Below, in pieces: positions 1 to 64,000 of a stretch of 64,000 nt of DNA (position 1 is its first letter; each line of letters begins with the position of its first letter). The notes under the pieces are model-generated. The model was not told the origin of the DNA, made no database searches, and was given only the letters and a program-made list of their open reading frames with translations. The translations under genes and the position numbers were made by a program. The stretch is from Bacteroidota bacterium (GTDB taxonomy: Bacteria; Bacteroidota; Bacteroidia; NS11-12g; UBA955): NCBI GenBank assembly GCA_027488835.1, contig JAIYAW010000009.1:434001-498000 (forward strand), written 5' to 3'.

Positions 1-2
1 CT

Positions 3-470
3 ACCAAAGAAATGGTACTTTGGAGCTATGTAGGTCTTTCTATCGGTGATTTAACCAGTGGCACATTGTCGCAAATTTTCAAAAGCCGTAAAAAAGTCAT
101 GTTCTCTAATATCATTGGCATTATCATTATGACAATCATTTATTTGTATGGACCAGTCGGTTCTGCTAATTATTATCGGTTTATAGCAGTAATGCTGGGC
201 GCTGTAACGGGATATTGGGCTTTGTTTGTTACAAATGCCAGCGAACAATTTGGCACAAATATTAGAAGTACAGTTGCTGCAACTGTGCCGAATTTTGTGC
301 GTGGTGGAGTACTTTTGATCACTTCAGGATTTGAAATTTTAGAGTCGCAAACACATTCTGCAAGTATTTCTGCACTTATTATCGGATTAATTTGTGTTTC
401 TCTTGCTATTTGGGGAACTTTGCACATAGAAGAATCCTTTCACAAGGATTTGAACTATTACGAAAAATAA
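3..470 (+). CDS. MFS transporter, C-terminal part (cut by window edge)
   Basis: The frame is open to the left edge of the window, so the protein starts outside and only the last ~155 residues are seen. They form about five hydrophobic segments separated by short basic loops; the loop SRKKVMF near the start resembles the cytoplasmic loops of major facilitator superfamily carriers, and a charged tail ends the protein. This arrangement fits the C-terminal half of an MFS inner-membrane transporter. The substrate cannot be told. It ends 6 bp before the ribonuclease R gene and is probably co-transcribed with it. A different multi-pass carrier family remains possible. Confidence 0.6.
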   Translation, partial: TKEMVLWSYVGLSIGDLTSGTLSQIFKSRKKVMFSNIIGIIIMTIIYLYGPVGSANYYRFIAVMLGAVTGYWALFVTNASEQFGTNIRSTVAATVPNFVRGGVLLITSGFEILESQTHSASISALIIGLICVSLAIWGTLHIEESFHKDLNYYEK

Positions 471-476
471 CTCCCC

Positions 477-2576
477 TTGAATTCAAATTATAAACTTTCG
501 TTCATCGAAAAAATTGTTTTAGCCATTTTGGAGGACTCTCCTAAAGGCGCATTAAATACACAACGCGTTTTTAGCAGAATTCCAATTGATGCCAAAATAG
601 ATAAGGAATCTGTTTATCAGGCTCTCCTATCCCTCACTCAAAAAAAACTCATTAGTCAGCCTTCAAAAGGACAATTTGCATTTGTTAAACCATCGCAAAC
701 CCTTCAAGGAAGATTAATTACTAGCAACAAAGGCGAATACTATGTGGTACTTGATGATGGACTATCCTATTTTATTCCAACGGTTTACATCAAACAATTG
801 TTGCCTGAAGATCGTGTAGAATGCGAATACAAAGTCAAAGGCAAACGCGTTGATATAGTTTATGTAAGATTGATCGACAGAAAACCATCTAAAGTTGTGG
901 GTTACTTAGATGTGTTTGAAAAAAATGCCTATTTACTTACATCGAAAGCAGGTTTTAAAGACATAAAAATCAAAGGTGATGTTGATCCAAAATTGGATGG
1001 ACAAAAAGCCATTGTTGAAGTATATGATTTCCCTCCAAACACAAAATATCCAATTGGTAGAATTTTAGAAGTATTTGGAACGCCAGGAAATAACGAAACC
1101 GAAATGCATGCTATTGTTGGTGAATTTGGATTCAAAACCATTTTCCCTAAGGATGTATTGGAAGAAACTGAAGCCATTGAGGAAGCTATTTCTAACAATG
1201 AAATAAAATCGAGAAAAGACTATAGAGACGTAACCACCTTTACCATAGACCCTGCAGATGCAAAAGATTTTGATGATGCTATTTCTTACCAAGAATTAGA
1301 AAACGGAAATGTTAAAATTGGTGTGCACATTGCCGATGTTTCGCATTATGTAAAAGTTGGAACTCCTTTAGATCGTGAAGCGTTTGAAAGAGGCACATCT
1401 GTTTATTTGGTAGACAGAACAATTCCAATGTTACCTGAGAAATTATCAAATAATCTTTGTTCATTGCGTCCCAATGAAAATAGATTGGCCTTTTCAGTTG
1501 AATTTGAATTGAATGATCAATTTCAAATAGTGAACAAATGGATTGGCAAAACCATCATTCATAGTAACCGCAGATTCTCATACGAAGAGGCCCAAGAAAT
1601 CATTGTTGCCGAAAGCGGAGAATATGCGCATGAACTCGTTACACTAAACAACATTTCTAAAATTTACGAAAAAGATAGATTTGACGATGGTGCATTGAAA
1701 TTTGAATCCAAAGAATTACGTTTCAAATTAGCTGAAAATGGAGAACCCATTGAAGTTTATGAAAAAACTAGGTTTGACGCACATAAAATGATTGAAACAT
1801 ACATGTTATTGGCGAACAAAGCGATAGCTGAGCATGTTTACAAGTTGAAAATTCCAAACTTGCCTTTCATTTACAGAACGCATGATAATCCCCCACCGGA
1901 AAAGTTAATTGAATTTGCTAAGTTTTGCAAAATCATGGGATACCCGATTCAAATTGACAATGAAAGAGTAATGAGGAAATCATTCAATTCATTGTTGGAA
2001 AGGGCCGAAAACAAACCTGAACTTTCTGTACTCCAACAAATGGCTATCAGAACGATGGCAAAAGCGGTTTACACTGCTTATAAAACGTCGCATTTTGGAT
2101 TGGCATTTGAATATTATACCCACTTTACATCTCCAATTCGCAGATATCCCGATTTATTGGCGCATAGAATGCTTTTCAATTATTTAAATATTACTCCTGC
2201 GCAGTACAACGAAGAAACTATTGAAAGCTTTGCGAAGCACTCTTCTTTAATGGAACAAAAAGCCGCTGAAGCAGAAAGAGCAAGTGTGAAATATAAAATG
2301 GCTGAGCTTATGAAAAAACACGAAGGTGAAATTTTTGAAGCCAGGATTTCAGGTATCACAGAATGGGGAATATATGCTACCATTCTGGATCTTCATGCTG
2401 AGGGATTAATTAAAGTGAGTGAAATTAAATTTGACCGATTCTATTATGTGGAAGACGAACGCAAGTTGATGGGCAAAAGAACGAAAAGATCTTTCCATAT
2501 GGGAGATATCATTACCATCAAAGTGAAATCAGCCAACCCCATTGCTAGACAAATAGATTTTTATTTATACGAATAA
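477..2576 (+). CDS. rnr: Ribonuclease R (3'-5' exoribonuclease)
   Basis: Processive 3'-5' exoribonuclease of the RNB (RNase II/R) family that degrades structured RNA in the cytoplasm. The 699-residue protein has an N-terminal winged-helix region (~1-70), cold-shock/OB domains (~80-220), the RNB catalytic domain (~245-590) and a C-terminal S1 domain (~615-695). The metal-binding aspartates are in DPADAKDFDDA (D258, D261, D264, D266, D267). The start is a TTG only 6 bp after the upstream stop, with no ATG nearby in frame. The gene overlaps the following polyprenyl synthase gene by one base (TAATG), so the two are translationally coupled. Confidence 0.95.
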   Translation: MNSNYKLSFIEKIVLAILEDSPKGALNTQRVFSRIPIDAKIDKESVYQALLSLTQKKLISQPSKGQFAFVKPSQTLQGRLITSNKGEYYVVLDDGLSYFIPTVYIKQLLPEDRVECEYKVKGKRVDIVYVRLIDRKPSKVVGYLDVFEKNAYLLTSKAGFKDIKIKGDVDPKLDGQKAIVEVYDFPPNTKYPIGRILEVFGTPGNNETEMHAIVGEFGFKTIFPKDVLEETEAIEEAISNNEIKSRKDYRDVTTFTIDPADAKDFDDAISYQELENGNVKIGVHIADVSHYVKVGTPLDREAFERGTSVYLVDRTIPMLPEKLSNNLCSLRPNENRLAFSVEFELNDQFQIVNKWIGKTIIHSNRRFSYEEAQEIIVAESGEYAHELVTLNNISKIYEKDRFDDGALKFESKELRFKLAENGEPIEVYEKTRFDAHKMIETYMLLANKAIAEHVYKLKIPNLPFIYRTHDNPPPEKLIEFAKFCKIMGYPIQIDNERVMRKSFNSLLERAENKPELSVLQQMAIRTMAKAVYTAYKTSHFGLAFEYYTHFTSPIRRYPDLLAHRMLFNYLNITPAQYNEETIESFAKHSSLMEQKAAEAERASVKYKMAELMKKHEGEIFEARISGITEWGIYATILDLHAEGLIKVSEIKFDRFYYVEDERKLMGKRTKRSFHMGDIITIKVKSANPIARQIDFYLYE

Positions 2577-3532
2577 TGAACACAATTGAAAAACTTCAAA
2601 ACGATTATAATCGATTTTTAACGCAAAATTCTTTCGAGGGATCTCCCGGAAACCTTTACGATCCAATGAATTACATAATGTCATTGGGTGGAAAACGCGT
2701 TAGGCCTTTGTTGTCAATGATTGGTAATCAATTGGCCGGTGGTGATATCCTAAATGGAATTTATGTTGGTCATGTAATGGAAGTATTTCACAATTTCAGT
2801 TTGGTACATGACGATATCATGGATAAGGCTGATACAAGGCGTGGCAAGCCTACTGTTCACATAAAATGGGATGAACCTACCGCAATTTTAAGCGGTGATA
2901 ATATGCTGGTTAAAGCCTTTGAACTACTTATCAATTATACCGGGCCAAACAAAGATGCAATATTGAAGACCTTTACCAAAACTGCTGCACAAGTTTGTGA
3001 AGGTCAACAAAATGACATGGACTTTGAACAGAAGGTTGACGTTGATGTAGAATCATATTTGCATATGATACAAAATAAAACTGCCGTTTTATTGGGATGT
3101 AGTATCAAATGTGGTGCATTGTCTGCAAATTGCAACGAAGCAACAAGCAATGAATTGTACGATTTTGCAATCAATATGGGCATGGCTTTTCAATTGATGG
3201 ACGATTATCTAGATACCTTTGGGAATTCAGATAACACCGGAAAAATTAAAGGAGGTGATATTTTGCAGGGAAAGAAAACCTGGTTATTTTTAAACTCACA
3301 ACACATTGACCAACAGAAACATCAAGAATTATTCAATAAAGAAAATAGTACAGAAAAGGTTGATGAAATTATTTCACACTGGCAAGATATTGAACTTGAC
3401 AAAAAATGCATTGAATTAATTGAGGATTACAATAAAAAAGCACATTTGAATCTAGAGCATATTGAAAAAAATGCACTTGATACTCAATTATTGATTGAGC
3501 TTTTAAATTATTTGAGCGAAAGACAGAATTAA
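2576..3532 (+). CDS. Polyprenyl diphosphate synthase
   Basis: Trans-isoprenyl diphosphate synthase that condenses isopentenyl diphosphate with an allylic diphosphate, making precursors for quinones or other isoprenoids. At 318 residues it has the family length and motifs: GGKRVRPLL near residue 39, the first aspartate-rich motif DDIMD (79-83) and the second DDYLD (209-213). Chain length of the product cannot be set from motifs alone, so farnesyl, geranylgeranyl or longer are all possible. The ATG shares a base with the rnr stop. Its 3' end overlaps the convergent T9SS cargo gene by 4 bp, leaving no room for a terminator between the two. Confidence 0.9.
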   Translation: MNTIEKLQNDYNRFLTQNSFEGSPGNLYDPMNYIMSLGGKRVRPLLSMIGNQLAGGDILNGIYVGHVMEVFHNFSLVHDDIMDKADTRRGKPTVHIKWDEPTAILSGDNMLVKAFELLINYTGPNKDAILKTFTKTAAQVCEGQQNDMDFEQKVDVDVESYLHMIQNKTAVLLGCSIKCGALSANCNEATSNELYDFAINMGMAFQLMDDYLDTFGNSDNTGKIKGGDILQGKKTWLFLNSQHIDQQKHQELFNKENSTEKVDEIISHWQDIELDKKCIELIEDYNKKAHLNLEHIEKNALDTQLLIELLNYLSERQN

Positions 3533-6500
3533 TGTAATACCATTACCGTTCCTGTTTTCTGATAACGCTTATCATTCCAACCATCAAAATTAAGTAACCA
3601 AGCATAAACACCGTCTTGAACTTGTATGCCATTGATGGTTCCATCCCATTGTTTCTTTTTATCAAAAGACTCCCAAATTTTCTGACCCCAACGGTCATAA
3701 ACTTTCATTGAATATCCTTTCACAAAAATTGGAACTGTGCCCCAAACTTCATTTAATTTATCGTTGTTCACAGTAAATGCGTTAGGCACCCAAACTTCCG
3801 GAGGTTGATATAAGTAAACCCAATTACTTTCGGTAATTCCTTTAAAATTGATTCCTTTCGTAGGTGCTTCATATCCTATGGCCCTATACCAATATCCACC
3901 CCAATCAAAGTCTAATTTATCGTCTTTGAATAATCGATTAGGTTGAATAACCATTGACTTATAAGGCTCGATATCATTTTTCCTTTGTAAATCCCAAATA
4001 CTCACGCCGGAATCCCAACCAATATAATCAGCCCATTTCAAATTGAAATAATACTCAGGCGCCTCTACGGAAGTTCCGCTGATAATTACATTACATCCTT
4101 TGTTGCTGGGTTTACTTATGTGTCCACACTTATCCACTACAATTACCTGATAGCAAAAAGCCTGTTTATCGACATTAAAGCTAGAATCAGATAATGCAGT
4201 ATCTTTAATTACAAATTCAGGAACAATTCCCATGGAACCTGTAATTGGGTATTTATAAATTTCAAATTCTTTAAATTTCGGTTCTGCACTCATCGTCCAT
4301 TTTACGTCTACCCTTCTGTCTTCAAAAACACTTGCCGAAATTAAATGAACGGGATCTATTAAATTATTTAATTCCCTTACCGTGCAAAAAACATTGATTG
4401 ATTGAACGCGTGTATCACAAATATTTACACCTATCATGCCAAAGCAATAATTATTTACTTCCGGATTCACAACATTGTTATCAATGAACTCTCCTGACAA
4501 ATTATCCAATACAGTATCTATAATTTGTTTGGTTCCATTTGGATTTGTTCTTTCAATTAAAAAATATTTAAAGAAACTTGTCGGTACTGTTGTGGCAGGC
4601 CAAGAAATTTTCATTTGCTTAGTCAACCTATCATAACTTACACAAATTGCATCAGGTGGAATAACTTTTGGCGGTTCTTCAATGAGAATAGAAATTGTAG
4701 CATAGGTTGTATCAGACTTTGGACAACCGCAATCATAAATCATTACTTGAAGTTTGATGGTATCTTTAGAATAACTTCCACAAGTAGTTTGCCATTTTAA
4801 TTTTAATTGCGCCCTATTTATGCCCATGACGGTTGTAACAGTTGCAGTATCTGTAAATTTCATGGCTCCTTTATTCAACCATTTCACTTTTAGATTCACA
4901 GTATCAAACACATCTGCATCGCTTGCGAACTTTTGTATATCTATAAATTCTGTAGCTGTAACTCTAATAAAAGTATCAGACATCCAAGGTTTTTTATTTA
5001 AGTTTTCAAAGTCAATTTTGAATAATGCATTGTTACAATTTCGACTATTCATTGTGGTACTGAATGCAGTTGGCGTAATTGGAAATAAACCATTCTGACG
5101 ACAACCAGCACAAACAGACTGATAAATAATCCCCTTTTTGTCAAACCTACTTGTTCCTCCATCTACATGCTCTTCCGCTTTTTTTGAACCGGTACTAACC
5201 CCTCCAAAAAATGTTCCGAATGCCAGATCATACATATTTTTAGAAAACACAGCGATATAAAAATCACTCCCGTCTGTTGTCTTTTGCAATGCGTCGTTCG
5301 TAATTTGAAGATTTCTCGTATTTCCTTTGTTTCGGTGTATTTTGGGTGCGCCTGTATTGACATCATACAAAGCGGTATTTGTTGCTCCACCCCAACCTGA
5401 AATAAAAATACGTTCACAACGATCAACCAAAAAAGCTGAGGGACTAATATTCGGCATATTTCCATTTGCACCGAATGTAGTTTGAATGAGAATTGTATTT
5501 AAATCTTGACTGAGCTTTGTAATAAATTGACCTGTATTTGATTGACTATAAGGTGAATTAATTGTACTGATTTGACCTTCAGTTTGTCCAAAAATGTATG
5601 GATTTCCTTTTAAATCCGTTTGCACAAAATAAGCCTGTTCGTATTGATTCGTACCATAATACTTGCCACTTAACAGGATCCCGTTTTTTGAATCAAATCG
5701 CATTAGCATACCATCCACATCGCCAATAAAATCATTCTGCCAAACTCCTGTAAATTGCGACTTTAATCCCCTAGAATTGGTACCACCTGCTGCAAATAAG
5801 TCATTGTTTTTTCCCAATGCAATGCCATAAATTGCATCGTAATATTTATCCTCATCACCAATGACTTGCGACCAATTTAAACTTTTCAGATCATTCGTTA
5901 GTGAAAATACAGTTCCATCTTCTTCCACCGTTCTAATTCTATTTCCAACGGTTTGAGGAAAGTCATTTGAGTATGTAACCCCACAAACATAAATTGTTTT
6001 GTTATCTGTAATGATCTCGCCTCTGAACTCGTCGGCGTAATTGTATAACAGCGGGAAATCATCAACAGGATTTACCGATCTATCCGCACCAACACCATCT
6101 TGTCCGCTTCCACCAATAAATGTGCCAGCCAAAATTTTTGTTCCTGCCCAACTAATTTTTGTAACTGTAAAATCATAAGAACCATTCCAAGTAACATCAT
6201 AACTTCCTGCTGTAACAGGAAAATCGCTGCTTTTTGTTGTAGACATTACGTACAGGTTGTTCAATGAATCAACCACCATTGAATGGGGTTGTTCGTTGTC
6301 AGATCCCCCCAAATAAGTACAAAAAATCAGCGTACTCCCCGATTGATTGTACTTTAGCAATGCAATGTCTCTATCTCCCCCATAACCCAAATCTTCAGGA
6401 ATCCCGCCGCCAAACTGAATTTGTAATGCACCTGCAGTTATAGGCAACCCAACATCAAATACTGTTCCTCCAGTATAACCATTGCCAATTTCGTCATAAG

Positions 6501-7263
6501 TGCCTGTGCAACCAAAATTATCTGCGCTTGAACCACTGTAAGTGCTAAAAACTAGCACAGGATCAACCACAATCTTTGTGTTTCGCTTTAAATTTGTTTT
6601 CTTTTGGATTTGATAAGTAATTTCATTGCCGTTCAGAACATAATGGCAAGGAATTATTGATGAAGGTTTGGCACTTTCATAAACCAAAGGAATATTTTCA
6701 TTCCAATTTAATATGCTAGTTTCAAATCGGAGTTCGGTTTCTCCGATTTTAGAAATACCAGCTCCATTCACTTTTATTTTTATGAGGGACAATTTCTCCT
6801 GAGAACAAATCCAATTGTATTTAATACCACCATTGCTTGCAATAATTTCTAAATCAACATTTTTGTAAATGTCCCTCACCACTATTTTGGAATATTTATA
6901 AAGTTCTGTAGCCCATTTTTTAGGATTATTTCCTTTAAAATAATTGACGTAATAGTCCGATTTACTTCCCTCAAAATCAATTTGGGAATAATTTGCGTTG
7001 ACAAAATCTAATTGAACACTATGCGAAGCAATTTGGGTATTTTCAATGGCCCTATCATGAATTTTCATCACATCGTCGGTGTTCCAAAAATGCAACCACA
7101 ATCCGTCATTACACAACCAAACATTTCCTATATTCAAAGCTGCGTATGCTTTTACTTTTTTGGGGAATTGACCTTTGTTTTCAATAAATATCTCCGATTG
7201 CCCTTTCAAAATTTGAGGGGCTATCATGAAAATAACGATTAAAAAAAGCAGATACTTTTTCAT
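3529..7263 (-). CDS. Large secreted protein with SBBP-like repeats and T9SS type B sorting domain
   Basis: Predicted T9SS cargo of about 1244 residues. A signal peptide (start MKKYLLFLIVIFM, cleaved after LKGQ) is followed by a module beginning FIENKGQFP, as in DUF7948-type domains, then SBBP-like beta-propeller repeats (around GGSDNEQPHS and ITAGALQ), fibronectin-like beta domains and a C-terminal gliding-motility-associated domain (VYDRWGQKIWES ... GTVMVLH). That tail is the type B T9SS signal. I chose the ATG at 7263 over one 13 codons upstream because it gives a normal signal peptide. Function beyond cell-surface or secreted protein is unknown; such proteins are often adhesins. Confidence 0.85.
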   Translation of the reverse strand: MKKYLLFLIVIFMIAPQILKGQSEIFIENKGQFPKKVKAYAALNIGNVWLCNDGLWLHFWNTDDVMKIHDRAIENTQIASHSVQLDFVNANYSQIDFEGSKSDYYVNYFKGNNPKKWATELYKYSKIVVRDIYKNVDLEIIASNGGIKYNWICSQEKLSLIKIKVNGAGISKIGETELRFETSILNWNENIPLVYESAKPSSIIPCHYVLNGNEITYQIQKKTNLKRNTKIVVDPVLVFSTYSGSSADNFGCTGTYDEIGNGYTGGTVFDVGLPITAGALQIQFGGGIPEDLGYGGDRDIALLKYNQSGSTLIFCTYLGGSDNEQPHSMVVDSLNNLYVMSTTKSSDFPVTAGSYDVTWNGSYDFTVTKISWAGTKILAGTFIGGSGQDGVGADRSVNPVDDFPLLYNYADEFRGEIITDNKTIYVCGVTYSNDFPQTVGNRIRTVEEDGTVFSLTNDLKSLNWSQVIGDEDKYYDAIYGIALGKNNDLFAAGGTNSRGLKSQFTGVWQNDFIGDVDGMLMRFDSKNGILLSGKYYGTNQYEQAYFVQTDLKGNPYIFGQTEGQISTINSPYSQSNTGQFITKLSQDLNTILIQTTFGANGNMPNISPSAFLVDRCERIFISGWGGATNTALYDVNTGAPKIHRNKGNTRNLQITNDALQKTTDGSDFYIAVFSKNMYDLAFGTFFGGVSTGSKKAEEHVDGGTSRFDKKGIIYQSVCAGCRQNGLFPITPTAFSTTMNSRNCNNALFKIDFENLNKKPWMSDTFIRVTATEFIDIQKFASDADVFDTVNLKVKWLNKGAMKFTDTATVTTVMGINRAQLKLKWQTTCGSYSKDTIKLQVMIYDCGCPKSDTTYATISILIEEPPKVIPPDAICVSYDRLTKQMKISWPATTVPTSFFKYFLIERTNPNGTKQIIDTVLDNLSGEFIDNNVVNPEVNNYCFGMIGVNICDTRVQSINVFCTVRELNNLIDPVHLISASVFEDRRVDVKWTMSAEPKFKEFEIYKYPITGSMGIVPEFVIKDTALSDSSFNVDKQAFCYQVIVVDKCGHISKPSNKGCNVIISGTSVEAPEYYFNLKWADYIGWDSGVSIWDLQRKNDIEPYKSMVIQPNRLFKDDKLDFDWGGYWYRAIGYEAPTKGINFKGITESNWVYLYQPPEVWVPNAFTVNNDKLNEVWGTVPIFVKGYSMKVYDRWGQKIWESFDKKKQWDGTINGIQVQDGVYAWLLNFDGWNDKRYQKTGTVMVLH

Positions 7264-7369
7264 TGATTTATACAAATTTCGTTGAAATAATGTATGTTTC
7301 AACTTATATACAACAAAAATCTAATGAAAGTTTTCGCAAAAATGCGAATTATTCCAAAATAAGTTTACC

Positions 7370-7377
7370 TAAATTTG
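7370..7377 (+). promoter_or_regulatory. Bacteroidota -7 box (TAAATTTG) of fmt
   Basis: Matches the Bacteroidota -7 consensus TAnnTTTG and ends 7 nt before the fmt ATG, so transcription would begin at or within a base or two of the start codon. No clear -33 TTTG is seen at the right spacing. Confidence 0.45.
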
Positions 7378-7384
7378 CCTTTGA

Positions 7385-8296
7385 ATGAGAATATTGTTTT
7401 TTGGAACTCCTGAATTCGCTGCAACTTCGTTGGAATTAATTGCAAAAGAAGGATTTAATGTGGTAGGCGTTGTAACAGCTCCGGATAAACCGGCAGGTAG
7501 AGGTAGACAATTAAAATCAAGCGAAGTAAAAGTTTCAGCAGAAAAATTAAACATTCCCATTTTTCAACCAACTAATTTAAAATCAGAGGATTTCCTAAAC
7601 CAAATTAACTGTTTAAATATTGATTTGGGTGTTGTAATTGCATTTAGAATGTTGCCTGAGAAAATTTGGTCGGCTCCGAAACTTGGAACGATCAATTTAC
7701 ATGCATCGTTATTGCCCAATTACAGAGGTGCCGCTCCTATTCAACATGCAATTATTCAAGGTGAAACCGTAACCGGTGTAAGTACATTTTTCTTGAAACA
7801 TGAAATTGACACTGGCGATTTGATTGATCAGCAAGAAGTTGAAATTAACGAGAAAGAAACTGGCGGATCATTACACGATAAACTCATGGAAATAGGTGCC
7901 AATTTAATGGTTCAATCTCTGAGGAAAATTGAAGTATTTGGTAATAAAACTCCAACTTTCCCTCAAGTTTATACAAATGATCTAAAAATGGCCAGCAAAA
8001 TTAACCGCGATTTTTGCCATATTGACACAAACCAAACAGCCGTTGATATTCACAATAAAATAAGAGGTTTAAGTCCTTATCCTGCAGCATGGATTGAAAG
8101 CAAATTCGGGGAGTTGAAAATTTACGCTTCTAAAATTGTTATTGAACCTTTAAAAAATGAATCGAATGAACTAATTTTCATCGAAAATAAAAAACTATAC
8201 ATAGAATGTAAAAATTCTTTTTTAGAGGTAATTGAACTTCAACCCCAAGGAAAACAAAGGATGTCGGCAGTTTCCTATCTAAATGGTTTGAGATAA
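7385..8296 (+). CDS. fmt: Methionyl-tRNA formyltransferase
   Basis: Formylates initiator Met-tRNA using 10-formyl-tetrahydrofolate. The 303-residue protein opens with MRILFFGTPEFAA, and carries the formyltransferase signature NLHASLLPNYRGAAPI with the catalytic Asn/His, followed by EIDTGDL with the catalytic Asp, then a C-terminal OB-like domain. Full family length. A TAAATTTG box ends 7 nt before the ATG, so the message may be leaderless, which is notable for a gene of translation initiation. It is divergent from the T9SS cargo gene on the left. Confidence 0.95.
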   Translation: MRILFFGTPEFAATSLELIAKEGFNVVGVVTAPDKPAGRGRQLKSSEVKVSAEKLNIPIFQPTNLKSEDFLNQINCLNIDLGVVIAFRMLPEKIWSAPKLGTINLHASLLPNYRGAAPIQHAIIQGETVTGVSTFFLKHEIDTGDLIDQQEVEINEKETGGSLHDKLMEIGANLMVQSLRKIEVFGNKTPTFPQVYTNDLKMASKINRDFCHIDTNQTAVDIHNKIRGLSPYPAAWIESKFGELKIYASKIVIEPLKNESNELIFIENKKLYIECKNSFLEVIELQPQGKQRMSAVSYLNGLR

Positions 8297-8432
8297 TTTT
8301 AAATATATTTTAATTTTTCTTGCATTTTACAATAATGTTGTGTTTATTGCCATTTCAATATCATAACAAAACGCCTATAGCTACAAAAATACTCAACTAA
8401 AAAACGTATTAACAATTAAAGTTTAATCCGAA

Positions 8433-8440
8433 AGGAGGAG
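8433..8440 (+). promoter_or_regulatory. Strong Shine-Dalgarno sequence of the ECF sigma factor
   Basis: AGGAGGAG lies 7 nt before the ATG at 8448. Nearly all other genes here have only A-rich leaders, as is usual in Bacteroidota, so this strong ribosome binding site is an exception. It also fixes the start codon. Confidence 0.75.
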
Positions 8441-8447
8441 TATTATT

Positions 8448-9029
8448 ATGGCTACGACAATGATATCAGACGGTGTGCTTATTAAGCACTACACAGAAGG
8501 CAACCAAGGGGCTTTTGAAACCCTTCTCAAAAGACACAAAAATCGTATTTTCTCAAGTATTTATGCACTTGTAGGTGATCGTTATATTGCTGAAGATATA
8601 TTTCAGGAAACATTCATTAAAATCATACACTCCATTAGAACGGGCAAATACAACCACGAAGACAAATTTCTTCCTTGGGCGATGCGTATTTCCAGGAATA
8701 TGTGTATCGACTCTATCCGTCAGAGAAAGCGTTTACCGATTGTTGTAGATAGCGAAGGAAATGATATCTTAAATAATCTTGGAATATTTGAAAAAAGCCA
8801 AGAAGAAATGCATATTGAAAATGACGAAATAAGTATGTTACGAAAATGGATATGGGAATTACCTGAAGAGCAACGTGAAGTGCTAGTTTTAAGGAATTAT
8901 GCCGATTTAAGTTTCAAAGAAATTGCGGTTGTAACAAATACAAATATCAACACCTGCATCGGTAGAATGCATTATGCTTTGATTAATCTTAGAAAAATGA
9001 CACAAAAAAATTCAGTTAGAGTAAAATAA
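8448..9029 (+). CDS. RNA polymerase sigma-70 factor, ECF family
   Basis: Alternative sigma factor that directs RNA polymerase to a stress or envelope regulon. The 193-residue protein has sigma region 2 (~15-90, with DIFQETFIKI and the FLPWAMRISRNMCID helix) and region 4 (~130-185, with LPEEQREVLVLRNY and the helix-turn-helix FKEIAVVTNTNINT). The ATG is set by a strong Shine-Dalgarno. It is followed after 42 bp by a 76-residue protein, a layout typical of sigma/anti-sigma pairs. The regulon is unknown; no FecR-type anti-sigma or SusC is nearby, so it is not an obvious nutrient-uptake sigma factor. Confidence 0.9.
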   Translation: MATTMISDGVLIKHYTEGNQGAFETLLKRHKNRIFSSIYALVGDRYIAEDIFQETFIKIIHSIRTGKYNHEDKFLPWAMRISRNMCIDSIRQRKRLPIVVDSEGNDILNNLGIFEKSQEEMHIENDEISMLRKWIWELPEEQREVLVLRNYADLSFKEIAVVTNTNINTCIGRMHYALINLRKMTQKNSVRVK

Positions 9030-9071
9030 AAATCAAAGTAATGCGTTATTAACTAAAATAACGCAAGGCTT

Positions 9072-9302
9072 ATGATTTATAACATTACCAAAACTGAATT
9101 GCTAAAATACTTTTATAATGAATGTTCACCCAGTGTGAGTCAATTAATTGAAAAAGAATTAGACGCAAATCCTGATTGGAAAAAATACTTAAATTATATA
9201 GAAACGGTACATAATTTAACCAAAATTAATTTAAAGCCTAATGATACTTTGGTTAGCATGATCTTAGAAGAGAGTGCTGCCACCGAGCATCATTCATTGT
9301 AA
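9072..9302 (+). CDS. Small protein downstream of the ECF sigma factor, possible anti-sigma factor
   Basis: A 76-residue protein with no transmembrane segment. Its start (ELLKYFYNECSPSVSQLIEKELDANPDWKKYL) is split here as ELLKYFYNECSPSVSQLIE then KELDANPDWKKYL, and resembles the N-terminal sigma-binding helices of Bacteroidota anti-sigma factors, where a short acidic helical unit follows a Leu/Tyr-rich helix. It lacks the His/Cys zinc motif of ZAS proteins. The position directly after the sigma gene supports a sigma-binding role, but this is inference. A rho-independent terminator follows at once, so the two genes form a complete operon. Confidence 0.55.
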   Translation: MIYNITKTELLKYFYNECSPSVSQLIEKELDANPDWKKYLNYIETVHNLTKINLKPNDTLVSMILEESAATEHHSL

Positions 9303-9322
9303 AACATATTCATTCACAAAAC

Positions 9323-9354
9323 AAAAAAACCTTCATATATGAAGGTTTTTTTTG
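9323..9354 (+). terminator. Rho-independent terminator after the sigma factor operon
   Basis: Stem AACCTTCAT / ATGAAGGTT followed by a T run. The A run on the other side makes it usable for the convergent thioesterase gene as well. Confidence 0.85.
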
Positions 9355-9377
9355 TTTTAAACACAAGTATAATTTAA

Positions 9378-9896
9378 TTACACGAATAAATTTTTGAGTT
9401 CTTTTGCGTCTTCTGGTTTCATTTTTCCAGCCAAAATCAACCTAACTTGTCGGCGTCTTAAAGCACCATCAAATTTACTTTGCTCTTCTGGGGTTTGTGG
9501 TTCAATTTGTGGGACAGCAACGGGCCTATTGCGGCTATCTAAAGCAACGAAAGTATAATATGCCTCATTACTCTTTATTTTTTCACCTCGCGGGATACTA
9601 TGCGCATAAACTTCTATAAAAACCTCCATTGAAGAATTGAATGCCCTGGTAACATATGCGGTTAAGGTAACAACATCCCCTAAACGGATACTTTCTTTGA
9701 ACGAAACACTGTCAACAGCAGCTGTAACGACAATTTGATTGCTATGTTTTTGAGCAGCAATTGCTGCACAAATATCCATCCAATGCAACATCTTCCCTCC
9801 CATTAAATTATTTAATGTATTCGTATCATTGGGCAATACAATTTCATTCATTTCGGTGAGCGAATGACTTGGGAATTTTGTGTTATTTTCTTGCAT
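9378..9896 (-). CDS. Acyl-CoA thioesterase (hotdog fold)
   Basis: Predicted cytoplasmic hydrolase of fatty acyl-CoA, of the YciA/ACOT7-like hotdog group. The 172-residue protein shows the family pattern: NLMGGKMLHWMDICAAIAA (hot-dog helix with the conserved Gly-Gly and Asp), VTAAVDSVSFKESIRLGDVV, and NEAYYTFVALD near residue 120. Length is as expected for a single hotdog domain with a helical tail. It lies downstream of rpmA with a terminator between, so it is likely transcribed separately. Preferred acyl chain length cannot be inferred. Confidence 0.85.
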   Translation of the reverse strand: MQENNTKFPSHSLTEMNEIVLPNDTNTLNNLMGGKMLHWMDICAAIAAQKHSNQIVVTAAVDSVSFKESIRLGDVVTLTAYVTRAFNSSMEVFIEVYAHSIPRGEKIKSNEAYYTFVALDSRNRPVAVPQIEPQTPEEQSKFDGALRRRQVRLILAGKMKPEDAKELKNLFV

Positions 9897-9907
9897 ATTG
9901 TTATAAA

Positions 9908-9933
9908 TTAAAAAAGGGCGATAAAATCGCCCT
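9908..9933 (-). terminator. Terminator of rplU-rpmA
   Basis: Hairpin AGGGCGAT / ATCGCCCT with a TTT loop, followed on the minus strand by a run of T residues. It lies 26 bp past the rpmA stop. Confidence 0.85.
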
Positions 9934-9958
9934 GTTATAAGTTGTTTATTAAATACAA

Positions 9959-10219
9959 TTAAGCTTGGGCTTCAACAACAGAAACAAAGCTTCTGCCATC
10001 TTTACCTTTTCTGAATCGAACAACACCATTTGACAAAGCAAACAAAGTATGATCTTTACCGATACCTACGTTTACTTCTGGATGATGTTTAGTACCTCTT
10101 TGACGCACAATGATATTTCCTGATTGAACAACTTGTCCACCGAAAATTTTCACGCCTAGACGTTTACTATGCGACTCTCTACCGTTTTTGGTGCTACCCG
10201 CACCTTTTTTATGTGCCAT
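9959..10219 (-). CDS. rpmA: 50S ribosomal protein L27
   Basis: Ribosomal large-subunit protein near the peptidyl transferase centre. The 86-residue sequence begins [16 protein letters not shown] and contains the L27 core [11 protein letters not shown] and [15 protein letters not shown]-like region (here [12 protein letters not shown]). There is no N-terminal extension to be cleaved, unlike the L27 of Firmicutes. It follows rplU by 18 bp in the usual L21-L27 operon. Confidence 0.97.
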
Positions 10220-10237
10220 ACTTTCTAATTTATATTA

Positions 10238-10546
10238 TTAAGCCTTGATACTTTCGATTTTCAAACAAGTGTGTGAATGTCTAAAACCATTCTTCACTGT
10301 ATACCCTTTTCTTCTTTTCTTTTTGAAAACGATAATCTTATCGCCTTTTCCGTGCTCCGCAACAGAACAAGTTACTTTCGCACCTGCTACTGTTGGAGAA
10401 CCCACTTGGATCTTGTCTCCACCTATGAACAAAACATTTTCAAACTCAATTTTTGAACCTGTTTCGGCGTCCAAACGATTTACAATAAGAAAGGTATTTT
10501 CCGAAACCTTATATTGTCTTCCTGCTATTTCTACTATTGCGTACAT
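10238..10546 (-). CDS. rplU: 50S ribosomal protein L21
   Basis: Large-subunit protein that binds 23S rRNA. The 102-residue sequence has the L21 hallmarks MYAIVEIAGRQYKV at the start and KKRRKGYTVKNGFRHSHT near the end. First gene of the rplU-rpmA operon, with a well-formed Bacteroidota promoter about 20 bp upstream. Confidence 0.97.
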   Translation of the reverse strand: MYAIVEIAGRQYKVSENTFLIVNRLDAETGSKIEFENVLFIGGDKIQVGSPTVAGAKVTCSVAEHGKGDKIIVFKKKRRKGYTVKNGFRHSHTCLKIESIKA

Positions 10547-10563
10547 GACGTAAAATTGGGTTG

Positions 10564-10594
10564 CAAAAATAGTGAAATTATTTTACCAAACAAA
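10564..10594 (-). promoter_or_regulatory. Promoter of rplU-rpmA
   Basis: On the minus strand a TTTG (-33, 10594-10591) and TATTTTTG (-7, 10571-10564) are 19 bp apart, matching the Bacteroidota housekeeping promoter. The predicted leader is about a dozen bases. Confidence 0.7.
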
Positions 10595-10698
10595 CCTTTA
10601 ATGAGATTTTTTATTTAAATTTCATAGTGTTGTATTTTTTATACACTCCCAAAACTGGTGTTTATCTATTGAATGGCTTCGTGCATTTTTGTATTGCA

Positions 10699-12384
10699 AT
10701 GAAAAAAGGATTTCTTACAGCAGCCATCTTGTTTAATGCCACTATGCTTTTGGCACAACCCGACAAGCCAAAAGGTTTCGAAAATAGCAGTCACGATGTA
10801 ATTTCTGGCACAAATATAAAACTAATTCCAGCTTCAAAGCTATCAATAGAGCCGGTTGTCCCAAAAACAGAAACACCGAAAATTACACTTAAATACGAAA
10901 CCCCTGAATACAATTGGAATACTCCAAAACTAATCCAAACAATTGACCCCGACAAAATCAAAGAAAAAGGAATAGATTCTATTGCCTTGTCAAATTATGT
11001 TCGTTTGGGTGGTGGAAATAATACCCATATTCTTGGTGAAGTATATTTGTCAAATAAACCCAATGCAAAATGGACTTATCACTTGAATGTTGGACAACTG
11101 CAAGCAAAAAACAAAAATACTTTACAAGAATTTGCAAACACGCGCGTTCAATTAGGCGGTGCAAGATTTTTCAATAACTCAAGTTTAAATTCTTCGTTAT
11201 TTTACAATAGAGATCATGTTGCTTTTTTTGCAAAAGATACAAACTTTAAATCTGAGGGGAAATCAACTGCCATTGATTTATTCAATTCAGGCAAAATTGC
11301 CAATACTTATGGAGTAAATATTGATTATGTTTCTTTGGCAACAAACAAAAACCCTGAAATAAAATGGCTAAACAGACTTTCATCTTTTAATACCAATACA
11401 AATCACGACGAATTAGAAGTTAATAGCGCTTTAAAATTATTGAAAAACCACAAGAATTTAACCATGTGGGGAGAATTATCGTTTACAAATATCCAATCAA
11501 AACAAAAACGAGATACTGCAAAAATCCAAAGTGTTTTGAATCAAATATTTGTTGACTTTAAGCCGAGAGTTCAGTTTATTCACAAACAAACTGATTTAAA
11601 TGTTCAAGTTGGATTGAATGTAACTTATAACAATTACACAACCCTAAAGAACAGCAAAAACTACATAAATCCATTTATTTATCTCGAAAAAGGAATTACT
11701 GGATTAGAAATGAAGTTATTCGGTTCTATCGATGGGGGATTGATGAAAAATTCTCTCAGAAGAATGAATGAAGTTATGCCTTATTTTGCAGATACAATGC
11801 AGTTGAAGAATCAATTTGAACAACTCAATGGCTACATTGGAATCAAAGGCAAAATATCTGGCAATTCTCAATTTAGTATCGACTTTGGAGGCAATTCAGT
11901 TTCAGACATGTTGGTCTTTGTTAGCGCAAGAGAAGCAAATACATCCAATTATGACAGCTTAAATTTATTGAGAGCTTCGTATTTGAATAATGTGAGCAGT
12001 TTCTACTTTAGAGCATTCGCACAATACAACTTGGGCGAATCATTTAAAATATTGGGTAATTTGAAAGTAATTCAATACAGTCAAACTGTATTTCACTTAC
12101 CAAGCTTTACATTTAATTTAAGTGCAGAATATTGTCCAGTTTCATCGGTTCTTATCAAATTAGGTATGCAAGGTGTTGGAACAAGATATAATAGCATAAT
12201 GAATAAATCTTTACCGATAACTAAATACACAGATTTGTATGCACGTTTAGACTACAGATTTAACGGTGCCGGAAGAATTTGGATTCAAGGTTCCAACTTG
12301 TTAAACCAAAATTACCAAACATATTACGGATACAATGCTTTTGGCTTAACTGTCATGGGTGGAATAAGTATTGCTTTATTCTAA
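10699..12384 (+). CDS. Outer-membrane beta-barrel protein, TonB-receptor-like
   Basis: A predicted 561-residue outer-membrane protein. It has a signal peptide (MKKGFLTAAILF ... LLAQ) and many alternating beta strands; the C-terminal region NLLNQNYQTYYGYNAFG ... GGISIALF ends in Phe and resembles the last strands of TonB-dependent receptor barrels. No plug domain or TonB box is evident, so it is probably a plug-less barrel. I prefer the ATG at 10699 to one 24 codons upstream because it gives a normal signal peptide. It precedes the SPOR protein, which has its own promoter. Confidence 0.7.
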   Translation: MKKGFLTAAILFNATMLLAQPDKPKGFENSSHDVISGTNIKLIPASKLSIEPVVPKTETPKITLKYETPEYNWNTPKLIQTIDPDKIKEKGIDSIALSNYVRLGGGNNTHILGEVYLSNKPNAKWTYHLNVGQLQAKNKNTLQEFANTRVQLGGARFFNNSSLNSSLFYNRDHVAFFAKDTNFKSEGKSTAIDLFNSGKIANTYGVNIDYVSLATNKNPEIKWLNRLSSFNTNTNHDELEVNSALKLLKNHKNLTMWGELSFTNIQSKQKRDTAKIQSVLNQIFVDFKPRVQFIHKQTDLNVQVGLNVTYNNYTTLKNSKNYINPFIYLEKGITGLEMKLFGSIDGGLMKNSLRRMNEVMPYFADTMQLKNQFEQLNGYIGIKGKISGNSQFSIDFGGNSVSDMLVFVSAREANTSNYDSLNLLRASYLNNVSSFYFRAFAQYNLGESFKILGNLKVIQYSQTVFHLPSFTFNLSAEYCPVSSVLIKLGMQGVGTRYNSIMNKSLPITKYTDLYARLDYRFNGAGRIWIQGSNLLNQNYQTYYGYNAFGLTVMGGISIALF

Positions 12385-12400
12385 AAACACATTATATTTG
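12371..12400 (+). promoter_or_regulatory. Promoter of the SPOR-domain gene
   Basis: TTGC (-33, 12371-12374) and TATATTTG (-7, 12393-12400) are 18 bp apart. The -7 box ends just 5 nt before the ATG at 12406, so the transcript would be leaderless or nearly so. The -33 element lies inside the end of the upstream gene. Confidence 0.6.
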
Positions 12401-12405
12401 TATAG

Positions 12406-13500
12406 ATGATAGACGGCAAATTCATAGCTACAATTCAACAATTACTTACCCAAGAACATTGTGTAATTGTGCCTAATTTAGGCGCATTTGTTTTGAGGGA
12501 TATTGACGCTACAATGAATTTTTTCACAAAAGAAATTAAGCCCCATCATGCAAATATTTATTTCAACAAGGATATTATTCAAGATGATGGCTTATTTACA
12601 AATGCCTTAAAAGAAACATTAGGTTTATCCTACAAAGAAACAAACGAATATATTCAATCTGTAAATGATTTTATCAAAAGAAAGGTTACCGAGAAGAAAA
12701 TATGTTCATTTGCTCCAATAGGTAATTTCTTCATCAATTCTGAAAATGAAATTTTCTTTATTGGAAATAACCAACTTAATTTAAACATTGATACTTTTGG
12801 CTTGAAGCCAATCAAATGGAACATTCAAAAACAACAACAATTTGTTCCAGAAATAAAAGTACTAGACCCATCAAACATCCATTCGAATGAATTAAATGAT
12901 GCGGTTATATTAGAATTATCTGCTTCAGAACAAAAGCATGCTGAATTAAATACACGTAAAAATGCGTTCTGGAATATTGCTGCGAATATTGCTTTAATTA
13001 CACTTTCAGTGGGTGTATTGTATCTAAACTCCATTGCAATAAAATCCGTTTTTACAAGCAAAGCCAAATCTGAGGCATCTTCTCTCATCGTTATTAAAAA
13101 TTCACAAGTTAAACCAATTGAAAAAGAAGAATCAGTGATGATGGTCATTGGAGGCAAAGTGGTAGCCATTGAAGAAAATAATATCCAATCCCAACCTTCT
13201 AAAGATTCTGTCATCAAGAAGCCTTCATTAGATGATATTAGAAATGAAATTGCCCAAAGTAAAGGTAAATACTTTGTTGTGGGCGGATCCTACATTACAG
13301 AAGCTGCTGCAAAAATGGAATGTCAAAAATGGAGTCAGTTGAATTATAAATCAACTTTCATCAAAGTAAAAGGAAGCAGCTTGATTAAAATTGTTTTGAA
13401 ACGATTTGTTAGAGGCAGAGATGCGAGCGATTTCGCAATATCTGTAAAAACATTACCAACAAATACAATATCCGTTCAAGAACTGAACATAGCGAAATAA
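12406..13500 (+). CDS. HU/CCDC81-like and SPOR domain protein
   Basis: A 364-residue predicted inner-membrane protein. Residues ~1-140 form a HU-CCDC81-like pair of bacterial domains (VPNLGAFVLRDI, FAPIGNFFIN), which resemble HU-fold DNA-binding modules. A single membrane helix follows (~186-206, NIAANIALITLSVGVLYL). The C-terminal ~75 residues (YFVVGGSYITEAAAKMECQKW) are a SPOR domain, which in other proteins binds denuded septal peptidoglycan. The topology would put the HU-like part in the cytoplasm and SPOR in the periplasm, hinting at a link between nucleoid and cell division site. Function is not established. The TonB-like gene follows after 3 bp. Confidence 0.8.
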   Translation: MIDGKFIATIQQLLTQEHCVIVPNLGAFVLRDIDATMNFFTKEIKPHHANIYFNKDIIQDDGLFTNALKETLGLSYKETNEYIQSVNDFIKRKVTEKKICSFAPIGNFFINSENEIFFIGNNQLNLNIDTFGLKPIKWNIQKQQQFVPEIKVLDPSNIHSNELNDAVILELSASEQKHAELNTRKNAFWNIAANIALITLSVGVLYLNSIAIKSVFTSKAKSEASSLIVIKNSQVKPIEKEESVMMVIGGKVVAIEENNIQSQPSKDSVIKKPSLDDIRNEIAQSKGKYFVVGGSYITEAAAKMECQKWSQLNYKSTFIKVKGSSLIKIVLKRFVRGRDASDFAISVKTLPTNTISVQELNIAK

Positions 13501-13503
13501 ATC

Positions 13504-14343
13504 ATGTCACATTACGTTATTGAAAAAAACTTAAGAACGACTCCAGGACAAAAAGCAAAATCTGGCGTAATTAGTCTATTTATTTCATCGATTTTGATTT
13601 TTACGCTGTGGTTTATGAAAATCACTGTACCTAACCCACCCTTTCAAAATAAAACGGGTGAACTAGAACTTGATTTTGGTGTGGTTGAAGAAGAAAAAAG
13701 TTTTGGTGCCCCAGATCAAGGTGGACCATCCTCGACACCTCCTGCAAAAGGTGGAGAAAACGTTGAAGCTTCATCTCCAACCCCTGCTCAAACTACAACC
13801 GGCGGCCAAGGTCAAGTTGTCAATACTACAGACCCATCAGCTGAAACATCCCTTCCCCCAATTGATCCTCCTGAAAGTAAAACACCTCAGGTAAATTCCC
13901 GTTTGGCAGGTGCCTTGAAAGTGGGCAAACGTGGAAATGGAAAAGATGGTTTGGAAACTGGAATTGAAGGTGGAAAAGGTAATCAAGGTTTTGGTGATGG
14001 CGGAAAAGTTCCGGGAATTACTGGTGCTGGCGGTTCTAAAGTGACCAATAATAGAGGAAATAAGTTGTACGATTATAAATTTAATAAATATACGTTCACT
14101 TCTGAAGTTCGCCAGGTAAATGCTTTAGGCGAAGGCGATATTATTGCTTACGTTCGTGTTTTGTCAAATGGTAAAGCGAGAGTTCTAAGAATTGACCCAA
14201 GCAGTACCTATACTGGAGGTGATGCCAACGCAAAAGAAGTAATGCAAAATTTTATTGATAGATCTAAGTTTTTACCAATTGGTGAAATTTCAGAAGATCA
14301 AGGTAAAATTAAACTTACTGTTACTAAAAGATCTTTAAACTAA
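13504..14343 (+). CDS. TonB-like energy transducer
   Basis: A 279-residue protein with a short basic N terminus, one membrane anchor (~22-40, SGVISLFISSILIFTLWFM), a Pro/Gly/Thr-rich periplasmic linker (~60-185) and a folded C-terminal domain (~190-279). This is the layout of TonB/TolA proteins that couple the inner-membrane proton motive force to outer-membrane receptors. In many Bacteroidota an ExbB-ExbD-TonB-folC arrangement is seen; here the TonB-like gene precedes folC but ExbB/ExbD are not adjacent. Which outer-membrane partner it serves is unknown, but the barrel protein two genes upstream is a candidate. Confidence 0.65.
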   Translation: MSHYVIEKNLRTTPGQKAKSGVISLFISSILIFTLWFMKITVPNPPFQNKTGELELDFGVVEEEKSFGAPDQGGPSSTPPAKGGENVEASSPTPAQTTTGGQGQVVNTTDPSAETSLPPIDPPESKTPQVNSRLAGALKVGKRGNGKDGLETGIEGGKGNQGFGDGGKVPGITGAGGSKVTNNRGNKLYDYKFNKYTFTSEVRQVNALGEGDIIAYVRVLSNGKARVLRIDPSSTYTGGDANAKEVMQNFIDRSKFLPIGEISEDQGKIKLTVTKRSLN

Positions 14344-14378
14344 ATATTCTTTAAATCCTTAATTCAACATTCAATCTA

Positions 14379-15614
14379 ATGTTGTTAAACTATCAACAAA
14401 CACTCAATTATTTATTTGAGAAATTACCTATGTTTCAAAATGTAGGTAAATTGGCTCTTACCAAAGATTTAACCAACACAATAAAATTATTAGACTTTGT
14501 TGGAAATCCACATCTTAATACCAGATGGATTCATATTGGAGGAACTAATGGCAAAGGATCAACATCCAGTATGGTTGCTGCTGCATTAACGGCTAATGGA
14601 TATAAAACTGGTTTGTATACATCTCCTCACCTAATCGATTTTAGAGAGCGAATTAGAATTGACGGTGAAATGATTACTGAGCAATTTGTCATAGATTTTA
14701 CAAATAAAATCGCTCCTGCAATTGACGAAATTTCACCCTCCTTTTTTGAAATTACGGTTGCCATGGCTTTTGAGTATTTTAAAGTATGCGAAATTGACAT
14801 TGGTGTCATAGAAGTTGGATTAGGAGGGAGATTAGATAGCACGAACGTAATTACACCTATCCTATCTGCAATTACAAGTATCGGATTGGATCATACAGAT
14901 ATTCTTGGAAATACAATAGAAGAAATTGCACTTGAAAAGGCTGGAATCATAAAAGAAAATAACAACTACTTAATTGGTGATATGCCAACTAATGCTTCAA
15001 CTGTCATTCGCAACTTTGGAGAATCTGTTAGGGCCAATTTCATACAAAATAAACCAACTCCAATTCTTTGGGAAACCAGTGCTTCATTAAAAGGCAGTTA
15101 TCAAAAGAGCAATATTAATTTAGCGTATAATATTTTACTTTCGGTCAATAGTTTGAATGTGCCCTTAAATAACAATTCTAGCTTAGAGGGAATTTCAAAT
15201 GTCAATAAATTTACCGGATTAAGAGGTCGTTGGGAAATAATCAATAACCATCCATTAACAATTTGTGACACCGGTCATAATTATGATGGAGTACAATTTA
15301 TTGTTGAACAGCTTAAGACCTACAATTGCAAAAAGATGCATATCGTATGGGGCATGGTAAAAGACAAAGATGTAACGGCTATTTTAGAATTACTTCCCAA
15401 GAATGCAACTTATTATGTCTGTAAGCCATCGGTAATTAGAGGTCAAGATAGCACCATTATGACCACATTACTTACAAATCAAGGGTTTAGTGCTTTTGAT
15501 TGCGAAACAGCTGCAAATGCCTTTAAAATGGCTTCAAGCTCTTGCGAAACAGATGGACTCATTTTTGTTGGAGGAAGTACTTTTGTTGTCGCCGATTTTT
15601 TAAATTCAATTTAG
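14379..15614 (+). CDS. folC: Folylpolyglutamate synthase / dihydrofolate synthase
   Basis: Mur-ligase family enzyme that adds glutamate to dihydropteroate and to folates with ATP. The 411-residue protein has the P-loop GGTNGKGSTSSM (~52-63), the folate signature YTSPHLIDFRERI, the EVGLGGRLDSTN segment, the LDHTDILG motif and the C-terminal ligase motif CDTGHNYDG. All catalytic segments are intact and length is normal. It is the last gene of its cluster. Confidence 0.95.
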   Translation: MLLNYQQTLNYLFEKLPMFQNVGKLALTKDLTNTIKLLDFVGNPHLNTRWIHIGGTNGKGSTSSMVAAALTANGYKTGLYTSPHLIDFRERIRIDGEMITEQFVIDFTNKIAPAIDEISPSFFEITVAMAFEYFKVCEIDIGVIEVGLGGRLDSTNVITPILSAITSIGLDHTDILGNTIEEIALEKAGIIKENNNYLIGDMPTNASTVIRNFGESVRANFIQNKPTPILWETSASLKGSYQKSNINLAYNILLSVNSLNVPLNNNSSLEGISNVNKFTGLRGRWEIINNHPLTICDTGHNYDGVQFIVEQLKTYNCKKMHIVWGMVKDKDVTAILELLPKNATYYVCKPSVIRGQDSTIMTTLLTNQGFSAFDCETAANAFKMASSSCETDGLIFVGGSTFVVADFLNSI

Positions 15615-15844
15615 CATTCAAAATCAACAGATAAAATTTTGATTGACATTTTACCTCTATTTTCAAGATTATAATATTTTCGCCAACTTACGGCTGAGTT
15701 TTAAGATCTCATAAACTCAATTGATTTTACTTATTCCAAATGTATTCACGCTATTCATTTAGTTTATAATTGAAATATTAAGAATAGGAAATTTCACATT
15801 CGTATTATTTCATCATATTTAATTCTTGAATTTTATTACATAAA

Positions 15845-15872
15845 AAAAGGCCTATCATTTGATAGGCCTTTT
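15845..15872. terminator. Bidirectional terminator between folC and the T9SS cargo gene
   Basis: Palindrome with 13-bp arms (AAAAGGCCTATCA and its complement) flanked by A and T runs. It serves the minus-strand cargo gene ending 21 bp away, and may serve folC too. The 230 bp between folC and this hairpin hold no gene that I can see. Confidence 0.8.
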
Positions 15873-15892
15873 GATTTATTTTTAATTAACAC

Positions 15893-18800
15893 TTAACGTA
15901 GCAAAGTAACTGTTCCATCATAGACATATTCCTTGTCTTCAAATGAAGTTACTATGATATGATAAACATATACATCTTGCATACAATTTTGTCCATTTGC
16001 CGTTCCATTCCATCCTTTAGAGATATCGTTGGTTTGATAAAGTCTTTCACCCCAACGGTTATATATCGCCATAGAGATAGATTTGAAATTTGTAGCTACC
16101 GGAGCAAAGGTTTCATTGAATCCTGGTCCTTCACTATTTGGAGTAAATACATCAGGTACGAACACGATAATATCAGGCCCAATATGAATGTATTGAGAAG
16201 CCGTATCAGTACAACCATGATTTGAAGTAACCAATAATTTAATCAAATAAACCCCAGTATCTCTAGAATATGCAAAACGCGGGCTTTGAATCATTGATGT
16301 ATCCGGTTTAGATGTTCCAAAGTCCCAGATATAATTCATAGATGGATTAAATGGATTTTGTTGGACTGAACTTTCATTGTACATGATAAATTTAGGTAGG
16401 GCAACAGTTGTATGATACTTTGGATCCGTTCTGAATTTAGCATCAGGAATTGGATACGCTTCAACTGTACTCGACATAGTATCAGCACAAGGTCCTTTTG
16501 TATTGGTAACTATTACACCTAAGATATAACTACCTTGAACATTGAAATTAATGTTGGTAGGGGTTGCCAATTTGCTTGAATCACCGTTGCTAAATATCCA
16601 TGAGTAAGCCAAATCACTAGGATTAATTCCTTTGGTATCAGTTACAGACCAATTTGTAGTTAATGGCACACATCCTTTCTGCATTGGAATTGGATCCAAC
16701 TTAGGATATAAGTAATAAACAATATCAATAGAATCAAATACCGGAGGACAAACATCATTTGCCAATGGAACTGTGGTAACCAATAATCGAGCTGATTTAT
16801 TAGCTATATCATTTAAACCGTTTGAATAATTGATATTCTCTGAATTAACATTGTCAATTTTTCCATCAGATCCGTTTCTTAAAGTCCAAAAAACCTGACT
16901 ATTGCTAAATGCACTTTTCGATTGAATAGCCAGTGGCGTGTTTTCACAAGCAGACATAGGTTTGGATGAACTGATGTTTATTTCAGGTTGAGTTCTTACC
17001 AAAATACTATAGGTTTCAGTATCCGCACAACCATTATTGTCAGTATATGACATTGTCATTTTGTAAGGACCTTCAATATTTGAAGTTTTTGTGGTAACAG
17101 GAGTAAACATAGTTCCAACTAAATTCGGACCAACCCAGTTAATTGTTGCACCAGATGGTTTAGATTTAACATAATCTATGCGTGTATTCAAGTCTAATTT
17201 TGGACCAGAACTACATAAGGTCACATTCGATAACAACACTGCGTCGGGGGTATCATTAACTGTAATGTAGAAACTATCAGTTTTGATACAACCTGTACCA
17301 TTATTCGAATATAAAATTTTATAATTTCCTCTACCAAATGATGGTGGAAACAAATGTCCTGAAGGCAACGCTTTGCCAACCATTGGTCCCGTTTTATCGT
17401 AATCAAATTCAACAATTTTGAATGAACCACCATCGCCATCTGCTCCTTTTACACCATTCACCAAAACATTATCGTATAAATCAATGGTATCCCAATTCAC
17501 GCATAAAGGATTTGGTGAGATGATTTTAATCGTTGGTTCACCAATAATTTTTATACGTGTGGTATCACAACTTTTACATTTTGTTAAGATATCTTCAATA
17601 CAAAGTCTGAATTTGTAATCACCCATGTAAAAATCTTCCGTTGGTCCACCAAATAAGAAATGCCAATCTGGAGCTCCTAAAGGATTATTATTAACCAATA
17701 TTTTAGCAGAATCAACACCACTTGGCATCAATTGTGGAGTCCATATGAAATTAACACCTGCTTTTGTTTTTGGTTTAATTACACTGCTATCCATAAAAGC
17801 ATCCCCTTTGTCTTGACAATATATTTTGTTGGTTAATTCAAGAATTGGATTACCGTTGATACGTTGGGTAACTGAGTCAACGTTCACACATCCATTTGTA
17901 TCTTTAAACCATCCGTAAATATTGGCAGTAAAATTCTTTCCATTTTGAAGTTGTGAATTGTTTAACTTGGTAGTTCTAAACATATGACGCGTAGGATTAA
18001 TGCTGTCGATGTAAATATCAGGAGCAAATCGCTTTCCACTCCAAATTTTAACACCAGACACCTTCCCTCTGTTGAAAAAGTTATTTACTTCTATATCGCC
18101 AAAAGCAAAACATTGCGATTTCAATGGTTTTGGATCCCATTTAACGAATGGTAGTGTATTTACTTTCAATACCATAGTATCATAATCTTCACACGTATGA
18201 TTTCCTTGTTTCACTGTTACATATAAACTATAAGTGAAAAATTGTGCCAAACCACCTGGCGTATTTGTATTTTTAGGAGAAACGGTATAACCCATATTTG
18301 AACCTAATACTGTATTTTTTGTAACATCTTTCCAACTGTATACTCCCGTTAATGCTGGATTTCTGTGTTGTCCGGCAATTAAAATTGATTGTAAATTACA
18401 CATTGTAAGATCAGGCCCTGCAATGGCGGTTACTGTATCATTCACGAACAATTTAACAGTATCATACATAATACATTTGAAGGTTTTCTCCATTACTTTA
18501 ACTATGTAATCACCTTTCACATTTTTCGTAATTTTTTGGGTTGTATCACCTGAATTCCAAAGGTATTCTACACTGTCATTATTTTGTGCATCAAATGTTG
18601 CTTTTTCGTATGTACAAATACGTTGGTCTGGACCCAATCCAATTACTGGAAGAGGTTTCACATAAATTGTGGCGGTATCGAAGAATATACATCCATCACC
18701 ATCTTTAACCTTTATTCGTATTGTGCTATCTCTGTTTATACCTGGAATAGTTAAATAATCTAAAGTATCGCCAGAAACATGGTATTCATTTTTCCAAATT

Positions 18801-20551
18801 TTCTTTGCTGTATCTACCGAAATACGTGTCCAATAGTAACTATAACTTGGTTTACCATTTGATACCTTTGGTAAGATTTTCATGGTAGTATTTTTACAAG
18901 CAAAAGTGTCTTTTGTTGCTAGAACTACTTTTGGTGGCTCTGGCAAAATTACCGTATCTCTATATATTGTAGGACAGTTGAAAGAATTATTTACTGTATG
19001 AACAATAATATATTTTCCACCTTTTGTTATTGTAATGGTATCTGTTTTCTTAGCACTAAAATACCTTTCTTTTTTACCTGTAGAATCTCTAATACTCCAC
19101 TGATAAGTTGCGCTTCCTTTGAAGTTTGCGGCTAATTTTGCTGCAAAAGAAAATCTACCGCACTTTAATTTACCACTAGCTAATGATGAACCTGCGTAAC
19201 CCTGTAACGCACCTTTATCAACTGTTGTGTAAATACGTTGGTCTTCAGCTCTTGGTTGAACTTTAATCTTGAAACTACGAATTGAAATTACTGGAGGCGT
19301 GCAATGTTGGTCTGATGCCGTTACTGTGAATGAATAAGATACCTCACTCGCTTGACCTCGTTTTGTTTGCCAGCATAATTCATATTCTTTTTCACGCTTG
19401 GTTTTATCAACCACTGTAAAAGTAGCACCTGGTATACCACCATTCCATTTGGCTACAACTGTATCTGGAGTGGTTTGGTATGGTGTAAACGTTTCATCCG
19501 TAATTTTGATTTTTTTACATATTTTATCACCTTCACAAATTATCCAACTAAATGGACCATTAATAACAGGTGGTTTGTTATAACCACAATCATCGATTAC
19601 CCACATCTGCATGTCACGCCGCGTCCGCCCGACGACTATGTATTTTCCGGACGCACTATCGGCTCGCCACTCAGTTTGCTCTATGACTATAATTGGAACC
19701 TCATCACATTTCGTTGGTGTAACAATAATATCTCCATTTGCCGTATCAAAATAAAATCCACGCGGTGGATTGGTATTCGGGTTTGGTGTACATTTAATTG
19801 TAGTTGGAGGCACACAAAACGGTGTCATTGGATAAGCAAATGTAAACGGAGTAGAATATGTAACTGTTGAAGCAGGTACACCGGTTAATCCATAAACCAA
19901 TCTGTATGAAATAGAGTCATAATCAACCGTATCTAATGCACCATTGTTGTAATACCATGGAATATTACAACACAAAAATCCAACAGGATCATTTGTTAAA
20001 GTAGGTGAACTGTTACATTTGTTGATAGTTTTTTTCAAGTTACAGATGTTAATCATACAAGTACTGTAAAAGTCATTGCTAGAAGGACCTGTAGTGATTC
20101 CACCGTTTCTACAACATTCGTTTACGTAAAATGTAACCTCACAACAAGTACTTTTATTTACAAAGTTACTCAATGGAGTTTTATTGAAATCGACAGTAAC
20201 TTCAAACGTATGTTCTTCAACACCTTTTCCGGTACCGTATGTGTTCTTGGGATTACAGGGACTTGAAGCAGATGAGCAACGAGTGGTCACGTCTCTAATT
20301 CCAGTTCTCGTTAAGCCACCCGGCGAAACTGTACCACAACCGTTTGATCCGTTCACCCCTGCATAGGCACTAAATGAGATAACGCCCATTGAGATACCTC
20401 TACAATCACGGTAAACCTTGGCGATAATTTTATATTTACCGTTTCCAAGACATTGATAAGACATATCCGCTCCCATCATATGTGTTGCCTGAGTGTCTTT
20501 AACCAATAATGTTGCTAAAATAATTAAAAAAAATCGTAAAAGTCTTTTCAT
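15893..20551 (-). CDS. Giant secreted PKD/Ig-like protein with T9SS type B sorting domain
   Basis: A 1552-residue predicted T9SS cargo. A signal peptide (MKRLLRFFLIILATLL) precedes THMMGADMSYQCLGNGKYKI, the usual opening of gliding-motility-associated repeat proteins (quoted here split: THMMGADMSY and QCLGNGKYKI). The body is a string of Ig/PKD-like beta domains, including one near residues 1345-1420 with a WSVTDTKGINPSD start. The tail (IYNRWGERLYQT ... YDGTVTLLR) is a type B sorting domain. Many paired cysteines suggest disulfides outside the cell. Role likely adhesin-like, unproven. A TATTTTTG box lies on the minus strand at 20621-20614. Confidence 0.85.
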   Translation of the reverse strand: MKRLLRFFLIILATLLVKDTQATHMMGADMSYQCLGNGKYKIIAKVYRDCRGISMGVISFSAYAGVNGSNGCGTVSPGGLTRTGIRDVTTRCSSASSPCNPKNTYGTGKGVEEHTFEVTVDFNKTPLSNFVNKSTCCEVTFYVNECCRNGGITTGPSSNDFYSTCMINICNLKKTINKCNSSPTLTNDPVGFLCCNIPWYYNNGALDTVDYDSISYRLVYGLTGVPASTVTYSTPFTFAYPMTPFCVPPTTIKCTPNPNTNPPRGFYFDTANGDIIVTPTKCDEVPIIVIEQTEWRADSASGKYIVVGRTRRDMQMWVIDDCGYNKPPVINGPFSWIICEGDKICKKIKITDETFTPYQTTPDTVVAKWNGGIPGATFTVVDKTKREKEYELCWQTKRGQASEVSYSFTVTASDQHCTPPVISIRSFKIKVQPRAEDQRIYTTVDKGALQGYAGSSLASGKLKCGRFSFAAKLAANFKGSATYQWSIRDSTGKKERYFSAKKTDTITITKGGKYIIVHTVNNSFNCPTIYRDTVILPEPPKVVLATKDTFACKNTTMKILPKVSNGKPSYSYYWTRISVDTAKKIWKNEYHVSGDTLDYLTIPGINRDSTIRIKVKDGDGCIFFDTATIYVKPLPVIGLGPDQRICTYEKATFDAQNNDSVEYLWNSGDTTQKITKNVKGDYIVKVMEKTFKCIMYDTVKLFVNDTVTAIAGPDLTMCNLQSILIAGQHRNPALTGVYSWKDVTKNTVLGSNMGYTVSPKNTNTPGGLAQFFTYSLYVTVKQGNHTCEDYDTMVLKVNTLPFVKWDPKPLKSQCFAFGDIEVNNFFNRGKVSGVKIWSGKRFAPDIYIDSINPTRHMFRTTKLNNSQLQNGKNFTANIYGWFKDTNGCVNVDSVTQRINGNPILELTNKIYCQDKGDAFMDSSVIKPKTKAGVNFIWTPQLMPSGVDSAKILVNNNPLGAPDWHFLFGGPTEDFYMGDYKFRLCIEDILTKCKSCDTTRIKIIGEPTIKIISPNPLCVNWDTIDLYDNVLVNGVKGADGDGGSFKIVEFDYDKTGPMVGKALPSGHLFPPSFGRGNYKILYSNNGTGCIKTDSFYITVNDTPDAVLLSNVTLCSSGPKLDLNTRIDYVKSKPSGATINWVGPNLVGTMFTPVTTKTSNIEGPYKMTMSYTDNNGCADTETYSILVRTQPEINISSSKPMSACENTPLAIQSKSAFSNSQVFWTLRNGSDGKIDNVNSENINYSNGLNDIANKSARLLVTTVPLANDVCPPVFDSIDIVYYLYPKLDPIPMQKGCVPLTTNWSVTDTKGINPSDLAYSWIFSNGDSSKLATPTNINFNVQGSYILGVIVTNTKGPCADTMSSTVEAYPIPDAKFRTDPKYHTTVALPKFIMYNESSVQQNPFNPSMNYIWDFGTSKPDTSMIQSPRFAYSRDTGVYLIKLLVTSNHGCTDTASQYIHIGPDIIVFVPDVFTPNSEGPGFNETFAPVATNFKSISMAIYNRWGERLYQTNDISKGWNGTANGQNCMQDVYVYHIIVTSFEDKEYVYDGTVTLLR

Positions 20552-20897
20552 ATTTTGAATGTTTTTTTATGTTGTTTGTTTTATTGACACTAACTTTTCA
20601 AAAAGTGTTGCCTCAAAAATAAATGTTTTGTGTCTTTATTCCAAAAAAAAAATGATTACCGCAATAGACTTTAATGAGAAATTATGAAATTTAAGTTTGA
20701 ATGATCTATAAAAATATCACTATGAAGAAATTTTTTACGGTAATCCTAGATTAGTGAAATTCAAAGGCATGAAATTAACAAGTTTATAATCATATACTTA
20801 AATAGAATAATTTCATCATTGTATTTCCGATTTTTATTAATTCTGAAAAATTTACAACTTGCGTTTAGTATTTTTGTACAATCTATTTGACAAAAAA
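20552..20897. other. Divergent intergenic region, no gene seen
   Basis: An AT-rich 346-bp gap between the minus-strand cargo gene and the plus-strand aminopeptidase. It holds a TATTTTTG box for each direction (minus 20621-20614; plus 20869-20876) and an 8-bp inverted pair GATTACCG (20654-20661) / CGGTAATC (20738-20745) separated by 76 bp. No open frame of useful length is present. Confidence 0.6.
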
Positions 20898-22178
20898 ATG
20901 AAATATAACAGAATTAACTCCGCTTTATTCATAAAAAACCGCAAAAAATTCGCTGATAAAATGGCTCCTGGTTCTATTGCCATATTTCATAGCAATGACG
21001 AAATGCCTAAAAATGGAGATGCCTATTTCACTTTCAAACAACAATCAGATTTGTTTTATTTAACTGGTGTTGATCAAGAAGATACTATTTTAGTTCTTTT
21101 TCCCGATTCACCAAATCCATTATTCAAAGAAATGATTTTTGTAAAAGAAACTTCCGAACAAATTGCAATCTGGGATGGCGCTATGTTAATGCCAAATGAC
21201 GTTTTTGAAGTTTCAGGAGTTTCAAATGTTTTTTGGTTTCATGAATTTTGGAAAACCATTCATTCTGCATTTTTACTTGCAGAAAATATCTATGTAAATC
21301 TCAATGAAAATGATCGCTTCACAGATAAAGTTTCTTATTCAAATTTGAGATTTACCAAAGAAATAATTGCAAAATATCCTGCACATCAAATTAAAAGAAG
21401 TGCACCTATTTTGGCAACCATCAGAATGGTTAAGGAACCAGAAGAAATTGAGCTTTTAAAAGAGGCAATTAGAATAACAAAACTTGGTTTTGAAAGATTG
21501 TTAAAGTTTGTTAAACCTGGAGTTTGGGAATATGAAATTGAAGCAGAACTCATTCATGAATTTATAAGAAATAAAAGTCGTGGTTTTGCTTTTGATCCAA
21601 TTATTGGAAGCGGGAAAAGTGCTTGTGTACTGCACTATATCGAGAACAATAAGCAATGCAAAGATGGAGATTTATTATTGTTAGATTTTGGAGCAGAATA
21701 CGCAAACTACAATGGAGATTTATCACGTTGCATTCCTGTAAATGGAAAATTCTCAAAGCGTCAAGCCGAAGTTTATAATGCCGTTTTATCCGTTCAAAAA
21801 AAGGCTAAAACTTTATTAAAAGCGGGTGTATCAATTCCTGATTATCACGCTCAAGTTTGCGCGTACATGTCCGAAAAACTTGTTGATATTAATTTATTGA
21901 CAACAAAAGAGTTAAAAGACAATCCTAAGGCGTTTTTGAAATATTATATGCACGGAACAAGTCACCATTTAGGACTTGATGTCCATGATGTAATGCACAG
22001 ATTTGAACCAATGCAATTGGGGAGTGTTTTAACTGTTGAACCAGGAATTTATATCCAAGAAGAAGGAATCGGGGTTAGAATAGAAAACGACGTAGTTCTT
22101 ACAGATAATGGAGTGATTGATTTAATGGAGGGATATCCTACTGAAATTGATGAAATTGAATCCATCATGAATTCATGA
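20898..22178 (+). CDS. pepP: Xaa-Pro aminopeptidase (peptidase M24B)
   Basis: Metallo-aminopeptidase that removes an N-terminal residue before proline. The 426-residue protein has an N-terminal aminopeptidase P domain (FTFKQQSDLFYLTGVDQED) and a C-terminal pita-bread domain. Metal ligands are visible: LLLDFGAEYANYNGDLSR (two Asp), MHGTSHHLGLDVHD (His), VEPGIYI (Glu) and GVRIENDV (Glu). The ATG at 20898 is preferred over a TTG 13 codons upstream, since a TATTTTTG box (20869-20876) lies between. The stop abuts the stop of the convergent pcm gene with no gap. Confidence 0.92.
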   Translation: MKYNRINSALFIKNRKKFADKMAPGSIAIFHSNDEMPKNGDAYFTFKQQSDLFYLTGVDQEDTILVLFPDSPNPLFKEMIFVKETSEQIAIWDGAMLMPNDVFEVSGVSNVFWFHEFWKTIHSAFLLAENIYVNLNENDRFTDKVSYSNLRFTKEIIAKYPAHQIKRSAPILATIRMVKEPEEIELLKEAIRITKLGFERLLKFVKPGVWEYEIEAELIHEFIRNKSRGFAFDPIIGSGKSACVLHYIENNKQCKDGDLLLLDFGAEYANYNGDLSRCIPVNGKFSKRQAEVYNAVLSVQKKAKTLLKAGVSIPDYHAQVCAYMSEKLVDINLLTTKELKDNPKAFLKYYMHGTSHHLGLDVHDVMHRFEPMQLGSVLTVEPGIYIQEEGIGVRIENDVVLTDNGVIDLMEGYPTEIDEIESIMNS

Positions 22179-22850
22179 TCAAATCTCCCACCCTTGCTTC
22201 CCTTTTAAAGGAACAAATTTAAAATCTCCAAAGCTCTCTTGGGTAAATTGTGTTTCTGAAATTCGCGTAATTCTAAGCATTTCTTGATTTTCTTTTTCAT
22301 TGCCTACGGGAATAACCAACCTTCCTCCTAAATTTAATTGAAATTTTAAAGTTTCTGGCACTATTGGAGCTCCTGCTGTAACTATGATGGCATCAAATGG
22401 TGCGTATTTGGGCAGTCCCAAACTACCATCACCGTGAAATAATTTGATTTGAGGATTTATTTCTGTCAAAATTGATGCAGCTTGCTCCAATAAAGGCTTG
22501 ATGTATTCTATACTATACAATTCAACCCCTATTTTGGCTAAGATTGCTGCTTGGTATCCACTGCCAGTTCCTATCTCTAAAACCCGACTATTTTCTTTAA
22601 TATCAATTAATTGAGATTGAAATGCAACGGTATAGGGTTGAGAGATGGTTTGTCCATGATCAATAGGAAATGCGGCATCTCTGTATGCAAACTGTTCAAA
22701 ATCTTTAGGAAAAAACCAATGTCGTGGCACAACCCTAATAGAATCAAGGACTAGCGGGTTATTGATTCCTTTTGTAATAAGCTCTTCCACGAGTCTTTTT
22801 CGTTTGCCTTGATGCACTAAAGTATCTATTCTTTCAGGGTTTGTAAACAT
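22179..22850 (-). CDS. pcm: Protein-L-isoaspartate O-methyltransferase
   Basis: Repairs isoaspartyl residues in aged proteins by SAM-dependent carboxyl methylation. The 223-residue protein has the family segments VPRHWFFP, YRDAAFPIDHGQTISQPY and the SAM motif VLEIGTGSGYQAAIL, followed by FDAIIVTAGAP. I take the ATG at 22850, which places MFTNPERIDTLVHQGKRKRL at the N terminus as in homologues, over one 14 codons further upstream. Confidence 0.92.
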   Translation of the reverse strand: MFTNPERIDTLVHQGKRKRLVEELITKGINNPLVLDSIRVVPRHWFFPKDFEQFAYRDAAFPIDHGQTISQPYTVAFQSQLIDIKENSRVLEIGTGSGYQAAILAKIGVELYSIEYIKPLLEQAASILTEINPQIKLFHGDGSLGLPKYAPFDAIIVTAGAPIVPETLKFQLNLGGRLVIPVGNEKENQEMLRITRISETQFTQESFGDFKFVPLKGKQGWEI

Positions 22851-22930
22851 GGTGTTAAGAATGCCTTGTTTTATTAATGATAATAAAATCAAAAATTTGT
22901 GAGCGTTGCAAAATTAACTATATAAAACAA

Positions 22931-23899
22931 ATGAAAAAAACAATCATTCTTGGATCAAATAAATCGGTCGACGAATATGCTGCTTTATTGAGAGATTCAA
23001 AGGATGTTGAACTGACAGGATACATTGATCCGGATGATTCATTAAATTATAATATGTTTGGTGATTTTATCAAAATATTAGAAATCATCCAAACCGGCGA
23101 TAATTTCATTATCGGAAACCAAGTAAAAAATGTATCGTTTGATGTGATTTGCCAAATGATGAAATTTGGAAAGAACATTTTCATTGATGGTTATAGAAAT
23201 TGGTCAGCGCATGAATTGGATACCCTTCAAAAATTGAGAATGGAATCTGAAACCATTTTTCAATTTGGAAATACATTATACAGTCTACCTCTTTTTACTA
23301 CGTCCCTACAATACTTAAAAAAACCACGTTTTATCAAGTTTGAGAAGCATTGTCAAGCACCCAAAACTGGCGAATTTAATCATTGGATTTTCAACCAATT
23401 GGCTCAAGAATTAGATTTGATTAATAGAATTATAGGAAGTAATATCCGCAGCATTTCTGCACGTCCTATGTTTTTATTTGGTGAACATACCGATTTGCTA
23501 AATATTCATATTGAATACGATAATGATGCAATTTGCCATATTTCTTTGGGCAGGGCAATTGAGGAGAATACCCATAAATTGAGGGTATTTCAACATGAGA
23601 AATTATTTCATATTGATTTTCAAGAAAATCAGTTATTGGAATATCGATTGGCTTCAAATACCGACCAATTGTCGTTAAATATAGACTTAAACCCTAATCA
23701 AAATTCTGATATACAGCAATTCATATCGATTGATAGGAATATTATGCCTTACGATGTAAAACGAATGGAATTGCGTAATTTCTTTGAGAATATCGATAAA
23801 AATTTGAGTCCTCTCAATGGATTAGACCACTTAGAAACGGTTGCCATCATTTGCGAAACAATTTGTGAAAAGGTGAAACGACGCTATCAAGCTGTTTAA
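22931..23899 (+). CDS. Gfo/Idh/MocA-family oxidoreductase-like protein
   Basis: A 322-residue protein with a Rossmann-like N-terminal region (KKTIILGSNKSVDEYAALLRD split as KKTIILGSNKS and VDEYAALLRD; VELTGYIDPDD) and an alpha/beta C-terminal part like the Gfo/Idh/MocA family. The usual GxGxxG dinucleotide motif and the EKP motif are not clear, so it may not be an active dehydrogenase. The ATG at 22931 is used. Downstream genes are a lipoprotein and a sugar transferase, hinting at surface polysaccharide metabolism, but this is only context. Confidence 0.65.
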   Translation: MKKTIILGSNKSVDEYAALLRDSKDVELTGYIDPDDSLNYNMFGDFIKILEIIQTGDNFIIGNQVKNVSFDVICQMMKFGKNIFIDGYRNWSAHELDTLQKLRMESETIFQFGNTLYSLPLFTTSLQYLKKPRFIKFEKHCQAPKTGEFNHWIFNQLAQELDLINRIIGSNIRSISARPMFLFGEHTDLLNIHIEYDNDAICHISLGRAIEENTHKLRVFQHEKLFHIDFQENQLLEYRLASNTDQLSLNIDLNPNQNSDIQQFISIDRNIMPYDVKRMELRNFFENIDKNLSPLNGLDHLETVAIICETICEKVKRRYQAV

Positions 23900-23947
23900 T
23901 CAAATGTAAATTATTCGTCAGAAATTCCATTTACAGTAATTTAAATG

Positions 23948-23955
23948 TACTTTTG
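23948..23955 (+). promoter_or_regulatory. -7 box (TACTTTTG) of the lipoprotein/sugar transferase operon
   Basis: Matches TAnnTTTG and ends 5 nt before the ATG at 23961, implying a leaderless or near-leaderless message. No good -33 element is visible. Confidence 0.4.
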
Positions 23956-23960
23956 TACTC

Positions 23961-24854
23961 ATGCGAAAGCATATAACAATCGCAATAATTTCTTACCTCG
24001 TTATTTTATCTTTCGGGGGATGTAATACCGAGAAGAATTTCATTCCGTCATATTTAAAAATAGACAGTTTAAATATCGATGCAAGTAGCATTGGTGGAAA
24101 CAATGTACAACAAATCACTACTTTCCAGCTTTACCAAAACAAACAATTTTTAGGAACGTTTCCAATCCCTTCCCAAATACCACTTGATGCAGAAAATGAA
24201 ACTAACTTTATTGTTGCACCTTATGTGAAACTCAATGGAAGTAGCCAAACTTATGGTTCTTATTTAGTTGCGAATCCACTAGATACTATTATTTCAGTTT
24301 CAAGAAATAATAGCACTCAATTTACACCCAAATTGGTCTACAGAAGCAACGCGAAAATTCTGTGGCAAGAAGATTTCCAAAACAATACTTCAACACTCAT
24401 TCCAATTTCAGTCACCAAAGGTGACACCACGCAAATTGTGAATAGGCCCTTTGTTTTAAATAAAAGATTTGGTGGCAATACCAATTGTTTTGCAGCCACT
24501 TTTGAAAATAATGATAGCTTTAAATCAATGGATTTAGGTTGTTTTGATATTTTCAAAAACTTACCACTTGATGGAACCAGCGTTTTTTTTGAATTTGATG
24601 TGAAAACTGATTTGCCGATTCAAGTTGCTCTCAAAAGAAATAGTCCAACAAATGGTAGTGAATATGTACCCTATTTGTTTATTAATCCCACCGGAGGTGT
24701 ATGGAAAAGGTTTTACACCGATTTAATTTACGAAATACAAGGTCAGGCAGCGGGAACAACATTTCAAATTATTTACAGCATAGATAAACCTAAATCTTTT
24801 TCTGGATCTCATGAAATTTTATTTGATAATATCCGTTTATCTCATTTGAACTAG
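23961..24854 (+). CDS. Predicted lipoprotein preceding a polysaccharide-initiating transferase
   Basis: A 297-residue predicted lipoprotein: signal sequence MRKHITIAIISYLVILSFGG with a lipobox ending at Cys21. The remainder is beta-rich; the second half (YRSNAKILWQEDFQNN ... EILFDNIRLSHL) looks like a carbohydrate-binding/jelly-roll fold of the kind found in laminin-G-like modules, but I do not recognise a named family. Its stop codon is directly followed by the ATG of the glycosylphosphotransferase with no spacer, so the two are co-translated, suggesting a role at the envelope linked to that enzyme. Confidence 0.7.
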   Translation: MRKHITIAIISYLVILSFGGCNTEKNFIPSYLKIDSLNIDASSIGGNNVQQITTFQLYQNKQFLGTFPIPSQIPLDAENETNFIVAPYVKLNGSSQTYGSYLVANPLDTIISVSRNNSTQFTPKLVYRSNAKILWQEDFQNNTSTLIPISVTKGDTTQIVNRPFVLNKRFGGNTNCFAATFENNDSFKSMDLGCFDIFKNLPLDGTSVFFEFDVKTDLPIQVALKRNSPTNGSEYVPYLFINPTGGVWKRFYTDLIYEIQGQAAGTTFQIIYSIDKPKSFSGSHEILFDNIRLSHLN

Positions 24855-26273
24855 ATGCGTAAAAAAATTAGAATATTTTGGCATGTGTTTTTTGATTGGC
24901 TAGCAGCTTCCTTTAGTTGGTTGGTTCTGTTTTTATACAGAAAAAATTATGTCGAAGCAGTAAAACATGGTTACACAATACCTGTTAACCAAGATATAAA
25001 ACTGTTTGCAGGACTAATTATTATTCCACTATTTTGGGTGATGCTGTACGCGATGTCTGGCTACTATCAACATATTTTGCGCAGATCAAGATTGGTTGAA
25101 CTTGAAAATACTTTCGCGAATAGTTTATTTGGCGTAATTATTTTGTTTTTTGTCTTGATTCTTGACGATAGCGTATCCAACTATTATGACTATTACAGTT
25201 CACTTGCAGTTTTATTTGGATTTCATTTTTTCACAACATTAATTTTTAGATTAATCAATTCAACTTTTACAATTCACAAAATTAGAAGTAAAAATTGGGG
25301 TTATCACACATTATTGATTGGAACCGGCCCCAAAGCAATACAACTTATTTCTGACCTGGAAACAGCAAAAGTTTGGGAGGGATTCAATATCAAAGGATTG
25401 GTTCAAATTACTGAACAAAATTCATTAAATCCGAATAATACAAATCTGTCTATTGTTGGAGATTGGAATTCTTTGCCAGAATTAATAAAATATTATGACA
25501 TTGAAGATATCATTCTTTGTAATGAGCCTGAAGAATCTGAATTTGTCCCAAAAGTAATCGATATCATCCAAAATGAAGAAATTCATTTAAAAATGTTACC
25601 CAATGAGTATAATTTGGTTTTAGGTATGGTGAAAATGAATAATATCTTAGGAACAATGTTAGCCGAGGTAGATTTTGAAGTTATGCCATATTGGCAAAAA
25701 TTCATCAAACGGGGAATGGATATTTTTATTTCATTCATTGCTTTGGTTTGCCTATCTCCTATTTTCTTTTTGATTGCATTGTTTGTAAAAATAGATTCGA
25801 AAGGACCTGTTTTCTTTTTACAAGATCGAATTGGATTCAGGGGACTTCCCTTTAAAATTATCAAATTTAGAAGTATGCGAGCAAATGCTGAGACATCGGG
25901 TCCACAATTAAGTAGTGATAATGATGATCGTAGAACCAAAGTGGGGATTTTATTAAGAAAAACGCGGTTGGATGAATTGCCACAATTTTTGAATGTACTA
26001 TTAGGCCAAATGAGTTTAGTTGGTCCGAGACCTGAAAGACAATTTTTTATAGATCAAATTGTTGCCGAAGCACCGATTTATAAAAGATTACACCGCGTTA
26101 AACCGGGTATTACTAGTTGGGGACAAATTAAATATGGGTATGCTGAAGATGTAACAGAAATGATAGAAAGAATGAAATTTGATATTTTATATTTGGAAAA
26201 TATGTCATTAGGATTGGATATCAAAATCATGTTTAATACCGCCCTTATTATGATTCAAGGTAGAGGGAAATAG
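24855..26273 (+). CDS. Undecaprenyl-phosphate glycosylphosphotransferase
   Basis: Initiating enzyme that transfers a sugar-1-phosphate to undecaprenyl phosphate at the inner membrane for exopolysaccharide or O-antigen. The 472-residue protein has four N-terminal membrane helices, a CoA-binding-like middle domain (~150-260), a fifth helix, and the catalytic bacterial sugar transferase domain with KRGMDIFISFIAL, DRIGFRGLPFKIIKFRSM and KTRLDELPQFLNVLLGQMS followed by VGPRPE. The length and layout are those of WcaJ/WbaP-like enzymes. No other polysaccharide genes follow, so it is separated from any large cluster. Confidence 0.9.
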   Translation: MRKKIRIFWHVFFDWLAASFSWLVLFLYRKNYVEAVKHGYTIPVNQDIKLFAGLIIIPLFWVMLYAMSGYYQHILRRSRLVELENTFANSLFGVIILFFVLILDDSVSNYYDYYSSLAVLFGFHFFTTLIFRLINSTFTIHKIRSKNWGYHTLLIGTGPKAIQLISDLETAKVWEGFNIKGLVQITEQNSLNPNNTNLSIVGDWNSLPELIKYYDIEDIILCNEPEESEFVPKVIDIIQNEEIHLKMLPNEYNLVLGMVKMNNILGTMLAEVDFEVMPYWQKFIKRGMDIFISFIALVCLSPIFFLIALFVKIDSKGPVFFLQDRIGFRGLPFKIIKFRSMRANAETSGPQLSSDNDDRRTKVGILLRKTRLDELPQFLNVLLGQMSLVGPRPERQFFIDQIVAEAPIYKRLHRVKPGITSWGQIKYGYAEDVTEMIERMKFDILYLENMSLGLDIKIMFNTALIMIQGRGK

Positions 26274-26286
26274 AACTTTTTAATAT

Positions 26287-26294
26287 TATATTTG
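26287..26294 (+). promoter_or_regulatory. -7 box (TATATTTG) of the type I secretion-like operon
   Basis: Matches TAnnTTTG, 25 nt before the ATG at 26320. It is just downstream of the sugar transferase stop, so the export operon likely has its own start site. Confidence 0.4.
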
Positions 26295-26319
26295 TTTCTA
26301 TTTTAAAAGAATATACTTA

Positions 26320-27306
26320 ATGGCATATTTCAACAATACCAATCCGAATACCACTCAAGAAAACAATAAGTTAGCAAGAGAAAAAGTACAATTCATTTTA
26401 CAAATCCTATTTCAAATTATTAAAGTTGAAAAGAAAAGTGTAAAGTATTTGTATATCTATGCAGCTTTGGCCGGAATTATAAGTTTAACAATTCCATTGG
26501 GAATACAAACGATTATTGGATTTGTATTGGCTGGACGATTGTCGAGCAGTTGGGTCATTTTGGTTGTTATCATTACAGGAGCTGTGTTTTTATTAGGTTT
26601 ATGCAAAATTGCGCAACTGAGCATTGTTGATAGCTTTCATAGAAAGCTGTTTGTTAGGTATACGATTAATTTTAAAAATGCAATTTCTGAATTTTCCAAT
26701 TCGAATAAAGATAGCGTTGTTTCCGCCTCCATGAAGTTTTTGGACATTATTACATTGCAGAAAAGTTTTTCCAAATTAATCACAGATTTTACTGGAAAAT
26801 TATTGCAAGCACTTTGTGGTTTGATTCTACTCTGTTTTTACCATCCATTTTTCATCATTTTTGGCTTTTTAGTTGGATTTGTTGTTTATTTTTCTTTGAA
26901 ATTCACTTGGTACCGTGGTTTTGATACGGCAAGGTCGGAAAGTTATTTCAAGTTCAAAACAGCGGAAGGATTGCAACAATTTGCCAACGAAAAGTTAGAA
27001 ATTTATTCAGATAAAATTGATGAATCTTTGGAAAGTTATGTCATTTCTAGAAACAATCATTTTAATATACTTCGAAAACAAGCATGGCTCGGTGTTGGAA
27101 TCAAGGTTATATTAACAGCAATCATGTTAATTATTGGAAGTTACTTACTTGTGAATCAGGATATTAGTTTGGGACAATTTCTTGCCTCTGAAATATTGGT
27201 TTTTACTTTGATAGAGGCCATTGAAAAGTTAATTTTAACTGTTGAATATTTATATGACGCCGGGATTTCAGTTGAAAAACTAAACGAAATCAACAAATTA
27301 TCATGA
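26320..27306 (+). CDS. ABC exporter transmembrane subunit without nucleotide-binding domain
   Basis: A 328-residue membrane protein with about six hydrophobic helices between residues 40 and 310. It matches the layout of the transmembrane domain of ABC exporters of the HlyB/PrtD group (IPLGIQTIIGFVLAG, helix pairs, then GQFLASEILVFTLIEAIEKL). The protein stops where the linker to the ATPase would begin; there is no Walker A, signature or Walker B motif here or in the next genes. The ATG of the HlyD-like gene overlaps the stop. Either an ATPase is supplied from elsewhere or the complex works without one. Confidence 0.75.
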   Translation: MAYFNNTNPNTTQENNKLAREKVQFILQILFQIIKVEKKSVKYLYIYAALAGIISLTIPLGIQTIIGFVLAGRLSSSWVILVVIITGAVFLLGLCKIAQLSIVDSFHRKLFVRYTINFKNAISEFSNSNKDSVVSASMKFLDIITLQKSFSKLITDFTGKLLQALCGLILLCFYHPFFIIFGFLVGFVVYFSLKFTWYRGFDTARSESYFKFKTAEGLQQFANEKLEIYSDKIDESLESYVISRNNHFNILRKQAWLGVGIKVILTAIMLIIGSYLLVNQDISLGQFLASEILVFTLIEAIEKLILTVEYLYDAGISVEKLNEINKLS

Positions 27307-28601
27307 AACAATTAGAATTTTTAACAAGAGATAGTAAATGGACAAACAATAGGTTTGGCAGAATCATACTGATCATTTTTATTATTGTAATTGTGTTTTT
27401 ATTTTTGCCATGGACACAGAGTGTTCAATCAAAGGGCAAGGTTACATCATTTGGAACCAATGAAAGACCGCAAGAAATTCAATCTGTTATTGCCGGACGA
27501 TTAGTTAAATGGCATATCAATGAGGGCGACTTTGTTCGAGCCGGTGATACTGTTGCGGTAATTACTGAAATCAAAGGTGACTATTTAAATCCTGAGCTTT
27601 TAAAACAAACTGATATACAATTGAAAGCTAAGGAAAAATCTATTCTTTCTTACAGTTCTAAAATAGATGCGATAAATAATCAGATTAGGCAATTAGAAAT
27701 AAGTCAAGATTTAGCTTACGAAAAACTAAAGAACAAACTCAACCAAGAAAATTTAAAACTACAAGCGGAACTAGCTGATTTTGAATCAGCAAAAATTAAT
27801 ACGAAAATTAGCAAACAACAATATGAACGAGATAGCATTTTATATACACAACATATAAAAAGTCAATTTGATGTCGAAAATAGAAAAAACAAATTTCAAG
27901 AGGCTATTTCAAAAATGCTTGTTGTTGAGTCAAAAATTCGACAAACCAAAATAGCCATTGACAATATTAAAATTGAATTACAGAATGTGAGCGCAGAATA
28001 CGGTGAAAAGTTATCTAAAAGTGAAAGTGATAGATATTCCGCAATTTCCGGTCAAATGGAAACAGAAAGTGAAGTTTCCAAATTAAGAAATACATATTCA
28101 AATTATAGTATCAGAAACGGTTTTTATACCATTACAGCACCTCAATCTGGTTTTATAACAGAAACAAAATTAAATGGAATTGGAGAAACCATTAAGGAAG
28201 GTCAAACTATTTGCAAAATTATTCCCAACTCTTTGCATCACATCGTAGAACTATTTATTGACCCAGTTGATATGCCATTGATTTCGGTAGGTAATCATGT
28301 TCAATTTATTTTTGATGGTTGGCCTACAATGGTATTTTCTGGGTGGCCTAATTTGACATATGGAACTTTTCCTGGCGAGGTATATGCAATTAACTCGGTA
28401 CCAAATGAAAACGGCAAGTATCGAATTTTGGTAAAACCCAAAAGCCAAATTAAACCATGGCCAACAGAACTTCGCATTGGTGTAGGTGCTAACGGATTTT
28501 TATTGTTAAAAAAAGTTCCGATTTGGTATGAAATATGGAGAACCATGTGTGGTTTCTCGCCTGATTATTACAAACCAGCGAAAGCATATGAGAAAAAATA
28601 G
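27303..28601 (+). CDS. HlyD-family membrane fusion protein
   Basis: A 432-residue periplasmic adaptor that would join the inner-membrane subunit to the outer-membrane channel. It has one N-terminal membrane helix (~20-40), a lipoyl/barrel-sandwich half (VIAGRLVKWHINEGDFVRAGD), a long coiled coil (~95-260), the second lipoyl half (ITAPQSGFITETKLNGIGE) and a beta-barrel domain. It overlaps the upstream gene by 4 bp and the downstream TolC-like gene by 14 bp, so the three form one operon. Confidence 0.88.
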   Translation: MKQLEFLTRDSKWTNNRFGRIILIIFIIVIVFLFLPWTQSVQSKGKVTSFGTNERPQEIQSVIAGRLVKWHINEGDFVRAGDTVAVITEIKGDYLNPELLKQTDIQLKAKEKSILSYSSKIDAINNQIRQLEISQDLAYEKLKNKLNQENLKLQAELADFESAKINTKISKQQYERDSILYTQHIKSQFDVENRKNKFQEAISKMLVVESKIRQTKIAIDNIKIELQNVSAEYGEKLSKSESDRYSAISGQMETESEVSKLRNTYSNYSIRNGFYTITAPQSGFITETKLNGIGETIKEGQTICKIIPNSLHHIVELFIDPVDMPLISVGNHVQFIFDGWPTMVFSGWPNLTYGTFPGEVYAINSVPNENGKYRILVKPKSQIKPWPTELRIGVGANGFLLLKKVPIWYEIWRTMCGFSPDYYKPAKAYEKK

Positions 28602-30045
28602 TTTTTTTGCGCGTTTCGTTTTTTTCGGGATTTTACTCTCGCAATTATTTGTACATTCTTTGTCTGCCCAAACACTTGATACTTTTCAATACTTAACTAT
28701 TTCTGATGTTTTAGATAATGTTAACAAACATCATCCTATCACATTTTCTTCGTTTTTGCAGTGGCAGTACGCAAAAGCGAATCTGCAAAAAGCGTCAGGA
28801 AATTTTGACCCAATAATCAATTATGATTTAAAACAAAAATCCTTCGATAACAAAACATATTATCAAAATCAATTTCTAGAGGTGGATTTCAATACCAAAT
28901 CACCGATTACTCCGGTTATTGGCTATGAAAACAATTCTGGAGATTTTATTAATCCTGAATCACAAACTGGGAGTTCGGGATTGTCTTATGTGGGTTTTGA
29001 ATTAGCTACATTAAAAAATTTAATCACCGATCAGAGAAGAACTGCACTAAAACAAGCCAAAGTATTTCAAGTACAATCTGATATTGTTCAAAGGCAAATG
29101 ATTCAAAATTTACATCTAAACATTTGGAATCAATATATTTCATGGTACGTATTTGAAGAACAAAAGAACATATTAAATGCATCTATAGCCCTATCTAACG
29201 AGAGACAAATTGCCATTCGTAAATTATTTACAGTTGGTGGGTGCAGCGGGTTTGATACACTTGAAACAGCTGTTCAATTGAATCAATTCGTAACAAAACA
29301 AAAAGAAATTTCAATTTTTTCTGAGAAAACCAAAATATTATTCTCTGCCAATTTATGGAATTCGTTAAAAACAAACCGAGGAATTGATTTTACTCCTATG
29401 GCAGTTAGGTCTAATATTCTGCCGTCTAATAAGTTTTTTGAGCTTCTTGAAAGTAAATTCATTTTGCTAAACGAGAATACAGATAGTTTAATTTTGTTTC
29501 AACCTGATTTACAGTTTTATGTTCAAAAATCAAACTCACTTAAACTCGACATCAAGTTAAAACAAAGTTATGTATTGCCTAAGTTTGATTTGAAATATCA
29601 ATATCTAACAAAAGATTTATCACAATATTCATCAGCAAATTTAACCAATAACCATAGATTTGGTTTGTCTTTTTCGGCGCCATTATATTTTAGATCTTCA
29701 AGGGGAGAATTGAAAACTGCAAAATTAAAGTTACAAGAAAATGAATTTGAAACAGCTTTAAAGCAAAGGGAAATTGACACGAAATTACTTGCCTTGAAAA
29801 AACAAACTTTGGCATATAAAGAGATTTTAGATATGCTTAAAAATGTTGAGGAAGGATATTATCAATTATACCAAATGGAAATTAAGAAATTCGAAAGTGG
29901 CGATGGTACAATATTTCTGTTGAATTCTCGTGAAAGCAAATACCTTGAGGCAAAATTAAAAACTGTTGAACAATTTGGTAAATATTTGATCTCCCTTACT
30001 GAATATTTCAGGGTATTGGGAACAATTCAATCTATAATTTCCTAA
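28588..30045 (+). CDS. TolC-family outer-membrane channel
   Basis: A 485-residue outer-membrane efflux protein. A signal peptide (MRKNSFFARFVFFGILLSQL ... LSAQ) is followed by two related halves rich in long alpha helices (for example QRRTALKQAKVFQVQSDI and KTAKLKLQENEFETAL), typical of TolC. Start at the ATG 28588, which lies inside the end of the HlyD-like gene, rather than an in-frame ATG 20 codons upstream. It would complete a type I-like tripartite exporter. The substrate is unknown. Confidence 0.85.
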   Translation: MRKNSFFARFVFFGILLSQLFVHSLSAQTLDTFQYLTISDVLDNVNKHHPITFSSFLQWQYAKANLQKASGNFDPIINYDLKQKSFDNKTYYQNQFLEVDFNTKSPITPVIGYENNSGDFINPESQTGSSGLSYVGFELATLKNLITDQRRTALKQAKVFQVQSDIVQRQMIQNLHLNIWNQYISWYVFEEQKNILNASIALSNERQIAIRKLFTVGGCSGFDTLETAVQLNQFVTKQKEISIFSEKTKILFSANLWNSLKTNRGIDFTPMAVRSNILPSNKFFELLESKFILLNENTDSLILFQPDLQFYVQKSNSLKLDIKLKQSYVLPKFDLKYQYLTKDLSQYSSANLTNNHRFGLSFSAPLYFRSSRGELKTAKLKLQENEFETALKQREIDTKLLALKKQTLAYKEILDMLKNVEEGYYQLYQMEIKKFESGDGTIFLLNSRESKYLEAKLKTVEQFGKYLISLTEYFRVLGTIQSIIS

Positions 30046-30150
30046 TCGTTAAAAAAACGTTGTTATTATGTGGAAAATTACACCTTAAGTTTATTCTTAT
30101 GGATGTAATTTATTAGTAATTTTACAACATATTAATTTACAAAACTGTAG

Positions 30151-32103
<1,953 letters not shown>

Positions 32104-32116
32104 TTGATTTGCAATA

Positions 32117-32160
32117 GATACAACAAAAAAGCCACCGAAAGGTGGCTTTTTTGTTGTATC
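32117..32160. terminator. Bidirectional terminator between gyrB and the permease gene
   Basis: A perfect palindrome: two 20-bp arms (GATACAACAAAAAAGCCACC and its complement) around a GAAA tetraloop. It serves both convergent genes. Confidence 0.9.
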
Positions 32161-32178
32161 TACAATTATCCTTCAAAA

Positions 32179-33405
32179 TTATTTAAATTTCAAAGCAACA
32201 ATTGGGTGGATTTTCTTAATATATCTGGCAGGTATAAATAACGATAAATAGATAAGTAATATTGAAAAGATATCAACTGTCAACACTTCCCAAACATTAA
32301 TTTTCATAGCTACATATTGAATAAAATAGACCTCTTGATTTAACTTTAACCATTTAAAATGATTTTGTAATACACATAATCCAATAGCAATAAAATTACC
32401 AATCAATATGCCAGCTATGGCAATTATAGACGCTTGATAAATGAAAATTTTCTGAATATCGGCAAATCTCGCACCCATTGACTGCATCAAACCTATAAAA
32501 GCAGTACGTTCTGTCATTAAAATGAGTAAGGTTGTACAAGTGGCTGTAATTGCAACAACGGTTATTAAGCATAATAAAATAATTACATTTAAATCTAGAA
32601 TAGAAAGCCAATCAAATATCTGCCTGTTAAATTCCTCTGCTGAATTTACCCTAACAGATTTTATATCAATTATGTTTTGTATTCCTTTCTTGATATTCGT
32701 AATATTTTCTCCCGGTCTGACCCAGATTTCTAGTTGTGTAATGGAATAATTTTCAGGCATCATTATTGTTACAATACTTTGGTCAAGCAATACCATATTG
32801 GCATCAACCTTATCTACGCCAGTTTCAAACAGTGTTGTTACCGTCAATTTTCTTGCCCGTGGCCTTGTATTGCCCGTGGAATCTTGAACAAAAAACACCA
32901 ATCTTAAATTGTCATTCAATCCCACATTTAAGCGCTTAGCTAGCGTTTTAGAAATTGCAACCCAATGTTCGTCATTTGAAATAACCGATTCTTTGGCAAA
33001 TTCTCCTAAATAATTTTTAAGTTGGGTAATTGAAATCCCTTTTGCAATAATACCTTCAATTTCTTCATCAGATTTCACAATACTCGCTTTACTTGATGAG
33101 AACAAAACCCTATCAACTCCGGGTAATTTTTGAATTTTCTGTAAATTGAGAATTAATGAATCGTTTAAAGGATAAGGTTCACTATTTTCAACATTCACAG
33201 CAGCATCGACCACCAAATCGCCGTGAACCATAGAAATTTTATGTTTAATTTCATCTCTAAAGCCCCTCACAGTAGCAAATGCAATAACAATTACTGCAAC
33301 ACTTAAAGAAACAGATAAAATTGCCAAAAAAAAGACACTTTTTGACTTGCTTTGTTGTTCCTTTGTAATGAATCTTTTTGCTATGAAAAAAGGCCAATTA
33401 AACAT
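32179..33405 (-). CDS. FtsX/LolE-type ABC transporter permease
   Basis: A 408-residue inner-membrane permease of the MacB/FtsX/LolCE group. There is an N-terminal helix (SKSVFFLAILSVSLSVAVI), a large periplasmic domain (~60-260) and three C-terminal helices (~280-400, with LMTERTAFIGLMQSMGAR, the coupling region, and a final FIPARYIKKIHPIVALKFK). Likely function is lipoprotein release or another LolCE-like export step; the ATPase is not adjacent. I use the ATG at 33405 (MFNWPFFIAKRFI), much downstream of the longest reading frame, because it matches family N termini and a TAATTTTG box on the minus strand lies 6 nt upstream. Confidence 0.85.
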   Translation of the reverse strand: MFNWPFFIAKRFITKEQQSKSKSVFFLAILSVSLSVAVIVIAFATVRGFRDEIKHKISMVHGDLVVDAAVNVENSEPYPLNDSLILNLQKIQKLPGVDRVLFSSSKASIVKSDEEIEGIIAKGISITQLKNYLGEFAKESVISNDEHWVAISKTLAKRLNVGLNDNLRLVFFVQDSTGNTRPRARKLTVTTLFETGVDKVDANMVLLDQSIVTIMMPENYSITQLEIWVRPGENITNIKKGIQNIIDIKSVRVNSAEEFNRQIFDWLSILDLNVIILLCLITVVAITATCTTLLILMTERTAFIGLMQSMGARFADIQKIFIYQASIIAIAGILIGNFIAIGLCVLQNHFKWLKLNQEVYFIQYVAMKINVWEVLTVDIFSILLIYLSLFIPARYIKKIHPIVALKFK

Positions 33406-34633
33406 TTTATTCAAAATTAAGTCGGAAACACTTAGATTTCGTTGTATTGCTGCAATTTTTATACTTTTTATTTCTAATTCACTCAATGCCGAAATAATTA
33501 CAGGAGCAGAACAAACCAGTTTATATCTAAATAAACTCAAAGGCAAAAAAGTTGCCATTGTTGCCAATCCTACTTCAATTATTGGACGTACCCATTTGGT
33601 AGACAGTTTATTTTCCCTCAAAATAAATATTAAAAAAATATTTGCTCCCGAACATGGATTTCGTGGAGAAGCAGCCAATGGAGACCATATTGACAACTCT
33701 GTAGACCCTAAAACAAATATTCCAATTGTTTCACTTTATGGAAAAAACATCAAACCTTCAAAAAAAGACTTAAAAAATATTGACGTTGTTATATTTGATA
33801 TACAAGACGTTGGCGTTAGATTCTATACCTATTTAACTACTTTGCATTATGTAATGGAAGCCTGCGCTGAAAACAACAAACAATTGATTGTTTTTGATCG
33901 TCCAAATCCGAATGGATATTATGTTGACGGTCCTATTTTGGAAGAAAAATTCAAAAGTATGGTGGGAATGCATCCCATTCCTTTGGTTCATGGCATGACA
34001 CTGGGTGAATTGGCTAAAATGATCAATGGTGAACATTGGTTGCCAAACAAATTATCGTGCAAGCTTGAAGTCATTCCCGTTCAAAATTATTTCCATAATT
34101 TGTTTTACCCCTTGCCTATTGCTCCTTCTCCCAATTTACCAAATGCCACTTCCATCATTTTATATCCTTCTCTTGGTTTGTTTGAGGGAACTCAAATATC
34201 CATGGGTCGTGGAACAGAAAAACCGTTTGAATGTTTTGGTGCACCATGGCTAAAAATGGGCAATTATCAGTTTACTCCTATTAATATTCCGGGCAAAGCA
34301 GTGAATCCACCTTATTTAAATCAAAACTGCAGAGGGTTTTTGTTAACAGACTTTGCAAATGATTATGTTGTTACTTACAAACGTATTTACCTTGATTGGC
34401 TAGTATTGTTGTATAAAGATTGTCCGGATAAAAGCAAATTTTTTAACTCGTTTTTCGACAAATTGATAGGCACAGAATCTGTTCGCAATCAAATCATTGA
34501 GGGAAAATCGGCCGTTGAAATTAGAAAAAATTGGGAAGCAGGATTAAAATTATTTCTTGAAAAAAGATCACCTTATTTGATGTATACCTATGACGAAGAT
34601 TTGGGATTGATGGGCAAAAAAGAAAAAAAATAA
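33383..34633 (+). CDS. DUF1343 family protein, NamZ-like exo-N-acetylmuramidase
   Basis: A 416-residue exported protein of the DUF1343 family; the characterised member NamZ is an exo-beta-N-acetylmuramidase that removes MurNAc from the ends of peptidoglycan fragments. Motifs include FAPEHGFRGEAANGD, DIQDVGVRFYTYL and YPSLGLFEGTQISMGRGTEKPFE. The N terminus is long and basic before a hydrophobic core (CIAAIFILFISNSLNA), so cleavage after LNA is likely. Its ATG overlaps the start of the divergent permease gene by 23 bp; a later unusual start codon cannot be excluded. Confidence 0.85.
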   Translation: MKKGQLNILFKIKSETLRFRCIAAIFILFISNSLNAEIITGAEQTSLYLNKLKGKKVAIVANPTSIIGRTHLVDSLFSLKINIKKIFAPEHGFRGEAANGDHIDNSVDPKTNIPIVSLYGKNIKPSKKDLKNIDVVIFDIQDVGVRFYTYLTTLHYVMEACAENNKQLIVFDRPNPNGYYVDGPILEEKFKSMVGMHPIPLVHGMTLGELAKMINGEHWLPNKLSCKLEVIPVQNYFHNLFYPLPIAPSPNLPNATSIILYPSLGLFEGTQISMGRGTEKPFECFGAPWLKMGNYQFTPINIPGKAVNPPYLNQNCRGFLLTDFANDYVVTYKRIYLDWLVLLYKDCPDKSKFFNSFFDKLIGTESVRNQIIEGKSAVEIRKNWEAGLKLFLEKRSPYLMYTYDEDLGLMGKKEKK

Positions 34634-34636
34634 ACG

Positions 34637-34644
34637 TAAATTTG
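34637..34644 (+). promoter_or_regulatory. -7 box (TAAATTTG) of the DUF4920 gene
   Basis: Matches TAnnTTTG and ends only 4 nt before the ATG at 34649. It begins right after the stop of the upstream gene. No clear -33 element. Confidence 0.4.
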
Positions 34645-34648
34645 AACC

Positions 34649-35062
34649 ATGTATAAAATCATTCTCTCTTTAACAGCGGCGACCCTTCTTTTTAGCTGTA
34701 CCGATACTTCAAATCATATTGGAAAAACCGTTGAAACCCAATCTGCTATTTCTGTAAAAGATGCACTAACAACCTTTAATAAAGATGGCAAAGCAACTGA
34801 ACAAGTAGTTTATGGAAAGGTAGTTGATGTATGTCAATCAGAAGGATGTTGGTTTGCGTATGAAATTGGCGATTCAACATTAACAGTTGACTTCAACGAT
34901 GAGTTTACCGTTCCTAAGAATATCGATCATAAAGATTTGTATGCTGTAGGACATTTTTACAGAGATACAGCAAAGGCTACAAGCGAAACGAAAGACAGCT
35001 CTTTGGGAACAAAAATATTGATTTCTACTAAATTCAGAGCCCACGGGGTGAAGTTTAAGTAA
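34649..35062 (+). CDS. DUF4920 domain lipoprotein
   Basis: A 137-residue predicted lipoprotein; signal MYKIILSLTAATLLFSC with the lipid-modified Cys17. The mature part matches the DUF4920 pattern, an OB-like domain with VVYGKVVDVCQSEGCWFAYEI (split: VVYGKVVDVCQ and SEGCWFAYEI) and a C-terminal KFRAHGVKFK. The two conserved Cys in VCQSEGC may bind a metal or form a disulfide. Function unknown. Confidence 0.75.
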   Translation: MYKIILSLTAATLLFSCTDTSNHIGKTVETQSAISVKDALTTFNKDGKATEQVVYGKVVDVCQSEGCWFAYEIGDSTLTVDFNDEFTVPKNIDHKDLYAVGHFYRDTAKATSETKDSSLGTKILISTKFRAHGVKFK

Positions 35063-35070
35063 GTAATTTA

Positions 35071-35113
35071 AGGGTTTATAAAGGTTTATGAGCGATTATA
35101 AAAGTTTATAAAG
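35071..35113. repeat. Short imperfect tandem repeat, ~11-bp unit
   Basis: Four imperfect copies of a GGTTTATAAAG-like unit lie between the DUF4920 stop and its terminator. Likely slippage-generated; no function is evident. Confidence 0.6.
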
Positions 35114-35114
35114 C

Positions 35115-35147
35115 AACAAAAAAGGCGCAAATTGCGCCTTTTTTGTT
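35115..35147. terminator. Bidirectional terminator between the DUF4920 gene and accC
   Basis: Palindrome with arms AACAAAAAAGGCGCAA and its complement, flanked by A/T runs; usable for the plus-strand lipoprotein and the minus-strand accC. Confidence 0.85.
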
Positions 35148-35165
35148 ATAGTTGTATTTTAACAA

Positions 35166-36503
35166 TTATTGAATTTCAAACGTATTCATGAATGCTGTTG
35201 TAAAGTTACCTGCACGAAAATCAGGATTTTTCATTAGTTGTTGGTGCAAAGGAATGGTTGTATGAATTCCTTCAATAACAAATTCACTTAATGCACGTTC
35301 CATTTTAACTATTGCTTCTTCTCTGGTTTGAGCAGAAACTATCAATTTTGCAATCATAGAATCGTAATAGGGAGGTATTGTATATCCAGCATAAATATGT
35401 GAATCTACCCTAACACCATGTCCACCTGGCTTGTGTAAAACTAAAATTTTACCGGGACTAGGACGGAAGTTGTTATGAATGTCTTCTGCGTTGATACGAC
35501 ATTCAATAGCCGCTTTAGTTGGCAAATAATCTTTACCTGAAATTGGTACACCAGCAGCAATTAGAATTTGCTCTTTTACAAGATCATAATTAATTACTTC
35601 CTCAGTAACTGGATGCTCAACTTGAATACGGGTATTCATTTCCATAAAATAGAAATTTCTATGTTTGTCAACCAAGAATTCTACAGTTCCAACTCCTTCA
35701 TAATTGATAATTTGAGCTGCAGCTTTGGCTGCTGTACCCATTTTCTCTCTTAATTCAGGTGTCATGAATGGTGATGGAGTTTCTTCCAATAACTTTTGAT
35801 GACGACGTTGAATTGAGCAATCACGTTCAGACAAATGACAAACCTTACCATATTGATCACCCGCAATTTGAATTTCAATATGACGTGGGTCTTCAATATA
35901 TTTTTCCATGTACAATCCATCATTACCAAAGGCTGCACCTGCTTCTTGCTTTGCACTATTCCATGCTGGTTCAACTTCATCGTCGTTCCAAACAATACGC
36001 ATACCTCTTCCACCGCCACCCGCAGTTGCTTTCATAATTGCAGGGTACCCAATTTCATTGGCAATTGTAATTGCTTGTTCAACGCTCTCTAACAATCCCT
36101 CAGAACCCGGAATACATGGCACACCTGCTTTTTTCATAGTGTCTTTTGCGTTGCTCTTATCACCCATTTGGTCTATTTGTTCTGGAGTAGCTCCAATAAA
36201 TTTAATACCATGGTCGCGACAAATGGCGCTAAAACGACTATTTTCAGACAAGAAACCATATCCAGGGTGAATGGCATCGGCATTGGTTACTTCAGCCGCT
36301 GCTAATATTCTAGGAATATTCAAATAGCTATCTCTGCTTTGTGGAGGACCAATACAAACTGCTTCATCTGCAAAACGAACATGCAAACTTTCTTTGTCGG
36401 CTGTAGAATAAACCGCAACTGTTTTAATGCCCATTTCTTTGCAAGTACGAATAATTCGCAAAGCAATTTCACCGCGATTCGCGATTAAAATTTTCTTAAA
36501 CAT
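35166..36503 (-). CDS. accC: Biotin carboxylase subunit of acyl-CoA carboxylase
   Basis: ATP-grasp enzyme that carboxylates the biotin of the carrier protein with bicarbonate. The 445-residue protein starts [18 protein letters not shown] and shows the ATP-binding loop [13 protein letters not shown], the [15 protein letters not shown] motif, [15 protein letters not shown] and the C-terminal domain ending MNTFEIQ. Complete. It follows accB by 11 bp, giving an accB-accC operon on the minus strand. Confidence 0.96.
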
Positions 36504-36514
36504 AATTTTTTAGA

Positions 36515-36988
36515 TTATGCAGGTTCAACCAAAAATAATGGTTGGTCATATTCAACTGGAGAAGCATTATCAACCAGTACTTTCACAATTTTACCGTTAA
36601 TTTCACTTTCAATTTCATTGAAAAGCTTCATTGCTTCAATGATACAAACTACCTTTCCAGATTTAACTTCATCGCCAACATTTACAAATGAGGGTGTTTC
36701 AGGATTTGAAGAACGATAAAAAGTTCCCACCATTGGAGATTTGATAGTAATTAAATTGTCAGCAACAGGCGCTGCCACAGTTGCAGCGGCAACAGGAGCT
36801 GGAGCAACGGCAGAAACTGCAGGTGCTGCAATCACTTGCTGAGCTACAGGAGTTGCAACAGTAGCGGTAACAACTTGCGCTGGGTTTTTACGAATTAATA
36901 ATTTAAAGTCCTTACGACTAATTTCGACTTCATCAACCGCGTTGGTTGAAACGAATTTTATTAATGCTTGAATCTCTCTTAAGTCCAT
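36515..36988 (-). CDS. accB: Biotin carboxyl carrier protein
   Basis: Carrier subunit of 157 residues. The N terminus ([23 protein letters not shown], here [13 protein letters not shown]) is the usual BCCP start, then an Ala/Pro/Val-rich linker (~38-78), then the biotinyl domain with [14 protein letters not shown] and the biotin lysine in [15 protein letters not shown]. First gene of accB-accC. A strong hairpin upstream separates it from the carboxyltransferase gene. Confidence 0.96.
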
Positions 36989-37050
36989 ATAGATTTATAT
37001 TGGGTAGGCAAAGAAAAAGAAAAAATGGCAAAAACGGCCAAAAAATCGTA

Positions 37051-37097
37051 AAAAAAGGTGATTTTTTGCCTGAAAATCGCAAAAAATCACCTTTTTT
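37051..37097 (-). terminator. Terminator of the carboxyltransferase gene
   Basis: A perfect 19-bp stem (AAAAAAGGTGATTTTTTGC and its complement) with a 9-base loop, just past the stop of the gene at 37114. It separates that gene from accB downstream. Confidence 0.85.
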
Positions 37098-37113
37098 GTA
37101 AAAATTCGAATAA

Positions 37114-38655
37114 TTATAACGGAATATTTCCGTGTTTTTTACGAGGTAAATTAACCACTTTGTTTTCTAACATTTCAAACGCAATAATTAAACGTTGGCG
37201 GGTTTCCTCCGGGAAAATAACTTCATCAACAAAACCTCTTTCAGCTGCTCTGTATGGATTGGCAAAAAGAGTTGAATATTCCAATTCTTTTTCTTTTAAA
37301 GCGGCATTTTTATCTTCCGCGGAATCTATGTCTTTTTTGAAAATAATTTCAGCAGCACCCTTCGCTCCCATTACTGCAATTTCGGCACTTGGCCAAGCGA
37401 AATTCATGTCAGCACCAATATGTTTTGAATTCATAACATCATAGGCTCCACCATAAGCTTTTCTGGTAATGACAGTAATTCTTGGAACTGTAGCTTCACT
37501 AAATGCATATAAAAGTTTAGCCCCATTGGTTATAATTGCGTTCCACTCTTGGTCTGTTCCAGGTAAAAATCCAGGCACATCTTCAAGTACTAGCAATGGA
37601 ATATTGAAAGCATCGCAGAAACGAACAAAGCGGGCTGCTTTTTGACTACTGTGTACATCTAAAACACCAGCTAAATTTGCCGGTTGGTTAGCAACAATAC
37701 CAATACTTCTTCCTGCCAATCGAGCAAAACCTACTACAATATTTTCGGCGTAATTTTTATGTACTTCATAAAAAGAGCTATCATCAACTATATGTTCAAT
37801 TACTTCTTTAATATCATATGGCTGATTGGGATTACTTGGAATTATGTCCTTCAAAGCATCACGCATCTCATTGGCCATGTGGTATTCAATTTTCGCAGAT
37901 TTTTCTTCGCAATTCTGAGGGAAATAGCTCAATAGTCTGCGAATATCTTGTATGCACAATACTTCGTTTTGAACGGTAAAATGTGCAACCCCGCTTTTCG
38001 TTCCGTGAACCGATGCGCCACCTAATTGTTCAGATGTCACGTCTTCATTTGTTACTGTTTTTACAACATTTGGACCTGTAACAAACATATAGCTTGTATT
38101 TTCAACCATGTATATAAAATCGGTTAACGCTGGTGAATATACTGCTCCACCAGCACAAGGTCCCATAATTGCTGAGATTTGAGGTATTACACCGCTACTT
38201 CTTACATTTTTATAAAAGATATCGGCATAGCCTCCTAATGAAACTACACCTTCCTGAATTCTTGCTCCACCCGAATCATTTAATCCAATCATGGGTGCTC
38301 CATTTTGGAGTGCCATATCCATGATTTTGCAAATTTTCTCAGCATGTGTTTCTGACAATGACCCACCAAATACAGTGAAATCTTGGCTATAAACATAAAT
38401 CAAACGTCCATTGACTTTTCCATAACCAGTAACAACACCATCTCCTAGCAATTTTTGTTTATCCATACCAAAATCAGCGCTTCTATGTGTTACAAAAGCA
38501 CCAATTTCGCAAAATGTATTTTCGTCTAACAACAATGAAATTCTTTCTCTTGCTGTTAATTTTCCTTTTTTGTGCTGTGAATCGATTCGGGCTTGACCAC
38601 CACCTAATAATGATTCGGCTCTTTTATTATTTAATTGATCTCTAGATTCAGACAT
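37114..38655 (-). CDS. Acyl-CoA carboxylase, carboxyltransferase (beta) subunit
   Basis: Carboxyltransferase of the propionyl/methylmalonyl-type, moving CO2 from biotin to an acyl-CoA. The 513-residue protein has the PCC-beta layout: [60 protein letters not shown], and the C-terminal crotonase half with [16 protein letters not shown] and [13 protein letters not shown]. Length suits PCC-beta rather than AccD. A TAACTTTG box on the minus strand (38670-38663) ends 7 nt before the ATG. Substrate (propionyl- or acetyl-CoA) not determined. Confidence 0.9.
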
Positions 38656-38683
38656 ATAATTGCAAAGTTAATAAAGTAGTTAA

Positions 38684-38711
38684 AAAAATAGCCCCAGTGA
38701 GGGGCTATTTT
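38684..38711 (-). terminator. Terminator of porV
   Basis: Stem AAAATAGCCCC / GGGGCTATTTT with loop AGTGA, directly past the porV stop on the minus strand. It separates the T9SS locus from the carboxyltransferase gene. Confidence 0.8.
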
Positions 38712-38726
38712 GTATATTTTTTATCA

Positions 38727-39950
38727 TTAATTTTCAGTTGGCGGAGCGTCCCTCAACGAATTTAAATCAAACAACAATGTAAAACGCATTTGATTTTGTA
38801 GAGGATGGCGATTGCCCAATGGAATTAAATACGCCGCGTCTACACTGAGCGATTGGAATTTCAAACCAATTCCCATTGTAATATACTGACGACCTCCTTT
38901 TGTTTGCGACTCATAGAACAAACCAGAACGAACAAAGAAAGAGTTATCGTATATGTACTCTAAACCAATGTTAGTGATCCATTCGTTCATTTCTTCAGAA
39001 AACCCACCAGGGGCATCATAAAATGATTGTATCATTCCTTGAATTGGACTCACATTAGGGTCTTGGCCAATGTATTGACGGATATTGTTTCTATCAACAG
39101 AATCCTTAGAACCGTCAAAATTCCTAAGATAAAAAGGTCTCGTTGGTACCAAAAGTTTATTAAAATCTAGATATACGTTCAATTTGTTGTAATTGTCAAT
39201 TTGTGTGCTATATCCAATACCCAATTTTAAATTAGTGGGTATAAAATCTAATTTCTCTTTTGATGAATAGGTCATTTTTGAACCAATATTTTGAATATTC
39301 AATCCAAAATTAAATAGACGCTTCTTGCCGGCAACACGAATATCTGTTTTGTACAAAACGTTGATATCACCTGCTATTGAAGTTCCTGCATTGTAATCAA
39401 TTCCATTCTTAATTCCACTACCAACAATATTAGAGTAGATATAACGCAAATTAACACCCATTGATAATTTTTTAGAGAATGCCAATGCATAACCACCATC
39501 AATTGCAAATTCATTTGGATTAAAACTTCCTTGAGGATTCCCGTCGTAGTCTGTAAATTGAATATTACCTAGAGAGAAGTATCTCAATGAGCCACTTAGA
39601 ACTCCTTTTTTACCAACTTTGGAATATCCTGCTAAATATGAAAATCCTACATCATTCACCAATTGACGCAACCATGGAGCATAAGAAATTGCAAATCCTG
39701 ATGATTTTTCAGCATTCAACAAATTCGCATTGTTCCAACTTGCACTGTTCGCATCTGGGGAAAACAATGCTACCCCAACATCTCCCATTCCAGCACTGCG
39801 ACTATCTGGGGTGATTGTAAGAAATGGTACCATGGTAGTAACTGTATTCAATTGTCCAGATAATTCTTTAGACGAAATGGTATTGGTTTGTCCATAAATG
39901 CTTAATGAACTTACTGAAGCCATTATCAAAAATAAAATTTTTCTCCTCAT
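38727..39950 (-). CDS. porV: Type IX secretion system outer-membrane protein PorV
   Basis: Beta-barrel shuttle protein of the T9SS attachment complex, which delivers cargo from the translocon to the PorU sortase. The 407-residue protein starts with a signal peptide (MRRKILFLIMASVSSLSIYG) and the PorV signature TTMVPFLTITPDSRSAGMGDVGVA (in parts: VPFLTITPDSRSAGMGD) then barrel strands. I use the ATG at 39950 over a 22-codon longer frame; a TATTTTTG box on the minus strand lies 11 nt upstream. It follows porU by 87 bp. Confidence 0.94.
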   Translation of the reverse strand: MRRKILFLIMASVSSLSIYGQTNTISSKELSGQLNTVTTMVPFLTITPDSRSAGMGDVGVALFSPDANSASWNNANLLNAEKSSGFAISYAPWLRQLVNDVGFSYLAGYSKVGKKGVLSGSLRYFSLGNIQFTDYDGNPQGSFNPNEFAIDGGYALAFSKKLSMGVNLRYIYSNIVGSGIKNGIDYNAGTSIAGDINVLYKTDIRVAGKKRLFNFGLNIQNIGSKMTYSSKEKLDFIPTNLKLGIGYSTQIDNYNKLNVYLDFNKLLVPTRPFYLRNFDGSKDSVDRNNIRQYIGQDPNVSPIQGMIQSFYDAPGGFSEEMNEWITNIGLEYIYDNSFFVRSGLFYESQTKGGRQYITMGIGLKFQSLSVDAAYLIPLGNRHPLQNQMRFTLLFDLNSLRDAPPTEN

Positions 39951-40037
39951 ATGTCTTGTGGCAAAAATAGGATTTGTATTGAGAGATTTGTAATTTTTTT
40001 TCAAAAGGTTAATCATTTTTTATAATTTTATTTGCAA

Positions 40038-43000
40038 TTATCGTAATTTAATAAATTTCCCCCCAATGAATTTTGATAAACCATCGGAAGTTTTAACATT
40101 GATTTTGTAATAAAACATATTGCCATTGGCCGCAATTCCATTATCACCTCTTCCATCCCAACTAATTGCATTAAATTTTGACAAAGCAGCATATTCTAAT
40201 TTTGTTCCTTTGGCCAACAATGAACCAACAGTCGAATAAATTTCCCAATTCACAGTTAAATCCTCGCCCGACAAATTATGCGCAACCCATATATTTACTG
40301 TCTCTCCCAATGATGGATTAGGAATAGCCCCATGCTCTGAAATAATTAAATCTCTTCCCGGAACAACCTCAAATGAAATATTATTCTCCCCAGAATTGTT
40401 GTAAACATCCCAAGCTCTGCATTTAAGAGTATGCTTACCCGATGTTAACAATGGCAATGGGAAATCAATATATCCAAGTTGATATGAATTATTTTCATAC
40501 GTAAAGAAATTGTTCACTACAAATGATTTTGCATTTTCTGAACCTTCATCGAGGATGATTTCCAAATCGCGTCCAATACCAGAACCAGTTGCATTGATCC
40601 CACTCTTGTCGTAAATTCTTGCAAAAGCTTTGGACTCTGAAGAAACTTTACTGTTGTTTATAAACATTGAATCGTTAACAAATAATTGAACTTGAGGACC
40701 GGCGCTATCAATATCCTTGATCTTCTCACTTCCCCCAATATTAAAAACCCATGAACCACTTGCATCGGTTTCCCCATTTTGTGCATAGAATACAGCCCTT
40801 CCTTTTCCTATGTTGTACGCAATATCTTTGGGTACACTAAACACCAAATTGAATTTACCTCCAACTACAGAAACGGACCCTTTGTAAAGAATACTGTTTT
40901 CACTTTTAAATGGAATTTGATATGAAACTTTGTTATTGTTTAACGTGTATTTTTGGGTGGGCTTGTCATAAACCTCAACATCTAATGTACCGTTAAAATT
41001 GGTCATAATCGTTTTTAACCGTTCTGTGATATGACCGGATAGTTTAACAACAGAGAAAGCTTTTACAGTGTCCTTGAAAAGTGAAGCAGATTGACCATTA
41101 ATTGAATCAATTGACACAAAATTCTTAGGGAATGCAATTTCCATTGAAGGATCACCTAATAATGCAAATTTATTATCTTCTGACATTTGCCAACTATGAC
41201 TTGGCCTATTTTTCAACCGTTTGTATACTTCTCCCAATGTAGGAATAGGTTGATTTGGCTTAGGAAAACCGTATTTTGTCCAAAACGCATCGTTGATAAT
41301 TGTATTCCCCGATACGAAAACCAATCTTGTTGTGGTCATAAGTCCTATGGCACCTCCGTTGGGATTCAAAAGCGATAATTCTCCACCACTTTGAAATTTA
41401 GGATCATCATATCTCGCAAATTCGCATGTAGCAGTAAATAGTACAGGCATTTTGTACTTATTGTTCCATGAGTTGATCATTGTCATATCTAAAATTTCTT
41501 CTTGCGCCCAACCCTTTTCGCCTCCATGTCCTTGGTAATTCATGAACAAAGTTCCATCACTCATTGCGCTGTTAATTGCGCTGCTCGCTTCAGGATACTT
41601 TTCATTATTGCCGTTTGTAACTTGCTTGAATGCATCGGCAAATATTTTGTTTAACCTAAGGTTCGGATAATTGTTGGCGATGTATGTTGCGTATTGTTCT
41701 GACTCTTCTGTAAATTCCGCTTCGTAAGATTTATCTATATCGTCACAAACAAATGTCAATCGATTTCTCCACGAGCCTAAAGCCTTTTTATCGGAATATC
41801 GTTTTAATTTATTTACAACACCCTGGGCATCCGTTTGTGTTCTGCATGGAATGCGACCGATTACTATGTCCAAACTGTCATTATGAATGGCCGGGTTGCC
41901 GGAATTGGTTTGCAAATATCCCAAGAAGTCATCCAAACAAAATAATGATTGCTTGTCTGTTCCATTGGTTGATTGGTAAATAGGAATAAAATTAGAATTA
42001 GGAGAAACCCTACCCTGCATATCGTATGAAGCAGTTCCCACCAATAAAACGTATTTCAGTTTTTTGTTTGATTTGAAAAATTCGGAACGAATGTAATTTC
42101 TAATGGCAACCAAATCTGATTGACCTCCACCGTATTCATTGTAAATATCATACAAATTTGTAACCTTAGTGGCATATTGATCGTAATCAGTCCTGAATTT
42201 TGCCAAATCATTTGAGGCCGCCAAGAAATCAGGATGAGAAATAATTAGAAAATCAAGGTTTGCACCTTGCAAAATATTCTGATTTTTGATTTCACTAACA
42301 AATTTGGGTGTATATGAAAAGTTATCATCGAATGCCCAAATTCTAGAAACTTTTTGATTGCTATCTGTAAGGATTTCAAGATTACCATTGTTATTCGAAA
42401 AAGGAATTTGAACAATTTTGTTAGGATTTGAAACATTCAGAAACAAAAAATTTGAGCTGGAACTATTAAATCTAAATTTAAACTGTCCTCCACCCAATGC
42501 GGCGATCGTGTTTTGAATTGGAAATTGTTTTTGGTAGAAACTTAAAGGTTCTTTGTATGTAATTTCATAGTAATCTAAATAAATACCGTCTTTGCTATTT
42601 CTTCTGAATAATTTTAAATTCATTGCTACATTCCCTGATGAAACTGGAACATTCAACATTTTTTTCAATGAGGGATATATTGTTTCATATTCGCCGTTTC
42701 GTCTCAACGGAATATTTGCAGCTATATTGCTGGCTTTTATAATTACCCTACCTGTGTCGTTATTCATTCCCACACCAATTGAAAATAATATATTGACGGT
42801 ATCAACCCCTGAAGGTAATTGCTCAACGAAAGTCCTATCCAATGTTTCATTCCCTAATTTTTCACCTACCCAAAATCTACCCATGTTGGTAGGATTTACA
42901 AGATTGGTGTCGTGAAAAATAATCGATTCATTGTAATTGATTATTATAGGATTTTTTTCTGTTGGCGATTTGGCAATTTCAATTCGGCTTCCTTTAACGT

Positions 43001-43451
43001 TGTTATAACCCAAAATACCAAATGCTTGATTCGAATAAAAATTTACAAAGTGTTCATAATTCTTACCGTTAAACACTATATCGCGAACGGATTGCTTAAA
43101 GATTAATATGTAATCATTTTGATCGAAAACCCCATCCTGCTCTCCAATAACTAAAATTGGCACCTCTGCCAAACCACTACGAAGGCTGTCATTGGTTTCA
43201 ACCAATTCTTTACCTTGAATAGAATAAAAATGGATGTTTTGTGGATTTAAATTTGAGGGATTCAATCCAAATTGGGCAAGTTGATTGTAATTGATTTTAT
43301 AAACTCCAGTATTCGCGAATTCCAATTTAACCCATTTACCTGACGATAAAATCCCATCAGCTAACAATGAAAATGGCAAAATTATCGAAATGACCAAAAG
43401 GACAATAATTCGCTGTAGATGTGTTGTGAATAGTGGATGTTTCGCTCGCAT
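40038..43451 (-). CDS. porU: Type IX secretion system sortase PorU
   Basis: Gingipain-like cysteine peptidase (C25) at the cell surface that removes T9SS sorting domains and attaches cargo. The 1137-residue protein has a signal peptide, an N-terminal beta domain, the C25 catalytic domain (~395-780), with catalytic His642 in NYQGHGGEKGW and Cys676 in LFTATCEFARYDDP, and C-terminal Ig-like domains ending with a T9SS-like tail (WDGRGDNGIAANGNMFYYKI ... GGKFIKLR). Lies directly upstream of porV, the usual pair. Confidence 0.93.
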   Translation of the reverse strand: MRAKHPLFTTHLQRIIVLLVISIILPFSLLADGILSSGKWVKLEFANTGVYKINYNQLAQFGLNPSNLNPQNIHFYSIQGKELVETNDSLRSGLAEVPILVIGEQDGVFDQNDYILIFKQSVRDIVFNGKNYEHFVNFYSNQAFGILGYNNVKGSRIEIAKSPTEKNPIIINYNESIIFHDTNLVNPTNMGRFWVGEKLGNETLDRTFVEQLPSGVDTVNILFSIGVGMNNDTGRVIIKASNIAANIPLRRNGEYETIYPSLKKMLNVPVSSGNVAMNLKLFRRNSKDGIYLDYYEITYKEPLSFYQKQFPIQNTIAALGGGQFKFRFNSSSSNFLFLNVSNPNKIVQIPFSNNNGNLEILTDSNQKVSRIWAFDDNFSYTPKFVSEIKNQNILQGANLDFLIISHPDFLAASNDLAKFRTDYDQYATKVTNLYDIYNEYGGGQSDLVAIRNYIRSEFFKSNKKLKYVLLVGTASYDMQGRVSPNSNFIPIYQSTNGTDKQSLFCLDDFLGYLQTNSGNPAIHNDSLDIVIGRIPCRTQTDAQGVVNKLKRYSDKKALGSWRNRLTFVCDDIDKSYEAEFTEESEQYATYIANNYPNLRLNKIFADAFKQVTNGNNEKYPEASSAINSAMSDGTLFMNYQGHGGEKGWAQEEILDMTMINSWNNKYKMPVLFTATCEFARYDDPKFQSGGELSLLNPNGGAIGLMTTTRLVFVSGNTIINDAFWTKYGFPKPNQPIPTLGEVYKRLKNRPSHSWQMSEDNKFALLGDPSMEIAFPKNFVSIDSINGQSASLFKDTVKAFSVVKLSGHITERLKTIMTNFNGTLDVEVYDKPTQKYTLNNNKVSYQIPFKSENSILYKGSVSVVGGKFNLVFSVPKDIAYNIGKGRAVFYAQNGETDASGSWVFNIGGSEKIKDIDSAGPQVQLFVNDSMFINNSKVSSESKAFARIYDKSGINATGSGIGRDLEIILDEGSENAKSFVVNNFFTYENNSYQLGYIDFPLPLLTSGKHTLKCRAWDVYNNSGENNISFEVVPGRDLIISEHGAIPNPSLGETVNIWVAHNLSGEDLTVNWEIYSTVGSLLAKGTKLEYAALSKFNAISWDGRGDNGIAANGNMFYYKINVKTSDGLSKFIGGKFIKLR

Positions 43452-43589
43452 GAGTTTGGTAAATCAGAAATAGAACGTAAAATTCGTAAATAAATTTCAT
43501 AATTGCCATTTTTGAGGGTGATAAATCAAGAAAAAAACAAAATTATACAACTTGAATTTTCATTAAACGGAATATTTACGAAATTTTTT

Positions 43590-43619
43590 TTTGAATTTTG
43601 CGTTTTATACTTACTTTTG
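43590..43619 (+). promoter_or_regulatory. Promoter of the porP/sprF gene
   Basis: TTTG (43590-43593), an 18-bp spacer, then TACTTTTG (43612-43619), 16 nt before the ATG. Confidence 0.6.
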
Positions 43620-43635
43620 TTTCAAACTATAAAAC

Positions 43636-44643
43636 ATGAAAAGAGCATTACGCACTATTTTATTTGGTTTATTATTCAGCAGCAGTGTTACTGTATTCGG
43701 GCAAGATCCTGAATTAACTCAGTTTTATGCAGCTCCTGTTTATACAAATCCTGCATTGGCTGGTTCTGCAGTTTGTCAAACTGGCGCAGCCGGTCGATTG
43801 GCTTTAAACTATAGAAATCAATGGCCAAATCTTCCTGGAACGTTTCGTTCATTCTGCGCATCTTGGGATCAACATATCCCAGCGGTAGGCGGTGGACTTG
43901 GTGCAATGGTATTTCATGATATCGCTGGTTCTGGATTATTAACTTCAACTACAATTTCAGGAGTTTACAGCTATTTATTACCTATTGGTAGAGGCGGTGG
44001 ACGTGTATTCATGCGATTTGGTTTGCAAGGATCAATGGCATTTAAAAGCATCGATTTTAATCGTTTGAAATTTGGTGATCAAATTTTACCTACGCAAGGA
44101 TTCAAAAACCCAACCGGAGAGCAAGTTCCTGCTCAAAGTATTTCTTATCCTAACTTCAACGCTGGTTGGATTATGTACAATAGCAAGTTTTATATGGGCC
44201 TTGCAGTTCACAACATCAATCAACCTAACTGGAGTTTTTACAACAATCCAGATGAAATTCTTCCAAGAAGGTATACTGTTCATGCGGGTGGTGTAATTAA
44301 ACTTTCTAAAAGTCGTTACGAAGAAAATACTTTCTCTCCGAACGCCTTGTTTATGATGCAAAGAAACTTCACTCAACTTAACTTAGGATTCTATGCAAAC
44401 AAAGGTCCTTTGGTAACAGGTTTATGGTTCCGCCAAACATTTGGAAACTATAAAAATTCTGATGCCGTTATCATGCTTGTTGGTTTCAGAAAAGACAGAT
44501 TTAAATTCGGATACAGTTATGACTTTACTGTAAGTGATGGTAGAAGCGCTATCCCTTCAAGTCATGAAGTAAGTGCTACAATTGATTGGTGTGTTCCACC
44601 CGGAGGAAAGCCATTCAAACCTTTGAAGTGTCCAGAGTTCTAA
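43636..44643 (+). CDS. Type IX secretion membrane protein PorP/SprF family
   Basis: Outer-membrane protein of the PorP/SprF family. The 335-residue protein has a signal peptide (MKRALRTILFGLLFSSSVTV) followed by the family opening DPELTQFYAAPVYTNPALAGS and barrel strands. SprF-type proteins are needed for secretion of type B cargo such as SprB in Flavobacterium johnsoniae, which fits with the two large type B proteins in this window. Divergent from porU. Which cargo it serves cannot be told. Confidence 0.92.
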   Translation: MKRALRTILFGLLFSSSVTVFGQDPELTQFYAAPVYTNPALAGSAVCQTGAAGRLALNYRNQWPNLPGTFRSFCASWDQHIPAVGGGLGAMVFHDIAGSGLLTSTTISGVYSYLLPIGRGGGRVFMRFGLQGSMAFKSIDFNRLKFGDQILPTQGFKNPTGEQVPAQSISYPNFNAGWIMYNSKFYMGLAVHNINQPNWSFYNNPDEILPRRYTVHAGGVIKLSKSRYEENTFSPNALFMMQRNFTQLNLGFYANKGPLVTGLWFRQTFGNYKNSDAVIMLVGFRKDRFKFGYSYDFTVSDGRSAIPSSHEVSATIDWCVPPGGKPFKPLKCPEF

Positions 44644-44652
44644 ACACAATAC

Positions 44653-44682
44653 AAAAAAGTCCGTTTTAACGGACTTTTTTTT
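44653..44682 (+). terminator. Terminator after porP/sprF
   Basis: Stem AAGTCCGTT / AACGGACTT followed by a run of eight or nine T. Its T run overlaps the -33 TTTG of the gldJ promoter. Confidence 0.85.
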
Positions 44683-44711
44683 TGGAATAAATAAAAATTT
44701 CACTATGTTTG
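44681..44711 (+). promoter_or_regulatory. Promoter of gldJ
   Basis: TTTG (44681-44684), 19-bp spacer, TATGTTTG (44704-44711). The -33 element is the end of the upstream terminator's T run, an economical overlap. Confidence 0.6.
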
Positions 44712-44768
44712 CAAATAATACGGTATTTCTGTCGTTATATAATTCAAACAATGACAACTGTTAAACAA

Positions 44769-46424
44769 ATGAAAAACACTTGGTTATTGGCAACTATAGT
44801 TGCTATGGGCTTCACCGCATGTGGACCTAAGAACGTAAGTAAAACTACTGGCCAATCGTATAACGATGCGAAATGGGGTGGATTTGCTAATCCTAAGTAC
44901 AAAGGGCAAGAAACTGGCCCTGGTTTGGTTTTGGTAGAAGGTGGCAATTTTGTCATGGGTAACACTGAAACTGATCTTCAATATGACAACAACAATGTTG
45001 AAAGATCTGTTACAGTAAATTCATTCTACATGGACGAAACGGAAGTGAGCAATCTTCAGTACAGAGAATACATTTATTGGTTAATGCGCGTTTACAACGC
45101 AGAAGCCGGTGGACGTCAGAACAAAATCAAATTTGCTGGTCAAACCATTGGTGAAGAAGAACGTTTGTTTGAAAAAGCGTTACCTGACACCAACTGTTGG
45201 AGAAGTAAATTGGCATTCAATGAGCCGTTTGTAGAATACTACTTCCGTCATCCTTCTTATAAAGATTATCCTGTGGTAGGTGTAAATTGGCACAAAGCGT
45301 CTGAATATGCAAAATGGAGAAGCGACCGTGTAAACGAAGCCATTCTTGATAAAAAAGGAATTATTAAATTTGATGTTTCTAATGCCCAACTAAAAGAGGC
45401 TCCTAATAATCAATTTAACACAAAAGCTTATTTGGCTGGTCAAGACGCAGGTATTTTCAGCGGTACCACAGAAGATGGTTCTGTTGCTAAACCAATTAAA
45501 GGTCAAAACATGTTAGGTAAAAAACCATTGACTAATTTTGCAAAAGCAAAGAAAAAAGACCAAAAACGTTACAAAGTAAATATTGAAGATGGTATTTTCC
45601 TACCTGAATACAGACTTCCTACAGAAGCTGAGTGGGAATATGCAGCTCAAGCCAACATTGGAAATACCCAATTTAGTAACGTAGACGATAAGAAAATTTA
45701 CTCTTGGAACGATTATACCATTCGTATTAAAGATGGCAATGAAAAAGATCGTGGTAAAATAAGAATGAACGTAATGCGTGCTAAAGGCGACAATGCAGGT
45801 TTAGCAGCTGGAGAATTGAATGATGCAGGTATTATTACTACACCAGTATTTTCATATTGGCCGAACGCTTATGGTTTGTACAATATGAATGGTAACGTAT
45901 CGGAGTGGGTAATGGATGTTTTCCGTCCGTTGTCTTTAGAAGATATGGATGGATTCATGCCTTTCCGTGGTAACAAATTTGAAAATCCTAAGTTAGATCA
46001 AAATGGTCCTAATGGTTTGTCAGAAAAAGATGAGTTGGGTCGTTTGGTATACGAAGATGTTACTGAAACTAAAATCAAAGAAGGCGGAAGAAGAAACTAT
46101 TCTAAATCAGATAACATAGGTTACAGAGACGTTGAAAACGATGCTAAATTGAAAGACGAAGAATTTAAATACGAATATGGTATTACCACACTTATTGACG
46201 ACAAAGCTCGTGTAATTAAAGGTGGTAGCTGGAACGATCGTGTTTACTACTCAACCCCAGGTACTAGAAGATTTTTAGACCAAGATTTTGCTACTTCAAC
46301 CCTTGGCTTCCGTTGTGCAATGATTAGAATTGGTTCACCAGTTGGTAATGCTTCTAAGAAATACAACAACTTACCATCAAGCGGTATTGATAAGAAAACA
46401 AAAAGAAAATCAGGACAATATTAA
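44769..46424 (+). CDS. gldJ: Gliding motility / T9SS lipoprotein GldJ
   Basis: Outer-membrane lipoprotein needed for gliding and stability of T9SS parts in F. johnsoniae. The 551-residue protein has a lipoprotein signal (MKNTWLLATIVAMGFTAC), then an FGE-sulfatase (SUMF1-like) fold with GPGLVLVEGGNFVMGNTE, the central PEYRLPTEAEWEYAAQA, NMNGNVSEWVMDVF and RVIKGGSWNDRVYYSTPGTRR, and a final FRCAMIRIG. The long insert and length fit GldJ better than GldK. The ATG at 44769 places the lipobox correctly; an ATG at 44751 would also be possible. Adjacent to porU-porV as in F. johnsoniae. Confidence 0.88.
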   Translation: MKNTWLLATIVAMGFTACGPKNVSKTTGQSYNDAKWGGFANPKYKGQETGPGLVLVEGGNFVMGNTETDLQYDNNNVERSVTVNSFYMDETEVSNLQYREYIYWLMRVYNAEAGGRQNKIKFAGQTIGEEERLFEKALPDTNCWRSKLAFNEPFVEYYFRHPSYKDYPVVGVNWHKASEYAKWRSDRVNEAILDKKGIIKFDVSNAQLKEAPNNQFNTKAYLAGQDAGIFSGTTEDGSVAKPIKGQNMLGKKPLTNFAKAKKKDQKRYKVNIEDGIFLPEYRLPTEAEWEYAAQANIGNTQFSNVDDKKIYSWNDYTIRIKDGNEKDRGKIRMNVMRAKGDNAGLAAGELNDAGIITTPVFSYWPNAYGLYNMNGNVSEWVMDVFRPLSLEDMDGFMPFRGNKFENPKLDQNGPNGLSEKDELGRLVYEDVTETKIKEGGRRNYSKSDNIGYRDVENDAKLKDEEFKYEYGITTLIDDKARVIKGGSWNDRVYYSTPGTRRFLDQDFATSTLGFRCAMIRIGSPVGNASKKYNNLPSSGIDKKTKRKSGQY

Positions 46425-46443
46425 TCCTAGAAAAGATATTTCA

Positions 46444-46472
46444 AAAAGCCCCGGAAACGGGGCTTTTTTTTG
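46444..46472 (+). terminator. Terminator of gldJ
   Basis: Hairpin AGCCCCGG AA ACGGGGCT (core at 46447-46464) with a T run. The same hairpin core occurs inverted at 46687-46704. Confidence 0.9.
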
Positions 46473-46670
46473 TGCTCATAATTTTTAGTTTAGTTATTCG
46501 AATACAAGATTATATTCAATAATATGAGAAAACCTTGTAGCATGAAACACGTTTTATTTCAACTATTTAGCACCATTACTACAAATACGAATGCTATCTG
46601 AAATTAGCTTAATAAATGTCAATGATTGAATGAATCCATTTAATTGGGCCCATTAAATTGATTATGGAAA

Positions 46671-46704
46671 AATATTAAAAAAGAAAAGCCCCGTTTCCGG
46701 GGCT
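46671..46704 (-). terminator. Terminator of tRNA-Gly
   Basis: On the minus strand, core identical to the gldJ terminator (AGCCCCGG AA ACGGGGCT), followed by TTTTCTTTTTTT. It starts 11 bp past the tRNA end. The ~220 bp between the two hairpins holds no gene that I can see. Confidence 0.85.
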
Positions 46705-46714
46705 CCTGTGTTTG

Positions 46715-46787
46715 AGCGAGAAACGAGACTCGAACTCGCGACCCTCACCTTGGCAAGGTGATGCTCTACCAACTGAGCTATTCTCGC
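46715..46787 (-). tRNA. tRNA-Gly (GCC)
   Basis: A full cloverleaf on the minus strand: acceptor GCGAGAA / TTCTCGC, D arm with AGCTCAGTTGGTAGAGC, anticodon stem TCACC / GGTGA with loop TTGCCAA (anticodon GCC), T arm with GTTCGAGTC. 73 nt; CCA is not encoded. A promoter and terminator fit on either side. Confidence 0.97.
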
Positions 46788-46820
46788 ATGAAAAGGATAT
46801 CTTTTTCCTCTTTGGTGGTG

Positions 46821-46852
46821 CAAAGGTAAGTGAAAAGGATTCACATTGTCAA
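46821..46852 (-). promoter_or_regulatory. Promoter of tRNA-Gly
   Basis: On the minus strand TTGACA (46852-46847), an 18-bp spacer, then TACCTTTG (46828-46821). This is the best-formed promoter of the window. Confidence 0.75.
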
Positions 46853-46984
46853 GTAAAACCTGATATTTTTTTAAGTTTTTTTAACAATAAAGAAATAGTT
46901 AAAAGGATATAATGAGAACATTGCAGATATTAACTTAATATATATAATGGCTTCAAATTATGAAAGTGAATCAGTTAAAATAAA

Positions 46985-47360
46985 AAAGGCAGCCCTATAA
47001 GCCGGGTTCTGTGCCCACAGTTTTTGCCGTGGTATCTATCATTTATCTAGGATATACTTCGCAGTATACCTCAATCGACCTACCCTTCTGGCTTATCCGA
47101 AGATAATTGGGCGAGCCGCCCTTTGATCCAGGTTTATTTGGTCTTTCAACTCGCAAGGTTTATCCCAATTTTGATTCACATCAAAACGAGTGGGCTCTTA
47201 CCCCACTTTTTCACCCTTACCCCCGAAGAGGCGGTTTAGTTTCTGTGACACTTTCTGTAACTTTGGTTGCCCAAAATCCCTTCCAGTTAGGAAGTGCGAC
47301 GCCCTGTGTTGCCCGGACTTTCCTACTCACTTGCGTGAGTCGATAGATCAGACTGCCTTT
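46985..47360 (-). ncRNA. rnpB: RNase P RNA
   Basis: Catalytic RNA of RNase P, on the minus strand, about 375 nt. The conserved 5' core AGGAAAGTCCGGGCAACACA and the 3' segment ACAGAACCCGGCTTATAGGG are present. The 5' AAGGCAG pairs with 3' CTGCCTT to make P1, which sets the ends. A T run follows. Type A-like bacterial RNA; ends are estimated to within a few bases. Confidence 0.93.
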
Positions 47361-47363
47361 GCA

Positions 47364-47392
47364 CAAAGATAGGTACAAACTTAAAAGCCCAA
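47364..47392 (-). promoter_or_regulatory. Promoter of rnpB
   Basis: On the minus strand TTG (from 47392), 18 bp, then TATCTTTG (47371-47364). The predicted start coincides with the 5' end of P1. Confidence 0.6.
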
Positions 47393-47553
47393 CCAAAAAT
47401 TTGAATTGTATTCATTCTTTAGCCAAATATCGAATTACATAAATTGTGTAAATCTAAAACCCATTGTGGGCAAACATTCACATCTTCATATTCTTTTATC
47501 CTATCTTTGTGAAAATAAGAATATTCCTTTTTTATCCCTAAAAAATTAAAAAA

Positions 47554-48996
47554 ATGTCTGAATTTGAAGCGGTTATAGGATTAGAAATCCACATACAATT
47601 ACAAACAAAGAGCAAAGCCTTTTCAAGCGATAGCACTGAGTATGGTGCACTTCCAAATACACAAGTTAGTCCAATTAGTTTAGGACATCCAGGTACTTTG
47701 CCAGTTCACAACCAATCGGCTGTTGAAATGGCCCTTAAAATGGGATTGGCTTTAGACTGCGACATTAGAAGGGTGAATCAATATTCACGCAAGAATTATT
47801 TTTATGCCGATTTGCCGAAAGGTTATCAAATAACCCAATTCGATACTCCATTGTGCAATAATGGATATGTAACCATAAAGCCAAAAGATAGCATAGAAAA
47901 AAACATCAGATTAACGCGTATCCACATGGAAGAAGATACCGGAAAAAGTATGCACGACCAAGATATGAATGATACCCTTGTTGATTATAATCGTGCCGGA
48001 ACGCCATTAATTGAAGTTGTTACAGAGCCCGATATTAAAACCGGAGACGAAGCTTATGCATTTGTTACAGAAATTAGACGATTGGTACGTTATCTTGAAA
48101 TTTGTGATGGCAACATGGAAGAAGGTAGCTTACGTTGTGATGCAAATATTTCAGTAATGCCAAAAGGTTCTAAAGTTTTTGGAACCAAAGTTGAGGTTAA
48201 AAACATGAACTCAATTTCAAATGTAAAACGTGCAATTGATTTTGAAATTCAACGCCAAATAGAAGTAATTGAAAAAGGGGGAACTGTTGATGGAGAAACC
48301 AGAGGATTTAACGGTTTGGCAGGAACTACTTTTTCAATGCGAAAAAAGGAAGCTATTAACGATTACCGTTATTTTCCTGAACCAGATTTACCACCTACCA
48401 TCATCACTGAGGAGTATATTGCAAAAGTTAAATCAGAAATGCCTGAATTGCCACGGGCATTATTTACCCGATTTACAAATAACTATGGATTGTCTGATTA
48501 TGATGCCGCCGTGCTAATTGACGATAAACTTAGCGCCTTTTATTTTGAAGACCTATGCAAATTAACCTCAAATTTTAAAGCTGCAAGTAATTGGATAACT
48601 GTTGCAATTAGAGGTTACTTGAATGAAAATGCCTTAGATTTAAATGATTTTCAACTTAAGCCACATCAAATTGCTGAGGTTATTCAACTCATTGACTCTG
48701 GAGTTATCAATCATTCAATCGCCAGTCAAAAATTGTTCCCTACCCTTTTGACAGCCCCTGAAAAAACAGCAAAACAAATTGTTGAGGAATTAAATTTGGC
48801 GACAAATTCTGATACTTCTTTCATCGAAGGAATCATTGATGAAGTTCTTGCCCTGTTCCCTGAAAAAGTAGCAGAATACAAATCTGGTAAAAAAGGATTA
48901 TTGGGGATGTTTGTTGGTGAAGTAATGAAAAGATCGAAGGGTAAAGCTGATCCAAAAATTACAAACCAAATCATTTCGGAAAAATTAGACGCATAA
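47554..48996 (+). CDS. gatB: Aspartyl/glutamyl-tRNA(Asn/Gln) amidotransferase subunit B
   Basis: Kinase and tRNA-binding subunit of GatCAB, which converts mischarged Glu-tRNA(Gln) or Asp-tRNA(Asn). The 480-residue protein has VIGLEIHIQLQTKSKAFS, YSRKNYFYADLPKGYQITQ, HMEEDTGKSMHD, and EVKNMNSISNVKRAI; the C-terminal YqeY-like tail domain (~335-480) ends with GLLGMFVGEVMKRSKGKAD. Complete. A TATCTTTG box at 47502-47509 gives a leader of about 40 nt. gatA and gatC are not adjacent. Confidence 0.96.
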   Translation: MSEFEAVIGLEIHIQLQTKSKAFSSDSTEYGALPNTQVSPISLGHPGTLPVHNQSAVEMALKMGLALDCDIRRVNQYSRKNYFYADLPKGYQITQFDTPLCNNGYVTIKPKDSIEKNIRLTRIHMEEDTGKSMHDQDMNDTLVDYNRAGTPLIEVVTEPDIKTGDEAYAFVTEIRRLVRYLEICDGNMEEGSLRCDANISVMPKGSKVFGTKVEVKNMNSISNVKRAIDFEIQRQIEVIEKGGTVDGETRGFNGLAGTTFSMRKKEAINDYRYFPEPDLPPTIITEEYIAKVKSEMPELPRALFTRFTNNYGLSDYDAAVLIDDKLSAFYFEDLCKLTSNFKAASNWITVAIRGYLNENALDLNDFQLKPHQIAEVIQLIDSGVINHSIASQKLFPTLLTAPEKTAKQIVEELNLATNSDTSFIEGIIDEVLALFPEKVAEYKSGKKGLLGMFVGEVMKRSKGKADPKITNQIISEKLDA

Positions 48997-49012
48997 TTTC
49001 TTTACTCTAGCT

Positions 49013-50800
49013 ATGATAAACTTTCCAATTCGCAATGGCATTTTAGCTTTATTGCTTTTTTTTGCAAGCGGAAGTTTATTTGGGCAAAATTGGACGCACA
49101 TAAACGTAACTCCGTATCCGTTTATAGATACCCAAGCAAATATCATTCAGATTCCCAACAAGGTCATCTTGAAGCCCACCTTTAGCAAATTATTTAATGC
49201 AGGCAAAAAGAAAACTACCATTTTGCACCTTGGCGATTATCAAGTTCAACAAGGAAGTTATTCAACAAAGGTTAAATCGCTGTTGCAAAGCTCTTTTGGA
49301 TATGGTGGCTATGGCTATTTCTTTGCAAACTCAACGGCAAGAATTACGGGAGTAAATAATTACCAAACTTATCACAATGGGAAATGGATTTATGCAAAAA
49401 ATACAGAGAAGTTCCCCGAATTGCCATTAGGCCTCTCAGGCGTAACTTCCAAAACCTATGATGCAAATGCACAGATCAAAATTGTTTTAAACAGACAAAA
49501 CATTAGATCTGATTATAAAAAACTTCATATTTTTTGCAAAAGAACCCACAAGTCATTTGACCTAAAAATCATTACAAAATCTGACTCTCAAAGAATTGAC
49601 GTTTATACGTTTCCCAAAGACTCATTTACAAATGAAATTGTTATTGACTTAAAATCAGGCGAGTCTACTTACTTGGTTGAAATTAAGAAAAGAGAACCAA
49701 GCCAAGTTAGCTTTGAATTATATGGTTTTAGCTTAGAAACTGAAACGGATAAAGGAATTTTGATGCATACCATTGGAAACAATGGCGCGGGGTTTTCGAA
49801 TATATTGAGAGAATCTTTGTTCAGGAATGACTTGAATATCTACAAACCCGATTTGGTTTTATTGGATCTTGGTGTGTATGATTTTTTTACAACCGATTAT
49901 GATGAAGCTTACATCAAAAGAAATATTATATCGTTGATTACTCTTTTGAAATCCGCCCCTTCGAAACCGACTATTATTCTAGTTTCAAGTCAAGACCAGT
50001 TAAAAGGAAAGTACAGTTGGGATATTTTGGCAAAGTATTCATTGCTTTTGAGCCATATAGCTAAAACGGAAAAAGTAGGATTTTATGATTGGTATCGAAT
50101 TTCAGGTGGCAACAAATCCATAAATAATTGGATAGACACTGGATTGGCGATAAACAATGGTCGTGAATTAACTGAATTAGGACATCAATTAAAGGGATCA
50201 TTGCTTTTTCAAGCAATGAAACAAACATCTAACAAATTATTCTCTAAAACAGATTTAGAAAATGGGATTTGGGTACCAATTAGAGATAGCGGATATTTAT
50301 TTCGAATTGACACATCCCACAAAGATGAAATTCATATTCCCCTTAACGAAGTCCCTATTTATGATTGGGTAATTCACAAAGTTCATCGCGGAGAAACCAT
50401 TTCGTCAATTGCGGGTCTTTACAACGTTTCTACACTCCAAGTGAAGCACTGGAATAAATTAAAGCGATATACAGTCAAGAAAGGCCAGAAACTCAAAATT
50501 TACGCCAAAGTTGGCACTGAGATCAATACCCCAACTAAAATTAAAAAGTCAATTTCCGTTTTAAAGCATGATGAGGCTCTTGTTTTGGATTCAATTCAAA
50601 AGGAAGCAAAATCTGAAGAAATACCAAAAAAAGCGATGGAAGAAAAAATTCCATTTGCCACAAAAAAACACAAAGTGAAACGCAGCGAGACCCTCTTTAG
50701 TATTTCTAAAATGTATCACATGACTGTTACCGATTTAAAGTCCCTCAATAAAATGAAAGGCAATAATATTGCAGTTGGTCAAACCTTATTGGTAAAATAA
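49013..50800 (+). CDS. SGNH hydrolase-like protein with two C-terminal LysM domains
   Basis: A 595-residue exported protein. Signal peptide (MINFPIRNGILALLLFFASG ... LFGQ), then an SGNH-like domain (~65-410) starting ILHLGDYQVQQGSY, where homologous esterases have GDS with the nucleophile Ser; here it is Tyr76. Further blocks IGNNGAGFSNI and LDLGVYDFF match blocks III and the usual GTND region in place, but the normal Ser and Asn-Asp are lost, and the catalytic Asp-x-x-His near LTELGHQLKGS is altered. Two LysM domains (455-498, 552-595) should bind peptidoglycan. It looks like an inactive wall-binding homologue. Its stop abuts the stop of the convergent YdcF gene. Confidence 0.7.
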   Translation: MINFPIRNGILALLLFFASGSLFGQNWTHINVTPYPFIDTQANIIQIPNKVILKPTFSKLFNAGKKKTTILHLGDYQVQQGSYSTKVKSLLQSSFGYGGYGYFFANSTARITGVNNYQTYHNGKWIYAKNTEKFPELPLGLSGVTSKTYDANAQIKIVLNRQNIRSDYKKLHIFCKRTHKSFDLKIITKSDSQRIDVYTFPKDSFTNEIVIDLKSGESTYLVEIKKREPSQVSFELYGFSLETETDKGILMHTIGNNGAGFSNILRESLFRNDLNIYKPDLVLLDLGVYDFFTTDYDEAYIKRNIISLITLLKSAPSKPTIILVSSQDQLKGKYSWDILAKYSLLLSHIAKTEKVGFYDWYRISGGNKSINNWIDTGLAINNGRELTELGHQLKGSLLFQAMKQTSNKLFSKTDLENGIWVPIRDSGYLFRIDTSHKDEIHIPLNEVPIYDWVIHKVHRGETISSIAGLYNVSTLQVKHWNKLKRYTVKKGQKLKIYAKVGTEINTPTKIKKSISVLKHDEALVLDSIQKEAKSEEIPKKAMEEKIPFATKKHKVKRSETLFSISKMYHMTVTDLKSLNKMKGNNIAVGQTLLVK

Positions 50801-51649
50801 CTAAATTTTACCAGTTATTTTATAGGAAAGTATTCCAATCCATTCGTGGATAATGTCATTGAGTTTTTCAAATGCAAATGCCGAAGGAATGAAGAAGTTA
50901 GAAAATGAATAATTCCTTTGTAAACTTGATGTGTAATGGGCTTTATAAGGCACAAAATTCACTCCTGCTTTCTTATAACAAGCAGCAGATCGGTACATAT
51001 GTCCGGCGCTCGTAATTAAGCAAACTGGTTCATGTATTTTCAAGCTATCTAACAAATGCTTGGTAATTTTAGCATTTTCATAGGTATTTCGCGATTTGCC
51101 ATCGACAATTATTTTATTAGAATCTACACCCAATGAAATCATATATTTTCTAGCTTCGAAAGCTTCATAATAGGCGTGATTAATTAATGAAGACGAACCC
51201 CCAGTTAGAATGACCCTATCGAATTTACCCAATTGAATTCCCTGAAAACCAACCATAAATCGATCGCCAGCCTGCATCAGGCTATATCTATGTCTGAGAA
51301 AATCATAGCCTAAGTAACCACCTAAAACCACAGCAGTTCGTGGGTAAGGTTTGTCTTTTGGAGAAATGTCAGATATAGACTTGTTGGCAACACTACCTTC
51401 CCAAAGGATATTGATTTCATTTATCAAAACCCCATTCCCACAAATCATAAAAATGGCAAATGCGGAAATTATATATTTTCTTACGTTAATATTTTGAATA
51501 TAATTCAAAAGAAATCTTATGAATCTTTTTCGATTTTGAATTTGCTTAAACGACAATGTAAATTTCAAAATAACCACCAATAATAAATAGAAAATCCAAA
51601 ACATTGGATTGAACAAAAACGCAAATAACTTACTAATTACAAAAAACAT
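50801..51649 (-). CDS. YdcF/ElyC-family protein (DUF218)
   Basis: A 282-residue inner-membrane protein. Two hydrophobic N-terminal helices precede a DUF218 domain with AVVLGGYLGYD, RVILTGGSS, EAFEARKYMISLGVD, KSRNTYENAKI and CLITSAGHMYRSAACYKKAG. ElyC and SanA in E. coli affect envelope and peptidoglycan precursor metabolism. I use the ATG at 51649 (MFFVISKLFAFLFNPMFW) since homologues begin this way; a TTG 14 codons upstream is the alternative. Last gene of a minus-strand series with the WG-repeat protein. Confidence 0.82.
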   Translation of the reverse strand: MFFVISKLFAFLFNPMFWIFYLLLVVILKFTLSFKQIQNRKRFIRFLLNYIQNINVRKYIISAFAIFMICGNGVLINEINILWEGSVANKSISDISPKDKPYPRTAVVLGGYLGYDFLRHRYSLMQAGDRFMVGFQGIQLGKFDRVILTGGSSSLINHAYYEAFEARKYMISLGVDSNKIIVDGKSRNTYENAKITKHLLDSLKIHEPVCLITSAGHMYRSAACYKKAGVNFVPYKAHYTSSLQRNYSFSNFFIPSAFAFEKLNDIIHEWIGILSYKITGKI

Positions 51650-51707
51650 ATTCAAATGTAAGAAATTGGCAACATGATTTCTGAACGACAATTGTATTTA
51701 ACGCTGC

Positions 51708-54212
51708 TTACTTCGTTCTCGAATATACAAACCCCTTTGAATCAACAAAAAATAAGGTGTTATTTTCATCATCTTGAACTTCGAATAAGTTATCCGAAAT
51801 TACATTTAATTGATTGTTGGTATTTCCAATTTCCTTAAAAATCAAATTTACACCTAATTGACTCATTGTATAATATTGATTCGTTGTTGCCTTTTTAACG
51901 CAAAATACAGTTTTATCAATGGCACCAGTTTTGGTTTCTACTGAATATTTTTTGTCATATATAAATTGATTTTCAAAAGGAATTACAAAACTTTTATTGT
52001 TGTTCATAATGGCATAATTGCCATTGTAATTTTGAACAATAAAATGATCGTTCATTGCGTTTTTTACAGGCACAATATTTTTATAATCAGGAGCCAACAA
52101 CAAATTAAATGACTCATCTACAAATCCCATTAGATTATTTTTCAATACTTTATATTTTAATGTTTCTTCATCAAATTCTAATTGTATGTCATTCATTTGA
52201 GTCAATACTTTTTTAGTTGAAGTTGAAAAATAAGCTATTTTGATATTGTTCGCATTTTTTTGTTTGAATACCCCAATTTTATGTGCATCGTTTAGCCATT
52301 CAAATTCTCCAAATACTTTCAAATCTGTTACTTCTCCGGATGCATTTATCAATAAATTTTGCTTTTTACCTAACAACAACCAAGATGAATTGTCAATTTT
52401 TTCAATTACAAAATCTTCAATTTTACTGAGTAAATACCCAAATGAATTGACAACCGCTACTTGGGTAAACGACAATTCATCTTGAATACGTTGAAATGGA
52501 AAGTTATCACTACTATGATCTACAATATTGTAGATTGCTTTTTTTGTCATTGGGAAGATCCAGCGTCCCTCAAAATCAAGAACACCTGAAGAATCCTTGT
52601 GGTTAATCAAAGCAACCCCAGAAACTATTTTTACGCGTTGATAATAGCGTGTCATTAACTTTTTACCCTTCCCGATTACTTGCCAACCATTTTTGGATTT
52701 AACAGCTGCAATGAGTCCTGAAAAAGGCTGTGCACTGTCGTTTTCAAAATTGATAAATGGATTTCCTTTTGCGTCTATAAAACCATACTTTCCATTGACA
52801 GACACGGGTGCAACTTTTATATCATCTACAACATTACTTAATAGGGGGTAATTCTGATTGAAGCACATGGCATTGTTATATTTCGCAGGAATTATCCAAC
52901 TACCTTCCTCATTGATAAAACCATATTGTTTTTTATCAGTTGCCGCGTTAATTAATCCTATTTGACTGTAATTACCAATAACGGAGAAGTCAAATGCACT
53001 CAATTGCTTTTTTGAGATTGAATACAAAGCCCATTTATTTTTCTTTCTTACCGCAATTACCTTATTTGAACCAATTTGTTTGATTTCATCAAAACTAGCT
53101 GATAGCAACATTTCTTTATTCGTGGTTAAACCGTATAAATTATTGACCGACATGTAGGTGTAAATTTCTGGAACTAGTTCTTTTAATTCGGAAATTTCTA
53201 AATTCGACAACAATCTGCTACCATTAGATTGATACATTTCAATCCATTTTTTGTCTCTGCAAGTCACAACCTGGGTAGATTCAAGATAGTTCAGTGTTAT
53301 ATATTTGGGTTCAACAATTTGTGCTGCATTTCCAAAATACAAACCCATTAAATCGGAATTTCCTTGAATCCTAAAAATAGGGAGCATACAATTTTCCAAC
53401 TTAGACACTCCATTGTAAATTGGTTTAAGAACCATTTGTCCATCGGTGTTATACAATCCCTGTTTTTGATCAATTTCAACGACAAAGTACTTTTTATAAC
53501 CTAGAGTATTTGCATTGATCAAAGCGTCTACAACATGAATTTGGCTATATTTTGGAGGGACAATGGTTTTGCCTTGGGTATTGAGAATGCCGAAAAATTC
53601 TCCATTCGTTACTGAAAACAACCGTGAACTGAAATTTTGCAAATCATAATCATGATAACCAATTGTTTCAAAAACATCAGTAGAAATAGCAACCCTAGGA
53701 TTTGTATTTTTATTTAGCCATATCTGAATAAGTTGCACTTTTTTCTTGCCTTTGGGAGTTGTATAACCCAATAAATCAATTTGATCAAATGTGGAAGTCA
53801 TTGATGTTTTAAGGTTGGACTTTTCATCTCCAAATTTCATCAGTTCTATGTTTTCGTATTGCACAGAAACAAGTTCAACTTTAGAAATACCCGATATAAT
53901 ACCAAATTTTCCTTTCTTTTTTACGAGATAAAGGTCTTTATTTCTGAAGTAAGCTACTGAATCATATTCCGTAAACACATATTTCCCAGTTGTATCTATC
54001 CACCGCCATTTGTCGTCAATTTTGACTTGTGCATGTCCCAAATAATTAAACGGTTTGGCTTGTTGAAATTCCTCTGCAATGACTGCTTTTGAAGATGCGG
54101 GTTTCACATAAATCCAAACATCATTTTTGATTTTATAAGGGATAAAGCGATCTGTTTGGGCTTTCAATTGAAGTGAAATACCAAAAAATAGCAATAGAAG
54201 TTTAATTTTCAT
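51708..54212 (-). CDS. WG-repeat protein, exported
   Basis: An 834-residue protein with a signal peptide (MKIKLLLLFFGISLQLKAQ) and many WG repeats, short beta units with forms such as KWRWIDTTGKYVF, GKYGFIDAKGNPFI and KQYGFINEEGSWIIP. WG repeats are common in Bacteroidota periplasmic or surface proteins, where they probably make beta-propeller-like scaffolds. No enzymatic motif is seen and no T9SS sorting tail is present, so it is probably periplasmic. Role unknown. Confidence 0.78.
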   Translation of the reverse strand: MKIKLLLLFFGISLQLKAQTDRFIPYKIKNDVWIYVKPASSKAVIAEEFQQAKPFNYLGHAQVKIDDKWRWIDTTGKYVFTEYDSVAYFRNKDLYLVKKKGKFGIISGISKVELVSVQYENIELMKFGDEKSNLKTSMTSTFDQIDLLGYTTPKGKKKVQLIQIWLNKNTNPRVAISTDVFETIGYHDYDLQNFSSRLFSVTNGEFFGILNTQGKTIVPPKYSQIHVVDALINANTLGYKKYFVVEIDQKQGLYNTDGQMVLKPIYNGVSKLENCMLPIFRIQGNSDLMGLYFGNAAQIVEPKYITLNYLESTQVVTCRDKKWIEMYQSNGSRLLSNLEISELKELVPEIYTYMSVNNLYGLTTNKEMLLSASFDEIKQIGSNKVIAVRKKNKWALYSISKKQLSAFDFSVIGNYSQIGLINAATDKKQYGFINEEGSWIIPAKYNNAMCFNQNYPLLSNVVDDIKVAPVSVNGKYGFIDAKGNPFINFENDSAQPFSGLIAAVKSKNGWQVIGKGKKLMTRYYQRVKIVSGVALINHKDSSGVLDFEGRWIFPMTKKAIYNIVDHSSDNFPFQRIQDELSFTQVAVVNSFGYLLSKIEDFVIEKIDNSSWLLLGKKQNLLINASGEVTDLKVFGEFEWLNDAHKIGVFKQKNANNIKIAYFSTSTKKVLTQMNDIQLEFDEETLKYKVLKNNLMGFVDESFNLLLAPDYKNIVPVKNAMNDHFIVQNYNGNYAIMNNNKSFVIPFENQFIYDKKYSVETKTGAIDKTVFCVKKATTNQYYTMSQLGVNLIFKEIGNTNNQLNVISDNLFEVQDDENNTLFFVDSKGFVYSRTK

Positions 54213-54289
54213 GATTCGTTGGGAAAATTACATGGAACATGCAACTTTTCAACTTTTAGAAAGTACAAATTTCAAACATCTTTTCAACC

Positions 54290-54859
54290 TCAATGCAAAC
54301 ACCCCATATACATCTCGCATTGTAAAATAAATGCTTGAGGGAAATGCTTTCGCCAAGCAGCAACACTTTGCTCTGCATCCATAGAAAATGTGAAAATATT
54401 GGTAACCAGCATCAAGTTTTTGTCATTGCCTTTTTTATCATACCAATATTGATATTCTAGAGAAAGCATATCCTTTTCACTGCCATTGCGCCTTGGAAAA
54501 TATTCACCCCTATATATTTCATCGTCAGATGATTGACTAACGCCCCATATATTTGTTTCCCGAAAATACGATTTCTGCACTGTATCGAATGGTACATTGA
54601 ATTTCCTAGAGGTAGACATGGCCAAATCATACATTTTCTGAAATTGATTTGAGGTATCTAATACCACAACGAAGGCCGTTTGATAATCTTCGTTTTTTGT
54701 TTCATCCACAGATGTAGCCTCTGCCTCATTTTCTCTAACCGATTGATCAAATTCACTGCTATTCATTGAATCCAAGTTTTTGCTTTTTTCTTTTTTGAGG
54801 GACGGTTTACATTGAATTGCAAAAATGACCACCGCCAATAGTGAAATTCCTGTTTTCAT
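54290..54859 (-). CDS. Hypothetical lipoprotein
   Basis: A 189-residue predicted lipoprotein: MKTGISLLAVVIFAIQC with the lipid-modified Cys17, followed by a charged Lys/Ser/Glu-rich stretch (~19-55) and a folded C-terminal part (~58-189; ETNIWGVSQSSDDEIYRGEY). I do not recognise a family. The C-terminal CEMYMGCLH has two cysteines. It sits between the AAA ATPase gene (17 bp upstream of the alternative ATG at 54871) and the WG-repeat gene, in the same direction. Confidence 0.6.
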   Translation of the reverse strand: MKTGISLLAVVIFAIQCKPSLKKEKSKNLDSMNSSEFDQSVRENEAEATSVDETKNEDYQTAFVVVLDTSNQFQKMYDLAMSTSRKFNVPFDTVQKSYFRETNIWGVSQSSDDEIYRGEYFPRRNGSEKDMLSLEYQYWYDKKGNDKNLMLVTNIFTFSMDAEQSVAAWRKHFPQAFILQCEMYMGCLH

Positions 54860-54888
54860 GTTTTTTAGCATAATTCATTTCAAAATTA

Positions 54889-56085
54889 TCAATATAAAAA
54901 ACCAAATAACCAAAGTGGGATTTTTTGATTAATCCCGTACTCAATTTCATCGGCAGCAATAAATGCATTTTCTATACCATCAATTTGGTGTTTGGTTTTG
55001 CCTTTTCCTCCTATTTCAAATGTGTACTTTTTGTCTACCAAAAAATCACCCTTGTGAGAGTACAATAAATTATGCCTAAAACCCACTTGATTCGCAAAAA
55101 ATGTCTCTCTCACATTCCCAATATTCACATTACTTGGCGATAAAATTTGCATCAAGTTGGTGTTTTCTAAATATATTTTTTGTGGCTTTTGTAATTTACT
55201 GATCCCATTAGCTTCCTTAAAAAGATTATTGGTTAATCTTACTTCTTGAAAGTAATGCAAATACGACAAAATTGTTGACCTATTTATTGTTAATTTCTCT
55301 CCCAATTTGCTAATGTTTGGAGTAAACGGTACCGATGCAGAAATCACAGATAATAACTCTTTCAGTTTAAATACATATCCCGACTCAATTCCCCTCATCA
55401 ATGGCAATTCTATTTCCAAAATCATATTCACCACTTCCGTTAACTTTATTTCATACAGTTCTTTATCCTCTCTATAAAAAGGATAATAGCCATAGTCTAA
55501 ATATTTTGAAAAATACTGAAATGGTTTTGTTTTGTGACCAATTTCTTGAGCAATTTCAAAGTGTTTTTCTAAAATTTCATTGAGGGATACAATTCTAAAG
55601 TCAATTTTTGTTTCAATACTTAAAAACTCACGAAATGAAAATCCCTGCATCTCATAAATAACGGCCCTCCTACTTAAATCAGCCCTTGCATTTAATATTT
55701 CCAAAGCGGAAGAACCTGTAAATACAACTTTTAAATCTGGATAATCATCATAGGCATTTTTCAATTCTTGAGCCCAATTGGGATATTTATGCACTTCATC
55801 TAAAAATAAAAACTTCCCCCCTTGTTTATAAAAATCTTCAATTAACTCAGACAATGAATGCGAAGAAAACCAAAATGAATCCAAACTTACATAAAGCGTT
55901 TGTGCAATTTGATTAGACAAATGCAATTTTATATACTGCAGCAACAAAGTTGTTTTCCCTACACCCCTAGCGCCTTTGATCCCAACCAATTGCGCCTGCC
56001 ATGGAATTTCAGCCATTGCAGATCGGGTAAAATCTAAAGACACATTTGATAATTTTCGTAAAAAACGATTATACAATTCTACCAT
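54889..56085 (-). CDS. AAA ATPase with DUF4143 (AAA_14 family)
   Basis: A 398-residue ATP-binding protein. Walker A GARGVGKTTLL (~38-48), Walker B KFLFLDEVHKYPNWAQ, an Arg-finger region TGSSALEILNARADLSRR, then a winged-helix/DUF4143 C-terminal part (~200-398, with LGEKLTINRSTILSYLHYFQ and a final FEIGGKGKTKHQIDG nuclease-like segment). This large family is common in bacteria and archaea; function is uncertain, though the C-terminal domain resembles a restriction-endonuclease-like fold. The gene has an unusual repeat-filled promoter (see 56086-56173). Confidence 0.82.
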   Translation of the reverse strand: MVELYNRFLRKLSNVSLDFTRSAMAEIPWQAQLVGIKGARGVGKTTLLLQYIKLHLSNQIAQTLYVSLDSFWFSSHSLSELIEDFYKQGGKFLFLDEVHKYPNWAQELKNAYDDYPDLKVVFTGSSALEILNARADLSRRAVIYEMQGFSFREFLSIETKIDFRIVSLNEILEKHFEIAQEIGHKTKPFQYFSKYLDYGYYPFYREDKELYEIKLTEVVNMILEIELPLMRGIESGYVFKLKELLSVISASVPFTPNISKLGEKLTINRSTILSYLHYFQEVRLTNNLFKEANGISKLQKPQKIYLENTNLMQILSPSNVNIGNVRETFFANQVGFRHNLLYSHKGDFLVDKKYTFEIGGKGKTKHQIDGIENAFIAADEIEYGINQKIPLWLFGFLY

Positions 56086-56173
56086 AATGCTTAATTAATT
56101 AAACAAAATTAATATATTTTGCTTAATAAAACAAACAAAATCCGTAAATTTTGTTTAACGCAACAAACAAAAT
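56086..56173 (-). repeat. Three tandem ~32-bp palindromic repeats in the promoter of the AAA ATPase gene
   Basis: On the minus strand three copies start at 56173, 56141 and 56109. Each begins ATTTTGTTT and contains TTAAnCAAAAT or its remnant, so each is itself an imperfect palindrome. The first two are full (32 bp each), the last is cut short by the ATG. A -33 TTTG (56135-56132) and -7 TAATTTTG (56111-56104), 20 bp apart, lie within them, so they overlap the promoter and look like operators. Confidence 0.75.
56104..56135 (-). promoter_or_regulatory. Promoter of the AAA ATPase gene
   Basis: TTTG (56135-56132), 20 bp, TAATTTTG (56111-56104), ending 18 nt before the ATG. The elements are built into the tandem repeats. 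Confidence 0.55.
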
Positions 56174-56178
56174 ACGCA

Positions 56179-57492
56179 TCAATCCTTTAAAATTGACTTT
56201 CGATAAACAATTTCAGATTTGTCATTGGTGATTGCAATTGAATACAAGCCACTTGATAAAAATTCAAGATTTACAAGTGATTTTGGCTCCAAAATTCGCG
56301 ATTCTAATACTTTTCTACCTATGTAATCGTGAATTTCAAATGAGTAATTATTAGAAAATGAATCTTTAAAATCAATGTGAAGACTTCCTTTATTGGGATT
56401 TGGATAAACGTCTACCAAAAACAAAGCTGGCGCTATAATTGTATTGATTTTTAAGCTCGCCAATTGAGGCCTGAGTGTTTTTAAACAATAACGCATCATC
56501 AATACTTGTTGTTTGGTGAAAGAATTGCTACAATTGTCACCAGTGTAGTCCATGAAATTTTCCAGCATATCTGGAAAATCATTTACGGGTTCAATACAAG
56601 AATTTATTGAAGTATCACAGGTGTAATAATTTTGATGTAAGACTCTTGGCGTATCAAAAATCGAATCATCGTAAACACACTTTGAAGAACTATCCATGAA
56701 TCTAGGTGGATCTCCAGAAACATGTCGCAAACCTAAATAATGACCAATTTCGTGTGTTAATGTAATTGAACGATTCGTTTTTGAATACACATTTTTTCCA
56801 ATTACAATACCATCAATTAAACTATCTGCGTAATAAATAGGCGACCAATGTGGAGCATTCTTGGGTGGTGTTGCAAAACCATTTACATAAGTTTTACCGG
56901 TTTCGAAAGATGTTAAATTACAAACCCAAATATTTAAATATTTCTTAGTGTTCCATGGTGGTGTTCCTTCATAGGCCTTAAACTTCATTCTATGCATGTC
57001 TTTATATGGCTGATTCGGTTCAACACCAAAATAATTCAAACTAAATCGAATTGTATATCCCTTGCTGGGCTGCCCATTTTCATTTGTATCTGCCAATACA
57101 AATCGAATTTTGGGATTCCCTTCTCTACTTTTAAATTTAGATCTAAGTTTGATAGAATCAGCATTCAAGCGCATAAAATCAGCATTGATTTCATTCATGA
57201 TTTTAGGAATAAAGTTAATATCCAAAGGCACATAAAATGGATATATCAAATGAAAAACAACAGGTATGATGTATTCAGTATCTCTGAATACTTTACTTCG
57301 TTTATGAAGATCAGGTTTATTAGATTCTAAAATAGCTTGTTGATACCAGTTGGTATAGGCAGGACTGAAAAAATCTCGGTTAAATCCACAATGCAAACTA
57401 TCTTGAGCCTTAAGGTTGCTAGATGTCATTAAAAATAACAGAGTGAATATGCAAATGAGTTTTTTCAAAATCAGCTTAAACAAATATATCAA
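56179..57492 (-). CDS. Secreted M43 (pappalysin-like) metalloprotease with T9SS type A sorting domain
   Basis: A 437-residue zinc protease. Signal peptide (LFKLILKKLICIFTLLFLM) then the M43 domain with the extended zinc motif HEIGHYLGLRH (H247, E248, H251, H257) and a downstream MDYTGDNC Met-turn. The C-terminal ~75 residues (VDVYPNPNKGSLHI ... VYRKSILKD) are a type A T9SS tail. Predicted to be exported through the T9SS at 38.7-46.4 kb. The start is a TTG that overlaps the stop of the DUF4442 gene (TTGA), so the two are coupled. Confidence 0.85.
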   Translation of the reverse strand: MIYLFKLILKKLICIFTLLFLMTSSNLKAQDSLHCGFNRDFFSPAYTNWYQQAILESNKPDLHKRSKVFRDTEYIIPVVFHLIYPFYVPLDINFIPKIMNEINADFMRLNADSIKLRSKFKSREGNPKIRFVLADTNENGQPSKGYTIRFSLNYFGVEPNQPYKDMHRMKFKAYEGTPPWNTKKYLNIWVCNLTSFETGKTYVNGFATPPKNAPHWSPIYYADSLIDGIVIGKNVYSKTNRSITLTHEIGHYLGLRHVSGDPPRFMDSSSKCVYDDSIFDTPRVLHQNYYTCDTSINSCIEPVNDFPDMLENFMDYTGDNCSNSFTKQQVLMMRYCLKTLRPQLASLKINTIIAPALFLVDVYPNPNKGSLHIDFKDSFSNNYSFEIHDYIGRKVLESRILEPKSLVNLEFLSSGLYSIAITNDKSEIVYRKSILKD

Positions 57493-57926
57493 TTATTTAA
57501 AACAATTCTAGGAATTTGAAGCTGAATAAACCATTCGTAAGTTCCGCTCATAACAACTTCTAAGTCATCATTCACCAATTCAATGAGAACTTTAAGTAAA
57601 GCACGTTTACGTAGCAACAGTTCAGATATAAATAGTTGACGGGTATCATCATTTACAATGGCCCGAGCGCGAACCCTTCCTATTGCTGGTTTTCTAAATT
57701 TAACCTCCGATTTACGAAGCACTGGAATTACTTGTGGTGCAATATCTGGAAACGAATTGAGCATCCATTGTCCAGAAGCGAACTCTGCCAACGAAAATTG
57801 GGCAGCGGCAGCCACTGTTCCTAAATGATTGGTATACTTTTCATCATCGGATAATTCAAACAAGAATTCGGAATTACTTTCAGATATATCCAGTAATTTA
57901 GCAAAAGGAATGTCTTTTAGGTTCAT
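57489..57926 (-). CDS. DUF4442 hotdog-fold thioesterase-like protein
   Basis: A 145-residue protein with the hotdog pattern of the DUF4442/PaaI group: NHLGTVAAAAQFSLAEFASG as the central helix and a following sheet (PVLRKSEVKFRKPAIGRVRA). Likely an acyl-CoA thioesterase-like enzyme, substrate unknown. First gene of a two-gene operon with the T9SS metalloprotease, an unexpected partner; no functional link can be drawn. Confidence 0.75.
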   Translation of the reverse strand: MNLKDIPFAKLLDISESNSEFLFELSDDEKYTNHLGTVAAAAQFSLAEFASGQWMLNSFPDIAPQVIPVLRKSEVKFRKPAIGRVRARAIVNDDTRQLFISELLLRKRALLKVLIELVNDDLEVVMSGTYEWFIQLQIPRIVLNN

Positions 57927-57992
57927 CTATTAAAGCGAAGATAGAATAAATTGAAACAAATTGGTAAAATTTATAAGTACAATTGATTTACC

Positions 57993-58028
57993 AACAACAA
58001 AAAAGCCTCAAATTTCTTTGAGGCTTTT
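57993..58028. repeat. Direct repeat, left copy (36 bp)
   Basis: Perfect copy of 58830-58865, 837 bp away. Together they bracket the zeta-like toxin and its partner. Confidence 0.85.
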
Positions 58029-58035
58029 TTGTTGT
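57993..58035 (-). terminator. Terminator of the zeta-toxin-like pair (left copy of a 36-bp direct repeat)
   Basis: Hairpin AGCCTCAAA / TTTGAGGCT with a TTTCT-type loop, and A and T runs on the two sides, so it may act in both directions. The segment 57993-58028 is identical to 58830-58865. Confidence 0.8.
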
Positions 58036-58049
58036 GATATCGATAAGTT

Positions 58050-58250
58050 TTAGTCTTTTTTTACTTCAACCTTATAAAAATCTTCAGCCATGATTTTAAC
58101 TATCTTACCATCACGCATAACTACCAAAGGAGAATTCTTTTGTTTCTTAAATTCAAGAAGTTTTTGAAACGAGATTTCTAACCCCTTCAATACTTTAATT
58201 GAAAAATCATCAAGGACTTTGGGATCATTATTTATATTTTCTGATTTCAT
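58050..58250 (-). CDS. Small protein partner of the zeta-toxin-like kinase, possible antitoxin
   Basis: A 66-residue charged protein with no membrane segment: a helical part (KVLDDFSIKVLKGLEISFQK) and then a short strand pair (SPLVVMRDGKIVKIMAED). Its start overlaps the end of the zeta-like gene by 23 bp, so it is co-translated after it. Position and size suggest an antitoxin or accessory protein, though it is not similar to the classical epsilon or PezA antitoxins as far as I can see. It is second in the operon, while most antitoxins come first. Confidence 0.55.
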   Translation of the reverse strand: MKSENINNDPKVLDDFSIKVLKGLEISFQKLLEFKKQKNSPLVVMRDGKIVKIMAEDFYKVEVKKD

Positions 58251-58794
58251 TGTATTTTATTGGATTAATAATGAATTCCTTTTCGCTTTTTTGAAATACC
58301 AATTCAGGGTCTCCTGAACTATTATCAAAAATAAGAGCTTTATTTACAATTGGCAAATAAATCTCAAATAAATTCTTAATTCCTCTTAAATATCTTCTTT
58401 TAATAACTTCTTCATTTATGTTGTGACCACCTTCTGACACTCGTATTCCTACTCGCTCAATTGCCAAATCAATGCTATTTAACCAAAAAAACAACAAACT
58501 AACTCGAAATCCAGCTTGTTGAGCAACAATTACTTTCTGTCTATAACTTTTGGTAGACAATGTTGTTTCGAAAGCAAAACTCTCTCCTTTTTCTATAAGT
58601 TCATTTATTCTAAACAACATGATTCTGCCCGATTCAATGGCTACATTTTCCGGCTGAAATGGAGATAACCCTTTGGCAATCTCGTCTGCATTTACAAATT
58701 CCTTACAATTTATTATCTCAGGTAAAATAGTAAATGATGCAGTTGTTTTACCCGCACCATTGCAACCAGCAATTATGTATAAGACTTTTTCCAA
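58228..58794 (-). CDS. Zeta-toxin-like P-loop kinase
   Basis: A 188-residue protein with the zeta-toxin fold: P-loop GCNGAGKTTAS, the conserved acidic FVNADEIAKGLSPF, the FAFETTLSTKSY segment, and the Arg-rich lid RVGIRVSEGGHNINEEVIKRR. Family members phosphorylate UDP-N-acetylglucosamine or similar small molecules; whether this one is toxic is not known. No ATG is near the start, so I use a TTG at 58794, 6 nt after a TAACTTTG box (58808-58801). A TTG at 58803 sits inside that box and is a poorer choice. Confidence 0.8.
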   Translation of the reverse strand: MEKVLYIIAGCNGAGKTTASFTILPEIINCKEFVNADEIAKGLSPFQPENVAIESGRIMLFRINELIEKGESFAFETTLSTKSYRQKVIVAQQAGFRVSLLFFWLNSIDLAIERVGIRVSEGGHNINEEVIKRRYLRGIKNLFEIYLPIVNKALIFDNSSGDPELVFQKSEKEFIINPIKYNEIRKYK

Positions 58795-58800
58795 GCAAAA

Positions 58801-58808
58801 CAAAGTTA
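58801..58808 (-). promoter_or_regulatory. -7 box (TAACTTTG) of the zeta-toxin-like operon
   Basis: Matches TAnnTTTG on the minus strand, 6 nt before the TTG start chosen here. Confidence 0.4.
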
Positions 58809-58829
58809 TATAAATTCGTTCAGAAAATT

Positions 58830-58865
58830 AACAACAAAAAAGCCTCAAATTTCTTTGAGGCTTTT
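58830..58865. repeat. Direct repeat, right copy (36 bp), includes a terminator hairpin
   Basis: Perfect copy of 57993-58028. On the minus strand it follows directly after the tRNA-like 3' end at 58867-58890, which is the normal position of a tRNA terminator. Confidence 0.85.
58830..58865 (-). terminator. Terminator hairpin upstream of the zeta-toxin-like operon
   Basis: AGCCTCAAA / TTTGAGGCT stem, followed on the minus strand by TTTTTTGTTG. It would end transcripts coming from the right, such as the gene at 59021, or originally a tRNA. Confidence 0.75.
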
Positions 58866-58890
58866 GGTGTGATCCCGCTGGGAACTCAAG
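58866..58890 (-). other. Remnant of a tRNA 3' end, likely attachment-site half
   Basis: On the minus strand GTTCCCAGCGGGATCACACC resembles the T-arm 3' strand plus acceptor 3' strand of a Bacteroidota tRNA (usual form TCGAGTCCCAGCGGGATCAC). The upstream part of a tRNA is not present. Followed by a terminator as in intact tRNA genes. Such a 3' fragment is what integration of a mobile element into a tRNA leaves at the far junction. Homology is judged by eye only. Confidence 0.5.
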
Positions 58891-59020
58891 TATCATGATA
58901 AGAGCAAGGCTAAACCCTTGATTTTACTACTATTTAAAGAACTTGTTACATTGCAACTAAAATGGAGTTCACAATATATTCACAGCAAAGATAATCAATT
59001 TTGGATTCTTTCATGTTTAC

Positions 59021-59593
59021 CTACTTCATACGACCAACAAAAACACCTTGCATTTTCTCTCCATAAGGAAAACTGCATAATTTACTATTGAAACGACAAG
59101 CATGTTTCCTAAATGATAATAGTCGGTTATTAAGTGAATGATATTTAGGTTCAATTGAAGAATTCTGTTGGGAAATTTGCTTTAAATTCATGGCTTTCCA
59201 TAAAATATGAAAATTTGCATTGTGAAGTTTTTCAAAATTGATGTTTTTTATTTCGAATCCAATAATTGAGCTCCATGGAATATGAATTAAATCGATGTGA
59301 TAAACAGCTTCAGATATCACCATTCCTTCTGTATGGCATTTACGGATTTTAAAATCCAATTTACTGGTATCTATTTCAAACAAAACATATTCAGAATTAT
59401 CCGTAACAAGATTATTGACTGCTAAGAAATCAGAAACAGATAACTTAACATAATCTATTGTACAGGAAAGATTATGTATGAATTTCAATTTTCTATGATA
59501 GTTATAAATCCCTTTCGACTGGATAGTTTTCAGATACTCTTTAGATTCTACGAACCATAATTTTTGTGGCAATTTTGATTGATTTTTTTTCAT
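59021..59593 (-). CDS. Unknown protein, operon partner of the MerR-like gene
   Basis: A 190-residue cytoplasmic protein that I do not recognise. Its opening (LWFVESKEYLKTIQSKGIY) followed by beta strands (EYVLFEIDTSKLDFKIRK, VYHIDLIHIPWSSIIGFEI) is faintly like the start of ADP-ribosyltransferase-fold families such as DarT, in which an early His or Tyr lies before 'Il..GI', but no catalytic motif can be matched. It lies 1 bp after the MerR-like gene, so they are co-translated. Other possibilities, such as a nuclease or a regulator, are open. Confidence 0.5.
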   Translation of the reverse strand: MKKNQSKLPQKLWFVESKEYLKTIQSKGIYNYHRKLKFIHNLSCTIDYVKLSVSDFLAVNNLVTDNSEYVLFEIDTSKLDFKIRKCHTEGMVISEAVYHIDLIHIPWSSIIGFEIKNINFEKLHNANFHILWKAMNLKQISQQNSSIEPKYHSLNNRLLSFRKHACRFNSKLCSFPYGEKMQGVFVGRMK

Positions 59594-59594
59594 G

Positions 59595-60443
59595 TTATTT
59601 GGTTTTTATTATTATTTCATTGATTGATAAAGAGAACTGGGTTCTATCTTCTGGCGTTAGAGAATCTTCATGCCCTAACTGTTTTATTTCCATGCCATAA
59701 ACCATCCCATTATCATGTCTATAGATGTGTGAATGATTTTTAAATTCGTTTATTAAGGGAGATTTCAGATAGAATTGCAATGCTTCCAAAGCTCTATTTC
59801 TATGAACCTGTGTAATAAATGGTGCCTGGCCCATTTCCAATAAATTTTCATTTGATAGGATTTGTAACCCAAGACTCAAACGAAGTCTATCCACTTCGTA
59901 AATCAATTTGGTGATAAACTCTTGATTTCTAAGTAGCGTTAGATTCAAATTAGAAAACGAATCTCTTATGCCCTCACTCAAGTTATAAGGCTTAATGTGA
60001 GGTGCAACTTCAGTGTATTTGGTGGTTAAGTTGACATCTCTTAATCCTAGACAAACCAGAGCAACCATTAAATGTATCTCAAATATTGATGGTGCGATGT
60101 TGCCCTCAGACAATTCGGGCATTACAACTTCAATAAGGTCATTGAAATCCAATCGTTCCAACTTTGAGGTCTTTTGTCTATTGGCAATCAAAAATTTCAA
60201 AACATGCAGGTCAAAAAATGAAATTCTTCGCTTTCCTTGTTTTGAATTTCGCTTTGCCCTGAGCATTGATTCGTTTTCATAGTAATTCAACATCCGAAAA
60301 CTTAAACCTGTACTAAATTGATACTCTGGATTCCTTATTATTTGAAGAAAATCATTTTGGTTATTTCTTAAATCATCCAGGATAAGCACCTCTATTTTCG
60401 TCAGTGTTTCAGTAGTATTTGTGACCATTATTTCTCGTTTCAT
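59595..60443 (-). CDS. MerR-like regulator with a long unknown C-terminal part
   Basis: A 282-residue protein. Residues ~45-90 (FSTGLSFRMLNYYENESML ... RRISFFDLHVLKFL, in parts) have the MerR winged-helix pattern: 'lsfRmLnYYE' then 'KRrxSffDl'. The remaining two thirds are unlike known MerR effector domains. The ATG at 60443 is the second in frame; another lies at 60461. It is the first of two co-translated genes. Could be a transcription factor or the DNA-binding part of a two-gene module such as toxin-antitoxin, which I cannot decide. Confidence 0.55.
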   Translation of the reverse strand: MKREIMVTNTTETLTKIEVLILDDLRNNQNDFLQIIRNPEYQFSTGLSFRMLNYYENESMLRAKRNSKQGKRRISFFDLHVLKFLIANRQKTSKLERLDFNDLIEVVMPELSEGNIAPSIFEIHLMVALVCLGLRDVNLTTKYTEVAPHIKPYNLSEGIRDSFSNLNLTLLRNQEFITKLIYEVDRLRLSLGLQILSNENLLEMGQAPFITQVHRNRALEALQFYLKSPLINEFKNHSHIYRHDNGMVYGMEIKQLGHEDSLTPEDRTQFSLSINEIIIKTK

Positions 60444-60664
60444 GGTACAAAGTTGTCTCAAAATTAGTTTACAGACAAAAATTCTTACATTAGAAATTGT
60501 ATTCTTTTTATATTAATTAAAACAAAATAAAAAAATGATGTATTATATTGATTTTCAATAATTAAAGAAAAATCTAAAACCTTACACTAGTTGTTATAAA
60601 TTTTCACTTTTACCACCTTAGACCATTTGGTTTTAGAGATTTTAATAGCTCAACACCCCTATAC

Positions 60665-60829
60665 TTACAAAAAATCAGGATATTCAGCTTTTATAAAACG
60701 ATACATCGCTTCACGCACAAGGTCAGAGCGCTTTCGGCCAGTTAATTTTTCAATCTTAAGTAATCGTTCTTTTTCAGTTGAGTTGATGCGTAAACGGACA
60801 AAATCCTCTCTCTTTAGTGTGTTTTCCAT
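60665..60829 (-). CDS. Ribbon-helix-helix DNA-binding protein (54 residues)
   Basis: A short gene (ATG 60829, TAA 60665). The sequence MENTLKREDFVRLRI continues with NSTEKERLLKIEKLTGRKRS, then DLVREAMYRFIKAEYPDFL. The strand RLRI followed by two helices with ERLLKIEKLTGRKRSDLVREA is a clear ribbon-helix-helix (CopG/MobC-like) motif. Such proteins act as plasmid copy, partition or mobilisation regulators or antitoxins. It is divergent from the primase-helicase gene. The plus-strand reading frame across it is only its shadow. Confidence 0.8.
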   Translation of the reverse strand: MENTLKREDFVRLRINSTEKERLLKIEKLTGRKRSDLVREAMYRFIKAEYPDFL

Positions 60830-61008
60830 AGTGTTTCTCTTTATAATAAATATAGACTGAAAGCGAAAAATGTAAAGTCAAAGCGTACTTTTTTAAAAAA
60901 ATTTGAACTTTTCGGAAAACAGTGACTATTTATTCTGGGAAGTATCCCAAAAGACACTTTACAAACTTTGGGTCTTTCTTAAAATTATAAGAATTGAAGT
61001 TCAACACT

Positions 61009-63417
61009 ATGAGAAAAACGTATTTATTTACAATCGATCCGACACGACAAAGCGGAAAACCCAACAAAAGTGATTACAATAAAATAAGCAACAAGATTGT
61101 GTTGGTCACAGGATTAACATCAGAAGAAATTGTAATCTATTCTGCACCACCATACAGTTATACCTTTTGCACGGCAATTCTTAACGGCAAAAGGATCAAT
61201 AAAAATTGGACTGGGCAACAAGCCTTTATGCTTGATTTCGACTCTGGGATCACACCAAAAGAAGTAATTGAAAAGCTATTCGAACATGGTATCATAGTTA
61301 ATATTATCTATTACACCTTTAGTCATACAGAAGAACACCCTAGGTTCAGGATCGTAATTTTATTAGAAGAACCAATAAATGATTACTGTATAGCCGATGT
61401 AATTCGCAAAGGTTTGGTTCAGGGACTTGCTGGATGTGATATCAAATGTAAGGATGCTGCTAGGATGTTTTTGGGCGGGATCAGAAGCGAAGAATTAAGT
61501 ACTGACCATACAGATATCCAAAAGTTACTCATTTTTTCTTCGATCCAATTGGTTGCAGGTGATAACCTGCAAACCCGTAGTTTGAATAAAAACGGTTGCT
61601 TCTATAATGAATATAATAGAAGTACATCTTTTTCTGCAAACATCCAATACTCTCAGAATAATGCCCCCCGTTTTGAGTATCTCAGAACTTTGAAAAACAA
61701 TAGTTTCAACTTTGAACTAGCACAGAATAATTTAAAAATCGTCTATGATTTTGTAGAGGGCAGAGAATTGAAATACAGGGAACTCTTTGGATTAACCACC
61801 AGTTTAATACATGTTAAAGGGGGCGAAAAATTCCTTAAGGAGACAATGGCAAAGTACAATCAAATTGGTAAAACAGAATATAAACAAGAAGATTTTGCAA
61901 TAATACCTGTTGTCAAATATTATAACTACTTACCTGAGAGACTAGAAAAGTATAGTCCTTACCCCGATGACCATAAATTCACAGATGTCATTGACGCAGT
62001 AAAAAAACCTAGAGGTGAAGTCCAAATTCTCAAACCAATAATAAAGATAAAGTTATCAGAAGCTGAGGCCATACTTAACACAGAATTTGACAAAGCAATC
62101 CAGTCCAATGATAACAATATTTATATTTTTTCTACTCAGACAGCAATTGGTAAAACAACCAAACTTACAAAGCTTAAAAAAACCACATTAGCATTTCCAA
62201 CCCATGACCTGAAAAATGAAATAGGTTGTAAGATGAAGGCGGAGCATTTGGTGGTTCCTGAACTTCCATCCTTTGAAAACAAATCAGTTAATGAGAAGAT
62301 AAAAGCACTTTATCAAATTGGGTTAAACGATGATGTTTATCAATTGCTCAATACAATTGCCTATTTTATGGATGTTGAGTATTCTGATCATGATAGAAAT
62401 CTATCCAGAAAGTACATCAACCTAATTGCCGAGTCTAATAACACAAATAAAACGGTATTAACAACCCATTTAAGGGCATTATTTGATCAATACGCTCACA
62501 ATACCGTTGTCTTTGACGAAGATCCAATAAACAGCTTGTTATCGATTAAGCAGTTTGAGCTATCGGATTTATTAACCCTTGAGCAAATGGCGAATAATCA
62601 GCATCCAATTACTCAATTGATTAATTTGATTAGATCAACCCCCATTGGTGAAATAACCAATGTTGAATTTCAGGAAATAGATAGGCATGCAATTGCCAGC
62701 TTGGTTTCTAATTTCCATACAAATTCAAACTTAGTTCAGTTCTTCAATGCAACATCTTTTTGCAAAGACAAAACTAACCCCAACATAATTCACTACCAGA
62801 TAAAACGTGAAATACCACAAGGCAAGAAGGTGATTATAATGAGCGCTACTCCACAGATTGAAGTGTATAAATCCCTTTATGGTAATCGTGTCAAAGTAAT
62901 TGATATTCCTCTAGCAGAGAACCAGGGTAATATTACACAATTCACCAAAAACGGGTTTTCTAGATCCTACTTAAAAAGCAACAACGTACCTGATTTAGTA
63001 GAACAAATCGGAGATCGAACTGTAATCACATTCCAAAAGTACAAGTACGTGTTTCCAACAGCTCATCCCCTGACACACTTTGGAAACTGCGAAGGTTATG
63101 ACTTTTTGAATGGTTCCGACCTTGCTGTGGTTGGCACACCCCATAAAAATGAATTGCATTATTTCTTCACCGCTCACGCTTTGGGAATTGATTTACAAGA
63201 AATCAACTGTGAATTGCAGGATTTAAAAATCGATTGGAAAGGCTTCCGATTTAGGTTCTCAACCTACGAAGATGAAAGACTCCGAAATATCCAGTTGGCC
63301 GCTATTGAAGCAGAGTTAGTTCAAGCTATTGGAAGAGCAAGAAGTTTGAGGACTGATGCAGATGTATTGGTATATTCTAATTTGCCGTTGCAGATTTGTA
63401 CCACTATACAACCATAG
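61009..63417 (+). CDS. Primase-like and SF2 helicase fusion protein, probable replication protein
   Basis: An 802-residue protein. Residues ~60-170 look like an archaeo-eukaryotic primase-type catalytic core: FMLDFDSG (D76, D78), then SHTEEHPRFRIVILLEEP (H106, R112-R114) and DAARMFLGG. The second half is an SF2 helicase: Walker A TAIGKTT (GKT 381-383), PTHD, Walker B VVFDEDP (D503-D505), VIIMSATP (612-614) and a motif VI QAIGRARS (772-779). Such fusions act in replication of plasmids and mobile elements. I use the ATG at 61009; a TTG five codons upstream is also in frame. Close relatives cannot be named without a search. Confidence 0.65.
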   Translation: MRKTYLFTIDPTRQSGKPNKSDYNKISNKIVLVTGLTSEEIVIYSAPPYSYTFCTAILNGKRINKNWTGQQAFMLDFDSGITPKEVIEKLFEHGIIVNIIYYTFSHTEEHPRFRIVILLEEPINDYCIADVIRKGLVQGLAGCDIKCKDAARMFLGGIRSEELSTDHTDIQKLLIFSSIQLVAGDNLQTRSLNKNGCFYNEYNRSTSFSANIQYSQNNAPRFEYLRTLKNNSFNFELAQNNLKIVYDFVEGRELKYRELFGLTTSLIHVKGGEKFLKETMAKYNQIGKTEYKQEDFAIIPVVKYYNYLPERLEKYSPYPDDHKFTDVIDAVKKPRGEVQILKPIIKIKLSEAEAILNTEFDKAIQSNDNNIYIFSTQTAIGKTTKLTKLKKTTLAFPTHDLKNEIGCKMKAEHLVVPELPSFENKSVNEKIKALYQIGLNDDVYQLLNTIAYFMDVEYSDHDRNLSRKYINLIAESNNTNKTVLTTHLRALFDQYAHNTVVFDEDPINSLLSIKQFELSDLLTLEQMANNQHPITQLINLIRSTPIGEITNVEFQEIDRHAIASLVSNFHTNSNLVQFFNATSFCKDKTNPNIIHYQIKREIPQGKKVIIMSATPQIEVYKSLYGNRVKVIDIPLAENQGNITQFTKNGFSRSYLKSNNVPDLVEQIGDRTVITFQKYKYVFPTAHPLTHFGNCEGYDFLNGSDLAVVGTPHKNELHYFFTAHALGIDLQEINCELQDLKIDWKGFRFRFSTYEDERLRNIQLAAIEAELVQAIGRARSLRTDADVLVYSNLPLQICTTIQP

Positions 63418-63426
63418 GCTAAAAAT

Positions 63427-63447
63427 AAGTTCATTTAATATGAACTT
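63427..63447. promoter_or_regulatory. Palindrome upstream of the XRE gene, possible operator or weak terminator
   Basis: Perfect 8-bp arms AAGTTCAT / ATGAACTT around TTAAT. It sits 10 bp after the primase-helicase stop and 36 bp before the XRE gene. It could be an operator for the XRE protein or a weak terminator (followed by TTTATTTC). Confidence 0.5.
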
Positions 63448-63482
63448 TTATTTCTATCTTTCCAAACTAATTTTTGTATTAA

Positions 63483-63680
63483 ATGAACCGTATTTTAGAA
63501 GTACTTCAAACCAAAAAAATTAAACAAATCGATTTGGCTACGAAATTAGATGTTGCTAAATCTACTGTTTCACAATGGTGCTCTAACACAGCTCAACCAG
63601 CTGTTTCTACTTTGAATAAAATAGCTGATGTGCTTAATTGCGAGATAGCTGAATTACTTATTTCGAAAAAGAAAAAATAA
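63483..63680 (+). CDS. XRE-family helix-turn-helix regulator
   Basis: A 65-residue protein consisting of one Cro/CI-type helix-turn-helix: IKQIDLATKLDVAKSTVSQW and QPAVSTLNKIADVLNCEIAELL. Length suits a stand-alone regulator. The SNF2 helicase gene begins 2 bp after its stop, so they are in one operon and it probably regulates it. Small XRE regulators of this kind often precede restriction-modification or other defence operons. Confidence 0.85.
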   Translation: MNRILEVLQTKKIKQIDLATKLDVAKSTVSQWCSNTAQPAVSTLNKIADVLNCEIAELLISKKKK

Positions 63681-63682
63681 TA

Positions 63683-64000
63683 ATGATTACATCCTATCAA
63701 GCAAAATATTTCGCCTACGAACTCTTAAAAAGAGCAAGCTCTGATTCGTCAGAAAAGTTTGGAGCAACTTTAATGGACGCTCAAGTTGAACTCAATCCCC
63801 ACCAGGTAGAAGCTGCACTGTTTGCTTTTAAATCACCATATTCAAAAGGAGCGATTTTAGCTGATGAAGTAGGACTTGGAAAAACGATTGAAGCAGGAAT
63901 TCTTTTAAGTCAACAGTGGGCAGAAAACAAAAAGCGAATACTAATTATTTGCCCTTCATCATTACGTAAACAATGGGTAAATGAATTAGCAGACAAGTTC
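63683..64000 (+). CDS. SNF2/RapA-type DEAD/DEAH helicase, N-terminal part (cut by window edge)
   Basis: The ATG at 63683 opens a frame of at least 106 codons that continues past the window. Visible motifs: a Q-like segment LNPHQVEAALFAF, Walker A ILADEVGLGKTIEAGI (an exact SNF2/RapA form), then IICPSSLRKQWVNE, motif Ia. SNF2-family helicases with such N termini often sit beside DNA methyltransferases and restriction enzymes in defence loci, but that part is not in view. Its start is 2 bp after the XRE gene. Confidence 0.85.
   Translation, partial: MITSYQAKYFAYELLKRASSDSSEKFGATLMDAQVELNPHQVEAALFAFKSPYSKGAILADEVGLGKTIEAGILLSQQWAENKKRILIICPSSLRKQWVNELADKF

Follow-up and report, generated by a model that had tools for sequence, protein, structure and literature searches.

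The minus strand of the window (the whole stretch of Bacteroidota DNA that was analysed, 64 kb) carries the gene of a 398-residue ATPase, preceded by a tandem array of inverted repeats. The features of the locus, in window coordinates, are the following.

54889..56085, minus strand: ATPase gene, AAA_14 / PDC-S01 family, 398 aa (AAA_14 match, 3.7e-32; best PDC-S01 match, 1.4e-26)
54892..55179, minus strand: predicted C-terminal PD-(D/E)XK-nuclease-like part, residues ~303-398 (D347, E357, GGK)
55222..55383, minus strand: winged helix-turn-helix, residues 235-288, from the AlphaFold model; the fold matches span it
55243..55281, minus strand: recognition helix, residues 269-281, from the AlphaFold model and co-variation
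55621..55992, minus strand: AAA domain, residues 32-155 (Walker A GARGVGKT, Walker B LFLDE)
56084..56109, minus strand: operator unit 3 (proximal), 2 mismatches, overlapping the -7 element; letters ATTTTGTTTAATTAATTAAGCATTAT
56104..56111, minus strand: -7 element TAATTTTG, beginning 26 nt 5′ of the ATG
56116..56141, minus strand: operator unit 2, holding the -33 TTTG; letters ATTTTGTTTGTTTTATTAAGCAAAAT
56132..56135, minus strand: -33 TTTG, putative Bacteroidota-type promoter element, from sequence
56148..56173, minus strand: operator unit 1 (distal), inverted repeat ATTTTGTTT..TTAAACAAAAT; letters ATTTTGTTTGTTGCGTTAAACAAAAT

The three imperfect inverted repeats are 26 bp long and separated by 6-bp gaps, which gives a period of 32 bp (56084-56173). 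Units 1 and 2 match ATTTTGTTT(N6)TTAAnCAAAAT exactly, unit 3 has two mismatches, and this proximal unit reaches into the ATG (56085-56083). The initial annotation had described tandem palindromic repeats with a 32-bp period running into the start codon, and its description was borne out by the sequence, by Tandem Repeats Finder and by shuffling. Tandem Repeats Finder gave a period of 32 with 2.7 copies and 79% matches, and the score of 95 was the highest of its 30 rows for the window. The direct-repeat score of the array at period 32 was 33.4, attained in 0 of 60 shuffles, for which the maximum averaged 9.4. With up to 3 mismatches allowed, the unit pattern matched eight times in the window against 0.25 expected, six of these matches being the array itself on both strands, and none of 100 shuffles attained eight.

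The genome search that had been proposed as a check covered 2.49 Mb: both exact unit matches, and the sole tandem set when up to 3 mismatches were allowed, belong to the array. Overall, the unit matched 17+20 times, six of these matches being the array, and the reversed control pattern 16+12 times. At up to 3 mismatches, no further copy of the array was found on the downstream side of the gene, in the rest of the window or in the rest of the genome, and ends of a mobile element were rejected on this ground. A CRISPR array was also ruled out, as the units are imperfect palindromes with 6-bp gaps rather than near-identical repeats with spacers of repeat length. Elsewhere in the window, a gene for a 191-aa Zeta_toxin-like P-loop kinase (58228-58803, minus strand; 3.3e-8) is overlapped and followed by a 66-aa frame (58050-58250).

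TTTG at 56135-56132, which we take to be the -33 element of a Bacteroidota-type promoter, lies 20 bp from the -7 TAATTTTG at 56111-56104, and the repeats cover both, as had been claimed. The inverted-repeat structure of the units, the proximal one of which touches the start codon, might suggest hairpins in a leader RNA, acting by attenuation or translational control. We regard leader hairpins as very improbable because no transcript from a -7 element that starts 26 nt before the ATG would contain units 1 and 2, both located further upstream; moreover, the constant 32-33 bp spacing of such arrays suits phasing on the DNA helix, not an RNA hairpin.

The ATPase and its domains

The product had been labelled a DUF4143 AAA ATPase. 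The second part of the label stands, with an AAA_14 (PF13173) score of 111.5 bits, well above the Pfam cut-off of 27, but the first does not for this protein, which scores 19.4 bits against DUF4143 (PF13635), below the cut-off of 28.1. DUF4143 is matched by 43 of the 56 members of the window subfamily at E ≤0.001, an E-value criterion rather than the Pfam cut-off. Seven PADLOC PDC-S01 profiles match the window protein, the best at 1.4e-26, and PDC-S01 models match all 56 members of the subfamily alignment. The family is widespread, little understood and thought to be antiviral. The published account of PDC-S01 presents it as a fusion of an ATPase with a PD-(D/E)XK domain and ranks it fourth among the commonest defences across prokaryotes, experimental validation of antiviral activity being pending for most PDCs (PMC12988326). 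A rumen survey met it more often than any other individual locus (PMC13356809).

An AlphaFold model built with 56 aligned sequences (mean pLDDT 92.2, pTM 0.90) shows an AAA domain, a helical linker, a winged helix-turn-helix and a C-terminal domain, in this order. The winged helix-turn-helix comprises helices 235-250, 258-265 and 269-281 and a strand at 285-288. By structure comparison with VIA-align, the nearest structures were the archaeal ATPases 2fna (258 residues, rmsd 3.9, Z 16.0) and 2qen (Z 15.6), followed by CED-4, NLR and Cdc6/Orc proteins. The 2fna match and the secondary structure of the model agree in placing an AAA domain before a winged helix, in the arrangement of SSO1545. The winged helices of NLR proteins and CED-4, which have a similar fold, are not known to act as DNA readers, a point against DNA reading by the window protein. 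The fold search barely covered the C-terminal nuclease-like part, in which D347, E357, G359 and G360 are invariant in 56/56 subfamily members; its assignment as a PD-(D/E)XK nuclease follows that made for PDC-S01 (PMC12988326).

Repeat period across the family

We surveyed AAA_14 genes in Bacteroidota, where 54 of 118 genomes had a match at E 1e-12 and 56 of 395 genomes a close relative at E 1e-60. Loci were added from titled genome records, as the best 80 of 542 confirmed relatives, and these also cover Spirochaetes, Fibrobacter, Lentisphaeria and Chlorobiota. The 172 subfamily genes were reduced to 162 by removing those with identical or short upstream regions, and to 150 for the period test. 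For each gene, this test took the direct-repeat period that scored best within 140 nt upstream, with 658 other genes of the same loci as controls.

Of the 150 close relatives, 99 had a best period of 32-33 bp, as had 39 of the 111 distant family genes, where a uniform distribution predicts 6.5 and 4.8. Among the controls it was no more frequent than chance (32/658, 28.6 expected). When only scores of at least 14 were counted, period 32 was found before 22 close, 23 distant and 3 control genes, and period 33 before 32, 11 and 4, respectively. A smaller, earlier set had given periods of 31-33 bp in 42 of 120 family genes versus 5 of 224 controls. In the 71 of 150 close relatives with an array scoring at least 12, the median gap between the array and the ATG is 9 nt, and the -7 element lies inside the detected repeat in 22 of these 71. 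The best period differed from 32-33 bp in 51 of 150 close relatives, and 79 scored below 12 at both 32 and 33 bp. The 32-33 bp operator array nevertheless looks like a rule of this ATPase family. A minor class with a period of 22-23 bp, about two helical turns, was seen among distant members (L061, L136, L105, L071, L065, L060, L097, L088, L126, L147 and L103).

We then compared the promoters of near relatives and paralogues. Some match at E 0.001 was found in 24 of 57 near genomes, and presence was patchy, with matches at E 1e-40 in 11 of the 108 genomes from the order. L027, the only full-length near orthologue (93% identical), has kept a three-copy 32-bp array with altered letters. A relative from another genus (L029, 58% identical) has two copies of TTAAGCAAAA at 32 bp, and GTGCAAAA recurs at 32 bp before a gene whose product is 44% identical (L031). 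The array is missing from L028 (79% identical), whose gene is truncated at its 5′ end, with the first ATG about 60 residues late (337 of ~398 residues). The comparison of orthologous promoters suggested at the outset thus found the array before two of these genes, L027 and L029, and not before the truncated one.

A second family member in the window genome (L002) is preceded by TTGTCGGAATTyAATAGA, present twice at 32 bp. This pair accounts for the only matches to the motif in the genome at 0 or 1 mismatch; at a loose 3 mismatches, there were 14+12 matches in all, versus 5+2 for the reversed control. In a genome with 13 AAA_14 matches (G219), an array of TTTTGCTTA..TAAGCAAAA precedes the member closest to the window protein, and only one site with 3 mismatches was found elsewhere in that genome. 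In the window, at the paralogue L002 and in G219, each of the genes has specific sites of its own, overlapping its promoter. Across relatives, geometry is conserved more than sequence. G129 holds 17 AAA_14 matches, and three such matches lie inside ~6 kb in G160 as well as in G129. Two relatives (L226 and L245) have one internal stop each.

Arrays of this kind could in principle arise by chance, as generic AT-rich promoter repeats or by shared descent of promoter DNA. The region is AT-rich (promoter GC of 0.31 and 0.35 in the family versus 0.38 in controls), and the genomes are related. However, AT-richness should not give a peak at one period, and the period was kept while the sequence diverged in L027, L029 and L031. 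The shuffles (0/100 and 0/60) and the 658 control genes led us to reject a generic AT-rich repeat, which the initial annotation had named as what would speak against an operator: there is one tandem set in the genome, and control promoters show the 32-33 bp period at chance level. We give this explanation practically no weight.

The family extends beyond Bacteroidota chromosomes, with relatives on plasmids (36 records) and on four viral contigs. Of three archaeal plasmids examined, two have period 32 before the matching gene: the Methanosphaera plasmid carries a clear 32-bp array (score 46) and the Methanomethylovorans plasmid a 32-bp array with a score of 15, while two genes examined on a Thermococcus plasmid had no clear array. 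Thirteen bacterial plasmid loci yielded one period of 32 bp (Persicobacter, itself of the Bacteroidota; score 19.2), one of 34 bp (Arcobacter, 15.8) and 11 loci without a clear 32-33 bp array. Nothing clear was found on an Acinetobacter seifertii plasmid, and a clear 32-33 bp array was absent from all ten further plasmid loci, which include Ruminococcus (14.4 at 40 bp), Calditerrivibrio (a simple repeat of a short unit) and eight loci that did not stand out from shuffles. For two of these eight, Sulfurimonas and Arcobacter cloacae, the best periods were 32 and 33, but the scores were 8.2 and 10.6. On the viral contigs, the best period was 33 in three of four (14.7, 23.6 and 14.4), and in the other (L305) 33 came second (10.9). 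The 32-33 bp pattern is clear in Bacteroidota and in three of the four viral contigs.

Tandem repeats of two or three helical turns resemble iterons, and the arrays might serve as origin- or iteron-like platforms on which the ATPase oligomerizes, in the manner of Orc1/Cdc6 on ORB repeats, for a role outside its own expression, be it replication, partition or the arming of a defence complex. The presence of relatives on plasmids and viral contigs is in keeping with this, as are fold neighbours that include origin-DNA-bound Cdc6/Orc1 (2qby, Foldseek E 1.1e-7; 1w5t, Z 12.7) and oligomerizing STAND proteins. Nevertheless, the units of the window coincide with the -33 and -7 elements, the arrays of close relatives end just before the ATG, and the patchy presence in the order is that of an accessory gene. 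We therefore consider an assembly platform unlikely.

Recognition helix and operator sequence

We slid a 13-residue window along 103 proteins less than 70% identical to one another (from 150; 5253 pairs) and correlated segment identity with upstream similarity, as a partial correlation on the rest of the protein; the helix was not preselected. The nine best windows were centred on residues 265-275, with a peak r of 0.176 at residue 274; in absolute terms these partial correlations are small (0.12-0.18), and the pairs are not independent. None of 200 permutations attained the peak, and the maximum outside residues 255-290 was 0.110. Single columns at residues 269, 268 and 270 ranked second to fourth. 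Column 1 ranked first (0.150), which we attribute to an artefact of start-codon choice. When the -7 element was masked, the peak stayed at 272-274 (0.149), and windows at 232-236, in the first helix of the same domain, reached up to 0.124. In a second set of 77 proteins from outside the window subfamily (114 reduced to 77), the twelve best windows were centred on residues 263-274, and the peak was attained in 0 of 60 permutations. In both protein sets, the recognition helix is thus the best predictor of operator similarity beyond overall identity.

The same trend was seen in pairs of dissimilar proteins. Among pairs less than 55% identical overall, an upstream match of at least 14 was found in 13 of 17 (0.76) with a helix identity of at least 0.8, compared with a share of 0.08-0.16 when helix identity was below 0.6. 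The relation is not a strict one: for pairs less than 45% identical overall with a near-identical helix core (at least 0.85) and the -7 element masked, 6 of 18 shared an upstream match of at least 14 and 12 did not; among the 15 of these 18 pairs that were listed, most of the non-sharing ones involve L032. Alignment of recognition helices with promoters gave many cases in which a shared helix came with a shared half-site and differing helices with differing half-sites. L032 and L059, respectively 40% and 39% identical to the window protein, combine (I/L)NRNTL helices with TTAAGCAAAA sites, and L152 (61% identical to the window protein, whose helix has INRST) has an MHRTTL helix and a TGCACATCATGATATGCA site. 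L111, L096 and L166, which have (I/T)GKN(N/T) helices, carry CGGTTT..AAACCGA or CGGTCT..AGACCGA, and all four of L134, L184, L199 and L203, with (M/L)GRD helices, carry AAGTCA. In a hand tally of the rows listed, at most 158, the extracted half-site contained (A/T)AGCA in 10 of 15 INRNT rows and ACA in 16 of 19 INR(A/S/T)T rows.

We also related residue 270 to individual bases, using the 59 of 103 promoters above a score filter and an automatic half-site extraction, which is rough and overlooks a visible site in several promoters, such as that of L115. G preceded CA in 24 of 34 promoters with N at residue 270, versus 4 of 25 with other residues (Fisher, 5e-5). Residue 270 ranked first among columns for G before CA, but shared descent may lie behind this link, since column 172 came close (6.6e-5). 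Each member appears to have its own matching repeat, and protein and DNA site seem to co-evolve. Autoregulation by the ATPase itself, the initial guess for the array, is supported because the recognition helix co-varies with the operator, and also by the paralogue-specific arrays.

Dedicated regulators are the commonest readers of operators, and a trans-acting regulator encoded elsewhere might bind the array, with the ATPase merely its target. Two plasmid loci carry a small helix-turn-helix gene directly downstream of the ATPase gene (L299, 4433-4645; L314, 3078-3416), and defence genes can be under a separate repressor, as exemplified by RptR (PMC12255303). The search of small frames showed that this helix-turn-helix gene is not conserved in the Bacteroidota set. 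Within flanks that were often only ~1.5-2.5 kb long, the commonest neighbour family of at least 90 aa within 3 kb recurred in 8 of 170 loci, and the commonest small frame (30-100 aa, up to 1.2 kb away) in 7 of 162 genes; the larger groups of small frames came from near relatives, the top one from a single set of them. No other regulator is thus seen travelling with the gene, and we rejected a separate adjacent regulator. The repeats also vary between paralogues, and it is the ATPase's own recognition helix that predicts the operator in two separate protein sets. These points make a separate regulator decidedly improbable.

Some close relatives lie among genes that, on visual inspection of protein starts only, resemble surface-polysaccharide-biosynthesis genes (4 loci with an aminotransferase-like gene, 5 with an acyltransferase-like one). 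A PDC-S01-like gene is found between cas3 and cas4 in a CRISPR locus of an Arcobacter cloacae plasmid (L310, 1501-2760), another relative is flanked by hsdR and a gene for a DNA methyltransferase on a plasmid of Treponema saccharophilum (L313, 1372-2607), and a third lies ~2 kb from a viperin gene (L302).

Proposed mechanism and known systems

The array is probably the operator of a self-regulating ATPase, whose winged helix would read the array in its own promoter, most likely to repress it. We infer physical binding by dimers, cooperativity, repression, and its relief by ATP state or a phage signal. The central winged helix-turn-helix would bind the half-sites TTAAGCAAAA / TTAAACAAAAT of the three inverted-repeat units, and as these lie three helical turns apart, the bound dimers would stand on one face of the promoter. 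They would cover the -33, the -7 and the start-codon region, keeping synthesis of the ATPase-nuclease low until a change in ATP state or a phage signal relieved repression. Unlike recognition helices would go with unlike operators, which would prevent cross-regulation between paralogues of one cell.

Should the ATPase repress itself, its winged helix would serve to read DNA and not merely as an internal STAND hinge, and operators should be recognizable in the promoters of many members. The family would then offer a natural set of helix-operator pairs for deciphering a recognition code, and such pairing would account for genomes with 13 or 17 copies (G219 and G129) without cross-talk. More speculatively, the array might be both operator and sensor platform, a possibility that we find rather doubtful. 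A STAND-like ATPase-nuclease would be parked as a repressor on three phased dimers and released by a change of nucleotide state or by loss of the sites during phage takeover. One protein would then be sensor, repressor and effector, with paralogues kept apart by a helix-to-half-site code (N270 with GCA, others with ACA).

The closest structures, SSO1545 (2fna) and PABY2304 (2qen), both archaeal and which we take to be STAND-type ATPases, share the fold over the AAA domain and winged helix (Z 16.0 and 15.6). Their matches stop at about residue 316, whereas the window protein has an additional nuclease-like C-terminus. Archaeal Orc1/Cdc6 proteins are AAA+ ATPases whose winged helix acts on ORB repeats linked to their own gene, each initiator having its own repeat. 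ORB sites are replication origins, whereas here the array is a promoter and the protein has a nuclease-like domain. Control of a protein's own promoter through tandem or inverted repeats is also known from two kinds of DNA-binding protein, the Rep proteins of iteron plasmids and the partition repressors of the Walker-ATPase type. In contrast with these, the period here is mostly of three turns, the protein family is another one, and there is no conserved replication or partition neighbour.

A search of one open library, largely by title and the start of the abstract, found no published regulation of the AAA_14/DUF4143/COG1373/PDC-S01 family. The likeness to PDC-S01, a single-gene phage defence candidate of PADLOC, lies in the domain build-up (PMC12988326) and in the model matches to all 56 subfamily members. 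The difference is that the available parts of its descriptions give neither a promoter array nor autoregulation (PMC12988326, PMC13356809). RptR-type repressors of defence islands are similar in repressing defence genes. The described targets of RptR are restriction-modification systems (PMC12255303), whereas in the present case the regulator seems to be the defence ATPase itself. Autoregulation as such is of a known kind; what would be new is a putative effector as the reader, the three-turn geometry and the paralogue-specific pairing of protein and site.
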